From Siphonodentalium dalli (lineage: Eukaryota; Mollusca; Scaphopoda; Gadilida; Siphonodentaliidae), in contig CP136064.1 of assembly GCA_032622095.1 (NCBI GenBank), forward strand, positions 278,775,614 through 278,839,613: DNA of 64,000 nucleotides. The letters are read 5' to 3'. How positions within the stretch are numbered: the stretch's first letter is position 1; each line of letters opens with the position of its first letter. Shown one piece after another: positions 1 through 64,000 of this stretch. The translations under genes and the position numbers were made by a program. The notes under the pieces were generated by a model. The model saw nothing but the letters and a program-made list of their open reading frames with translations, made no database searches and had not been told where the DNA came from.

Positions 1-1250
1 TATCATTCCGTGTAGCTCTGTACACATGATGATGAAATGATAATCATCGCCCATTTCGCATCTGCAGTAATGTGCATAGATGTACCTGATTTATCCTATG
101 ATTTTGTCAGCCATTTAGTATATTAAAAGGGTAATTTTAGATTATCAGTTCCAAATTGAAACATAAATTTAGTTAAATAGGTTCATACATCAAGGCATAA
201 CAGTCGAGATTATGCTTGCTTCTTTGTTTTCTTAAAACTAGAGATAAAACAAGTGATAACGTACAGTGAAATTGGCTTGAGTATAATTGTGGAATGTGGT
301 CTATATATTGTTCTGGGCTTGATAGCTAGTGAGTTCGGGGTCCCGTACACGCTATCAGACCTAGAGTATGGGCGGCGTTCTCTGGTGTACACATCACGCC
401 TATGTCACTGTATGTTTATAATTGAGAGGACATGATAAGTATTGGCTTTATATATCAATATAAAAGTTTTCCGCGCCGATTACCATATATACAGGCTCAA
501 TAAAGAGCGTTTTTGGGATCCATTAATATGTGGATCTATAATTCAACAAACTGTCAATATTCAATAACAAATAGGGACTTTAGACGTCTGTATATCCATT
601 TATATACTGAACGCATATATAAGCCGACATGGCGCGACCTTTTCTGGTCATATTATATACCATTTCACACAAAACACGACATTTATCAGTCTACTATAAG
701 ACATATACTTATTTATGAACGGTAGTTCACACGCTTTCCGTGATACGATACCTAAATGCCAAGATTATGCAGAATGATAAGCAACTGCAAAGCCGGGCTA
801 TAGTTTTGCAGTTAAATCCAATAAATGACCAGGATTGCATATCCTGGTCTGTTGTTAACTGTGCCTTATTAATATGGAAAGGATAGTCCATGGTTGCCAG
901 ACATTAATGAGGACTTTATCCCATGGTATCTGATAGAAGTTGAACATGCACAAAGTAATACAATGCCAGCATGCTGAATGCACATCGGCGTGCATTCTTG
1001 TAAATAACTTGTTATAGGATCACAAAGACATGAATGTTAAAATCCGAGAATGCATATATAAATTGTATAATTTTTAGTTATATACACACCGAAGTGCGAC
1101 CTTGTGAATAACACAATCGTTTTGCTGTGTTGTAATGAAAATAATCTTCATTGTGATGAACATGGAATGAAGAGAATAAGAGACGTCACACAGTACAGTG
1201 TACGTCCTATTCCTGTTCCAGAGTGGTTCGATTTCCTAACCAATCTCTCC
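1..1250. other. Gene-free AT-rich DNA
   Basis: No reading frame here has recognisable protein character, and I see no RNA gene. Short palindromic and AT-rich stretches occur but none stands out. The frames longer than 60 codons look random: low complexity, overlapping on both strands. Confidence 0.5.
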
Positions 1251-1345
1251 TTTCCGGTAACGAATCTATCACTTCCGGTAAATAATTTTATCCCTTCCGG
1301 GAACGAATCTTGTCACTTCCGGGAACGAATCATTTCCGAGTACGA
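1251..1345. repeat. Short degenerate tandem repeat, about 22-bp unit
   Basis: The core TTCCGG(T/G)AACGAAT or a variant recurs at about 1252, 1273, 1295, 1317 and, more weakly, 1333. The spacing is 21-22 bp. It is a small minisatellite with no evident function. Confidence 0.6.
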
Positions 1346-4117
1346 AACTCACAACTTTTGTGATTTTATAGCAATTTTGAGGTCAATATATTTCCAATGC
1401 GAATTATAATATCATAGCTACTTCCCGTGCGAGAGGCCCAAACTGACTTATGCTCATTATGCAAGCTGATTTCTACGATTATTTATGGCTACTTCCCAGT
1501 GCGCGAAGGTCATACTTAAAGACGCATTTTTATGCTAGATTCTACAATTACTTGAAAAGACTTCCCCATGCGTGAAGTTCGTACATAACTAGGCTCATGT
1601 ATACATGTATGCTGGTTGATACACTCATATTCGGGTGAGCCGGTTTCCCAGTCGCGAGAAGCTTGGAAATCAATCATGCTACATTCTACAATTAGGCATG
1701 GCGTCAGGGCCATGGCCTGGGGGTCTCTGGTGTCGCATGTCGCAAATTCGTGATATATTATCGCATATTTCTAAACGTCATGACGGGGCCAGACTCCATT
1801 TTTAAACATGCTCGTTTCTACTATCCTACATGGCTCAGATGCCATTTTCCCCGTGGTTTTTGTATCGGAGGTTGCATATGACTCAGCTCATATATAAACT
1901 TCCTTTCGGTGCGAAACTACATTATATATATGCTCAATTTCTATGCGAAGAAAATGGTTTAGCAACCCTTTTGTCTCCCGGATTTTCTTGTGTTGTACTT
2001 CTATACCGACATCAACGCAAGACTTCGCTTTAGAAGGGGTTCCGCTGTCTGACGGGTTCAAGTTTGGATAGATTGGTATGCAGGTTGTGGGTCACAATTT
2101 ACTTATTTATTTATCTTATTATTTATACCCACACCACCTGAGTTTGTGCATTTCCATTGTTCTGATTGAAACAGCAGCCCAACCAAAGGAAAGCCTCACA
2201 TGCTGGTTTTCTTAGAGCATATTCTACAAACAGGTCAATATGTGACCTGATTACTGCTTTACGAGTTTGAGAGCATAATTTACACATACTGTCACGACGT
2301 GACGTCAGTATAACAAGTACGAGCCAAGAGTACATTTTTACATACAGTCTTACAGACTAAGGGCACATTTCTATATAATTGCCACTTTATCACCGAAATC
2401 CGGGCCTCACCACGTATACTATAAAGTATTATACACATGTCTACATGACATTAAAACAGCTGAAATTGCTGGCTACATCATAGCGCATATTCGCCTATAA
2501 ATATGACATTACATAACACCTATTTATGATATCAACTTGTCTTTTCAAGACGTAAATACTTATACAAATTAAAACATGGAAATACTTTTCATGAACAGGT
2601 CATGTTCGTCCTATATGACTACTTCAGATATAAATGACTAATATGAAGTTAAATATAACTTAAATATAACAAGCCACACAAGGGCTGGTTCGTTTCACAC
2701 GATATCCAGTCAAGTTACTATGAAAAATGCTACTTATATACAAATCATAAACGGTCCTTCCTTTTCAAAACTTGTTTGAAAAGGTACCCGCATCCTATAA
2801 TGAAAGTATACATGCATATTCATGCATATCTATGTAAGTCATACAGTGATGCTTGGAAAATACGAAATAAAAGCATAGTTCATCGAACATTTATCTCATT
2901 TCAATAGATATAATGCTGAGCTTTAATAACAAATCTACTTGACTAAGTTCATTAATGAAACGTTGTCTGTCACTCATAATGGTTCCATCACCACCATCAC
3001 CACTCTACTACGCTACCACCACTACCATTACCATAATTCGAGATATGTTAAGCTTATTATACAAATATTCTTTGCAAACTAGTATATATCTTCAGCAAAA
3101 TCTTCTCATTCTTATATCAAATTTCAGTGTTCTGCGACGTCACACTTAAATACACATATTTATTGGCATTAATTTACCAATTACCACATTGGAATATGCG
3201 ATAGCTATTTACAAGATATGGGATTTTCAGTTCCTGCAAATAATTAATTACTTCTAACACTAACTATGTATTCAGCGATATGCATTCTACAAGGCTTACA
3301 AACTGAAAGCTCTTGCTAGTTGAAAGCTAAATAGTCTTTAAACTGATGTTATTTCAACTACTTCTTGATTCCTTATACCGATTCATACGCCTTTGAAGAT
3401 TATTAGGCATTGTCAGGAGCAAATTTCTATATGTGTTCTGCCACTATATTTTGCCTTAATACCAGATGCAAATCACTCCAAGAGTAAACGAGGTATGTAG
3501 GTTACGTTCAAAATGAGTCAGGCCACATTTCTGTTTCATGTTATTAATTTTATGCATGTGTAACAATGCACAGCTTCTTAGCTTCTTAGCGTCAGCAATG
3601 AATTCCAGTAATATTCGATCAAATCACACCAATGTGATGACAAAGGTTTAATTACTTATGTAACTATTACATTGAAAACTCATGCAACATTTCACATTTA
3701 TTTAGCACAAAAGCAGTTCAATTTTATTTTTAAGTGACCATATTCGGCTCACATTGATTCTCTACTATAGCATACGTCATTTTGCACGCAAGTTCTTTTC
3801 AAATAATTCACTAGCAGGCCAAATTATGGTTGATAAGTTATTGATAGATGACTCGAACGATAATACCTAAATCTCTCTACTTAATTCTTTGATGTTTGCG
3901 AGTATAATATTTGACTCTAAGCACTCCAAGTTCAATTCTCTTCAACGTCAGAGCCGACGGATCATGATGTCACAGAATACAGCCATCTCACGGACATTCA
4001 GGAACGGGCATCAGCTCCACTATATCCACAAATATGAACAAAGAAAATTGTTGACTGTTTGCATTATTTTTTTTATATGGAGATGCCAGGCGCCATCTCA
4101 TTGGGACAAGAGGGTAG
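1346..4117. other. Gene-free stretch
   Basis: About 2.8 kb with no recognisable gene. A short ACC/CAT-rich low-complexity patch lies at about 2985-3030. The longest frame, about 93 codons at 3889-4170, runs into the palindrome arm and has no recognisable domain. Confidence 0.45.
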
Positions 4118-5606
4118 TGTCATATTGTGGGGTAGTGCCATATTGGGAGTTGTGTCATATTGTGATTTAACACGTTCATTTCATATCACACATTTTAAAT
4201 ATTAGGTTGAACAAAAATTGGTTCAAAGAAATCGGGATTTTTTATATGGAGTGCATGAAAATACTGGGGGGTTAATACAAGATTCCATTATATACCACAG
4301 ATGTGAGAAAAGCTCATTACTAACATTGATTCAAAGCACGGTAAAGTCTGGCGAAAATAATTGACCATAGGTGATTTAGCGGGGTTTAATTATATCCTGT
4401 CATATTCCCAACAGGTAAGTTGTATGAAGGATGTTAAATGTAACTGAGCATGCAAATTTTGGATGGAAAATAGATTACCAGTATGAAAATGGTAGACATA
4501 TCGGCGCCAAAATAGCCAGCAGATGGACTGTAATTAAGGTAAAAGATAACACCGCTGGACCATCGCTGGGGTCCGGAGAATAGTTTCAGACTTAATGCCA
4601 GAATTTAATTACACACATGCCATCCGGCGTGCATGAGAGTAATCTAGCATGAATCATTAATATAACATATGTGGGTGAAATTATGGCCAAAGCAAGTTAT
4701 GCAAAGTAGCCTGTCCATCACATGATTTGAAAACTTCTACACGTGCCATAAAACGATTTTGTTGGATTGAGCTAGAACCGAGGATTTTCATTGGTGCTAC
4801 TGACAAAATGACTACCTCAAGCCACCGTGCAAAACAGGGGGGGTATAAATATGGATTGTGTTGGGAAATTCGTCACTTTCGAACGAATAAATTCTCAACA
4901 CAACTATTTATACTGTTCTGTTCATTACTTTAGGTGAGTTAAAATATAAGATACTTTTCGTTTGCAGATTAATACACCATGAATATTTGTAATAGGCGAG
5001 ATATTTTCAATGTGAATATGTGAATCTTGTGAGTAAAGTTTTTCTGTTAAATCCGGAGTTTGTTCAACGGTAACACATTTGTATTATTATTGGCGATTAT
5101 GAAACATGCAAATCTTTCATCCGGGTTCCGGGTAAGTTGGTATAGCCATGTTCAGGTGTAATGTTATTATAAGCATAGATTAATATATGTCTGAATTCAT
5201 CCATCCAACCAATCAAAGTTGCATGCACTAGCAACTTTTAAATTCAACCATGATTCGGTCACTTAATGGAGCCATAACATTTAACAATCAAATACGAAAT
5301 TACTTTCAACCATAATATTCTACCACGGTTCAATAAATTGAACCATCCAAACTTAGCCATTACAAGTTTCCTAGCCTAGGCTAGCTTCGAAGATATTTCC
5401 CAATTTAAAGCTGCATGGGTCCTTTTAAATAGACATATTGATAAAAGTTTACTTAAATGCAAATGGAAATTTCGCATTCAGCTTCGAGCTTTTCACATCA
5501 AAGAATTACATTCTTATAATTAATATACACCTTTATACATACTTTAGCTTGGGCTATGCTTGAGGACACAACATATGCTTAAATCTAAATAAAGATTGAT
5601 TGATTG
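4118..5606 (+). repeat. Left arm of a 3.2-kb palindrome
   Basis: This 1.49-kb arm matches the reverse complement of 5808-7295 almost base for base; I noted one substitution near 5217 (matching 6194) and about one indel. The outer end carries sub-repeats of TGTCATATTGTGG. The inner end, about 5500-5606, reads AAATAAAGATTGATTGATTG, which looks like the 3' tail of a LINE (polyadenylation signal followed by a TTGA-type microsatellite). A 68-codon frame lies at 4727-4933 and is repeated exactly in the other arm. It has no known domain and is followed at once by a GTGAGT splice-donor-like sequence. Confidence 0.85.
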
Positions 5607-5807
5607 TTTAGATTTTCATTATTTGGGGAAATTAGCTTGGTAGGCTGTTGGTACCTAAAGTAATGAACAGAACAGTATAAATAGTTGTGTTGAGAATTTA
5701 TTCGTTCGAAAGTCCAAAGTAATAAACAAATTTAGCATTATAATTAGAATGGCAGTAACAGAATAAATAGTGGTAACAATTCAGCGACCATTCGTCAATC
5801 AACCAAT
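5607..5807. other. Palindrome spacer with a third copy of an arm segment
   Basis: This 201-bp spacer separates the arms. Positions 5654-5713 repeat 60 bp of the right arm (6480-6539) in the same orientation, so that segment occurs three times in 3.2 kb. The rest of the spacer matches neither arm. Read on the minus strand, the shared segment ends at ...CTTTAGGT. In the arms that point coincides with a CTTTAG/GTGAGT donor-like junction. Confidence 0.75.
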
Positions 5808-7295
5808 CAATCAATCTTTATTTAGATTTAAGCATATGTTGTGTCCTCAAGCATAGCCCAAGCTAAAGTATGTATAAAGGTGTATATTAATTATAAGAAT
5901 GTAATTCTTTGATGTGAAAAGCTCGAAGCTGAATGCGAAATTTCCATTTGCATTTAAGTAAACTTTTATCAATATGTCTATTTAAAAGGACCCATGCAGC
6001 TTTAAATTGGGAAATATCTTCGAAGCTAGCCTAGGCTAGGAAACTTGTAATGGCTAAGTTTGGATGGTTCAATTTATTGAACCGTGGTAGAATATTATGG
6101 TTGAAAGTAATTTCGTATTTGATTGTTAAATGTTATGGCTCCATTAAGTGACCGAATCATGGTTGAATTTAAAAGTTGCTAGTGCATGCAACTTCGATTG
6201 ATTGGTTGGATGGATGAATTCAGACATATATTAATCTATGCTTATAATAACATTACACCTGAACATGGCTATACCAACTTACCCGGAACCCGGATGAAAG
6301 ATTTGCATGTTTCATAATCGCCAATAATAATACAAATGTGTTACCGTTGAACAAACTCCGGATTTAACAGAAAAACTTTACTCACAAGATTCACATATTC
6401 ACATTGAAAATATCTCGCCTATTACAAATATTCATGGTGTATTAATCTGCAAACGAAAAGTATCTTATATTTTAACTCACCTAAAGTAATGAACAGAACA
6501 GTATAAATAGTTGTGTTGAGAATTTATTCGTTCGAAAGTGACGAATTTCCCAACACAATCCATATTTATACCCCCCCTGTTTTGCACGGTGGCTTGAGGT
6601 AGTCATTTTGTCAGTAGCACCAATGAAAATCCTCGGTTCTAGCTCAATCCAACAAAATCGTTTTATGGCACGTGTAGAAGTTTTCAAATCATGTGATGGA
6701 CAGGCTACTTTGCATAACTTGCTTTGGCCATAATTTCACCCACATATGTTATATTAATGATTCATGCTAGATTACTCTCATGCACGCCGGATGGCATGTG
6801 TGTAATTAAATTCTGGCATTAAGTCTGAAACTATTCTCCGGACCCCAGCGATGGTCCAGCGGTGTTATCTTTTACCTTAATTACAGTCCATCTGCTGGCT
6901 ATTTTGGCGCCGATATGTCTACCATTTTCATACTGGTAATCTATTTTCCATCCAAAATTTGCATGCTCAGTTACATTTAACATCCTTCATACAACTTACC
7001 TGTTGGGAATATGACAGGATATAATTAAACCCCGCTAAATCACCTATGGTCAATTATTTTCGCCAGACTTTACCGTGCTTTGAATCAATGTTAGTAATGA
7101 GCTTTTCTCACATCTGTGGTATATAATGGAATCTTGTATTAACCCCCCAGTATTTTCATGCACTCCATATAAAAAATCCCGATTTCTTTGAACCAATTTT
7201 TGTTCAACCTAATATTTAAAATGTGTGATATGAAATGAACGTGTTAAATCACAATATGACACAACTCCCAATATGGCACTACCCCACAATATGAC
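5808..7295 (-). repeat. Right arm of the 3.2-kb palindrome
   Basis: Reverse-complement partner of 4118-5606. Paired coordinates sum to about 11,413-11,414 throughout, so indels are almost absent. The outer end (ACCCCACAATATGACA) mirrors the left start. I see no convincing target-site duplication outside the arms. The near-identity implies recent duplication, gene conversion, or an assembly fold-back. Confidence 0.85.
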
Positions 7296-8802
7296 AGCTA
7301 TATCATTTGAATGAATGTGTATCTTTGTTATTAAAATCACCATTCCCTTCATCTGGGATGATTTCAGTCATGTAATGCGACAAAACCAGAGGTTTAGTGC
7401 ATTCATGTGTGATCATCTTCATCAGAATGTTTACATCGTGTTTGTAATTGCGTCGTTTCGATGTAAACACGATGCGGAACGCACACGCGGTCACCAGCAT
7501 CGCTTTGTTCTAAACGCATCATAGCAAAACAGCAGGACCCACCAACATCATAGCAATTATGCAGGACCACTTCACCAGAGGTGGTAAATTGCATGTTATT
7601 GTCACGTTTGTAGGCATTGTTATGTAGACATGCAAACATAAAACGTTACCCAACCATTTGTGTATAGACAAATTACCCGATCGTCCAATAAAAATGTTCG
7701 GTTGACTGTTGAAGGCGAAGATCAAATTATTGGCGCAGTCAACACTCGCTTTCATTCTTCAAGTTTATTGTCTATGTAAATCAATTAATGACATTTAGAC
7801 ATAAATAAACATATATACATATAATTTACAGGTTACACGCGTGCGTTGTAATATGTTTCCCCACAGCAACAGGCAGCCTTGAGCATATTAAAGCCGCACA
7901 CATTTCTTGGAAGTCCAAAAAATGCATGCAGCTCCAATCTACACACGACTACCAACCACTGTGGTAACACCCTCATTCCCACCACCCTGCCATACCACTT
8001 CACCGGGCGCCATGGTGGAGCACACCCCGCTCCACACGAGACAAATGCACCGTGTGGAGCGGGGCCCGATCGGCACAGGCATCCCTCCGCGGCACCGCAG
8101 AGCTGGTGCACTTTTACTGACCATCTCTTATTTCCCATATCTGGCGAAATATTCTGATTTTAATTAAAATAAACTTTAGATGAGCCTAAATAGTTCATTG
8201 ATAATATAAAACATGTCATTAAAATTAGTTAATATCACTAGCATTGTCGCTGTTGGCATTGATTTCGATAGCTCACGATAGATATAATGTATCGGCACAG
8301 GACCACACGCCTCTTCACGCCCCTGTTTACATTTCTGCTATTTTTGGCACATTGTCAAATTAGATCAGGGACCACATAAGCGCACGTGCAGATCTTGCTG
8401 AGCGGGTAACCTTGACACGATGACACAGTTAGCCAAAAAAGCAGTGACCGACTGGCGTGTTCGTGAATTTGTGATTTATTTCTGAAGTTGTTCTGGAGTG
8501 AATTGTGATTAATGTGAATGTATATGAGTCTTTATGCGTAATTCTAGGTCTGAGCTTACTGGAAACAATGACACACTTTAATCTGTCATTTATCATTTGA
8601 GTCAAATACACTTCAATTCTTAAAAACAACTACATAATTAGACCCCGTCTGACTCAGTGACTGCGTGTGGTGGAGTGCCGATTCATTACAATATCTGTGT
8701 TTTAAAACCCACCGGCGTGTTATCCCTTTGTCCGGACAGGGGTCTTATCTGGCAGAACGCTCAAGCGTTTTGATCGCATGAACATTATTTTAACGCCAAC
8801 AG
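7296..8802. other. Gene-free stretch with two hairpins
   Basis: No recognised gene. A hairpin with 11-bp arms (TGTTTACATCG / CGATGTAAACA) lies at about 7428-7466. A stronger one at 8025-8064 has a perfect 13-bp GC-rich stem (CCCCGCTCCACAC / GTGTGGAGCGGGG) and a 14-nt loop. Several overlapping 60-100 codon frames at 7833-8167 are only the open frames of a locally GC-rich patch. Confidence 0.45.
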
Positions 8803-8871
8803 TCATTCTTTTTTAAGAATGCCCGTGGGCATTATTTTTTAAGAATGCCCGTGGGCATTATTTTTTACGAA
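8803..8871. repeat. Two tandem 26-bp hairpin units
   Basis: The unit TTTTTTAAGAATGCCCGTGGGCATTA occurs twice (shown here only by its key palindrome, AATGCCCGTGGGCATT). It is preceded and followed by partial copies. The palindrome plus T-run would be terminator-like in bacteria. In this eukaryotic setting I read it only as a short inverted repeat. Confidence 0.6.
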
Positions 8872-8980
8872 TACACGAGGGATTAAATCGACTGAGTGAC
8901 GTCATAGAGTGGCTCCTCCCCCAATCATGTAAGTTGAGTCAATATAGCGTGTCGGCAAGCTGCATTAAATATCGGAACAC

Positions 8981-9433
8981 TTAAAGGTACTCAATCCTAT
9001 CAGGCCATCATAAATTACTATTTCTTTGGCTTCGGGGATAAACACTAATTGATTCGAGACGAGTAACCTACCTATCAACGCTCATAGTGATCAGATTGTT
9101 TTTTGAAGTTTTGTTATTTCTATTGTTTCTGGCCCAGAAACACGCCGTCAAAATGATGGTCTCAGTCAAAATTGCGTTATTAATACACTTGATTTTAGAG
9201 TTATCCAGCTTCGCTTGTTTGAATAAGTGTTTCTGTGAAAATTATACATCTCGAGAAAATTACAAACTTAGGGGCAATTATTAGTACGCATAATTGCAAA
9301 CTTCAAAAATTTATATCTAATAACTCTGAGCTTTGATGGGTGGGTTCCTCGACTCGAATCAATTATTTTTTTTATCCCTTGAAGTCACAGAAATAGTAAT
9401 TTAGGGGTGCTTAATCGGATTGAGTACCTTTAA
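8981..9433. mobile_element. Non-autonomous TTAA-flanked TIR element (family 1)
   Basis: The element is 453 bp and begins and ends at TTAA (8981-8984 and 9430-9433). The terminal inverted repeats, TTAAAGGTACTCAATCC... and its complement, pair imperfectly for about 110 bp on each side. There is no transposase frame. A TTAA target with termini starting AGG fits Kolobok-type or, less well, piggyBac-type transposons. That assignment is inference from the target site. A degenerate half copy lies at about 18837-19025, confirming a dispersed family. Confidence 0.75.
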
Positions 9434-9908
9434 TTTGCTGAGCTAATTAAAACTCACAAATATTTAGCGATTTTGATTTTAATTTTATATTGCCAAGCCA
9501 AAAAATAAAATAAAATTTCTTTAAACTTTGATACAAAAACACCAACAGCTATTTGGACTAACTATTTAGAAAAGTCCGCAGACAGGCTAAAACACATATA
9601 GATAACATCTAAATACGTCCCCAAGTCGGTCAAATAAACACAAAACCGTTTAACACAGATTTTAACTATACGTTACTTATTGAACGAGAAAGTGCTCACA
9701 TGGTTATTTTTAATACAATGGTGAAGCATAGAAAAAATATAACATTTCCAGTATCAAATTGAAACAGAATAGCGTATATCCATGTGTATAGACATGTCAT
9801 GCATATGTACTCTGGCTTCGCCAAGATATCATACTCCACTAGTTCAAAACATGATAACTTTCTGTTGCTCTGACAGGGAAGTTTTATAACATTGAAAAAA
9901 AAATGCAG
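9434..9908. other. Gene-free AT-rich spacer
   Basis: Nothing recognisable between the two TTAA elements. Confidence 0.4.
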
Positions 9909-10873
9909 TTAAGGGTCAGACGCACGTTTTGCCAAAATTTCCTGGTATTTCAAAATGTATTTTCTCTAAATCTATCCGGAATATCTTTGTGAAATTTTGT
10001 ACAAGAGATTATTGTGGTACCATACATAAGAACCATTGGACATTTGGTTATTATAATCTCATTTACTTTACTTTTATGGCATGAAAAATCTTTAAAATTT
10101 CACTGTGTTCAGGTACCGAGAACTACTGTAAAACAGATTTTTTTCGAAAGTGCATTTCATATATGCATGATATCATATCTGAAGATCATGAGAGGAGACT
10201 TAATTTTTCTTGATTCATAAAATTAAATGACTATTTTCATTCAGAAAGACAACTACCATAAATAATTTTTTATTATTGAGAATTTTCATGCCATGCTTGT
10301 TGGTCATTGAAAAATTGGGCTCAGTTGAGTTCTGGGTCATGGGTTCATAACCAAGTTAAATCTGACCACCATTTCTCTTAACACTGTGGCCTAATTTCTG
10401 TTGATTGCTCCCTGCTTGAGTGGACAGCACCACATTTGAACATTTGTTTTCATTGGGCTGGCATATTTGTGACTGCTTTATTCTTCATTATAATACACGG
10501 GGTGTGATGATATAATATGCAATTAAAAAGCTAACTCAACATTATGATACAAATGAAGCCTCCTCTCATGGAGTCAAGACAATAAGCTATTTGATGGTTG
10601 ACATGTTGTTTGAAATTATAAATTTTTCTGGCAGTTCTCGGTACCTAAAGGGACAGAAACGAAACAAATATTTTCAACCTCTCAAATGTATTAAAATCCA
10701 TTATTGTTATTGTCTCTTTATAATTGCTCTGATTCTATATATAATGAAAATTATCATATGTAAAATTCAAGATTTTTCACCAGATAGATCCAGAGAAATT
10801 CTTTGTTGAAATTCACTTGCCATTTCTGGCTGGATTTACTGTGATTTATGCAAAACGTGCGTCTCCCCCTTAA
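9909..10873. mobile_element. Non-autonomous TTAA-flanked foldback element (family 2)
   Basis: The ends are TTAAGGG..AGACGCACGTTTTGC at 9909 and its near complement ending at TTAA 10873. Internal segments also pair, for example GTACCGAGAACT at about 10118 with its complement at about 10640, and CATGAGAGGAG at about 10188 with its complement at about 10562. The arms therefore extend roughly 300-400 bp, with loss of pairing between. No transposase is present. The termini differ from family 1 but the TTAA target is the same. Confidence 0.7.
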
Positions 10874-12925
10874 CATATAATGCTCGGTTATAACTGTTCC
10901 GTAATAACATTGTATTTTATAGCAGGTAAAGGTCCTAACTCGAGTTTGTAAGGTTTGGGGGACTTGAATTAATCGATTGTACTATGCGTCGCTTGGAATT
11001 TCATTGATGTTGGCTCACATAGCTACACAAATCTTGCAACCTCGAGCTGGGAATTTATATTCAAGGAACAAGTATTAACACACAAATATATTCCCTGCAT
11101 GGTTTGTTCAATCTTCAACCCCATCAGAAGATAATAGAAAAGGTTCCTAGGGCTTGAACATATGGAAAATGATATACATGTATACGGGGGTATATAGCCA
11201 GAGTAAAGATTCATGGCATGATCTAACGCGTGTGCCGAACTTGAACATTTTAGGGAGAACATTATTGGTACGTAAGGCGTTCGCATTGGTCTGTAAAATC
11301 ATTATCACCAAGAGTAAATGTTGAACAATGGATTGGTTTTGTTCTTGTGTTGATTGTCGATAAGACATGGATAACGCGATCATGCGTTGTTTTTTTTAAC
11401 TTTTCTTGAAGCACGAGTCTTTTTACAATCGATACAATCTCAAGGGGTAAATGGTCAACAGAACCGAGATTCAAGCAATATTTGGCGATAAAATGACTGT
11501 CAATGTTACAGTACTGTTCACATAAGTATGCAAAATGCATTGAAAGTGTCGTTGTTGAACATCAGCGATCCAGTTAAAACGAGGTTTTGGTGTTTGAAAA
11601 AAAAATTGTGTGCACATTTACTCACTGCGAAAACCCAATGGTTAATGCTAGCATACCACATTCCATTATTAACTGAATTTAAAAAAAAACAAACAAATCG
11701 AGGCATGAGTTTTCATGGAGTTAGACTTTTTTTTATAGATGCTAAGATTTTACAGGTTTCAGGCTCATATTTCAAATTGTTTCATGATTCCTCCCCACAA
11801 TTGGTACAGTTAGGAAATTCGAAACCACGGGGTGGGAAGCTAATGAAATTACACGACATTGCGAGCTCGGTCTTGTTAAAAGGGGCGGGATGCTGCCGGG
11901 AAATCACAGGAGCCCTCTAGCCACGTCGCTGATGACTAATCAATTATATATTGGAACGATATATATAGTCACTATTTACGCGATTGTATGCCGTTTCGAA
12001 GAAAAGATAATACATGTTATACATTTGCGCACTAACCATTTGTTAACTTCTGTGAGTGACACTTAAAGGTACATGTAAGGTCGTCGTGGTGAGTGAATAT
12101 TTGGAAATCATGCATATACGATGGGAAATTGCTAACAACGGGGGTGGCCCATGTCATGTAAGAATTGTCCAATAACTGGAAATGTTATGATACCTTTTGA
12201 AACATCATGAAGGGGGTGGGTGCGCGAAACTAAATTGTCATGTTGTTCTGAGTCATGTCTAGCCACGCCCATGTGTATAAACCATAGGATGATACTTAAA
12301 ATTCAAGCAAGTACATCATGTAGGTTTCCTTCTGATAATAATTGAAAATTCAAAATACCCCATACGATTGAACACTATAATACTTCTATTCATGCGTATT
12401 CTACACAATACAACAATGAGAAATAATCAGTAAACCCATTTATGCAAGATTCTTGTGTGCTTTCGACTTATTAATAATAAGACAGTTTTACCAGGTATCG
12501 TGTTGTTTGGCGCCAGAATATTCGAAAAATCACATTATATAAAGAGCGGTTTTACATCATTCCCATTAGTTTTCATGTTTTATTGCCTGATAAATTATTA
12601 TGGAATGTTAACGTATTTGATGTCGAATTAGATGGGGCATATTTAAATCAAGAAAGAAATATAGTAATATATTGCTCACACACACTGTCCGAATCCATAG
12701 CGCAACGACAAACTTCGGAAGAAACGTCCCTCAACTGGCGAGTCCTAATTCGAATTAAATAATAATTGAAATGTGTTGCTTTTCGGCGGGGACAACACGG
12801 ACATCACAAACTGTCCGTGCTGAACTGTGGGCGTGTACTCAGGTAATCAAGGCAGAGCTGTGTGCCAGACACAATTGATAGTAACTGTGGCTCCAACAAC
12901 AATTCAATGAGTGGGTTTTAAGTCA
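10874..12925. other. Gene-free stretch; one unassigned 130-codon frame
   Basis: No recognised gene. The longest frame (plus strand, 11528-11920) has 130 codons. It shows no domain, no signal peptide and no splice-site support, and long frames on the opposite strand overlap it. I treat it as probably non-coding. Confidence 0.4.
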
Positions 12926-13021
12926 GATAATATTCTCAGCGTCGGGAAATCGGAAAAGAATAGACTCGGGCAAGCCCTCGTCTATTCTTTTACCGAATTC
13001 CCTCTGCTTCGAACATTATCC
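12926..13021. repeat. Imperfect 96-bp hairpin
   Basis: The core is AAAAGAATAGACTCGGGC and CCCTCGTCTATTCTTTT. Pairing continues outward through GGGAA..TCGG to GATAAT. It may be a tiny foldback MITE; no target duplication is visible. Confidence 0.55.
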
Positions 13022-13117
13022 TTTACAGAAATATGGTGTTTGGAATTACAGTCTCATTAATATTTTCACCATTGCGGCATGGTCAGAAGACCGAGAATGT
13101 GAGGGGTTGTATATCTA

Positions 13118-13177
13118 TCTCATATATATTTTGAAGACCTCTGTCTGTATGTATGTTTGTTTGTTTGTTTGTTTGTT

Positions 13178-13209
<32 letters not shown>

Positions 13210-13690
13210 ATTAATACAAATCTACGATTCTCGACCGATCGGGACGAAACTTGGTACGTGTGTGTAGTTTGACCAGGCGGTGAACGTTGTCGTATTGGCG
13301 AGCCCGTGCGGCGCCCGCTTCGCGCATGCGCAGACGAGATCTCGGAAACGGGTGGAGCTATCGACTTGAAATTTGCTATGTGAATGTATCTTGCCCCGGA
13401 TACGAATTTTATCGGGTCGCCGAGCCCGTGCGACACCAGCTTCGCGCATGCGCAGACGAGATCTCGGAAACGGGTGGAGCTATCGACTTGAAATTTGCTA
13501 TGTGAATGTATCTTGGCCCGAATACGAATTTTATCGGGTCGCCGAGCCCATGCGACGCCAGCTTCGCGCATGCGCAGACCAGATCTCGGAAACGGGTAGA
13601 GCTATCGACTTGAAATTTCGGGCTGGGTAGAGCTATCGACTTGAAATTTGGTTTTTGAATAGCCCGTACAACGTCGGGCTCATCGGCTAG
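13118..13690 (+). mobile_element. Helitron-like non-autonomous element A
   Basis: The 5' end is TCTCATATATATTTTGAAG, preceded by A. It is followed by a TTTG/TCTG microsatellite, then tandem copies of a 122-bp unit (the TTCGCGCATGCGCAG anchor at 13319, 13441 and 13563). The 3' end has a short hairpin (AGCCCG..CGGGCT), then CATCGGCTAG. A TC start, a hairpin about 10 bp before a CTAG end, no terminal inverted repeats and no target duplication are Helitron hallmarks. Microsatellite plus tandem core resembles bivalve pearl/HINE elements. No Rep/helicase gene is present. Confidence 0.75.
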
Positions 13691-14207
13691 TCTCATATAT
13701 ATTTTGAAGACCTCTGTCTGTCTGTCTGTTTGTTTGTCTGTCTGTCATTAATACAAATCTACGATTCTCGACCGATCGGGACGAAACTTGGTACGTGTGT
13801 GTAGTTTGACCAGGCGGTCGTCATTGTCGTATTGGCGAGCCCGTGCGACGCCCGTGCAGCGCATGCGCAGACGAGATCTCGGAAACGGGTGGAGCTATCG
13901 ACTTGAAATTTGGTATGTGAATGTATCTTGCCCCGGATACGAATTTTATCGGGTCGCCGAGCCCGTGCGACGCCAGCTTCGCGCATGCGCAGACGAGATC
14001 TCGGAAACGGGTGGAGCTATCGACTTGAAATTTGGTATGTGAATGTATCTTGCCCCGGATACGAATTTTATCGGGTCGCCGAGCCCGTGCGCAGACCAGA
14101 TCTCGGAAACGGGTGGAGCAATCGACTTGAAATTTGGTTTTTGAATAGCTATCGACTTGAAATTTGGTTTTTGAATAGCTCGGACAACGTCGGGATCATC
14201 GGCTAGT
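13691..14207 (+). mobile_element. Helitron-like non-autonomous element B
   Basis: It starts directly after element A's CTAG with the same TCTCATATATATTTT end, a TCTG microsatellite and further copies of the 122-bp core (GCGCATGCGCAGAC anchors near 13860 and 13980, with a shortened one near 14090). It ends with a hairpin (GCTCGG..CGGGATC) and CATCGGCTAG. A and B are close relatives; the last unit carries a small duplication of ATCGACTTGAAATTTGGTTT. Confidence 0.75.
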
Positions 14208-14944
14208 CTCATATATATTTTGAAGACCTCTGTCTGTGAAGATCTGTGTGTGTGTGTGTGTCTGTCTGTCTGTAATCGATGGACTCGAAAACGGCCGAGC
14301 CGATTTCGATGAAACTTGGTATGTGGGGGTATTTTCGGCCGGAGAGTGACATAGGCCTATTAATTTGCCCGTGCGACGTGGCCTTGACCTTGAAATCGGG
14401 TAATTTCAAGGTCAAACGCCCGAATATCACGGGATTTCGATGAAACTTGGTATGTGGGGGTACCTTCGGTCGGGGAGTGGCATAAACCTATTAATTTGCC
14501 CGTGCGACGTGACCTTGACCTTGAACTTGGGTCATTTCAAGGTCAAACGCCCGAATATAACGAGATTTCGATGAAACTTGGTATGTGTGGGTACTTTCGG
14601 CTGGGGAGTCTCATAAGCCTATTCATTTGCCCGTGCGGTCAATTCAAGGTCAAATCGCGAATTTTGATGGGATTTCGACGAAATTTGATACGTGGGATTA
14701 CTTTTGTCCACTGAGTGTTTTGGGCGGGTCGAGTCGTGACCCCGACCTGACCTTGACCTTCAAAATGATCAATTCGAGGTCAAATCGGGTTAAACCGGAT
14801 GGATTTTGACGGGTACTTTTGTCGGGTACTTTTGTCCGGGCAGTGTTTTGGACGGGTCACCTGACCCACCTGACCCACCTGACCTTGGCCTTCAAAATGG
14901 ACAATTCAAGGTCAAAGCCCGGACGAAGTCGGGTTACCTTCTAG
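14208..14944 (+). mobile_element. Helitron-like non-autonomous element C
   Basis: The 5' end is identical to A and B and is followed by a TG/TCTG microsatellite. The core has a different repeat of about 132 bp, with GATTTCGATGAAACTTGG near 14304, 14437 and 14569. Each unit carries TGACCTTGACCTT and TTCAAGGTCAAA. The 3' end has a CCCGGACGAAGTCGGG hairpin followed by TTACCTTCTAG. The element is thus a chimera: the 5' end of the A/B family on a different core. Confidence 0.75.
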
Positions 14945-15533
14945 TCTATTATATATTTTGGAAGATATGTGTCTGTGTGTGTCTGTGTGTGTGTGTCTGT
15001 CTGTAATCGATGGACTCGAAAATGGCCCAGCCGATTTCGATGAAACTTGGTATGTGGGGGTGTTTTCGTCCGTGCGACGTCACCTTGACCTTGAAATCGG
15101 GTCATTTCAAGGTCAAACGCCCGAATATCACGGGATTTCGATGAAACTTGGTATGTGGGGGTACTTTCTTATGGCGAGTCTCATATTCATATTCATTTGC
15201 CCGTGCGACGTGACCTTGACCTTAAAATCTGGTAACTTCAAGGTCAAATCGCCAATTTTGATGGGATTTCGACGAAATTTGATACGTGGGGTTACTTTTG
15301 TCCACTGATTGTTTTGGACGGTTCCAATCGTGACCCCGACCAGACCTTGACCTTCAAAATGATCAATTCAAGGTCAAATCGGGTAAAACCGGATGGATTT
15401 CGACGGGCACGTTTGTCGGGTTCTTTTGTCCGGGCAGTGTTTTGGACTGGTCAAATCGTGACCCCACTTGACCATGACCTTCAAAATGGACAATTCAAGG
15501 TCAAAGCCCGGACGAAGTCGGGTCACCTTCTAG
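14945..15533 (+). mobile_element. Helitron-like non-autonomous element D
   Basis: It begins TCTATTATATATTTTGG directly after C's CTAG, then a TG/TCTG microsatellite and the same 132-bp core family. It ends with the CCCGGACGAAGTCGGG hairpin, CACCTTCTAG. It is very similar to C in the core and 3' end. Confidence 0.75.
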
Positions 15534-16052
15534 TCTACTATATAATTTGAGACTTCCGTATATATGTGGGTACTTCATAGAATCTAAAACGCGTGTAGGA
15601 ACGGGCATCCCCACGGCAATGTCGGCTTATAAGACGTCTTTACTACACATGACAACCGGGTCTCTTCTATATATGTACCAAAATGACGCCGCATTGGTGA
15701 CTGGGAAATTCCAAGGAATGCCGATTGAGCTCAAACTTGCTACCTACGGGAAGTGTCATATATATGAGTATGTCCTTTATAGACTCGAACCGATTGAGCT
15801 CAAACTTGCTAAATACGGGAAGTGTCATGGACGGGTTCATTGAAAACAAAAAAAAGGGTAAAATTGAAAAACAAAATTAAAAAGGCACAATTAACTCATT
15901 GAAAAACCAAAACATCGCGTAAAATTTAAAAACAAAAACAAAAAAATTAACTCATTGAAAAACAAAAAATTAAATTAATTAAAAAAATTAATTAAAACTT
16001 AAAAATTGTCCCGTTTCTGACTATTGCCACCAGTGGCGGGCTAACCTGCTAG
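15534..16052 (+). mobile_element. Helitron-like non-autonomous element E
   Basis: It starts TCTACTATATAATTTGAG directly after D. Inside are two copies of a segment containing CCGATTGAGCTCAAACTTGC (15722 and 15790). An A-rich low-complexity stretch (15842-16010) follows. It ends with a GCCACCAGTGGC hairpin and CTAACCTGCTAG, then T. The ends fit the A-D pattern but the interior is unrelated, so it is the least certain of the five. Confidence 0.6.
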
Positions 16053-18836
16053 TAATATATACACGGTGAGTATCATATAGATTAAATTAAATTTCATGCA
16101 TATTATTATTACTACTATTCAGGCAATTTCAGGGGGGGGGGGTCAGGTGACCAAACCTGTATGGGGACCTCCAAGCAAATCTCCACAGCATAAGTTATAT
16201 ATGAAGCAGTTATCTGTGACGTAAATCAGAAGTATCTTCAAACATACTTTACATTTAACTGATGGATTGGGTTTGGTAAAATATCTTTTTTGCTATAAAT
16301 TTATGGAGATTTTTCCCTGGATTTGCAACATTTGACAAAAATTCAGAATAATTACACCAGCTTTCTAATGCTATAATGGTACATCGACCCGACTTCCTGA
16401 TAAATTGTGTATTATTTCCAATACCACACAACATCACAATCAGAACATTTTGAAACTCTGTAAACCTTGCCGCAGAGGCTCGCACAGAGGTGCCCACCCG
16501 ACAATGGCCACCCAACCGCCTCCCCAAATACCTACAATAATATTAAATACATTCATATCTGAGAGTGACATTAGATAAATGAAATCCCATAATTTATTAA
16601 CCTCATACTAGTATATCTATCATCGGTATCACTAATTATTATTACATATTTTTTATAATAATATATCAAAGACAGAATTTATTTAGTTTAATTTTGTTAT
16701 CTGAGTTCAATTTTACATTTAGATTTAAATTTGGGATTGGTTGGTTGACTGCACCTCATATGAGTTCTCTTTAACGGATCTGGCAGATTGGTTTTATCCA
16801 TGACCATTGAACATAAGTTGAAATTGTTCATGTTTTCTAAGATAGTAATTAGAATCAAATAATACTGATTAGAAATGGACAATTCATTCAATTGCTTGTA
16901 TTAAATTAGAATTCATTTTATTTGTTTTTCAGTTAATGACACATCGAATAGTCACTTAGAATAGTTTATTTCATAAGTTTTCATAAGAAGACCAGTCAGT
17001 TCACCAATCTCCCCAGTTCCCCAGAATTGAGGCTGTTGGGCTTTAGATCTATTTTTAATGTTTACAGATTAATTACTACATGTATGACAATGCACAAAAA
17101 GGATTCGTGTATTGTGTTAAAGTGACACACACACAATATCTGAGAGGCATGTGTATGCACCAATGCTGACTTAGTTAACCAGGTCTCCTTGTTTGGTCTC
17201 ATATTTTACGGTACATGTATATAATAAATTTTATACGTTTGATATTCATATATTTGTGGGAAAAAAACTAAAATTGTGGAACACCAGTATACATTCCATA
17301 TCCCATACACTCAGTAGGTTGCACTTTTAGTCTGACACATTAATACTTTGTAGTAGCATATTTGGTTAATTATCTTATGTGACAATGAGTCATTTGAGAT
17401 TTGGGTAAACAATATATACTTATAATCATAATATTTTTAATTTAAAGTTACCCTTAAACCTTAATATTCAATATATACATCATTTATATGACCTACATAG
17501 TACTCATACATTTATACAATTTTGTATTCTGTCTCTTATACATGTAACTCAATTTTTACAAGTATTTCACTCATACATAAGAATTTAATTGGTCAAATTT
17601 ATTATTCCATCTAATTTAATTAGACAAATTTCAGTATTTCCGCTCCGCACCACCAGTTTTTATACACATTTTTGCAGTGGACTTACACTGCATGGGAATG
17701 GTTGTGACATTCCCAGTTTGTCATCTAGTTTGACCTCTCTGATTGAGGCCGAAATGCCAGAAGCAAAAGACAATATGTTAAATTGTTAACTTCTGACGAT
17801 TATTCATTTGGACATGGCTACCCAGAGGTAGTTGAGAGGGCTATCCTGTGACCAAGTTATAGGTGGGTGAATCATCCTCGGCTCGATTCATAATTTCCAT
17901 TTACCAGTTATTTCATTTATCAATTGCCCTTTCCCCAATATTAAAATTCATTTTCCCCACCTCTCCCATAATTAGTCGCAGGACATCCCTCTTTAGATTT
18001 TTGGACATCTCAACTACATCTGGTCTTAGATGCTCTGATAGTCTGATTGGTTTCAACTTTATATGGATAGTTTAACCCAGCAGTATATGCAATAAAATGT
18101 GAATTAGAAATTGGACATAATTGTACATAGGACTTTGTGTAGTAATACTTGCACATACATATCATGTTGTACAATCAGGGTAACACATAGTTTACAATAT
18201 GTAGTATATAAAATATGAAATAGACATTGGACGTACTAGTATTTGTACATATGTATGTGTGAAGTAATACTTACACAATGCATATAAATGTCATGTTGTC
18301 TACGGGAGTAAATACATAATATAGTATAAATATAACACATGCATGTATATTTTTTATGCATGCACTGTCTACTGGGAAGATGTATTATCCATGGATTGGT
18401 TTGAGAGAACTTGTACAGATTAGCTGTAGCTCAGCCTGTTTACTTCTTTTATGAGTTTTACCACTAATCGTAATTTGCTTATATCTTGATTGAAATCACA
18501 CACATACTACCCGCTGTCAGTTTAAAAAACAAACTAAACCACGTTACATCATAATTAGGAAATGATCAGACAGAAATGATTTAAACGTGTACTTAATATA
18601 ATTGTTCTCGCAAAGAGATTAATATTGTTCAATCCAGTTAACATTTCGACTAACCTATGGCAATTACGTCACACACCCAACAAGGAATTAACTATGATAG
18701 TATTTTGAGTTGTAAGTTGTAGATTCTTGAGGAAATTATCATAATTTTATAAATGTTATTTCTAAATTATAACCTACAACGAAGGCCGCCTGTCCCTTTA
18801 AGTTCTGGTTCATGCACTGTTCTTAAGTTAAAAAAA
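16053..18836. other. Gene-free AT-rich stretch
   Basis: No recognised gene. A run of G lies at about 16131-16142. An imperfect duplication of about 120 bp spans 18086-18330 (paired ATTGGACATA / ATTGGACGTA and CATGTTGT motifs). All frames are short. Confidence 0.45.
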
Positions 18837-19025
18837 TTTAATCCGATCAGACGCTCCTAAATTACTATTTTTTTGGCTTCGGGGGTAAAACATATTTGAT
18901 TCGAGTCGAGGAACCACCCATCAAAGCTCAGAGTGATCATATATCGATTTTTTAAGTTTGTTATCTCTCGATTTCTGCAGTAATAAGTGACCCAGAAACA
19001 CGTGATCAAACGGACGGTCTTGCGA
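18837..19025 (+). mobile_element. Degenerate half copy of TTAA family 1
   Basis: AATCCGATCAGACGC, CCTAAATTACTATTT and TTTGGCTTCGGGG, then GATTCGAGTCGAGGAACC and AGCTCAGAGTGATCA, follow the left arm of the 8981-9433 element in order. The internal CCCAGAAACACG and GACGGTCT segments continue the match. I see no matching right end within the next few hundred bases. Confidence 0.65.
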
Positions 19026-19402
19026 ATGAAGATGGATAGCCTAAACTTAAGAGGTAATAATAACTGACGGCATGCACTAATATGTATGTCATGTATTCGA
19101 TCTATTATAAATGTAAACTTTCGACCTATATCTTCAGTCTCTCGCCAAACTAACAGATGTTTTTTGTTTTTTGTTTTTTTGCACTTGACCACTATACTTA
19201 TTCAAGATGGATTCCATGCACTTACATCAGAGATATCGTCACATCACAGTGTCGGCACCCATCTGTCTATACTGCATTCGAGAAAGGAAATTTTACTGTG
19301 GGAAAGAAACACACGCATTCTCTCAAATATCCATTGACCAGGCCCACGTGAGTTCTTTAAAGAGTGATATTCACTTATTTTCGAGACTGTATGTCGCTTT
19401 TT
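19026..19402. other. Gene-free spacer
   Basis: Overlapping plus-strand frames at 19086-19404 share no recognisable domain. A TTTTTTGTTTTTTG low-complexity run lies near 19160. Confidence 0.35.
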
Positions 19403-20990
19403 AGCTCACCTGAGACGAAGTCTCCGGTGGAGCTATAGTCATCACTCATCGTCCGTCGTCCGTCCGTCCGTCCGTCTGTCCATCCGTCCGTCAACAATTC
19501 TTTGAACATCTTCTCCTCTGAAACCGGAAGACCGAATTGGTTCATATTTGGTGTGGATGTTCCCTAGGTGACTCTCATTCAGATTTGTTCAAATGAGGTC
19601 ACTGGGTCAAATAGTTCGAAGCCAGGGCCATAACTCTATTCCTCCATAGTAATACTTACAACGACTTCTTGTTCAGAACCATTGGGCCGATTTAGGTAAT
19701 ATTTGGTATGGAGTGTCCTTGGGTGACTGTTGTTCAGATTTGTTCAAATGAGGTCACCCGGTCAATTAGTTGAGAAACCAGGGCCATAACTCATAGTAAT
19801 TCTTACAATGACTTCTTCTAAAAAAATATTTGGCCGATTTAGCTTATATTTGGTACAGAGAGACCTTGGGTGACTGGGGTTCAGATTTGTTCAAATGGGG
19901 TCACTGGGTCAAATAGGGGCAGAGCCAGGGACATAACTCTAAAAAAAATATAACATTTTTGCATTTTGACCTTTGATTTTTTTTAGACATATCACAGCTA
20001 CCCAACCACACCCTCCCCCACCCCACCTCATGTCCCTGCCACACCATACTGTATCATACCATGTTATCTCTTCCTTGTTCACCCCATCAAAATTCTTGTT
20101 TTGATCACAGCTGTAGGAGTATCAAAAAGCTGTGTGTGCAGTCGTTAAAACCTAATTATCTATGTCAACACCTCTCAGACACTGGTAGCTGATGGCTTGG
20201 TGAATGGAATATAATTCTCAGAATGCACTTGCTCTCGAGGTCATGGGAATTTTGTTAAGCTAATGTAGTCAAATAAATATTGTATGTCATATTCTCACAG
20301 GGATGTCCCCACAGTGTTGGGGGGGGGGGGTGACTGACATATTTGTTCAATGAAATGTAAATTTGAAGCTCTTATGAGAAGAAGCTGTAGTCATCACTTC
20401 TCATCTGTTACCTGTTCATCTGTCTGTCCGTCCATCTATCTGCCAACAATTCTTTGAACATCTTCTCTAGGTCATGAGACTGAATGGGTTCATATTTGGT
20501 GTGGATGTTCCCTAGGTGACTCGCATTCAGATTTGTTCAAATGAGGTCACTCTGTCAAATGGTTGTGACGCCAGGGCCATAACTCTTGCCCTCCATAGTA
20601 ATTCTTAAAAACGACTTCTCGTGTACCATCAGGTTGAATTGGTTCATATTTGGTATGAAGGGTCCTTTTGTGACTGTAGTTCAGATTTTTTCAAATGGGG
20701 TCATCCTGGTCAAATAGGGGCCAAGCAAAGGACAGTTTTCCTCTTAATATGCTTCCTTTACACGGACCGTCAGGTTTATTTTACTGATATTTAGTATGAA
20801 GGGTTCTTTGGTGTCTGGGATTCAAATTTATGCAGATGGGGTCACCAGGTTAAATAGGGCGGGACCAGTGACATAACTGTATGTCGCTATAGTAATACTT
20901 ATGTCTTCTCAAGGGAGGTTGGACCATATAGTATCGAGGATCCTTTAGTGACTGAGATTCAGATCTGTTAACATGAGGTCAACCCGTTAA
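19403..20990 (+). repeat. Molluscan-type dispersed repeat, two tandem-like copies
   Basis: It begins with a hairpin (AGCTCACC..GAGAC..GTCTC..GGTGGAGCT), followed by TAGTCATC and a CCGT/CCGTCTGT-rich run. A long non-coding body follows (ATTTGGTGTGGATGTTCC, TTCAAATGAGGTCAC, CAGGGCCATAACTC). The body recurs three to four times with divergence, and a second head (GAAGCTGTAGTCATC plus GTCCGTCCATC) lies near 20375. I recognise this repeat style from bivalve and gastropod genomes. Read on the other strand, the hairpin followed by GAGCTA could be a Helitron-like 3' end, but that is speculative. Confidence 0.65.
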
Positions 20991-22834
20991 GAAATGACGG
21001 GAGTATGGGGATCATTAAAATACAAAATTCATTAAAACGTCTACCTTGGAACTACCTGACTGATTAATCTGACATACATATAGTGTTTTTGGGTCCATGG
21101 ATAATTGGGCTTTAATCATGTCTAAATGGTTTTATATAAAGCGCTTGTGAGATTGAAAATTTCCAACAATTGAGGAAGTTTGAGATGTCGGTTGTGAAAT
21201 TTCAACCTATGACTTGGGAGTCTGGGCCCCGGGCGAGAGGGGACTTCTTGAGCTGGAGGAGGGGGTGATCACTAGTGTACAGTTGGTAGTTTCTAGTTAG
21301 ATTTGGTAATTTCAAGGTAAATTTTGTAGATTTGGTAATTTGATATTCACTGATCTACATTCATGAAGCCTCTCTAGCCACATATCCTGTTTAGATCTAC
21401 TTCTTTTAAAGTGATTATGAAAAGTTCTGACTGTTGTGGTCTCCAAAGTCCCAGTCTTATCAGTCTTTGCAGTCTGGTGAGCGACCCCACAGTCTTTGAC
21501 TGTCTTGTTCAAGTTCGTGACGGGGATTTACTGACTTCTTTTCTCACGGGAATCATACCCATCATCTCTCTTTGAAGTTGCAAAGTTAAGATGCATTTCT
21601 AAATGTGATATTGTCAAGTGTCTAGAAGCATCGGTGATAGAACATCAGACAGCGGATGTCTCGGTGCTTGATAGCTTGGCCATGGCTAACAGCAGCAGAC
21701 ATGTATGTGAGTAATTAGTGATTAGAAGTACAAGTAAAGAAGATGCATGCATCAGATCGCCCATGAATTATTTTACAAAAAAATAGTCACATACATGGGG
21801 GAAATGTTATAAAGTTAATATTAGAAATTCATATATACGCATCAACCAGAATACAGGGCCGCTAAACTCAGTCACGTGATGGGTAACGAAACACTCATAA
21901 CAAATCGCTAATTCTCGCTTCCGATGCTTATTTCTAGAAAACAACACATATTCTTGTTGTGAAATATTAGCGAATGAAGAACTACATATTTCTTGTGTCC
22001 ATTGAACAAAACCGCTTTTAGAAATATAGTCCCGTATAAAGCTGATGCCTCGCACAAATTTCAATCTCTTACATTTCACCCATTTTCGTGCTGGTGGATT
22101 TTATTGATAACGCCAACACATTTATCCCAATTTCACCAGTAAGAAGCATTAGAGCTTTATTTAGAGCATTTGTCCATCCGGTATCATAGTCAAAATTTGA
22201 GAAACATATTTCTGCATGGTTTTCAAAATATATCTTGAAATTTTGCAATATTGGTAACGCTCGAACAACAGACGAGGCATGATAACGCCCGCACAGTAAT
22301 ATCAAATAGCTATATTCATATGGAACGAAGCCGAGAACGCCTACGAGCAATGAATAATTATACCATCGGACAATATTGCAGGGATATGGTCCTACATATA
22401 TGGAACATGATATCTTTACGATCTACCGTATTATATATTTACAATAAAAACAAGGAACGAATTCCCCCGTTACAATCACAAATAATTTGTGGAACGTGTC
22501 ATTATCAGAGCTGTGTGAAACCAGTTTTATCCACCTCCCCCTCTCTACTATACGTCAGTTAAACCACGCCTTTATCCGTCTACTAGGCGGATAAAGCAAT
22601 CTCCACTAGACAGATAAACTGAAAATGATGCAAATGAAGAGGTCACGGAACTTTGGGGAGTTGACCTCCGACAGTTGGCTCTGACGTCATTTAACTGACC
22701 AATGCTATTGCTTCGGTTACTACAGAGCGTCCTTAGAAACCCGATAAAATGAAAAGTTTTACTGAGAAAAAATGTCATTGCATCCCCAATAAATTGCTAA
22801 TCTCATATTTCATGCAGACGATATGACCACTCAT
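20991..22834. other. Gene-free stretch
   Basis: No recognised gene. Frames of about 90-100 codons at 21807-22079 (-), 22069-22350 (-) and 22251-22562 (+) have no domain I recognise and overlap each other on opposite strands. A small hairpin (TTTATCCG..CGGATAAA) lies at about 22570-22594. AGATGCATGCATCAG near 21740 recurs near 49802. Confidence 0.4.
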
Positions 22835-22916
22835 GCTAATGGGGTCGTTGTGGTAATTTTATATACATAGATGCACACCGTGTGCATTTATGTATACATA
22901 AATGCACACCAGTCTC
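22835..22916. repeat. Left copy of an 82-bp inverted repeat pair
   Basis: GCTAATGGGGTCGTTGT...ACCAGTCTC matches the reverse complement of 25889-25968 with small gaps. It contains a 28-bp palindrome around ATTTATGTATACATAAAT and a GCACACCGTGTGC palindrome. The pair flanks the LINE remnant; the right copy abuts the Crypton reading frame. Confidence 0.75.
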
Positions 22917-23328
22917 GCGTAGTGTCATGTGACAGGGGTCATTGTCATAATGTGTTCTACATAAATGCACACGTTTTGATATTTTTTGTAACTTCATTTT
23001 CTTCCGTTCATCGACCAAACAACCATGCAGTTCTTCCCGTCCCTGTTTAATACTAAACAAAATATGCGACCGATGACCAATCTTATTGCAGTTTCGATAA
23101 TTGTGATAAAAGAATGCCTTTATCAGAACTTCGGAAGAAAAATAGTTAACAACTATATATGCTTTATTCTCTGATCAAATGTGACTTGAGAAAACGAAAA
23201 TTATATACAAAATATGAATAGAACGAAGAAATTTTGAATGTACAAAATATACAACGACCTCTCGGGTGTCATAATCAGCATTATCAACATCGCTTTCATC
23301 ATCACCAGTTTCTTCCTCAAAATAATAG

Positions 23329-23329
<1 letters not shown>

Positions 23330-23368
<39 letters not shown>

Positions 23369-23400
23369 ATCATCATCATCATCATCATCACCACCACCAC
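23330..23400. repeat. ATC trinucleotide microsatellite
   Basis: About 70 bp of nearly pure CAT/ATC repeats ending in CACCACCAC. On the minus strand this is a GAT/ATG run about 170 bp past the LINE stop codon, where a LINE 3' tail microsatellite would be expected. The long His, Ile and Met frames across it are artefacts of the repeat. Confidence 0.85.
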
Positions 23401-23572
23401 GTGTAATCGTTGTCGTCGCGATCATATTCACCATAGCGTCGACGTTGATCATCGTCATTGTTATCATAGTCACCATGATCATAATATTCATAATATGGTC
23501 ACCACGTGCCGGCTTCAAAGTGGTTGTTAAAAACAATGGCAACAGTAGCGACTAAACAACAACAACAACGGA

Positions 23573-25880
23573 TTAATCGTTGTTATCCAACTTAAAGTTA
23601 ATCAATCGTATCAACGAGCAAAGTCTACGTAAAAAAGTTACGTCATTCAAATTTAGTATGTCGTCTAAGATATCAATAGTCGCATTTTGTATACTTGTAA
23701 ATTGTCGGGGCATAAGACGATTTCTAGCCTCGATTAAACATTCACATTCCATCAAGTAGTGCATTTCATCTCCAAGTTGACGTTTATTACACAGGGGACA
23801 CAATCTTCGAAGAACAGAGGTGTCGTTCCATCGGCCTGTCTCTATTGGCAGGCGATGATTACTCGTGCGGAATTGACAGAGTGTTATTCTATTCTTGGTA
23901 TCCAAGCAATCCAAATATGTTTCGAAATTTATGTAATGTTTGAAAATTTTATATGTGTTGCCTCTGCTAGATTGTTCAATATCAGACAACCAGGTTGTAC
24001 GAAATTGATTATTTAAACTGCACTTGAGGTATGACATTAATGTTTCTGGACATGTGATATTTTCCATGTTCCAAAGATGAATCTGTCCACAATTTGTTAG
24101 GATGGTCTTTATTTTTTCCATCCACTGGAATTTTACTGTTGAAACTTCACATACTTTTATGGCTAGTAAATACAAAGTCTTACAAAATCTGCTCTGATTC
24201 ATATTCTTAATTTTCATCCAATATTTCATAATACGCAGGTTGATTGTATATTCAATGGGCAATCTCCCACTCTCACCATATAACATAAAATTTGGGGTGG
24301 ATGATTTCAAATGTAGAACTTGCCTTATAAATTTTCTGTGCATAACTTCAAATATATCATTATTTCCTGATCCCCATACCTCACAGCAATACAACATGAC
24401 TGGCAAAACTTGGGTATCAAATAATTCAAACATGTTTTAACTGACAAGCAATGTGTTCTAGATTTTGAGATTATTGAATACATCGCCTTAGTTGCTTTAT
24501 TCATCAAAGTTTTTTTTTATCCGAGTACGAGCCTGATTTTGTATGTACAATTCCAAGATAGTTAAAGTTCTTGACAACTTCAATTGTTTGTCCATTGTAT
24601 GTAAATATTCTATTTTTAGGCAAGCTTCTTTTAGAAATCAGCATTATTTTGGTTTTTTCAATGTTAACACTTAACTTCCACTTCTCACCGTACTTTTGAA
24701 AACTATTAAGTGCTTTCTGTAGATTTAACGGTGTTTCAGCCATAAGTACGGTGTCGTCTGCATATAAAATAATAAATAATTTGACATATGTCTGCAAATT
24801 GGTCTCTATATCCTTTGACATTTTTGACAAACCCCGAACGCCATTCTTATTGGGAAAATCTTCCAGGTCATTGAGGTAAAGTGAGAACAGTAGGGGTGAT
24901 AGGTTTTCACCTTGTCGTACTCCAGACAAACATGGGAAACAATCGGATGTTGTATTGCCCAAACGAACCTTTGATTTGATGTTTGTGTACATATTTCCAA
25001 TAACCGTGAGTAGTTTTCCATTTATATCATTGTTAATGAGTTTGTGCCATAGCCCTTTCCTCCACACCTTATCAAATGCTTTCTCAAAATCAATAAATGC
25101 ACAATACATATTCCTATTTAATGCCTTTGAAATTGGCGTTAACATATGTAAAACAAAAATATTATCAGTTGTGGAATAACCCTTTCTGAAACCCGCCTGG
25201 TTCTCACAGAGAACTTCTCTTTCTTCAACGTAAGAATATAACCTGTTAGAAAGAATCTTTGTAAACAATTTGCCGAAGCAGCTTAAAAGCGTGATAGGTC
25301 TGTAGTTTTTTGGATCTTCCTTATTACCCTTTTTCTTATAGAGCGGGATGATAGTTCCAATTCCCCATATATGTGGTACACAACCTGATTCGAAGACTAA
25401 ATTAAATGTTTTACAATATATATTATGTCGATAAGGGTGTCAGAGGATGCCTTGATATATTCGTTTATAATTCCATCTTCTCCAGGGGACTTATTGTTCT
25501 TTAAACTTTTGATAGCTAACACGACTTCTTCTTTGCTTATTGGTCGGTTTGGTTCGTCGTTTGTATTACTTGTCTCAATGAGCATAGGTATATCTGAGTC
25601 ATCTGTGATAGATTCAGAATTTGTCTATTTCAACTGGGTTATTACATGTTATATCTCGCTTATTAAGTGTAGACCAGAATTTCCTTGAATTTTCTATTTT
25701 TAGTTTAGATAGTTCATGTGTGATATTCTCCCTATGTATTGCAATTGCGTTGTCCATTTCTCGCTTGTATCTCCTACTCATTTCACGCATCATTTTTCTT
25801 GAACTATTGTTTTGCTTCAGTCTATGATATCGCTTGGCTTGAAGCAGACGGCAATTCTTTACGGTAACGTTTCAACCTCG
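23573..25880 (-). pseudogene. LINE (non-LTR retrotransposon) ORF2 remnant: reverse transcriptase and C-terminal zinc knuckle
   Basis: Reverse transcriptase of a non-LTR retrotransposon, which copies its own RNA into DNA at a nicked target. In order on the minus strand: a charged linker (25880-25625); the RT start with KNNKSPGEDGI (about 25490); NYRPITLLSCFGKLFTK (about 25290); AFIDFEKAFDKVW (about 25080); SGVRQGENLSPLLFSLYLND (about 24900); the catalytic ILYADDTVLMAE (about 24760); then the thumb region and a C-terminal CPLC...H...C knuckle near 23790. No endonuclease domain precedes it, so it is 5' truncated. Lesions are a stop near 25620, a frameshift near 25410, one at the poly-T run near 24510, and one near 24430. 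Likely Jockey/CR1-type; I cannot place the clade by eye. Confidence 0.88.
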
Positions 25881-25888
25881 CGCCGACT

Positions 25889-25968
25889 GAGACTGGTGTG
25901 CAATTATGTACATAAATGCACACGGTGTGCATTTATGGATAAAACGTTACGACAACGACCCCATTAGC
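25889..25968. repeat. Right copy of the 82-bp inverted repeat pair
   Basis: GAGACTGGTGTGCAATTATG...CCCCATTAGC is the reverse-complement partner of 22835-22916. It ends 34 bp before the first ATG of the Crypton frame, so it may be part of that element's 5' leader. Confidence 0.75.
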
Positions 25969-26002
25969 TGCAGTGATTGCTAATCTGCCAAAGTCTACGA
26001 AA

Positions 26003-28272
26003 ATGTCTTTTAATTTGAGCAGTGATATTTCTGATGAATTGATTAATATGGAGCAATTTGGTGATTTGGAAGAAATGTTTGCTGTCCCATATGAAGAGGA
26101 AGAAGAAGAAGATATAAAGCCAGATAAAACTATTTTTCATCATGGAAATGAAGTTAGCACAATTCACGAATCGGTGAGGGATAATCATAATGAACAATTA
26201 AATTCCGATTCAGAATTAACAACATTACCATTGGACAATGCTATCCTTACCTCTAGTACGAGCAGTATGACCACTCCCATTATACCGAGTAGTAGCAGAA
26301 TGAATAGTTATAGTACTACTGAAACTGAATGTGATGATGGTGGCATTGATGCATCTGAATCTGATTCTGAAATGACGACAACAAATCAAGGACCCGTGCG
26401 GAATTTTCTTGAAATCGATGATGACAATGTACAGAGATTTATTAATAAACAAGAAAATAAAAACACTGCGAAAAAATCTACGTATGATTTGAAAATTGTT
26501 GTAGAATTTTTCAATCAACAAGGCGAAAGAAGAGAACTGCACGAAATTCCACCCGAGGACCTTAGTCTTCTTCTATCAAGGTTCCTCTTGTCAGTTAGGA
26601 GAAGAGATGGCGAGGAGTACGAACCGTCCTCGCTTCGGGGGATAATATCCAGTGTTGATCGTCATCTCCGGCGCCATAAGTATGGCACAACTATTATTGG
26701 ATCAAAAGACAACTGCCTCATAACAACGAGAAGAACCCTAGATGCAAAACAGGAACAACTAAAGAAGATTGGGAAAGGAAACAAGCCGAATAGGTCAGAT
26801 CCCATATCTGACGAGGAAATCACAAAGTTGTATGAGATTGGACAACTAGGATCTAGCACACCAGAAAGTATTTTTCACACCCTTTGGTTCAACCATAGCA
26901 TTCATTTTGGTTTGCGTGTCGTAAAAGAACATTACAATTTGTGCTGGGGTGATGTGACACTACACAAAGATTCGAATGGAAAGGAGTACATGAAAATCAA
27001 TGAAAGACAAACAAAAACGAGAACAGGGGAGCGACATAAGAAATGTTCGTGAATCATCTCCCCGAATGTATTCCACAGGAATAGAAAATGATCGAAATCC
27101 CATATATAAGGATTAACTGTCATGTGGACTGTTTTTATGGAGATGTAACGGTGAGGTAAGTGGACATAACTTGTGTAAAACCCGAAGGGTTTTACATACA
27201 AGTTATGTCCACTTACCTCACCGTTACATCTCCATAAAAATATTCCACATGACATTTAATCCTTATATTTATATACATTTAGCGAAAAAGCCACGTTTGT
27301 AAATATATTTAAATCGAAAAGTGTATCGTGACAAGATCAGCCCAAAATACCCAATAGCACCCTTGGCAAAAGTTAATAGGAACAATTTCTCTTCATGTTG
27401 AAACCCGATGATGTATTAAGTCAATCCTGCGCGAGTCAAAATGCGCCCAAAGCATTACGCGTTCGTCTTTCCAAACCTAATGACGCATCGATGGTGTTAT
27501 TAGCTTGGTGTCATGAGGCGTTGCGCATTCACCGAGAAATAACTGCAGCTAGCCACGTGGGCGCCGACCAATCAGAATGCTGGATTTAGTGATGACAACA
27601 CTTAGTGTGTAAATATATATATATAAACTATTTGCATCAAAGAGGCCAGCTGATTATAAGAATGATAATGACCCATTTTATATTGCGACAAGAACAGTTC
27701 CCGTCACAAAACCTACCGACATGTGGTTCAAAAAGCAACGTGTTGGTGAACGGACATTATCAGAAATTATGGACAGGATGACACTTAATGCAAACATTGA
27801 TAGCGGGAAAAGATTAACCAACACCAGTGCCCGGAAATGTTTGGTGTCAAAACTGCGGAAAAATAACGTGGCACCTACAGATATAGCTCACACCAGTGGC
27901 CACAAAAATCTGGCATCAATTAACAATTACTCATATATATCAGATCAACAGAAAGAACATTGATCGCTGATACTGAGCAATTCCACATCATCTATCCAGT
28001 CAGATAAAACATGTGATGCAAATACGTCAACATCAAGCACTGCTGCGTGTTTACCGGAGGCTGAAAACAATGACACTTCCACTGACCCTCGAAAATCGGC
28101 ATCATCAAACTCAGTTCTCAATTCGATGTCCATAAACACTAATAATTCAAGTACAAACCTGTCTATGTCGCGAACATGCAATCGATGCTTCAAAGCGTAT
28201 TCCATGCTAACACCATTACCATACAAAACATGTATATTAATCCTCAAAATCCGAACTGAAACTTTGTTATGA
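26003..28272 (+). pseudogene. Crypton-type tyrosine recombinase (DUF3504 family), disrupted
   Basis: DUF3504 proteins are the tyrosine recombinases of Crypton DNA transposons, or host genes derived from them. The start chosen is the first in-frame ATG. Residues 1-130 are acidic and Ser/Thr-rich. The DUF3504 core follows (LSLLLSRFLLSVRRRDGEEY, then GKGNKPNRSDPISDEE, TLWFNHSIHFGLR, KTRTG). The C-terminal catalytic part at 27628-27960 has RPADYKNDNDPFY, TNTSARK, HTSGHKNLASINNYS. Lesions are a frameshift near 27025-27035, a MITE at 27110-27626, and TGA at 27961-27963. After that TGA the frame stays open to 28272 with Ser/Thr-rich sequence starting SLILSNS, as family members have after the recombinase domain. 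The His usually seen before SARK is Thr here. Confidence 0.88.
27110..27626 (+). mobile_element. MITE inserted in the Crypton gene (family M, copy 1)
   Basis: An ATATATAA duplication (27102-27109 and 27619-27626) flanks it; removing one copy and the insert rejoins the Crypton codons as ...NPIYKLFASKRP. The element ends GGATTAACTGTC.. and ..ACACTTAGTGTG. Its first 150 bp are a near-perfect hairpin (centre about 27184) made by an inverted duplication of its own terminal 75 bp. The remainder matches 59884-60288 in reverse orientation. No transposase. An 8-bp target duplication would suit a hAT-type helper, but that is inference. Confidence 0.8.
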
Positions 28273-31062
28273 TTTCATGATGACAATTCCTAACTCTGGA
28301 CGAGGCCATATCCTTGGAGGGAAGTTGTCTTTATTGTTGGAGTTTACTGTTTTAATTGTGATTATATACTAAAACGGACGATTAATCAATAACATATGGC
28401 GATATTGTTATTTCATGAGATTAAAATTATAATCACTATAATCTCGTTGACGTAGTATCTTTAGTGAAATTAGTCACCAATATTGCATGCGCCCCTATCT
28501 CGAAATGGATGGCAGTGTACTTATTGCACCGAGTGCAACCGTACTCTTCGTAAGTTCGAAAAGACCGCCTTTCTCCGATTCGTGTGTTTAGTCTTAAAAC
28601 ACAAGTCCATCATAATTCGATACGGTTTTGTGTTATTTGTTTGATGGGAACTAGATTTGGAAATTGTATACTACACATTCCACCAAATAAATCAAGAGTT
28701 CAGACACAATACTAAATGGAACTATTTTGTTTTACGAGTGCGCATGAATACAAAACTGTTGCATAATTGATTAGTCTCTACTATACAGATAAAATCGCTA
28801 AGTAGGTCATTGATTCCCTATACGGAGAGTGGATTTTGCGATGATTTTTTGGACAAAAACCGCAATAAAGTACGTTTAAATAAAGTTCGGTGGATAAACA
28901 GAACATCCGCATAGTGTAGCTGAATAAAGAATTTATTTTTGCGAGTATGTGGGCATCTATTTGGCTCGCCTTACACTATGCGGATATTCTCTATATATTA
29001 TACTGCAATCCAAACCTAATTGTGTCCAGAAAAAAAAGTGTTATGGAGCACAACCGGGACCGATAAATGTTTCGGGGCACTGTATATTGTTCTTTTTTCG
29101 GCAAAGGGAGGTGGTCAAAGTTTTAATTTCCAATTACACCTGGCAGATATAAAAATTTAAAATGTTAAATACTCAATTTGTACCCCATTAGATGTAATTA
29201 TCCACCTAATCCCTCACGTTTTCCAATAGATGGAAAAGTCCACGTCACAAACGAAACTTGAAGAAAATATTCTAATCTCGATCTAAAACGACATAATTAT
29301 ATTATACTATAAAGAATGGCGGAAAGTCAAACTATCGGTGCAATCTCAACACATGTTCGGTCTGAAGTATATGGTTGCTGTGCCCCTTATATTATATCAC
29401 CACGACCCTACGGTACATTTGACTCCTCACCACATATCCGAGGTACAATTGTTGCACATTCGTTCACATACAAATTCCACACCATTGTATTCAATAACAA
29501 AATTACCATAGGTCGTTTGTTGCATTTTGTATTTGAACATTTCCCACCAATGAAAAATTCAACTAATTTAATTTCCTCAATTAGTCTAAAATGCATCCAA
29601 GGAACAAAAAATCAAACCTATCGCTCAACAGAACTAAACGATGTAAACCATTATTCATAAAGATCAGGACTGTCATATATAGCAGAAAGAGATAAAGTGA
29701 GTGTATAATTTCACCGTACCCTATACGGACAAGTCAGAAATACACATACGTCCTAAAAAAAAGAGACAATGATGACGAATATATTGTAGACCTACACCGT
29801 CAAAGATATCTGCGGAAGCCTTAAAAAAAGCCAACTAAGTCAAAGCTGGGGGAAAAGTTGTTCAATGTTCCTGAACCTATATGTGCCAGATCCCGGAATT
29901 TGAATTCACCAGCAGCTGAACGACATAGGAGAGGAGCCTCATGCACTAAGTTTGGTAACTTGTGCTCCGATCCCCTGTGCACCACAACATTATTTATAAA
30001 TTATGTGTTACGTAAAATATTCCATGTCTATAATATGTGGGTCACAATAAATATATTCAAACAAAGATCCCGGAAGAAACTTCAGAATTGATCATCATTG
30101 ATGGGGCTGATTTCAGATGTATATAAAGCGCTACAAGGCCATATAGACACGGCATTGTCGTGTCACATTTCTTCCATGTTATAGATAACATAGCTTTTGC
30201 TTTACTGTAGCTTGAGTCTACGATATAAATGTATTGACCATTCGAACTATATATTTGGCATTCGGGGCATTCGAAAGAATATGAGAGCTTTGATATAATT
30301 CTGGACCAAAGGAATTCATATTTCGAAACACTGTAACCATGCATGCAGGTCTGGCACATCCTGAATTGAATAAGTATATAAGTTATATTTATCAATACGA
30401 GTTGAAGGTGGATATCGTGATGGTGCCACGTCGTGTCATCGAAAGGAAGTCAATTAACACTCACATGTGTATATATTGCAGTTGCATTGCCTGCTTAAGG
30501 TCGTGTAAGGCCCTTACACAAGGCGTTGTCGCACGTTTTTCTGTGGCAATTGCGTTTCTGCGATTACGGCGTTTTCTGCGGCACGGCGTTTTCTGCTTGT
30601 ACTTGTATGTTTCCATTGATATCATTGTTTCGTTGTTACTCGTGTATTTTTGTGTAAAATGACTGTATGGTGAAGCGATGCACAATCACAGTCTAAATCT
30701 GACCTCGATTGAAAACTGCTGTGCTTCCAGTGTCTTCGTTCTACATATCCGTCACTGCAAATGGCAGAATTTACCGAACAACCGCAGAGAAAACGCCCGA
30801 TACGCGCGGCACCGCACCGCCGGTTAGGACAGCGATGTAATCCGGCGCCAACGTTTTCTGCGATGTCGCCCGCCGTGTGCAAGCACCCATTGCATATATA
30901 TATACAGTGTGTTCTAAGTCGGCGTATCGAGCGATACGTGCGGCATGATGGGCCGCAAACGAGATTATTGAATAAAAAAGCTTGCGCAAAAGGCTGCACA
31001 TAATTGTATCTGGATAAAGTTCATTTGCTGTCGTATTGTTGAGATCTCAACATGGCTTGTTC
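28273..31062. other. Gene-free stretch
   Basis: No recognised gene. A hairpin with about 17-bp arms (ATCCGCATAGTGTA / TACACTATGCGGAT) lies at 28904-28986. A 114-codon frame (29316-29660, plus) and frames of 75-125 codons on both strands at 30057-31003 have no domain I recognise. The second group sits in a locally GC-rich block with repeated GCGTTTTCTGCG motifs, so it may be an unclassified repeat. Confidence 0.4.
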
Positions 31063-31204
31063 AAGTGAGATAACCGAGTCGTGGCCATATTGAATTCATC
31101 CAGCCCCCATTCCGCGGTTTAAGTGCTACATGTCAAAATTCTTAAATCGCGGAACGGGGGATGAGTGAATCCAATATGACCGCGACTCAGTGATTTCGCT
31201 TATT
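31063..31204. mobile_element. Small foldback element (142 bp)
   Basis: The arms AAGTGAGATAACCGAGTCG... and ...CGACTCAGTGATTTCGCTT pair imperfectly for about 60 bp each, around a loop of about 20 bp near 31130. No coding sequence and no clear target duplication. Confidence 0.65.
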
Positions 31205-31510
31205 TGGGTGCGCAATCATGCACTTTACCCATAAATAGTGAATTCTGCATTGGCCAATTTAACTATACCACTTGAATATAACTATAATAGTTGAACTTAT
31301 TATACGCCAAATTTATCGAACTATGTGAATATCGATTCAATTTGCCTTTAAACCGAGTAATATCATTTGATCACCCATCCGAGTAATATGGTTTTACGAC
31401 ATGCGATAATTGATCTACTTCACTACTAAATAACGTGCATATATCGATTTTGGTGACGTCACTCATATGAAAGATTTGTCAGTTGATAAGAGCCGATCTA
31501 TTTAATAAAT

Positions 31511-31656
31511 AGGATATTACTTGGTTTGATACTATATACGCCTGATATCAGCCATCGATAACATCATTTCAGCCTTCGACCTTCGGTCTCAGACTGATAA
31601 GAGGGTACCTATTGGCTGATATCCGGCCTAATATCAAACCAACCAAGTAATATCCT
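31511..31656. mobile_element. Small foldback element (146 bp)
   Basis: AGGATATTACTTGGTTTGAT...GATATCAGCCA at the left pairs with TGGCTGATATC...AACCAAGTAATATCCT at the right, about 45 bp per arm. The loop carries a small GACCTTCGGTC hairpin. MITE-like; no transposase. Confidence 0.65.
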
Positions 31657-31917
31657 CTAAATATTCCGTGGTGGATAAGCATCGCATTTGCATGGAGAAG
31701 TGTATTATATGTACACCAATAATGCAGTGATATTTCAAGCTCTCTTCTGACATTTGATTATCACTATAGGATAGTATCGGTAATTGAATTGAAATGAAGC
31801 TTCTTCAAATGTACATACAAGTGTACCTCAAAATGTGTAAAAAATAGTCCCCATGCAGTACATTAAATGGGTATGACTATATGCACATATTTGGGTTCTT
31901 TCAGGAGCATATTATAA

Positions 31918-32054
31918 GTTACACGGCTTGTTGATGGGGGATGCGGTGCGGTATGCCCCGGTAGATACTCGTATCCCCCGAGGCGATAGCCGAGGGGGAT
32001 ACGAGAGTCGACCGGGGCATACCACACCGTATCCCCCATCAACAAGCCGTGTAA
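31918..32054. mobile_element. Small, strong foldback element (137 bp)
   Basis: The arms TTACACGGCTTGTTGATGGG... and their complement ending CCGTGTAA pair nearly perfectly over about 65 bp each, with a loop near 31985. The strongest hairpin in this part of the window; probably a young MITE-like palindrome. Its TTACACGG end resembles the TTTTACACGG motif of the 88-bp array 400 bp downstream. Confidence 0.75.
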
Positions 32055-32414
32055 TGTATTTATCCCCGGTCAAAATTAACAAGATATTCCCACAGACATA
32101 AAGCGCGGAAACGAGCAACGAACAGTAACTCTAATTGATTAGACTGCCCTTACGATGAATATATTTATATAGCTGTTTCCACAATTTGTCCATAAATACT
32201 TGCTGGCCTCGCTTACTTTTGGAATCTATATGTTAGAAGATATAAAAGAGAGCAATACACTTCAAAAATAGTAATGGTAAATGAGTCAGACAACCTAAAT
32301 AAATGAAGCAAGAGTAGCAAGATAACATCACACCAGGAATCAACGTGGCTTTGAAAGATGTACATTAGACCTTCAAACTTTTGCCAGGTTATAAAAATTA
32401 TACTATAGGGGCCT

Positions 32415-33573
32415 ACTAGATTGATATGACCATTGTAAAAATCTGTCTTCTCTATATAGCGACGACAATTTTTGCGGGGTAATATCAATTTTACATGTGG
32501 CATACGAGATTGTTATGACCCGTGTAAAATCTGTCTTCTTGATATAGCGATGACAATTTTTGCGGGGTAATATCAATTTTACATGGGGCATACGAGGTTG
32601 TTATGACCTTGTAAAATCTGTCTTCTCTATATAGCGACACGACAATTTTTGCGGGGTAATATCAGTTTTCAGGCAATACGCACAAGCTTGACTACCAAGA
32701 GATATCTTATCGGGGTCCACGATATGATGGCTCTTGGTATACAATCGCGACCACGGGAGGCACGTGATGTTCGATTGAATATCAGAATGTTGGGTATCAT
32801 ATAATACCATATCCCATAATATGTCAAATATAGCGAAATATCGAAATATAAAATAAAACGAAAAAGCGAAATAGGAAAATACATCGAAAATCGAAATAGG
32901 AAAATACAGCGAAATAGCGAAATAGCGAAATAGAACGAAAACTCGAAATAGGAACATACAGCGAAATAGCGAGAAATATAGAACGAAATATATAAATATG
33001 AAATTATTTTTATAAACGAAATAACGGAGATATTTGAAAAGGTGTCTTTGACGAAATAACGGACATGTTTTAAAGAGCGTATAGAGTTATTACCCTTCAG
33101 ATTAAATATGATATTCAATCGAAAGCACGCGTGCCTCTCGTGGTCGCGATTGTATACCAAGAGCCATCATATCGTGGACCCCGATAAGATATCTCTTGGT
33201 AGTCAAGCTTGTGCGTATTAGGTGCAGTTTTACATGGGGCATACGAGATTGTTATGACCCGTGTAAAATCTGTCTTCTCTATATAGCGACGACAATTTTT
33301 GCGGGGTAATATCAGTTTTACACGGGGCATACGAGATTGTTATGACCTTGTAAAATCTGTCTTCTCTATATAGCGACGACAATTTTTGCGGGGTAATATC
33401 AGTTTTACACGGGGCATACGAGATTGTTATGACCTTGTAAAATCTGTCTTCTCTATATAGCGACGACAATTTTTGCGGGGTAATATCACTATTACACGGG
33501 GCATACGAGATTGTTATGACCCGTGTAAAATCTGTCTTCTCTATATAGCGACGACAATTTTTGCGGGGTAATA
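32415..33573. repeat. Seven-unit 88-bp tandem array, split by an insertion
   Basis: The unit contains CTGTCTTCTCTATATAGCGA, CGACAATTTTTGCGGGG and GGGGCATACGAGATTG. The TGTCTTCT anchor recurs near 32443, 32531 and 32619, then near 33271, 33359, 33447 and 33535. TTTTACACGGG and CCCGTGTAAAA form an 11-bp stem in some units. The minus-strand frames of 60-118 codons are repeat artefacts: 88 is not a multiple of 3. Confidence 0.85.
32670..33224. mobile_element. TIR element inside the 88-bp array
   Basis: CAGTTTT flanks it at 32663-32669 and 33225-33231, a 7-bp target duplication within the array unit. The arms (GCACAAGCTTGACTACCAAG... and complement) pair for about 110 bp. The middle has many CGAAATA heptamers (32838-33000). 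No transposase; non-autonomous. Confidence 0.8.
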
Positions 33574-34537
33574 CGAAATAAGTGTTTCCTGTTTAGTTAA
33601 CATATATCGAACAAGAACACCGGGATACGGCGTGGTATGGCCCTAGAAGAACAATGGTGCCTAAGAAGGCTTACAATTCTACAGAGGGGATAAATAGGGT
33701 TATGCATGTTGTTAATGATAAACACATTACTGGGCATATAATCTAGAATTTATAATAAAGAATGATTGTGTAACTTATTAAGACATTTTAATCAGTTAAA
33801 TAAATAACTGCCGATCGTTTGATAACATGCATGAGTATGACACTGGCAACGTTTCGTTCCATATATTCACTTCCCCAGCATTTCCTGAGTAGAATGTTCG
33901 TTGGACAACATATGCACACTTCATTTGATAATTTGGTAGTGATGACTCTGTCATGTTCTGGAAATTGCGATTTATATAACCTGTGGAAATATAAAAATCA
34001 TTCTCAAGTAAGAAAATAGTCAACTCATTATATCCGCTGGCTAAAATGGATCGATGTGTGAACATGTGAATATATGTGTGTGTGACGTGGGCGTTACCTG
34101 CAGTACGAGCGTTACCTATTTTATATAAATAGGTCTAAGACAAACAATTGTTAACAATTTGCCAACAAGTACATATTAAAACTATTCCAGAGAAATGTTG
34201 TTCCTCGTGCACTATTTAAATGAGTAGTTTAACTCCGTTTTGTGACTGTATTGACGATTAAAGTGAAATTGTTTGAGCGCAATCGCAATTTGCTATACGC
34301 CGACAATAGGCAAGTTAAAATAGTTGGGAAGGCATCACTAAGAACTCAAAACATCTAATGGAAATTGATCTAATCCTTCCATTTTATTTTTTTACTCCGC
34401 CTTCTTTCCGGTGGGTCTACTAGCGGATACTTGAACAATAAAACTATACAGAACTCAGAACTTACTTTGAGGTGATAATTCCGTCGGCCATTTGTACACT
34501 AAAAATAGTAACCACGTGACCGAGTTTGGTGGCCCTG
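33574..34537. other. Gene-free stretch
   Basis: No recognised gene or repeat boundary. Confidence 0.4.
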
Positions 34538-35474
34538 AGAATATAAAGGGAGACAATGCGCTCGCAATGTGTGAATGACAAAGGGTGTAATGTTATGTAA
34601 ACTAAGCGATGACCTGGATGAACGATGGGTAACTTCCGCCTTGAATATTAAAGGGGGACAATGCTCTCGTGATGTTTAAAGAGACGGCACTCTCACTCTC
34701 GGTATGTGACACGAGGCACTCAGTTGGGGGGCCACCCACGCATATACTGACGTCACGAAAAGTACATGACCTAATACGTTCGTGTATTACGTGATGACCC
34801 CGCGATGGTTAGCTTCAGCCCTGAATATTAAAGGGAGACAATGCGCTCGCGATGTTAAAAGACGGCACTCTCGGTATGTGAACTTTAAAGAGACATGAAG
34901 CACTCAGTGTGAATTTTAAGGGGTGTGATGCAATCTCGACGCGTGAATGTTAAAGTGACATGAGGCAATCTCTGTTTGCGAATATTAAAGAGAGACAATG
35001 TGCTTGTAATGCATGTTAAAGGGACATGATGCAATCTCGGTGTGCGAATATTAAAAGGACACAATGGACTCTTAAGGGACACACGACACTCACTGTGGAT
35101 GAATGTTAAAGGAAACACGGCACTCGCAGGGGGTGTAAGGTAAAAGGACACAGAAAAAAATTCGAACCAAAAACTTTCAAAACATTTCAAATTTTTTCAA
35201 AATAAAAAAAAATCTAATTTTCCAAAAACTTCAAAATTTAAAAATACAAAAAACAAAAATTCTGAAATAATAAAACAAAATGACATCTTCAAATTTTTGA
35301 TGCGTTATAAAACAAATATTTTTAAATCTTCAAATTTTTCACGAATTAAGATAAAATTTACCACTTTTGAAACTTCGAGTTTACGGGCTCTTATCTCATT
35401 CATCTTGTCTCCCACCCCAATATGAATATATAACGAAGACGAGAATAAAATTTTGATGAAGTTTATTGAAATTT

Positions 35475-36054
35475 AATCATCGTCTGAATCTTCAACCTTT
35501 AGATTTATTTCCAAGAGTTTCTTGAATTTTCTCATCGCTTCATCCGCAGCCCATTCATTATTATATCCGAGTTTGGTCAGCTTGACCATTTTCTTCATGA
35601 TATTGTTATGTATGGGGATGATTTCAATGGATGCTGGTATTCTATCAATCGTCTGTAACTTTTGAGAAATAGTTCAAAGTCTGCGTCGATGCATTCTCTT
35701 TGAGGTTTTTCCTCAGCCCCTTCTTCCGACACGCTCTCTTCTTTCATTAGTTGATATCTCATCCATCTAGTCTCCCGTCGCAATATGCATATATAACGAA
35801 CACGAGAATAAAATTTTGATGAAGTTTATTGAAAATTAATCATTGTCCGAATCTTCAATCCTTAGATTTATTTCCAAGAGTTTCTTGAATTTTCTCATCG
35901 CTTCATCCGCAGCCCATTGTATTTTTTTGATTTTGGAAATATTTTGAAGTTTTGAAATTTTGAAATTTGTTTTGTGTTTTGAAATTTTAGTTTGAATTTT
36001 GTTCTGTATCCTTTTAACGTACACCCCTGCGAGTGCCGTGTGTCCCTTTAACAT
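35475..36054 (-). pseudogene. Unrecognised coding fragments, tandemly duplicated, in the foldback loop
   Basis: Two direct copies of about 175 bp (35394-35568 and 35749-35918) each encode, on the minus strand, the same C-terminus: WAADEAMRKFKKLLEINL followed by an acidic tail (EDSDDD or EDSDND) and a stop. Most codon-changing differences are conservative. Each copy is followed by AATAAA-like and GGGAGAC..GATG sequence that restarts a frame. The better copy reads upstream, after one frameshift near 35630, into an acidic-then-helical segment (ADFELFLKSYRRL). I do not recognise the family. It may be the remains of a small protein of the foldback element, or a host gene fragment. Confidence 0.4.
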
Positions 36055-36197
36055 TCATCCACAGTGAGTGTCGTGTGTCCCTTTAGAGTGCATTGTGTCC
36101 CTTTAATATTCACACACCGAGATTGCATAATGTCCCTTTAACATGCATTGCGAGCACATTGTCTCTCTTTAATATTCGCACACCGAGATTGCCTCAT

Positions 36198-36927
36198 CGT
36201 CGCGTCAGAACTATAATGTCGTAACTCACATTGTCAACTTACCGAGAAAATGAAGGTTGAAGTTTTCAGTCAACATTTCTCATAATGTTGACAAAGCATG
36301 ACGTATTGTTGTATTTATCCCAATGAAAACTGGCATGAGCTGTCCATTGAACCACATATTTTTTCTGTTTACTCCCTCGTTTTCTTTTAAAAACCAATAA
36401 CTTGTTTGGAGATACGACATTTTCCGTACGCCAACGACGATTGGTTTCCATGCTATAAGGAAGTTGTGCTAATAAATACAGATTAAATAAATATGGTGGC
36501 AATCGCATGTGTCTATGAACTAACAAGTGCCTGTTCTACATTATGAATATTCACTCATTTGCATCATCATACAGAAATTTGTGGAACAATCACAAAATTT
36601 AAATCACCAAATGATGACGTGACTAGCATGTAGATACGACCCTATACATGTAGCACACATTTGAGAATTTACAAACACAAAACAGAAGTCACGTGGACAA
36701 CCTGAAGCATCCGATTGGCTGCTGTTGGACATACGACCTTATAGCACGAATAATTGTGAAGATCGCTCGAGATACGACATTTGTGTCAGTGGTTTTGTGA
36801 GAATATTTGCCATTCAAAGCAAAAACAGTTTGGCCCATCGGATTGGACTTTTTCTCACGATTCGAATGATATCAAATACTCATTTCCCGCCAAAATGGAG
36901 TTACGACATTATAGTTCTGATGCGACG
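36198..36927. mobile_element. 730-bp TIR element in the right foldback arm
   Basis: TIRs of about 29 bp read (C)GTCGCGTCAGAACTATAA.. at the left and the complement at the right. TCAT flanks both ends (36194-36197 and 36928-36931); removing the element restores the arm sequence GCCTCATGTCAC, matching its partner near 34960. The interior repeats ATACGACAT and TACGAC motifs near both ends. No transposase frame. Confidence 0.75.
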
Positions 36928-37480
36928 TCATGTCACTTTAACATCCACGCGCCGAGATTGCATCACACCCCCTTAACATTCACACTGAGTGCCTCATGTC
37001 TCTTTAAAATTCACATACCGAGAGTGCCGTCTTTTTAACATCATGAGCGCATTGTGTCCCTTTAATATTCAGGGCTGAAGCTACCCTTCGTTTACCGAGG
37101 TAACACGTGATATACATGTAGATAATACACCGTTCATAGGGAGTGACATCCAGTGGGGTCATCACGTAATACACGAACGTATTAGGTCATGTACTTTTCG
37201 TGACGTCAGAATATGCGTGGGTGGCCCCAAACTGGGGTACTGCAGAACAAATAGTCATGTATTTCCGTGACGTCAGAATATGCGTGGGTGGCCCCCAACT
37301 GAGTGCCTCATGTCACATACCGAGCGTGTTGTCTCTTTAAACATCGCCAGAGCATTGTCTCCCTTTAATATTCAAGGCGGAAGCTACCCATCGTTCATCG
37401 CTTAGTTTACATAACATTACACCCTTTGTCACTCACACATTGCAAGCGCATTGTCTCCCTTTAATATTCACAGACTGAGT

Positions 37481-37789
37481 GCATTGTGTCCCTTTAATAT
37501 TCAAGGCTGAAGCTACCCCTCGTTCACCGAGGTCATCACGTAATATACATGTAGATAATACACCGTTCATAGGGAGTGACTTCAGATTATGCCAATTAGC
37601 CCAACCAACTGGTGTACTGCTGTGCATATAGGCCATGCACGTGACCGCAGCTTATGCAAATTTGCCCGAAGCTGGGCTACTGCATAGGAAGTAGGTCAAG
37701 TACTTCCGTGATGTAACAAAATGCGTGGACGGCCGTCAACTGGGTGGGTTATCATCACACAGGCATTGATATTGTAATGACTATATATA
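37481..37789. repeat. Duplicated right-arm block and spacer
   Basis: GAAGCTACCC(T/C)TCGTT.ACCGAGG, then TACATGTAGATAATACACCG, occurs at about 37076 and again at about 37510, so part of the foldback arm is directly duplicated. From about 37590 the match fades. Confidence 0.6.
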
Positions 37790-38106
37790 TATTCAACAGT
37801 TTATATATCTCGATTATGTCTCTAAATATTCCATATTTTAAAGACATCAGATTGAGTCTTATCATTCGGTCTCGGTAGCATCGAGTTTTGATCTGACGAA
37901 CTTCTAGTTTCGTTGCTTTTCTTTGTATTTCTCTAACACAATGCCTTGATATTTGTGATGTGGGCTCCATGCAGAGTTACAGTATTCGATGATAGGTATT
38001 ACCATGCTTATGTAGAGCGACTAGAAAGTGTCGATGTCCAAGTTCGTGAAAGTTCTGTTGACTATGCCGCTGATTTGAGAAGCTTTATTGTTTAGGATAT
38101 TGTAGG
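37790..38106 (-). pseudogene. LINE reverse transcriptase C-terminal fragment
   Basis: The minus-strand conceptual reading gives NNKASQISGIVNRTF, then SLYISMVIPIIEYCNSAWSP, then (after a frameshift near 37930) REIQRKATK..RLNLMSLKYG and YKLLN. This order (an LEYGNxxWSP-like motif, a QRRATK-like motif, RL..L.SL..R) is the region C-terminal to the RT fingers and palm in Jockey/CR1-type LINEs. There is one stop near 38023 and at least one frameshift. Both ends are truncated. Confidence 0.75.
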
Positions 38107-38144
38107 AAGACTAATCTGGCCGTGTCAAATTGAGCTATAGCGAT

Positions 38145-38335
38145 GGGATATCTCGCATGACAACACATTTCGGGTTTCCGTGGGGTGTGTATTCGCTGGA
38201 TATCTTATATAGTTGCAGTATGTAACTATTATGACCGTGTGGGATTTCTCGCAGGACAACACATTTCGGGTTTTCGTGGGGTGTGTATCTGCTGGATGTC
38301 TTATAGTTGCAGTATGTAACAATTATGACCGCGTT
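38145..38335. repeat. Two-copy 96-bp tandem duplication
   Basis: GGGATATCTCGCATGACAAC (38145) and GGGATTTCTCGCAGGACAAC (38241) start two copies that stay about 90% similar to the end (TATGTAACAATTATGACCG). Confidence 0.85.
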
Positions 38336-39348
38336 AATTGCTTTCGGTGTTTAGGTATGAACAATGGCTGGACCATGCACTCTTGGCGGGAACACAATAC
38401 CTCCGATTTTTGATCCGCATTTAGAAGCTTTCTGGTGTGGTGAATGAGAAACCTGCATTAATAAGCCGTAGTTGTTTGTAATAATTCGAAGGATTGGTTG
38501 TTTTAACGGAATTCTGAGGCGGTGAATTCATGTAACCAATATATTTTATATTAGAATTTATATTTATGGCTAATAATATGATCTTGATGATTATGGTTTT
38601 CTTGGCATTTCTTATACAAGCATTTCAACAATGTCTATGTCGCCATGATTTGTCGTTTGAATTGTGGAGCAATGGTCTTGATGGCGAATTCAAAGTGCGC
38701 GAATTCAAAACTGAGCGCAAAATAGTACTGTGCGAATTTTAATACAACTAAGGTATCTATTTTGAGGTGTGGGCTTTTAACCCATACCTATAGATTGTTT
38801 ACATAAAAAGGTGGTAGGGTTGGCATTCGGGAATGGCATAATTTGACCCCTAAGTGGTAAAATTGTCCCAAGAAAAATTGGCAATTATCTATCTCTTTTT
38901 AGGGGGTAAGTTAATTGCCCCCACCAGGAGAGATAGTCCTCCCCCATATTGATGGAAGAGTAATAGCAATCCCATGATGGGGTAGATTTGCCCCCTATAG
39001 AGGGCATATTTGCCACCCTGTTGTTTATTGCGTACTGGTGCACCTTGATTAAGTGTTACTATATTGTAACCAATGACATTACCAGAAATAAGAGTATATT
39101 AGCCGATTCACGATGAAATTTTATTGATCGGAACAACACAATATGCTTTGCAATTTCCACGGTTACATGCAGTTGACAACTCGCGCTGGTAGACTGATTG
39201 AGTGACATCCCGCGACACTTTCGTGGCTAGGCATGTCAGCGAGTACAGAGTAATATTTTGATTCCAAGAAATCACGGTGCACTTGGTGGGAACTGCGACA
39301 TGAGGAATTGTTCGAGTCTGATAAATGCTATGGTTCCGGTGTAAAAAC
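38336..39348. other. Gene-free stretch
   Basis: No recognised gene. At 38810-39020 there is a run of short CCCC/GGGG-rich segments (TTGCCCCC, TTTGACCCC) without clear periodicity. Confidence 0.4.
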
Positions 39349-41383
39349 CCTGCCACACTCAGGCCGCCACTTGCATTGCGCTGCAAAGGTACCAAAATAT
39401 GAGTAACGCACAGGAGGAGCGCGGAAAACTGTCCAAAATTGTATTTTTTTTAAAACAAAGTATGCTCCTATTGCGTTCCTACTTTGTCAAGTCTCACGCT
39501 CTTAGTGCGTTCAAGTCGCTGTCATTGTGTTGCTAGTACGTTCTCAATAAGTTTGCACACCGTTCTCTGCGCGGGCGCGGATAATACAGATATCGCCTCC
39601 TGCGTTCTCCTGGCATAGTCAGTTTTTAGGTCGTGGGGAAAATACCCAACAATCCGCAATATATTAGCTGTCCGATTAAACCACTGTCACACTCCGCTGC
39701 GATCAGGCCGGCGCTTGCCTTGCGCTGAAAAATAATCAAAGCGCCAAGCAAAGCGCACTAAGGTATCCAAGAACCTATTGGTGACGCAGTTGACACTGGC
39801 TAGGACGGGAGAGGGTCCCCGTGATCGCACCAGAGCGCCGCGCTTGTTTTGTGCATGCACAAAACAAGCGCAGAGGTTCTGCGTTCTGACCGGGACGCAG
39901 TGCTGTCGCCGAGGAAACGAAAAGCGAGCGGCGTGAGCGTCCCGTGGACGTAGCAAGGATCGCAGCAAGAAATCATCTCTTTCGTCTCTCTCCCGACTTC
40001 GACGCTCTTATTGCGCTACCACGTAGTATTGTGGACTGGTTCCCGATCATAGAACGTCCACACGATATTGCCACTGCAAATATGGCTCTCGCTATATGTC
40101 CAAGCGTGACCAATGGCGTTCTTCCAACGCTTGCAGCCGGTTTACACTACGATCCCACTTTGAAATGCGATCTGCTCACCCACACCATCGGAGTTTGCAT
40201 ATAATATGTAAATTTAAACTGGAATCAGGTGTACATGTATTTCGTCGCGAATGTGGCACATAATATATGACATGGAATACGCAACAAGAATAGTGCACGT
40301 GAAGTGGCACCTAAAGGAATCCAATGTATTCCGTATATACATGTGCTGCATGTACATTTGGTTTGGTTTATTACGATTTATCGTCGTTCTAGCCGCTAGG
40401 CCACACACGACGTTGTCAATTTTACGGGTGGAGGAAAAACCACGCAGAGGCTTGTGCTACTTGTAAACAGGCATAAACAATCATGGGAATGGTGCTGTCA
40501 CCCTCCATAGGTCATGTGATTCAAAAATAAAAAAGGCATACATTAAGCCGATCTATTTAGCCCTGACGAAATTCGCGTTATCACTATCATCCTATAGTGT
40601 AAAATTGAATCGAAACATATGCTCAATTTAAATTATGACCATATATCCGGAACATATAAAACATATAAGTTTGACAATTTCTGACACTTTTTCTCCTGTG
40701 TGTTACTCTCATTTTGATACAATTTCAACTCAAAGCAAGCGCCAGCGTGATCGCAGCGAAGTGTGACAAGGGTGTGAGCAGATCGCATTTCAAAGTAGGA
40801 TCGATCGTACTGTAAACCTGCTGTAAACGCCGGAAGAACGCCATTTATAACGCTTGGGCGTATAGCGAGCGCCACCGTCGCAGTGGCAGCACAGCGTGGA
40901 CGTTCTATGAGCGGGAACTAGTCCATAACGCCTCATGACAGCGCAGAAAGATCGTGATAAGTTTGGGAGAGAATCGCAATGGGCGTAATAATGACGGGAA
41001 AGACACGTAGTGAGAGTCTGATAAGCTTACTGTAGTCGCAAAGGACAAGATTGATTTCTTGCTGCGACCACGAGTAGCTAATATGCGCTGTTGCTACGTC
41101 CACACGACGCTCACGTCGCTCGCTTTGCGCTTTGCTTTGCGCTGTCACGGCGATAGTACTACGCCTTGGTCAGAACGCCGAGCCTCTGCGCTTGTTTTGT
41201 GCATGCACAAAACAAGCTCGGCGCTCTGGTGCCTATGTGCGATCATGGGGACCCTCTCCCGTCGTAGCCAGTGTCCACTGCGTTACCAATCGGTTCTTGG
41301 CGACCTTAGTGCGTTTAGGTGGGCCCTTTGATACTTTTGCAGCGCAATACAAGCGCCGACCTGATCGCAGCGGAGTGTGACAG
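39349..41383. mobile_element. Nested TIR elements sharing one terminal sequence
   Basis: The terminal sequence CTGTCACACTCCGCTGCGAT or a variant appears four times: forward at 39349 (degenerate) and 39684, and reversed ending near 40770 (GCGAAGTGTGACAAG) and 41383. The main arms, 39684-40195 and about 40770-41383, pair with divergence over about 510-610 bp. Each arm holds a palindrome around TTTTGTGCATGCACAAAA (39840-39871, 32 bp and perfect; 41188-41217). Frames such as 39944-40204 (+) are not conserved between arms, so I read them as non-coding. Confidence 0.7.
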
Positions 41384-41725
41384 GGGCTTTACAGGACATC
41401 TCCCCCTGGATACCCCCGCCCCGCGATGGATATCTTCCCCGGGGGCCGTTTCATTACAAAATAAGCAAAGTAAGCAATAAAACCGTAAGAGTATTTTTTA
41501 TCATGTAGGTGCTGGTGGGGGGGGGTGGAAATATCCAGGGTGGATATCTCCTATCCCCACACCAGCCTAAAACCTGACTCAAACAAAACAAATTTAAATT
41601 TCAAAAAACATTTTTTTCTGGCCATTTCAGGGTCAAACTATCAAATGTGTGAAACAAATATTTTGTCACTTGAAAAAAAAATTAAATTAAAAAAAAAACA
41701 ATTTCTGGCCATTTCAGGGTCAAGC
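41384..41725. other. Gene-free spacer
   Basis: It contains GGATATC/CCAGGGTGG motifs (41400-41560, similar to 43675-43695) and two copies of TTCTGGCCATTTCAGGGTCA (41617 and 41702). Confidence 0.45.
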
Positions 41726-43627
41726 GTACGGTGGCTGGTTAGCGCCAAGCAAATTTAGTTATTAACTTGCAGTATTACTATCTTGCAGCTGCAAGTTAGT
41801 TATCTTGCAACCGCAAGTTACTATATTTCAGCGGCAAGTTAGTTATCTTGCACCATTAAGTTAGCTATCCTGCAAGTTGCTGCAAGTTACTAGCTCTCTA
41901 GCTGCAAGTTAATTATATTGCAGCTGTTAGTTAGCTATCTTGCATGTGCAAGTTACTATCTTGCACCTGCAATTTAGCTATCTTGCATATGCATGTTATT
42001 ATCTTGCAGCTGCAAGTTAGTTATCTTGTTCCTGCAAGTTAGCTACCTTGGACCTGGGCATGGCAATCAAGAGCTTTTGGGGGGTTTAGAATATGTCATT
42101 TTCGGTGGGGGATCCAGCGAAACACACTTGAAATCCTAAACGCTCTGTACAGTCACGCTGGATCCCACACCCATTGGGCCTAACCTTGGACTACAGCCTA
42201 TACTATGAAGTGGTGCAGCATTTTAAGGGCATGTCCAAATTATAAACACACCTGATCACACCTGGACAATATAACTGTTGTATATCGAAAAAAGGCAAAT
42301 TGGAAGTTGCCGTCATTAGCCCAGAATCATGGTATTTGGATAGTCAGCTATCTTGCATGTGCAAGTTATTATCTTTCACCTGCATTGTTAGCTATCTAGA
42401 TTTTAAGGATAACCTAAATATGATAGAACCCACCAGAAAGCCGCCTAAATATTTTGAATCAGGAAACAGAAAATATAGTATTTTCCACTGTAGGATAAGA
42501 AACTCCTGCAGTGATCTCCGCTTAGATATGTTCGAAAATTATATAGCAGATACCCCAAACTGTAAATGTGGATACGAATATGAAAGTGATATGCACTTTT
42601 TCCTAAATTGCCCCCTATATAATGTACAAAGGTTAGAACTATACCGTAAACTGGACGACCTCAACTTTAAAATTAACAATTACAAGCAATTACTTTGGGG
42701 AAACTCAAGTGAAACTCCATCAAGGAATGAAAAGATGTTCCGCATTGTTCAGGCATATATAGCTGCAACAAAGCGTTTTGAACCGGACAATACTGATACT
42801 GAATAAATAATTGTCTGACTACATTAAAGCTACGGACCAAACAAATGTAAACATATAGCACATAATACCCTTCAAAACAAAGGCCACTATTTCTCAGTTT
42901 CTATTTCCATGGAGAGAGAGAGAGGGGGCGGGCAGAACGCTAGTATTATACAAACACAGAACCGGATTATCACACACTCTTTACACAAGTTATCTTCTCT
43001 TTTGTAGACCAAATTTGCAACCTTATCATGTATATTTTCTCTGTCATCTTGTTAAATTCATATATATATATTGTATCTGGGAGCAGGGACATTGTAAGTT
43101 GTTAAAACTTGTACCCCAATCCCGTTGTAATGAATTTACAATAAAATATGTTTAAAGTAAAAGTTAGCTATCTTGCAAGTGTCAGTTATTATCTTGCACA
43201 TGTAAGACAGCTAACTTGCAGGTGAAAGATAATAACTTGCGGCTACAAGATATCTAACTTACAGGTGCAAGATAGAAACTTGCAGCGCACGATAATAACT
43301 TGCAGCTACAAGATAGCTAACTTGCATGTGCAAGATAGTAACTTGCAGCTGCTAGATAACTAACTTTCAGCTGAAATGTAACAACTTGCATGTGCAAGAT
43401 AACTAGCTATCAAAATAGCATGGTTCTAGGTTAATGACGTCAACTTCCAATTCGTCATTTTCGAATACAACAGTTCTGAAAATCTCCCCCAACTGGCTCT
43501 CTGGAATGGGTATTTAAGCAATTTGCAGTGACTTGCAGCTGCAAGATAATTAACTTGCAAATGCAAGATAGTAACCTGCAGCTGCAAGTTAATAATAAAT
43601 TTGCTTGGCGCTAACCAGCCATTGTAC
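41726..43627. mobile_element. Foldback element built of CTTGCA/TGCAAG units
   Basis: The ends are GTAC.GTGGCTGGTTAGCGCC (41726) and GGCGCTAACCAGCCATTGTAC (43607-43627, complement). Both arms consist of units of about 21-22 bp alternating TTAGTTATCTTGCA and CTGCAAGTTA, many forming CTTGCAGCTGCAAG palindromes. Left arm about 41726-42055, right arm about 43170-43627. A non-repetitive middle (42056-42380) includes CCTGGGCATGGCAATC. The uninterrupted length was about 1.1 kb before a LINE inserted. No transposase. Confidence 0.75.
42398..43162 (+). pseudogene. 5'-truncated LINE insertion: ORF2 C-terminus and 3' UTR
   Basis: GTTAGCTATCT occurs on both sides (42387-42397 and 43163-43173), an 11-bp target-site duplication. 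The coding part, about 42399-42806, encodes the extreme C-terminus of a LINE ORF2: FHCRIRNSCSDLRLDMF, then a CKCG...H...C zinc knuckle, then a basic helix and stop. No RT domain is present, so this is a short 5' truncation product. The 3' UTR contains GAGAGAGAG (42913) and TATATATA, and ends at ACAATAAAATATG..AAAGTAAAA. The frame begins before the insertion only by chance. Confidence 0.85.
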
Positions 43628-44412
43628 AAACGATATAAAATGAGTGAAATTCTTTTTTAGTCATACATGTGGGGGGATATCCAGGGTGGGGGGATGTGTT
43701 AACCCTGTTTAAACTCTCTCAGATATACTCATGCAGTTTTAGCCGCTCCAGGCCCTGATATACACACCGTCTGAGATTGTTTGAATCATAATTCTGTGCG
43801 TGCATATTTGCATTTTCTTGTCTCTTATTTGCATTGCTAATTGATATATTTTCCATGTTCATGTCTTTCTTTGGAACATAGCAATGTTCTCGTATATTTG
43901 GGATCTGTTGAGCAGTTATAATTGTCCTGGGCCCTATTTCATGAAGCAATGTCATAAGATTATCTTAAGATGGAATTAATCTAACATCTAAGGTGGATCT
44001 TATGATGTAACTTTTCTGTTTCAAGAACGCGTTTCACAAAACAAGATTAAGTCCTACTTAAGTAGTAAGTTAAGTTCCCGCTCATTTAGACTGGTTATCG
44101 ACAATTTTCTACAGTCCGGAACAAAAAAATGTGGGCTTGTGCAATCTGCTAATGCTCCAGCTAATGTATGACTTTCTGACTGGATCTCATCCAATGGAAC
44201 CTCGCGAGTTATTCACCTAATTTTATGACCGTGGCTTTTCTAATTAATGATTGTAAATACAAGTAATACATAAAGAGTTTTGCGTGATATGACCAATCGA
44301 TATAAATATATAGGTTAAACTCGCGTGGTCACTCATCCGTATGCTCCCTTGATTTCGAATTAATTTCTAAATGATCCTATACACAAAATTGTATATTTTA
44401 TAATTGACCACA
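43628..44412. other. Gene-free stretch
   Basis: No recognised gene. The frame at 43719-43955 (-) has no domain I recognise. Confidence 0.4.
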
Positions 44413-45712
44413 TAGTCCGGGAGCTAATAGGGGTACCCTTGCACCCCCCCTGGGACTTACTTCACCCCACTCATTTTGTTCCTTATTATGTCCTTCAACT
44501 TTTAAGCAATGTTAACAAGAAAAAAAAGTGGCCGTGTAGACTCTAGACAAGATGGCGTCCATCATGGCCGCCGTTTTTCAGCCCAGACCCTAAGTCAGTT
44601 TTATGCAAATTATAGCGGGAAAATCTTGTAAAATGTATACAAATGTATATATTTTCGTGAAGCTGAGACATAATGACACATTTTTGAGCCAAAATTGAAA
44701 CTCACTATCCAAGATGGCCGCCAAAATGGCCACCGGAAGTTGAAAATATAACATTTTTTCACAAATATCTTCTAGATCAATTCATGCTGTTTGGAACTGG
44801 TTGAGTAATGCAACTTTATTTTGTGTTTTGTATATTAACTGATCATTGGAGCAACGAAATATGCAATTATTGGGGTCCTAACCCCTTCCGATCCCTCAAA
44901 AATTCGATTTTACAGAATGCGGTATAAAATTTCACAAAAAATCACAATTGGGATTCTAGTCATATTTCAACAAGAAATGAACAGAACTTTGTAATGTAAG
45001 TGAGGCATATCATTAACTATTAATGTTCCAAATCACTGGGACCAAAATTCTTACTTTGGCTCAAAATGGCTGCCAATATGGCCGCCAAAATATGGAAAAT
45101 GGTAAATATTACACCAGCGTGTCCTGCAATCGCTTACAAGTTGTGGTTGATGTATACAATTGGCTAATCTGTATTCTATACATTGCATACTAACATGTCT
45201 AATGCACCATGGATCATTTTTACTATTGTCACCACTGACATCACCAGAAATATGGGATTTTTCTCTCACAAACTTGACAAAAATATTGGCAAAAATTCAC
45301 TTTTCAGGGTTCGACCATTTGTTCAAGTAAACTGCAACTATCTTTGGTATCAAAGGTGTTTATTGTCTTGGTCTATCTTAAGTGTGTCACACTGTGATGT
45401 TTAAAGACTGAAATGCTCAAGATGGCTTCCAAAATGGCAACCAAATTTGTAAAAAGTTAAAAAGTTAACATATCCCGAACATTATTCTCTGCGTTATCCG
45501 AAAAAGATAGCAAATTGTGACTCACTTGGTTATTTTACATATTAGTTAATTAACTGACAAATACGTTCTATTATATTTGTTCCAGTTCCGTATGGGGCAT
45601 GACAAATTCATTTTAAAGTTGCAGTATGGAATTTTGCGGAGAACCTCTTTTGTGATTCTGGCCATATTATTGAAAGGAAATGAGCAGAACTTTGAGACGG
45701 AACTGAGATTAA
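44413..45712 (+). repeat. Left arm of a 4.8-kb foldback element
   Basis: It begins TAGTCCGGGAGCTAATAGG; the right arm ends with the complement at 49202. The arms pair over about 1.3 kb with scattered substitutions and are bounded by TA on both sides, which would fit a TA target. It carries four pairs of ATGGC motifs: CAAGATGGCGTCC/ATCATGGCCGCC (44548), CAAGATGGCCGCC/AAAATGGCCACC (44710), CAAAATGGCTGCC/AATATGGCCGCC (45062), CAAGATGGCTTCC/AAAATGGCAACC (45418). Confidence 0.85.
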
Positions 45713-47925
45713 TATGTTTACCTGGATTGACTCTATGGTCATGTGTATGGCGAATAGGTATACATGTAGCGGCTGTATGGTCCATGGTGAGGTGAATATG
45801 TATACAATGAGTGACTGTATGCTCGTGAATGTAGTGAATATGTATACATAGAGTGACTTTTTGTCATGAGTCGGGTGTAGGTGTATACCTGGTGTTCATG
45901 CATGGTGACTCGTGGCTGTATCATCATTTGTGGTATGTACGGGTATAACCAAGTATGGCTGCATGCTAAGGTGTACGTGTTTAAAGTGGGTTACTATGTT
46001 GTCATTTTTGTGGTGTTTATGTACATATGGAGTGACTTGGGTAATGGGTGGGTTATATCTTGGTGGTAATGGGTGGGTTGTATCTTGGGTGGCTATCGCT
46101 TTCTACAATAACTCAAGGGTATGTTAATCAATAATGAGGTCATGTCAGAGAGTTCTCCATCTTGATGATGTTTATGTATATGGGGGATGTTAAGCGTGGA
46201 AAGCGATAGCCACCCATTAGCACACAGTCATTACATATATACATAAACACCACAGACATAACAATATAGTGCCCCACTGTATACATGTACACCTGATCCA
46301 TGACCACGGATGACCATACAGCCATGCGTCACAATGCAGGCACACCGGGTATACTCCTAAACATGACCCATAACCAGATAGTCACTCCCTGTGTACCCAT
46401 TCATCTCACCATTGGCCATAAGGTCACCCCCTGTATACCTATTCTCCAAACGCATGGTCAAATAGACAATCAATATCTACATCAACACCACAACAATGGC
46501 CATAATGTCATTCCGGTATACATATGCACCTCACCAATGGCCATATAGCCACTCGCTTCATACCCTCACCCATGTCACCTGGTATACTCCTTCATCTGAC
46601 CTATGGCCATATATAGTCACCCCGTGTGTACCTATTCAAAACATTCATACATGATCATGGTCAATCCTTGTATACATATTCGCCTCAACATTGGCCATGT
46701 CACTCCTTGTATCCCTATTTGTCACACCATAGCCGCATAGCCACTCAAGATATACGAATACACCCATCCATGTCACTATAGTCACTCCATGTATGCATGT
46801 GCACCTCATCCATGGCCATATAGCCACTCGCTATATACACATATATCCCTCGCCCATGACAATAAAGCAACACGTGTTATACTGGTATAACGTACACATG
46901 ACCATACCGCCACGAGTCACCAAACATGAGCACCAGGTATACTCATACGCCTGACACATGACCATTTAGTCACCCCCTGTATAGATGTTCATTACATTTG
47001 TGACCATACAGTCACTACTGTCTTGTATACCTACATGTTCTCATCTCACTATTAACCATACAGTCACTACTTGTATACCTATTTGACACACATAGTCATA
47101 TAACCACTCGATATACATATGCAGCTCACCCTAGACTATAGATTTACTCCAGGTATACATGTAAACCTCACTAATGGCCATTCAGCCCTTCCAGATATAC
47201 AAAAAAACGCACACACGACCACTCAAACACTCCATACTTGCATATAGCCATCCATGATAATACAGCTAAGCCTTATACACCCACAAATGATAATACATCC
47301 ACGAGATATATAAATATACATCCCACCATTACCACACGGACACTCCCTATATAACCACACCCTCGATAATGTCCACCAGCTTACTCCAGGTATTCATATT
47401 CAATCATGACCGTACAGTTATTCCATGTATACCTGTACACATTACCCGTAACCATAAAATCACTCCCTATTTATCCACACACCACATCCATGATCATACA
47501 GACAATACATGCACATACCTCCCAGGACCTTATAGTCACTCCATATATACATAATCAACACATAGATGACCATGTAGCTATATCCATACACCACACCAAT
47601 GACCATACAGGTACACCGGTTGCACCCGTACTGAATATACACAATCATACACCATAGAGTCACTCCATGCATACCAATTGACCTCACACCTGACCATGAC
47701 CTCTCACTGTATACCTAGATGCATCTTACCATGGACAACCCACTAATAACCATATAGTCACTCAGTGTATACCTACTCACATCAGTCATGACATACAATA
47801 ACTCCCTGTATACCTATTCACCTCACATATGATCATTGAGTAACTCCCTGGCTATGATCTTGGCATCCACACTGTATCATGTTGACATTTTTTTTTATCA
47901 TAATGGACCAGAATAGCCAAAGATC
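45713..47925. repeat. Degenerate satellite core of the 4.8-kb foldback
   Basis: Units of about 40-50 bp contain TGTATACCTATTCACCTCAC, CATGGCCATA and TAGTCACTCC. From 46200 to 47870 they read in this orientation, and from 45720 to 46110 in the opposite one (GTATACA..GAGTGAC). GGGTGGCTATCGCTTTC (46087) and GAAAGCGATAGCCACCC (46198) mark the turning point near 46150. Reading frames here are repeat artefacts. Confidence 0.75.
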
Positions 47926-49202
47926 CATCTCAGTTCTGTATCAAAGTTCTGCCCATTTCCTTTCAATAAATGTGGCCAAAATTACAAAAGAGGTTCTCAG
48001 CAAAATTGCATACTTTAAAATTAATTTGTCATGCTCCAAAAGGAACTGAGACAACCAGAATAGAACATGTAGTTGTCAGTTAATTAAATAACATGTATAA
48101 TAACCAAGTGAGTGCTACCTTTTCGGATAATGCAGAGAATGTTCGGGATATATGTAAAAAATTAACATTCTACAAATTTGGTTGCCATTTTGGAAGCCAT
48201 CTTGAGCAATTCAGTCTATAAACACTGTAGTGTGATACATTTAAAATAGACCAAAACAATAAACACCTTTCACTCCAAAGATAGTTATATTTTACCTGAA
48301 AAAATGGTCCAAACCTGAAAAGTGAATTTTTGCCCATATTTATGTCAAGTTTTTGAGAGAAAAGTCCAATATTTTTGACGATGTCAGGGGTGACAATAGT
48401 AACAATTAACCATGGTGCATCAGACATGTTAGTATTCAATGTATAAAATGCAGAATAGCCAATTTTATACATCAACCACAACTTGTAAGCGATTGCAGGA
48501 CACGCTGGTGTAATATTTACCATTTTCCATATTTTGGCGGCCATATTGGCAGCCATTTTGAGCCAAAGTAAGAATTTTGGTTCCAGTGATTTGGAATATT
48601 AATAGTTAATGATATGCCTCACTTACATTACAAAGTTCTGTTCATTTCTTGTTGAAATATGACTAGAATCCCAATTGTGATTTTTTGTGAAATTTTATAC
48701 CGCATTCTGTAAAATCGAATTTTTGAGGGATCGGAAGGGGTTAGGACCCCAATAATTGCATATTTCGTTGCTCCAATGATCAGTTAATATACAAAACACA
48801 AAATAAAGTTGCATTACTCAACCAGTTCCAAACAGCATGAATTGATCTAGAAGACATTTGTGAAAAAATGTTATATTTTCAACTTCCGGTGGCCATTTTG
48901 GCGGCCATCTTGGATGGTGAGTTTAAATTTTGGCTAAAAAATGTGTCATTATGTCCCAGCTTCACGAAAATATATACATTTGTATACATTTTACAAGATT
49001 TTCCCGCTATAATTTGCATAAACTGTCTGGGCTGAAAAACGGCGGCCATGATGGACGCCATTTTGTCTGGAGTCTACGCGGCCACTTTTTTTTCTTGTTA
49101 ACATTGCTTAAAAGTTGAAGGACATAATAAGGAACAAAATGAGTGGGGTGAAGTTAAGTCCCAGGGGGGGGTGCAAGGGTACCCCTATTGGCTCCCGGAC
49201 TA
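47926..49202 (-). repeat. Right arm of the 4.8-kb foldback element
   Basis: Reverse complement of 44413-45712, with mismatches throughout but few indels. The paired ATGGC motifs are present in mirror image, for example near 48890-48915 and 49045-49060. It ends ...GGCTCCCGGACTA. Confidence 0.85.
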
Positions 49203-49498
49203 ACAGTTATTCTATATAATATACCATCGTCCACGCAGCTTCCAGGCAGAGCAGAGTGTTATTTTAATGACTAATTGGGGTGGGCAGTAAGACAGCCAAT
49301 TATTGGATATGCCCTCCCCAGGCAAGGAGCACTCAGCCCATCTGGTGGATAGTTATCCCAGATGGGTTAGCATAGATTTTGTTGTATTTTCTTTTAATCT
49401 GTATTAACTTTGTTATCTTCATTATTATTTGTGCATATTTTGTTGGAGTTGCTCTTTGTCAATAAATTATCTCTCTCTCAATAAATTATCTCTCTCTG
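49203..49498 (+). mobile_element. Probable LINE 3' end (UTR only)
   Basis: There are inverted CCCATCTGG / CCAGATGGG motifs (49338-49366), then AATAAATTATCTCTCTCTC twice (49461 and 49479). An AATAAA-type signal followed by a TCTC tail matches the tail of the LINE inside the DIRS element (54671). No coding part remains. The assignment rests on the tail style. Confidence 0.45.
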
Positions 49499-49855
49499 TA
49501 TGTACGGCATTGAGAGGTTATCGAGAAAGAGCCGAGTCCGAGTTGACATTATTGTGTGACCGGGATGCTGGATAGCGACTGGGGTGGGGTGGGCGAATCA
49601 GATCATGTATCTTACTGTCTATAGTCATATTGGCCTTATATTCGCATATGGATCTTAGACTTGCATGGGTTCCACGATGTAAATTCGAACATGCATGAGT
49701 ACATCACAGGCTGTTAAAATGACGAGCTTTGCCTTTACTGGTGAGTGGCGGTATCAGAAATAAGACAATATAAGTCTACACTAAACTAAACAAGAAAACT
49801 AAGATGCATGCATCAGGTCGGCCGTGAACTATCTACCATAGAATTGTTGTAGCTA
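49499..49855. other. Gene-free spacer
   Basis: AGATGCATGCATCAG at 49802 and CTACACTAAACTAAA near 49785 recur at about 21741 and 54260 respectively, so this is probably old repeat debris. Confidence 0.4.
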
Positions 49856-50247
49856 TCGATTATACATTTTGGAACACCTGTCTGTATGTATGTGTGTATG
49901 CATGAATGCATGTGTGTATGTGTTATAGACTCTAACACTGCTCGACTGATCCGACTCGGATTTGGTATTTAACGTGTCAACTTTACCTCGCTCATAGGCA
50001 TGTTTCTGGACCTTGACCGATCCGACTAAAAATTTGTGTGTAGGACTACTTCGATCCCGGGAGCAATATGGACGGGTCCAATTTCACGTGGGACCATGTT
50101 CTCGAACGTGCTGATGTAGGCATGTTTCTGGACTAATTGAACAATAGTTTGGCCAGACGCTGTATATACTGGGTACTGTCCAGATGGAGGCGATCACAAA
50201 AAAAAAAATCCCTAAATAGCCCGAACGAAGTCGAGTACATCAGCTAG
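49856..50247 (+). mobile_element. Helitron-like non-autonomous element F
   Basis: Starts TCGATTATACATTTTGG after A, then TCTG/TATG microsatellite. The core has CGACTGATCCGACTCGG and GCATGTTTCTGGAC twice (49998 and 50129). Ends with an imperfect CCCGAACGAAGTCGAG hairpin and TACATCAGCTAG followed by T. Same architecture as elements A-E. Confidence 0.7.
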
Positions 50248-50746
50248 TTTAATATATATTTTGGACATTTGTCTGTCTGTTTGTCTGTTAGCTATGGCCG
50301 GGAAAACTGCCGGACAGATTGGACGAAATTTGATACCTAGGGGAAATTATTTCCAGGGAGTATTTTGGACGGGTCAAATCTTGATCCCGACCTGACTTTG
50401 ACATTCAAAAAGATCAATTCAGGGTCAAATCTGGTAAAACGGAAGTATTTCAACGAAATATAATACCTACTGTTACTTTTGTCCCAGGAGTATTTCGGGT
50501 GGGTCAAATTATGACCCTGACCTGATCTTGACATTCAAAATTGTCAATTCAAGGTCAAATCGGGTAAAGCCGGGCGGATTTCGACGGGTACTTTTGTCGT
50601 GACTTTTGTCCGGGGAGTGTTTTGGACGGGTCAAATCGTGACCCGACATGACGTTCACCTTTAAAATGGTCAATTCAAGGTTAAATCGCGCAATTCTCCG
50701 AAAATCAGAGGGGAACATCCCGGACGAAGTAGGGTCCACCAGCTAC
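50248..50746 (+). mobile_element. Helitron-like non-autonomous element G
   Basis: It follows F's CTAG directly, beginning TTTAATATATATTTTGGAC (TT instead of TC). After a TCTG/TTTG microsatellite, the core is of the C/D type with GGTCAAATC.TGA.CC and TTCAAGGTCAAA repeats. It ends with a CCCGGACGAAGTAGGG hairpin and CACCAGCTAC (CTAC instead of CTAG). Terminal decay suggests it is older than C and D. Confidence 0.65.
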
Positions 50747-52477
50747 TATTATATATTTCTAGATTTAGTTACAAACTAAATACCTGTATATTGTACAAAG
50801 AAATGTTTGACAAATATATCTGTATCAATATTACCATACGGGTCATTACAATAGATACGACGAAACAAATTTTGAAGGGTGCATGGTATCAGGTAAATTT
50901 TTATATTTCAAATGATGACAGGAATGCGGAAAGTTGAAGTACCTACGTAATACTGGCTATCCGAATGAAGTGATATACATGTATATAAAAACCAAAATAG
51001 AAGATGACTGCTGGCGACAATGTTTTCCAAAAAACTTCAAAGCATTCGATAGCTCCCATCTAGTTGTCAGCCCGAAGATCAATATAAAGTGCGGTGACTA
51101 TCAGATGAGGGATATGACTGTACAGTTGCTAAACAATTCAGTCACGCAAAAGAGGATCAAACAGTAAGATACCAAATTGCTGCCTGTGGTAATGTTTTTT
51201 AACGAAATTCGGGAAAATTAGATTACTCTCACCCTGGTTATCCAGAAGATCATTGTGGAATCTGGTGACGATCGGACAAGGGGTGTCGTCTGTAGGATCA
51301 ACCAAATTATTTAGCCATACAAATAGTAAAATTCAAGATCACCGCTGGCAGTGATGTCTTCACAAGGACAGCTTGAGAACAAAACATGGCTCACATCTAG
51401 CGGTGACCCAAACTATCCACATGAGAAAACAATAAAAGCTGGCTGCAGGGTGCGCCAATTGATTCAAATTCGAAATTTAACAGGGTGTACTGCTTGTGGC
51501 CATGTTTTCCCCGCAAATTTGATAGACTGATGGACAAAACCACTGAATCCGTTGAATCAATATACATGTATACATGGATTAATTTATATGCATTGTTATA
51601 CACAGTACTGGTATATAAAGGTACTGAAAATAACAATATTACTAGTATACACAAAATAAACCATATACATGTATCATCGCTATGGGTTCTAATATCCGAA
51701 TATAACTTGGTGTGAATTGAAGAGTGGTGGTGTCTCAAGCATATCTAACCCTCCGCGTTAGAAACATGCCATTAAATGTCATAAGTATAATCTAGCTTGA
51801 GGACAGAAGTTATCCATAAAACCCCCCTTAATTCAACCAGGTCCTCGCGCGATGTATGGTCGATCACATGATGATCTAGGGGGGATTAGAATTGTTGTAT
51901 AAAAACAGCACTGCATGTAAATATAAAATAAAATAGTGCTACATCTTATTACAGATTATTGCCATATATAATCAGTGACTATACAGACAGTCTGACAAAA
52001 TAAAGTTTCAGTGACACTCTATCTGCAGAGGGGAATAATTCCATCTGTTACAGTCAATGGAGCAATTATGAATCTGGAAAGGTGAAATTTCTAAGTAATA
52101 CTAGATATCGACATGACGCGATAACATAGTGCAGTTAAAATGTATATATTGTGCGGACCAGCTTAATTCTTGTTGGACAGCGCAACTTAGCGTCGCCGGG
52201 AACCGAGTGCCAGCTTCCGGGATCACGCCGGGCAGAACCGAAACTGAATCCAAACAAGATACATCGTAAATAATTGTTGTTGCTGAATCAAGTGTAATCT
52301 TCGTATTTCTACATATATATTCGTGAGTATAATATCCTTTTCTATTCTATATATAATAATCTTACATTAATAAAAAATATTTGATAGCTCTCATCTGATA
52401 GATCAATATCAAGATAGATATGAAGTTTGGTGATGATCGGATGAGTGAAGTGGACTGTGCTAAACGGTTTAGTAATG
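50747..52477. other. Gene-free stretch with faint repeated coding-like modules
   Basis: Four degenerate modules can be read on the plus strand. 50934-51165 encodes KYLRNTGYPNEVI.. and KINIKCGDYQMRD. 51205-51300 encodes DYSHPGYPED and KIIVESGDDRTRG. 51384-51450 encodes TWLTSSGDPNYPHEK. 52070-52470 encodes KVKFLSNTRY and, in another frame, KIDMKFGDDRM. The shared pattern (Y/W-L-x-S/N-x-G-Y/D-P-N, then K-I-x-[VMI]-K-x-G-D-x-[RQ]) suggests exons of a repeated extracellular domain, loosely CUB-like at its start, now with stops and frameshifts. I cannot name the family. Confidence 0.35.
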
Positions 52478-52783
52478 CTTAAAAAGATTTTTACCTTAAT
52501 ATTTTTATGTTCACTTTATAAACTTCACTGAGTCATCTTTGTCATGTATTGAGTTTGATATCTTTTGTTAAGAGTTTATAAATCATGTATGTCTCATGTT
52601 TGTTATTTTACTTTATGTGTTTATTATCATTAAATAAAGTTGCATTCCTTAAAAAGATTCTTACCTCAATGTTTTTATGTTAACTTTATAAACTCCACTG
52701 AGTCATCTTTGTCATGTATTGAATTTGATATCTTTTGTTAACAGTTATAAATTATGTATGTCTCGTGTTCGTTATTATATTAT
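52478..52783. repeat. Two-copy 170-bp tandem duplication
   Basis: CTTAAAAAGATTTTTACCTT (52478) and CTTAAAAAGATTCTTACCTC (52648) begin copies that share GAGTCATCTTTGTCATGTAT and GATATCTTTTGTTAA. Each has ATTAAATAAAG-like AT-rich sequence, as in a 3' UTR. Confidence 0.8.
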
Positions 52784-54054
52784 ATACACTTTATAGTGTG
52801 TTTCAGAACGAAAAAAAAATGAATAAAATCAACAAATTTGTAAATTTAAAAACAATTCAAACGTTGTTGTATTCCATGTCCCAGCCCGGACATATACACC
52901 AAATTTCAACAATATTCATTGAGAAACAACGGACCAAACGCCATATAACACCCCGTATGCATCTTTTATTCCGAGTTGGCCTTTTATTCCGAGTTGGCAC
53001 GCGTCGATTGGGGCGAGTTAGCCCTGGGGCGAGTACGCCGATTCCGACACCTTTTCTATTTGCAGCAGGTATACGTTTACGCGTAATTTAATTTACAAAG
53101 TTCCCCAATTGGTATCGTAAATAGAGCGACCTTATTTGACAGAGAATGCCTCTGTTATTGATTATAAAGTTGCTATAGATTAAAAACGACAATTCACATG
53201 CTCGTTCAAGCGCAGTAGTCAATTTTCCCCATGTTAAAGGACATCCACAAATACTAAATAACGCTAACCTACTGCCGAATGGTTTACACGACAGCTGTTA
53301 ACATATTTGGGCTGAATTCATCTGACGCGGTATTATTCCTCAAAATAAACAACAAAACCATCGTTACTTGGAAATGTAGTTTGGGCTAACATTTACATAA
53401 ATCCTCCACATCATTATTCCGACACACACGTCAGATGAAAAACACACATGAAGTAACCGGCCAAATTGGCCGAAATAACAACTAAACACATGTTTGAGCA
53501 GATAGCCAGTGTTTATTCGCAGAAGTTGACACCAGATGGGCACACCAAAAACCGCTGGATGTACAACATATACAACATTCATTACAAATTAATATGTGTG
53601 AGCATCTCAGTTCAATAGTATATTCACATATTGTAATTCCGATAATTATACTGTAATAATTAACATGTCATTCTATGCACAAGAATCCTACACAAATCTC
53701 CAGCAGTTTCCGGTTAGAATTCCTGCGATAAACCAGAGATAAAACCACATTTTGTGGGGAAAACTCTGGAAGCATTGGATGCTGCGTGCCCAGTGAACAT
53801 AATTTTTATGTTGTCATATATATGTAACATGTCACATTCGAAACGTATGTTTATGTGCGTTTACGAGGCGTTTACGAGACGTTTCCGTCCGCTTCGCGAT
53901 TATATATAACGTTTCATTAATTAATGTGTTATACATCTGTATGTAATAAATCTTCTTCGATATGTAATTATTAATTTGTACAATTATATTACCATAATGG
54001 TTCTAATGTAACTAGTACCTATACTCATATAAAATTATTTTTACTCAGATATGT
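52784..54054. other. Mostly gene-free; contains a 40-bp repeat of the DIRS-like element's end
   Basis: Positions 53473-53512 (AAATAACAACTAAACACATG...) repeat 54272-54311 exactly. In a Ngaro-type layout this could be part of the B2 repeat. A TTTTATTCCGAGTTGGC pair lies at 52966-53002. No host gene is recognised. Confidence 0.45.
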
Positions 54055-54257
54055 GGAATTTAAGTTGTCACTCCTGGCGAAAAACTGGCTAAAGTGACCC
54101 AACTTTATTATGCGCTAACGAAATTACTCACTCACTCAGTGAACTCCAATAATCGTTAGCCAATTACCTACTGATACTCTAGACAACTCAGTTGTATTCA
54201 CACGATACGCTACAGACAATAGTTTTGGGCTAATCTACGAAACGCTCAAAACATGTA
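54055..54257 (-). repeat. 3'-side direct repeat (A2) of the DIRS/Ngaro element
   Basis: From GGAATTTAAGTTGTCACTCC to CGCTCAAAACATGTA. It differs from 59500-59702 at only a few positions (for example A/T near 54063 and G/A near 54076), so the insertion is relatively young despite the disabled genes. Confidence 0.85.
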
Positions 54258-54529
54258 GTCTACACTAAACTAAATAACAACTAAACACATGTTTGAGCAG
54301 ATAGCCAGTGTCTGCTAAATTAACGTTCAAAAGAATAAGTGCGGCTGCCCAAAAGATTTCTTTTGAGCTCGGTTATGGTTGATCTATTAATATCTTTCTT
54401 ATTTGAGAATTGAGAAATGTTTGTTTCACTCTGAATAATGACAATTATGCATATGTCGGCGATGACAAAGTATATCAAGTAACAATGGTGTATCCTGTCT
54501 ATCTGACAGTACACATGCAATTTTAAGTT

Positions 54530-56998
54530 TTATAAATTGAGGCTTCTGGATACATGCAACCTGGATTCTAACGAATCCACTACATAACCGTCCTTGGCGG
54601 ACTCAGATTGCCATCTACCGTGGCGTTTCCAACATCTGTCGTTGACGCCTGACCTGGCGGCTTCTGTAGAGAGAGAGATGTTTATTCCTCCAAATATGGA
54701 GACAATATGATACAATGTATATACACAAATTATCTGGTGACATATATATACAATACAACATAACTGTAGAAGGCTAATTTTAGGTAGTTAGTTTCACTCA
54801 GGTAAACCCGTCCGTAAAACGGTGACGGTGTTAAGATACCAGGAGGTCAGATGACTTTAGAGTCACCATATCGAAACCGAATAAGAGTTCGCATATACTT
54901 ATAAATATGTTGCGGTCATCATTCATGCGAGACTAGATGTCAACCAACTTCAGTCCGCATATAATTTGCAATTGAAGCGATGTGTAAATAGACAAATGTT
55001 AAACAAACAAATGGATTACGTTACTTAGATATCCGATATGATCATGAAAAAATCTTAATCAGAGCATAGGATGAAAATAAACCGCACACATCGCTTTAAA
55101 AGAAGATATTCATCGCATAGCAGTTCAATTTGCATTGGCATACAACCGCCAAGGCAGTATGCAAGGAATGTATCTGTATTCATGTTGTCAAGAAGGATAA
55201 ATGTTTCAATTCCAAACTTGTCTATCAATGAATACCAAAATTCGTTTTGTACCATCTGTGTAAACTCGGATGTGCACTCCGAATACCTATGAAACGAGAG
55301 ATTTGAATATGTATGGTTGCAGCGACTGCATTGAGTGTCATTATCATAGGGTGGTTTTGGTCAAAATATTGGCCATCTTGATGCAGATTGGAAAATAATC
55401 TGGTTCTTCTCGAGAAAGCTGCCAAAGTTTCCACAGTGACTGGTTGTTGGGTTTTACCTTGAAGAGAAATGACAAAGAATCGTCTCTCTGATCACTCTGG
55501 CTCACCCCACGCGAGTAGTGGGCAGAGAGAAATATTTTGACAATGCGCTTCCAAGTAGACTGAGTCGGAAAGATACCCGTTTCCGTAAATGATTGAAGAT
55601 AATGGTATAAGTTGAATCTATGAAGAGTATCGGTGATATCTTTCAGAAACCCTGTCAACGGCCGACCGTAGATTCGGTTCACATGATAATTGAATAGGAA
55701 TATATCAAGAGCTGCTATGTGATTCTGGGGTAAGTTAATCATTGTTCCAAGAAACAATAATTTTCTCCTGTGAATTTCGTACTCAATAGGGAGAAGTCCG
55801 AGTAATGATAGGGATAATATAGTATTACTGCGTTTCGGAATGCGCTGTAAATTCTTAATACACATGCATGCGGTAAGCGCGTTCCAACGTCGTATACTGT
55901 GTGTGTGACAAACCCCACCATGATTCACAACCATAGAAAGCTTTGGGAATAACGATATGCTTCAGAATCTTTAAGTTGGTTAAAGGTGAGAATTCGGTTG
56001 AAACTGGTGAGCGACAAGCTGAAAATAAGCATTTGCGTAGCATGTCAGTAGCCTTCTCAACTTTTGGGTTCTGTTGACCAGTCGAGCTCTGAATAATACC
56101 CAGATGAGATACTTCATCTACGTTGGCGATATGTCTCGGACCGAGCTCCCATGGTCTATCCTCAGTGTGACGCTGGTTTAGGGAGGTGCCAAATATAACA
56201 ACTTTGCTTTTCTCATGTGAGAACTGGAAGCGCTACGGGTTGTGATACATTCTCTAGCCCTGGTATAACTTAAGGGCTTATTCTTATATACCAATTTGTT
56301 TGACCCCTTTGAACCGAACATGGGCGTGAAGAAATACATGTCTGATTTAATATCTAAGTTGGCCACATTAATATATTTAGAAATAATTGTTAAAGGACAT
56401 GCTACTGTGTTTCCTTTGGCAATCACGATTTCGCTGCCCTGTCTATATTGATCTGTTTTACTCTTTTCAATAATCAATTTCAAATGATCTGGCAATATTT
56501 CAATATTACTGCATTTTAGTGCTTGAAGTTCCGAAAACCTTAAAAATCCACTGAATCCGAGAACTATCATAGATAGATCTCTAATTACTGTCAAATCTGT
56601 TGAATCAGCATATTTTGTACAAATGTTAATGACTCGTCAGAGTAAACAGGGTCCTTCTTTTGGATTTTCTTTGTACATAATCTCTTTGCTGCCTCGACGA
56701 TTCCGGTAACGAATCCGTTTGATGTCGGATCCAAATGTCCATGTAACTCGTGAATCCATTTTATAGCGTATTTTGCTGAAGACACCACGTTATGCGAACT
56801 TCCGTTGTCCACGAGGCTGGTTAGAAATAGCGCCACGTGTACAGAGTCCGCTGGCATAACCGTTCCTCCTATACCGCGAACAAAGTCAGTCCCCCGCCGG
56901 AATTGTGAATATTTCGACACTGTACTGTCCGCTCGGGATCGCAACAACAATGCGGCCATCTTACTGCTAAATACGTCGGTTTTGTTTGATTCTGTCAT
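54530..56998 (-). pseudogene. DIRS/Ngaro tyrosine recombinase, split by a LINE
   Basis: The recombinase would integrate the circular DNA copy of the retrotransposon. The N-terminal core-binding part is at 56998-56620 (SRADSTVSKYSQFRRG.., VALFLTSLVDNG). After a frameshift near 56615 comes the catalytic part (TDLTVIRDLSMIVLGFSGF then LRFSEL with the first Arg; IIEKSKTDQYRQG), to RARECITT at 56230. After the LINE, 54670-54530 encodes EAARSGVNDRCWKRHGRWQS and GYVVDSLESRL with the distal His/Trp and the nucleophile Tyr. Comparison with the family suggests 20-25 residues, including the HxxR motif, are missing at the insertion point. Confidence 0.85.
54671..56228 (-). pseudogene. 5'-truncated LINE inserted in the DIRS/Ngaro recombinase
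   Basis: The minus-strand reading starts inside an RT (RFQFSHEKSKVVIFG, the motif following the catalytic box; no YADD). It continues VSHLGIIQSS, ILKHIVIPKAFYGCESWWG (about 55930), KNLQRIPKRSNTILSLSLLG and LLPIEYEIHRRKLLFLG, and ends with a CSRC...H...C knuckle (about 55300). Frameshifts lie near 55865 and 55345. The 3' UTR ends with a stem-loop (CTCC..GGAG), AATAAACATCTCTCTCTC, next to the recombinase codons at 54670. It is a different LINE family from the one at 23.6-25.9 kb. Confidence 0.85.
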
Positions 56999-57079
56999 CT
57001 AGCGCCGTTCGTATCTGTTGTGATAACCCTAAAAGACGAAAGATTAGTCAATTTTGTTTTTAATCACATGACATTATAA

Positions 57080-58650
57080 TTATGTGAAATGGATAGCTCC
57101 TAATTGGAAACTCAATATACTGTGTGCAAATATGCCGTTATGTCCCCTTCCGGGGTGAACGATGTGTTCAGACCCAATGGTTTTCAACCCTTTATTCCCA
57201 TCCGATAACGCGTCTGCTTCTCGGATTAAGGGCCAAAAAGGCGCAGATTTCCATATGGGGAAAATTAAGGTGCTCTCACATTGCTCATTTTGAATTTTTC
57301 TCATGACTGCTGTCAATATTCTAGGGGGTGGAACGATCCAGTTATTCTCGCCCCACCAACATTGCTTCATTGCGTCTACCGCTTCGGTTCCCGGGCACCA
57401 CCATCTAGAATTAAATCTATCTAGTTGAGAATTGTAATCTGTTGCGAATCTGTCGATTGAGTGTGGTCCCTATAAATTGTTTAATTTGTGAAATATTTCG
57501 ACGTCGATACACCAGTCATCGGGATCGAAACACCTGCTCAATGCATCTGCACTCATATTGAGTTCTCTTGGTATTCATGTGGGTACCAGCGTGAAATTAT
57601 TTTCAACGCGCGTTGATTCTATATCAAGCGCGACTTTTTGTAAATGCTCTTTACTACTGCCCTTCGTGATCACGCTCACGACGGCTTTATTGTCGGTGTA
57701 TAACATGAACCTTCCTCCCGACATGACAGCTGAATTTGATTTACAAACTCTATTCACAGCTTCTAGCTCTCTCCATGTGGAGCTACTTCCGGCTTCTGTA
57801 GCCGACCAGGTCCCGATTGCTACGGGACCTCTTCCCACTATGGGGTAGGCGGCTGTCGCCCCTGCGCCCTGGGTCTCAACTGGGTGAACACTGCACCTTG
57901 ATGTTGAGACCTCTGAGGTCTCTACCAGGCGTGCTATACGTCTGGGATCCGAGCCCCCTAGGGCCTCCACCGGGCGTGCTATACGCCTGGGATCCGAAGC
58001 CCCCTGCGCTAACACCAGGTAACATCCGTACCCTGTGTCGGATGCGTCTGTATATGCGCTTCCGATGTACACATCTGGCTCTGATCTAACTAGATCTTGC
58101 CCATTTGCCCGCTGTATATTCGCGGCCCAATATGTTAACTCCTCCCGAGCTTCTGGGGAGATAAGAACTGGTGCGTTCCAGCACACTCTCTGGTTTAAAC
58201 ACATATGTAAATATCGCGTGTGCAAACTGGTTGGCGCGTCGATCGCTCCGTTCATTGAGGCTAATTTCCCCAAAATGCCTGCAAGCAATCTTGCTGGCAC
58301 CATATCGTGGGCAGAAGCCATTGATAAGCTGCAAACGCTGCAGCCCGACTAGAAATGCGTCTAGTCGGCCTTCACTCACGCAAACGCGTCCGACTTCGAA
58401 ATCCCACTCTAAACCGAGCCATTTCGTAACTTGAGTAGGCTCCCAGTGACTTTTCTCATTTGATATTATGAAACCGAATTTGGTTAAGTCGTCGCGTTTT
58501 CTGTCACTGACCTGAATTTGTATTTTGCGAGGTTATCGTTCAAATGCCTACAGTCTAAAACAAATCTACGCTTGCCATTTCGATTCGTTGCCACCGTCAA
58601 TGGGTTAATCACCATAGGCGGTTCTTTGACCGCTGTCACGTGATTTTTTT
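57080..58650 (-). pseudogene. DIRS/Ngaro pol: reverse transcriptase, RNase H and C-terminal extension
   Basis: The RT starts near 58645 (KEPPMVINPLTVATNR, GKRRFVLDCRHLNDNLAKYK). The sequence then jumps at about 58510 to the RT C-terminus (DLTKFGFIISNEKSHW, WLGLEWD), so the palm with the catalytic aspartates is deleted. A frameshift near 58325 leads to the connection (VPARLLAGILGKLASMNG), then RNase H: DASDTGYGCYL (about 58030), STWRELEAVNRV (about 57770), LYTDNKAVVSV (about 57700) and IPRELNMSADALSR. After it come GPHSIDRFATDYNSQLDRFN and ENNWIVPPPRIL, typical of the DIRS C-terminal region. Two stops (57575-57577 and 57470-57472) sit where relatives have Trp. An unusual tandem SDPRRIAR insertion lies within RNase H. 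Confidence 0.85.
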
Positions 58651-59492
58651 TTACAAAAGTTTGGTTATTTCTTTATTTACAAACTCACTATTGTCATTGG
58701 AAGATTTGTTGTTTTTTAATTCAATTGGTATGGGAATTTCTACAAATGACAAACGATAACCGTGTTCTATTACTGAAATGATGTAATCTGAAACCCCGGC
58801 TTCTTTCCAACATGAAATACTCTCCTTTAGAGAGCCTACTGATACGATCGTGAACGCGCATTTATCAACGTGTATTTCTTCTACGTGCATTTCGCCTGCG
58901 TGTTCGTTATTTGTTGCGCTTTTATCGCCAATACGACATTCACCCTCGTCCCTCTCATTAAATTTAACCCCGATCTGGGGATAATAAGAAGGAATACTTA
59001 GCTTTGCTTTGAGTGAAGTGGTATTCTGTTTACTCGGGTGTGCGTATTTCCAATGTGACGGATCTCCGCTTGCCAGGCTGTGCTTCTGGTATTCTGGAAC
59101 TACACTCCAACCGAGCTCGGACGAGCCGGAAAGCTTAACCATTTTCTGTCTAACTTTATTATTGTTCAAACCTTCTGACAAACAGTCCGCGGCTTTGATG
59201 TGTTCTGTTGTCAATGGTCGATATGCCATTTGGCCTCCGTGATTTTGTCCTGAACAGGCTGAACTTCGTTGAATTTGAAATGTGCTCCGTTTCCGGATCG
59301 TTTGAACACATGTACGTCCTTTTCTTTCGAACTAAGCATTTGCGTTTTGGAAATTTCTCGTTGGCTCTCGACGATTCCAGCTTTAAGACAGATCAACTGA
59401 GTGGTTAACATACCATTAAATTGTGTCAATAAACTGTCCTGAGATTTCCTAACTGCCACTTCGATGCGTTTGTCTAAGTCGTTGCTGTTCAT
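58651..59492 (-). pseudogene. DIRS/Ngaro gag-like region running into RT
   Basis: The ATG at 59492 lies 8 bp inside the 5' direct repeat boundary. About 80 residues (MNSNDLDKRIEVAVRKSQDS.., then FKRSGNGAHFKFNEVQ) precede a one-base frameshift near 59225. The second frame continues HIKAADCLSEGLNNNKVRQK, SSELGWSVVPEYQ and the start of the RT region (GVSDYIISVIEHGY, NDNSEFVNKEI). The GNxxxFxFN plus LxxGxxxxxxRQKxxxxxxxSExGWxxVxEY pattern is typical of DIRS/Ngaro first ORFs. The frame closes at 58651 beside a run of A residues (minus strand) and is shifted there relative to the RT that follows. Confidence 0.8.
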
Positions 59493-59499
59493 TGTACTA

Positions 59500-59702
59500 G
59501 GAATTTATGTTGTCACTCCTAGCGAAAAACTGGCTAAAGTGACCCAACTTTATTATGCGCTAACGAAATTACTCACTCACTCAGTGAACTCCAATTATCG
59601 TTAGCCAATTACCTACTGATACTCTAGACAACTCAGTTGTATTTACACGATACGCTACAGACAATAGTTTTGGGCTAATCTACGAAACGCTCAAAACATG
59701 TA
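59500..59702 (-). repeat. 5'-side direct repeat (A1) of the DIRS/Ngaro element
   Basis: Partner of 54055-54257. It includes ACTCACTCACTCAGTGAACT and ACTCTAGACAACTCAGTTGT. The promoter for the minus-strand transcript would be expected here; I see no clear TATA box. Confidence 0.85.
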
Positions 59703-59883
59703 TTATATGGATCGATGTATGACTGCGACCATGCATTTACGCCGAGTAAATTTACTGAGAGCAATGATCAGGCGGCGATTTTTTGTTTATCAACCATCGC
59801 TCTCTACGTTTAGCAATAATCAAAATAAATCGGCGATGTCATCAGGACACACATAGGTCATTTTTCGATTCAAAAGGAAATAT

Positions 59884-60288
59884 TTACATACTAAGTGTGA
59901 CTATCACTAAATCCAGCATTCTGATTGGTCGGCGCCCACGTAGCTAGTTGCAATTATTTCTCGGTGAACGCGCGACAGCTCACAACTGCAGCCTCATAAT
60001 TACATCGACGCGTGATAGGTTTTGGAAAGACGAACGCGTAATGTTTTGGGCGCATTTGGACCCGCGCAGGATTGACTTAATAAATCATCGAGCTTCAATA
60101 TGAAGAGAAATTGTTCCTGTTAACTTTTGCCAAGGGTGCTATGGGATATTTTGGGCTGGTTTTGTCACGATACACTTTTCGATTTAAATATATTTACAAA
60201 AGTGGCTTTTTCGGGTTTTACACAAGTTATGACCACTTACCTCACGGTTACATCTCCATAAAAACAGTCCACATGACAGTTAATCCTT
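59884..60288 (-). mobile_element. MITE family M, copy 2
   Basis: Reverse-complement copy of the Crypton-borne MITE (27110-27626). ATCCAGCATTCTGATTGGTC, AGACGAACGCGTAATG, GTCACGATACACTTTTCG and CATGACAGTTAATCCTT correspond in order. It lacks the inverted terminal duplication seen in copy 1, so this is the simpler form (about 405 bp). Confidence 0.8.
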
Positions 60289-62700
60289 AATGAAAAATAT
60301 TTGTTAGAGTAACTTTTTTATTATTTTTATGTATATGTTTTATGCGGCTGTCATACCACGGATATATATATAACTACGTTATCATTAGCACACTTGCATT
60401 AGGGGGTGTCACCGTCACGGGTGTGTATATCATATATACAGTATGCTGTACAATGGTCATCCAACCCCTGCAAAAAAAAAATGACATAAATTTGGCAAAT
60501 CACGACATATGGGCGTGGGCATAAACTCAACACCAATAATATTCTCTATAGAAAATTGTCACTTTTTCTAAAACATATTTTGATAAAGAGCGTTTGTGTT
60601 ACCTTTCCCATATGACATATCTGCTTTGTAAACAGCCGACGGAAATTTGGAAAGAGGAAAGGATCAATACATTAATTGATCTCATTTTACCCCATCTCCC
60701 CACACACATATGGAATAACATAGAGGTGATTGTGAGCTTTGAGCTAGGCCATAATTCCTATCAAAAGTTTAATTCGTGGGTAATACACTTTTATAATATA
60801 TATTATCTATAGGTCACATACACAGCTGATAATTGACTATATCCTACAATGAGGCTCGGGGTGGCTAGTTGGTCTCTGTGGGGGGGGGGGGGGTACATCG
60901 TGCAATTTCCAACTGCACCAGCCCCTTAATCGAACAGGGTCAACCTTCCATGTTCGCGAAATGCCATGACCTTTCCAATTGGTATCTCAAATATTCCAAC
61001 AGTTCGAAATTTCTAACCTGACGCCCCTAAAGTTGGTGATTTTCCTACTGATTGCCATTTCGGTTGCTGCTGTTTGTCATTCGCCACGTACCTGATGATA
61101 AGCCTGTGCTCTGAATTGTTTTTACCAAACTAACCCTATGGTTATACGGTGGGGGGGGGGGGTTGCCCTTTCCAAACTTTTGGAAAGTTTGAGGTACCAG
61201 TTGGAATGTTTAAACCCAAAGAGAATTTGGTGTTGTTTAAGGGGGTGTAGTTGGACATTTCGAGGCGAACACCCCCTCTCACTCTGTAGCCACGATCCTT
61301 TATACCAGACGACGAGTTGCCCACCCAGACAATCTACATATATCTCCGTAATTGCAAAATAACATAGGCCGCCATATTTGTGATCGATATGCCACTTATC
61401 ACTACGGATTTGAACTAACTTCAGTTCATCGACACAATCAACTGAAAATTATTGCCTACAAAATTGCGATTAGAGTATATTTGAGAAAAATCAATGTGTT
61501 CCAAGGATCAATGTAAATGACTAAAATTCATGTTGACATTGTGTAACAAGCTGGAAAACCGTTCTATCGTTACATCCTTGTCAACAGAGGTTATTATTCT
61601 CGCATGGACAAATGGGATCCAACGGAAACACATTATCGCGTACCGAAAAGATAGAGACGCTGGGGAAACTTTGAAAATATTACGTCACAAACATGGCGGT
61701 ATCCAGAATGCACTTATTTCCGAAAACACACGAGCGCTGCCGGCATCACTCGGAAGATCGGCTGATTAGAAAAATGTAACCGGAACAGCGAAACGATATC
61801 AAATTTACGCAAAAATATAACTAACAAAACGCGTTTTTAGCGCTATATCGACGAATTAGCTCTGGAATAGTTTGCAAATGCATGTTTTGAGACCCCTTTT
61901 CTCGAATTACGTATACATAAATTTTAGGGTTCGAATGAGCCATGTCCGTTTAAGTACCGGTCTTTTGTGTTCAGCGAACGCTTTGAGCCGGATTATAACT
62001 GTTGTCTGATTTGATAACTGTATGCTTATTTAACACATTGGGTGAACAAATGTAAATTCACGGAGAATACAGCACTGACATTTTTTTTTACATCAATCAT
62101 TGCAATGAATTGGACTCTTAATTGTACGACCACTGTCCAAACTAAACACCAATTAGCTAAATGTACACGATGGTAGTGTATTGTCACCAATACAGTTTCA
62201 ATCAACCTGTGAATGACACAATGACTGAGCCGTCACGAAAACGACCGCTCAGAGTTGAATGTATTCACCAGACATTTTAACTTATAAACGATACAAAGTC
62301 TACACTGGAGCTAACTGGAGCTCAGCATAAAATATGTCAAATATACGTGAGTTCCGTTCGCATCGCTTTCCAATTTCAGATTTTGGATGTAAAAATTAAG
62401 GTATTCGTTCACTTCTGGATTAAAAAACCGTCCGAAGATCGGAATAGAGGAGTTACCGGTTTACAGAGGTAATTTTTAGTGAGAATGCACACGGGTGAAG
62501 TCGGGACCCTACACGTTGCACGGTAGTACATCAGGTGATATTCTAAATGATGGCAGATCAGATAATATTTCAGTTCTTGCTTGAGTATATAATGGATATT
62601 TCAAGAGAAAATTATATGCAGATTCAAATTGTTATTTTTTTGTTGAGTATTTTGACAATAATATTTTAATGGTGTATCAAATAGTTATAGAGGCTGAGTC
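60289..62700. other. Gene-free stretch
   Basis: No recognised gene. G-runs of 14-15 lie at about 60879-60893 and 61149-61162. A 72-codon frame (60594-60812) and a 79-codon frame (61530-61769) have no domain I recognise. Confidence 0.4.
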
Positions 62701-62996
62701 GTAAAATATACTAGTTTCAAATAGTGAAATGTGCACTCAATATGTCTTTAATCCTCTCATGACGGGAGCAGCGCCGGTGCAGCATTAAGATAATGTGTGT
62801 TAGTGCATTATCTATGCATGCCTCACATATATAAGAGAATGCACTGGCTTACAAGGGCAATGTAAATTTCCCCAACTGTTTGTAAACCTACAAATTCTTC
62901 TTATTGAACTGTATATATATGTTCTTGTGTAATACTATATATTATACTCTCCCACGAGGAGGACAATAAAGATATATATATATATATATATATATA
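62701..62996 (+). mobile_element. Probable LINE 3' end with TA tail
   Basis: CTCCCACGAGGAGGAC forms a small stem-loop, followed by AATAAAGA and a run of TA repeats (62971-62996). Stem-loop plus AATAAA plus microsatellite is the same layout as the LINE tail at 54.67 kb. Upstream about 250 bp is non-coding. Confidence 0.45.
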
Positions 62997-63010
62997 GCTA
63001 ACAACACTAA

Positions 63011-63300
63011 CGACCTTAGGGAGACTGTTGAAATAATCCGACCTTAGGGAGACATCTCGATATATCATTTTCTATGCATTTTCATAGCTTCTGTGTGTGG
63101 TGAGAGCATTTGGTATTAATCGAAAAACCATCAATTATATCATTTGTGATGACTATTATAATATTTAAAAATATATACCAAGTGTCCCCCTAATACCGTC
63201 TCCCTAATGTTTGGTCATTTTACATACAACATGAACCATGTTAGGGGGACATATACAATAAATACCACTACATGCGGTATTAGGGGGACACATATTAAAA
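63011..63300. repeat. Cluster of TTAGGG(A/G)GAC motifs
   Basis: CGACCTTAGGGAGAC occurs at 63011 and 63039. TGTCCCCCTAATACCG (63183) and CGGTATTAGGGGGACA (63277) form an inverted pair, with CGTCTCCCTAA and GTTAGGGGGACA between. Probably a decayed small foldback element. Confidence 0.5.
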
Positions 63301-63691
63301 ATCAAAGTTATGGAGATACATAATATGTACTTTATATTTTGAAGCCATATTCTTGGAATAGTCTTACGAAATGACTAGATATAATTTAAGATGCTAGCAT
63401 ACGCGAGAAATTTAACCCTCAATACACGAATGCGGGACCTGGTTTAATCTTTGTAAAACGCTATATCAGTACATGGCATTGGTTATAATAATTAAAGGCA
63501 CGGGCGGCGTTCGTTGCAGAAATATCATATGTGTTCAAATCCCAACCAACAGAAGGAATATTAAAAAATATATAGTTTTGATCATATGCAAACATAATCA
63601 GCGCGTAAATAGTATATTGTCCTCAATGTGCACTATGGTGGCGTAAAAAGCAGTCTGCTCATGCTACAGAAGTTTTGCTTTTGTTTACACA
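63301..63691. other. Gene-free spacer
   Basis: Nothing recognisable. Confidence 0.4.
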
Positions 63692-64000
63692 ACACAACGC
63701 AAGTATAGTAGTTGACCACACCAAACTTATATAAACGCTCTTTATTATTTCCATATAAGGAACAAATAACGCTCTTTATGTTTACCATATCCGGATCTAA
63801 ACAAAAGCAAGGAAACGTAACGGTTTTTCCCTTTCTTTACATAATATGCGCAAAACACAACGCAATCATATTGGTTAATCACACAAACATTATATAAACG
63901 CTCTTCATTATTTCCATATAAGAAAAATAGTAACAAAAACGCTCTTTATGCTTACCATATCCGGATCTATACAAAAGTCAGGAAACGTGACGGTTTTTTC
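63692..64000. repeat. 163-bp tandem repeat running off the window end
   Basis: ACACAACGC at 63692 and 63855 starts two copies sharing TATATAAACGCTCTT, ACGCTCTTTATG.TTACCAT, CCGGATCTA.ACAAAAG and GAAACGT.ACGGTTTTT. The second copy reaches the window edge, so the array length is unknown. Each unit also has two internal AAACGCTCTTTAT-like segments. Confidence 0.85.

What the first reader, a model, noticed from the sequence alone, without database searches (positions are those of the whole stretch)
13118..16052. Five Helitron-like elements joined head to tail with no gap
Every internal junction reads CTAG directly followed by TCT, so the 3' terminus of one element abuts the 5' TC of the next. The ends are shared while the cores differ (122-bp core in A and B; 132-bp core in C and D; unrelated core in E). 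Elements F and G at 49856-50746 have the same zero-gap junction. This could come from rolling-circle read-through producing concatemers, or from repeated insertion into the CTAG/T end of a resident copy. Different cores argue for the second, or for end-swapping between families.
Basis: partly seen in the sequence, partly recalled or inferred. Interest (0 to 1): 0.75.

Follow-up and report, generated by a model that had tools for sequence, protein, structure and literature searches.

The report
Helitrons stacking onto other Helitrons' heads
In this large genome, jumping genes called Helitrons sit nose to tail in arrays thousands of times over, apparently because new copies often land exactly at the front end of an older copy; this bears on an old dispute about how such arrays form.

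Summary
The array is real. A-E (13118-16052) have canonical Helitron ends: TC start, 3' CTAG (hairpin before it in four of five), zero-gap joins, host A before A and T after E. It is a genome-wide pattern. Of 16,426 exact family-1 5' ends in this 2.2-Gb genome, 8,207 follow CTAG directly and 7,593 follow A. An autonomous RepHel element with the same ends exists (1,650-aa ORF), itself in a zero-gap array.

Copies of one element do not explain most arrays: 0 of 47 abutting pairs are near-identical. AT-richness does not explain the exact site: family 1 sits at the D-type 5' boundary 1,798 times, while any CTAG end at the internal A^T four bases inside occurs once.

Family 1 lies 5' of the older D family 1,798 times, the reverse 304 times. 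In 30 such loci young copies join different old copies.

Best reading: RepHel uses a resident Helitron's 5' end (A|TC) as a preferred target, so arrays grow 5'-ward. Tandem Helitrons were known in bats, maize and fungi; I found neither this scale nor this direction in my searches. Rolling-circle dimers and recombination also contribute.

The parts
13118..13690 (+). Element A, family-1 non-autonomous Helitron; preceded by host A; 2.6 copies of a 122-bp core unit; 91% identical to the first 461 bp and 94% to the last 33 bp of a RepHel element elsewhere in the genome
13691..14206 (+). Element B, family 1; 5' TC directly on CTAG of A
14207..14944 (+). Element C, chimera: about 31 bases of family-1 5' end on a D-type body and D-type 3' end
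14945..15533 (+). Element D, D-type Helitron (5' TCTATTATATATTTTGG, 3' ACCTTCTAG)
15534..16052 (+). Element E, E-type Helitron (3' end GGCGGGCTAACCTGCTAG); followed by host T
13687..13694 (+). Junction A/B, CTAG|TCTC
14203..14210 (+). Junction B/C, CTAG|TCTC
14941..14948 (+). Junction C/D, CTAG|TCTA
15530..15537 (+). Junction D/E, CTAG|TCTA
49856..50247 (+). Element F, Helitron-like, preceded by host A
50248..50746 (+). Element G, Helitron-like with D-type internal similarity; starts TTTAATATAT directly on CTAG of F; ends CTAC (CTAG expected)

Best explanation
These are canonical Helitrons, mostly short non-autonomous ones, mobilised by RepHel transposases of elements with the same ends. A new copy preferentially inserts exactly at the 5' boundary of a resident Helitron, between the host A and the element's TC. 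I infer that RepHel recognises and nicks the resident 5' end just as it does to start transposition, and that the incoming strand is joined into that nick: its TC to the host A, its CTAG to the resident TC. The boundary A^T is regenerated in front of the newcomer, while the older element now follows G (CTAG|TC) and is no longer an A^T target, so arrays grow at the 5' side and the order of elements approximates the order of arrival. Shown: exact joins, their genome-wide frequency, mixed composition, family polarity and the RepHel partner. Inferred: the biochemistry, and that the 5' end itself is what is recognised.
For: Frequency: 8,207 of 16,426 exact family-1 5' ends directly follow CTAG; 7,593 follow A, the normal Helitron target. 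Among the first 100 listed family-1 3' ends, 36 are followed by a family-1 5' end, 26 by another Helitron-like 5' end, 4 by odd/internal Helitron ends, 34 by host-like DNA. Exactness: CTAG inside the 5' AT tract of family 1 gives 144 matches (reversed control 37), of which 1 of the 100 listed fits an internal A^T site (by eye); at the D-type end the internal A^T (TCTA^T) has 1 match against 1,798 at the boundary, although a weight matrix of 20 unique solo 3' flanks scores the D internal site better (top 1.4-4% of window A^T sites against 14-24%). Independence: 0 of 47 abutting family-1 pairs in 31 loci are near-identical (>=98% over >=95%), 3 of 47 have the same length within 2%; 2 of 10,731 cross-locus junction pairs match at >=97% on both sides. 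Polarity: 1->D 1,798, D->1 304. In 30 1->D loci the D parts are 85.6% (19 loci) and 88.6% (11 loci) alike pairwise, their family-1 left neighbours 94.3% and 93.3%; no pair of loci is alike on both sides at >=97%. Where the D 3' end was seen, it ended the array in 8 of 11 loci. Orientation: head-to-head joins at the boundary 0 of 100 listed non-CTAG 5' flanks (by eye). Partner: an intact 1,650-aa RepHel ORF (PF14214, PIF1, PHSH, YxxxY) in an 8,571-bp element with family-1 ends.
Against: Within family 1 the age gradient is weak: right neighbour older in 36 pairs, left in 27, tie 10, p about 0.10; the earlier, smaller set gave 14 against 15. Array mates are somewhat more alike than shuffled ones (mean 0.735 against 0.701, p 0.0006; nearest relative is an array mate in 9 of 83, 2.5 expected), so some local duplication or conversion occurs. 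The RepHel pair (99.9%) and the 518-bp pair beside it (5 differences) look like dimers. D->1 is not rare (304, though 17 of the 100 listed lie in one cluster on C2). The E family does not respect one exact start: of 100 listed, 36 joins begin TACT, 31 TCTATACT, 14 TCTACT, and others carry more TCTA units. The weight matrix rests on 20 sites and left out TC-starting flanks; without its first four positions the family-1 boundary and internal site score alike. No clean empty site was found. Sampled loci were hand-picked from listings that begin at C1.
Confidence: 0.66

Rival explanations
1. Rolling-circle read-through: the 3' terminator is skipped on a circular or tandem template and a concatemer is inserted; arrays are multimers of one element.
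For: C2:141789928-141808110 reads [518][518][8,571 RepHel][8,576 RepHel] with zero gaps; the RepHel pair is 99.9% identical and the 518-bp pair differs at 5 sites. Helraiser forms circles with precise CTAG|TC junctions (PMC4778049, passages). Array mates show a small excess of similarity.
Against: 0 of 47 abutting pairs near-identical, 3 of 47 equal in length; junctions between different families with different ages; strong polarity between families.
Confidence: 0.15
2. Plain target preference: Helitrons choose A^T sites with AT-rich DNA downstream, and Helitron 5' ends happen to offer such a site.
For: Host-like 3' flanks are strongly AT-rich, as reported for Helraiser, most strongly on the 3' side (PMC4778049, passages); the 5' ends carry ATATATATTTT.
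Against: Equally or more AT-rich A^T sites a few bases inside the same ends are almost unused: 1 against 1,798 at D; 1 of 100 listed at family 1. No head-to-head join in 100 listed flanks.
Confidence: 0.1
3. Insertion at the resident's 3' end (CTAG^T), new copy on the 3' side.
For: It gives the same joined sequence; an adjacent maize pair was once read this way as one of two options (PMC2267711, passages). D->1 joins exist (304).
Against: It needs a non-canonical G^T target; older families lie on the 3' side, not the 5' side.
Confidence: 0.05
4. Recombination: circles or arrays recombine through shared ends and cores, building and reshuffling arrays after a few founding insertions; or whole arrays are mobilised by skipping internal 3' ends.
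For: L005 and L023 are copies of one locus (97% flank and start) with 3 and 4 elements, the third of L005 joining parts of the third and fourth of L023; element C is a chimera; two two-element units recur at >=97% on both sides at different places (L035/L039, L036/L037), though L036 carries four extra bases (TCTA) at its junction.
Against: Only 2 of 10,731 cross-locus pairs recur; at 1->D loci both partners keep their own ends: the left 5' end was seen in 16 of 20 loci and is family-1 type in all 16.
Confidence: 0.04

Closest known systems
Canonical Helitrons (Helibat/Helraiser type RepHel elements)
   Same: TC start, hairpin near the 3' end, CTAG, A^T target without duplication, RepHel with PHSH, two tyrosines and a PIF1 helicase (PMC4778049 passages)
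   Different: Half of the counted 5' ends of one family sit on another Helitron's 3' end
Head-to-tail tandem Helitrons in the bat Myotis lucifugus (Pritham and Feschotte 2007, seen only as cited in PMC2267711 and PMC5148889)
   Same: Perfect CTAG|TC joins
   Different: Several cases there, read as rolling-circle tandem repeats; here thousands, mostly of unlike neighbours
Two adjacent maize Helitrons in the r1 region (PMC2267711, passages)
   Same: G/T joint of two dissimilar elements; the authors already considered insertion at the A^T formed by host A and the resident's T
   Different: One case, order of insertion left open; here a genome-wide polarity
Fusarium/Metarhizium Helitrons (PMC5148889, passages)
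   Different: Isolated cases, non-canonical elements
Centromeric Helitron arrays of plants (Xiong et al. 2016, seen only as described in PMC12628747)
   Same: Tandem Helitrons
   Different: Truncated units, many 5' and a single 3' end; here sampled units keep both ends and arrays are short and mixed

Membership tests
Helitron (canonical RepHel class) | 5' TC and 3' CTRR termini | tested here: met
   A-E; genome-wide exact ends. G starts TTT and ends CTAC
Helitron (canonical RepHel class) | Short hairpin just before the 3' end | tested here: met
   Clear predicted hairpins at the A, C, D and E 3' ends; weak in B and F, shifted in G
Helitron (canonical RepHel class) | Insertion between A and T without target duplication | tested here: met
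   7,593 of the 8,219 family-1 5' ends that do not follow CTAG follow A; 3' ends followed by T in 98 of 100 listed; no paired empty site found
Helitron (canonical RepHel class) | Autonomous partner with Rep (HUH, two Tyr) and PIF1 helicase sharing the ends | tested here: met
   L048, C2: 1,650-aa ORF, PF14214 and PIF1, PHSH and YVCKY, same 5' 22-mer and 3' end
Helitron (canonical RepHel class) | Transposition by rolling circle, circle intermediates | not testable with these tools
   needs an assay
Rolling-circle concatemer array | Adjacent units near-identical copies of one element | tested here: not met
   0 of 47 abutting pairs; exception: the C2 RepHel array
Helentron/HINE | Terminal inverted repeats and T-T target | not tested
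   The A^T target and TC/CTAG ends make it unlikely; definition recalled, not from a call

The most novel reading that the evidence does not exclude
RepHel uses the 5' end of a resident Helitron, even of another family, as a sequence-specific acceptor site. Helitrons thereby become site-specific transposons of each other, and each array is a one-way, self-renewing target whose order records the order of family activity, a stratigraphic record of transposition.
Probability: 0.5. Interest if true: 0.75.

Novelty: new variant of a known kind. Interest (0 to 1): 0.6.

Why it matters
Precise Helitron tandems have been attributed to rolling-circle concatemers in bats and to consecutive insertion of unresolved order in maize (PMC2267711). 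A genome with more than 8,000 such junctions for one family's ends lets the two be separated by counting, and the counts favour directional insertion at the resident's 5' end. If right, it suggests a concrete biochemical property of RepHel (its own start site as acceptor), offers relative dating of Helitron families from array order, and gives a route from transposon to satellite-like array.

Tried and rejected
1) Target mimicry: I expected the 5' end to fit the solo-insertion consensus. The matrix (20 unique host-like 3' flanks; 12 of 32 flanks dropped as near-duplicates; all TC-starting flanks left out) did not rank it high, and the internal sites are unused. 2) Within-family age gradient: no significant result. 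3) Empty sites: joined flanks of 16 arrays against all fetched loci and the window gave five spanning hits, two of them to the same locus; I take none as an empty site (flank similarity running into element ends). 4) Composite amplification as the main cause: 2 of 10,731 pairs. 5) Ends of three other RepHel loci (L045-L047): no family-1 ends; L046 has a different CTAG end, L047 begins behind an E-type 3' end; not pursued. 6) The organism was not identified; no search was made for it. 7) The silkworm paper cited for tandem arrays has no 'tandem' or 'head-to-tail' in its main text.

Sampling: L005-L034 were hand-picked from the first 100 rows (all on C1), L035-L044 from the best matches to element A, L049-L068 are 20 of the 100 rows listed, L069-L078 the first 10. 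In one search, 30 of the 39 D-type 5' ends were used; dropped: L011, L019, L064, the second D of L065, L069, L073, L075, L078 and the window's D.

Full report
WHAT IS THERE. Positions 13118-16052 hold five head-to-tail elements with no base between them. A and B (family 1) are 90.6% alike over 513 columns; C has a family-1 5' end on a D-type body; C and D bodies are 85.5% alike over 470 columns; E gave no match to A-D at E <= 1e-3. The 122-bp period of A and B and a 131-bp period of C were found.

GENOME-WIDE FREQUENCY. The window lies in an unnamed 2.23-Gb eukaryotic genome in nine contigs. The exact 22-base family-1 5' end occurs 16,426 times. Preceded directly by CTAG: 8,207. Preceded by A: 7,593. 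That leaves 626. The reversed control patterns gave 0. Of the first 100 listed exact family-1 3' ends (13,331 matches, H required at the 17th base after CTAG), 36 are followed by a family-1 5' end, 26 by another Helitron-like 5' end, 4 by odd or internal Helitron ends and 34 by host-like DNA. So the window array is one of thousands.

THE PARTNER. PF14214 matches 151 places, 150 of 457 candidates having been scored. Of four RepHel loci fetched with their surroundings, one (L048) has family-1 ends. Read with its neighbours, C2:141789928-141808110 is a zero-gap array of four: 518, 518, 8,571 and 8,576 bp, host A in front, T behind. Both long elements carry an intact 1,650-aa ORF, two residues apart, with Helitron_like_N and PIF1 domains, PHSH and YxxxY. 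Window A matches the first 461 bp (91%) and last 33 bp (94%) of this element, so A and B look like deletion derivatives.

COPIES OF ONE ANOTHER OR INDEPENDENT ARRIVALS? In 31 loci (L005-L034 and the window) 86 family-1 elements form 47 abutting pairs. None is near-identical (>=98% over >=95% of length); 3 have equal length within 2%. An element's closest relative in the sample is an array mate in 9 of 83 cases (2.5 expected), and the mean similarity of neighbours is a little above shuffled order (0.735 against 0.701, p 0.0006). Most neighbours are thus unrelated draws from the family, with a minority of local copying. Across 148 junctions in 71 loci, 2 of 10,731 cross-locus pairs are >=97% alike on both sides; these may be two-element units that moved together, though one of them differs by four bases at the junction.

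WHY EXACTLY THE BOUNDARY? Helitrons insert at A^T. A resident element preceded by A offers A^TC at its front; an insertion there yields CTAG|TC with no gap and leaves a new A^TC in front of the newcomer. Family-1 and D-type 5' ends hold further A^T sites a few bases inside. They are nearly unused: at D, 1 match inside against 1,798 family-1 insertions at the boundary; at family 1, 144 matches inside the tract (reversed control 37), of which 1 of the 100 listed fits an internal A^T (read by eye; most of the others look like variants of the end itself). A matrix from 20 unique host-like 3' flanks puts the D internal site in the top 1.4-4% of window A^T sites and the D boundary in the top 14-24%; for family 1 the boundary lies in the top 25%, 15% or 3.5% depending on the positions used, the internal site in the top 1-4%. 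AT-richness therefore does not single out the boundary; recognition of the element's 5' end would. Head-to-head joins at the boundary were not seen among the 100 listed non-CTAG 5' flanks (by eye; in the 71 typed into no flank has G at -2). The E family is looser: its joins begin TACT (36 of 100 listed), TCTATACT (31), TCTACT (14), or carry further TCTA units.

DIRECTION. If new copies enter at the front, older families should lie on the 3' side. Family-1 3' end directly followed by the D 5' end: 1,798. D 3' end followed by the family-1 5' end: 304, 17 of the 100 listed from one C2 cluster. The two patterns are not perfectly matched (D contributes 21 letters to the first and 10 to the second), which if anything disfavours the larger count. 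In 30 1->D loci the D parts are 85.6% (D1, 19 loci) and 88.6% (D2, 11 loci) alike pairwise; the family-1 parts directly left of them are 94.3% and 93.3% alike. One D pair exceeds 97%, and its left neighbours are 89.7% alike. So young copies stand in front of different old copies again and again. Of the 20 1->D loci fetched for this, the D 3' end was visible in 11; 8 of these end the array, 2 are followed by an E-type start and 1 by another D. Within family 1, which is young (median about 2% from consensus), the gradient is in the expected direction but not significant: right older 36, left older 27, tie 10, p about 0.10.

WHAT ELSE HAPPENS. Loci L005 and L023 share flanks (97%) and hold arrays of three and four elements, the third of one combining parts of the third and fourth of the other: homologous recombination edits arrays. 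The C2 RepHel array with two near-identical pairs is what read-through or immediate self-insertion would give; assembly error is not excluded.

MECHANISM. Shown: exact joins, frequency, mixed composition, young-before-old polarity, intact RepHel with the same ends. Inferred: RepHel opens the resident A|TC by its normal first step, and the incoming copy is joined there. Helraiser acts on precise CTAG|TC junctions as circles (PMC4778049 and PMC5876387, passages), so the enzyme handles this joint.

WHAT IS KNOWN. Passages seen: PMC2267711 reports one maize pair with the same G/T joint, argues for consecutive insertion, and says the order is not clear; it cites Pritham and Feschotte for bat tandems read as rolling-circle repeats. 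PMC5148889 offers insertion into the 5' end or rolling circle for a fungal triple. PMC5876387 cites tandem arrays in plants and bats as support for rolling circle. PMC12628747 summarises Xiong et al. on truncated centromeric arrays and McGurk and Barbash on dimers formed by insertion-site preference. The original papers of Pritham and Feschotte, Xiong, and McGurk and Barbash were not read. In the full-text searches I found no report of this frequency or of a tested 5'-ward polarity; subscription papers are mostly outside that library.

VERDICT. Real Helitrons, real tandem organisation, a known kind of arrangement at a scale that lets its origin be tested; the evidence favours insertion at the resident's 5' end over concatemers.

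Noticed in passing
G000 C2:141789928-141808110 (L079, L048, L080): Two 99.9% identical RepHel Helitrons (intact 1,650-aa ORFs, two residues apart) in zero-gap tandem behind two 518-bp derivatives; looks recent.
   Followed up: partly
E-type 5' ends, e.g. L014 2429, L069 1409; listing: Ladder of TCTA units between CTAG and TACTATATATTTTGAGAC (0 to 3 units), as if the start nick can shift between A^T sites.
   Followed up: partly
window 14207-14240: Element C carries a family-1 5' end on a D-type body: a natural 5'-end swap.
   Followed up: partly
L073 about 130-175; L055 about 250-270: D-type 5' ends in inverted orientation next to a Helitron start; in L073 two D-type 5' ends face each other two bases apart.
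   Followed up: no
G000 C2:103.71-103.80 Mb: Cluster of 17 listed D->1 junctions within about 90 kb, perhaps a higher-order repeat built from Helitrons.
   Followed up: no
G000 C1:31736875-31757835: About 23 family-1 junctions in 21 kb with partly repeated spacing, suggesting a higher-order repeat.
   Followed up: no
L042 and L057 5' flanks; C1:20439779: Family-1 insertions at the same place in related host sequences (about 85% alike), a possible repeat-borne hotspot.
   Followed up: no
window 24504-25268 and 23573-24433 (-): ORFs that look like pieces of a LINE reverse transcriptase; read by eye, no family search made.
   Followed up: no
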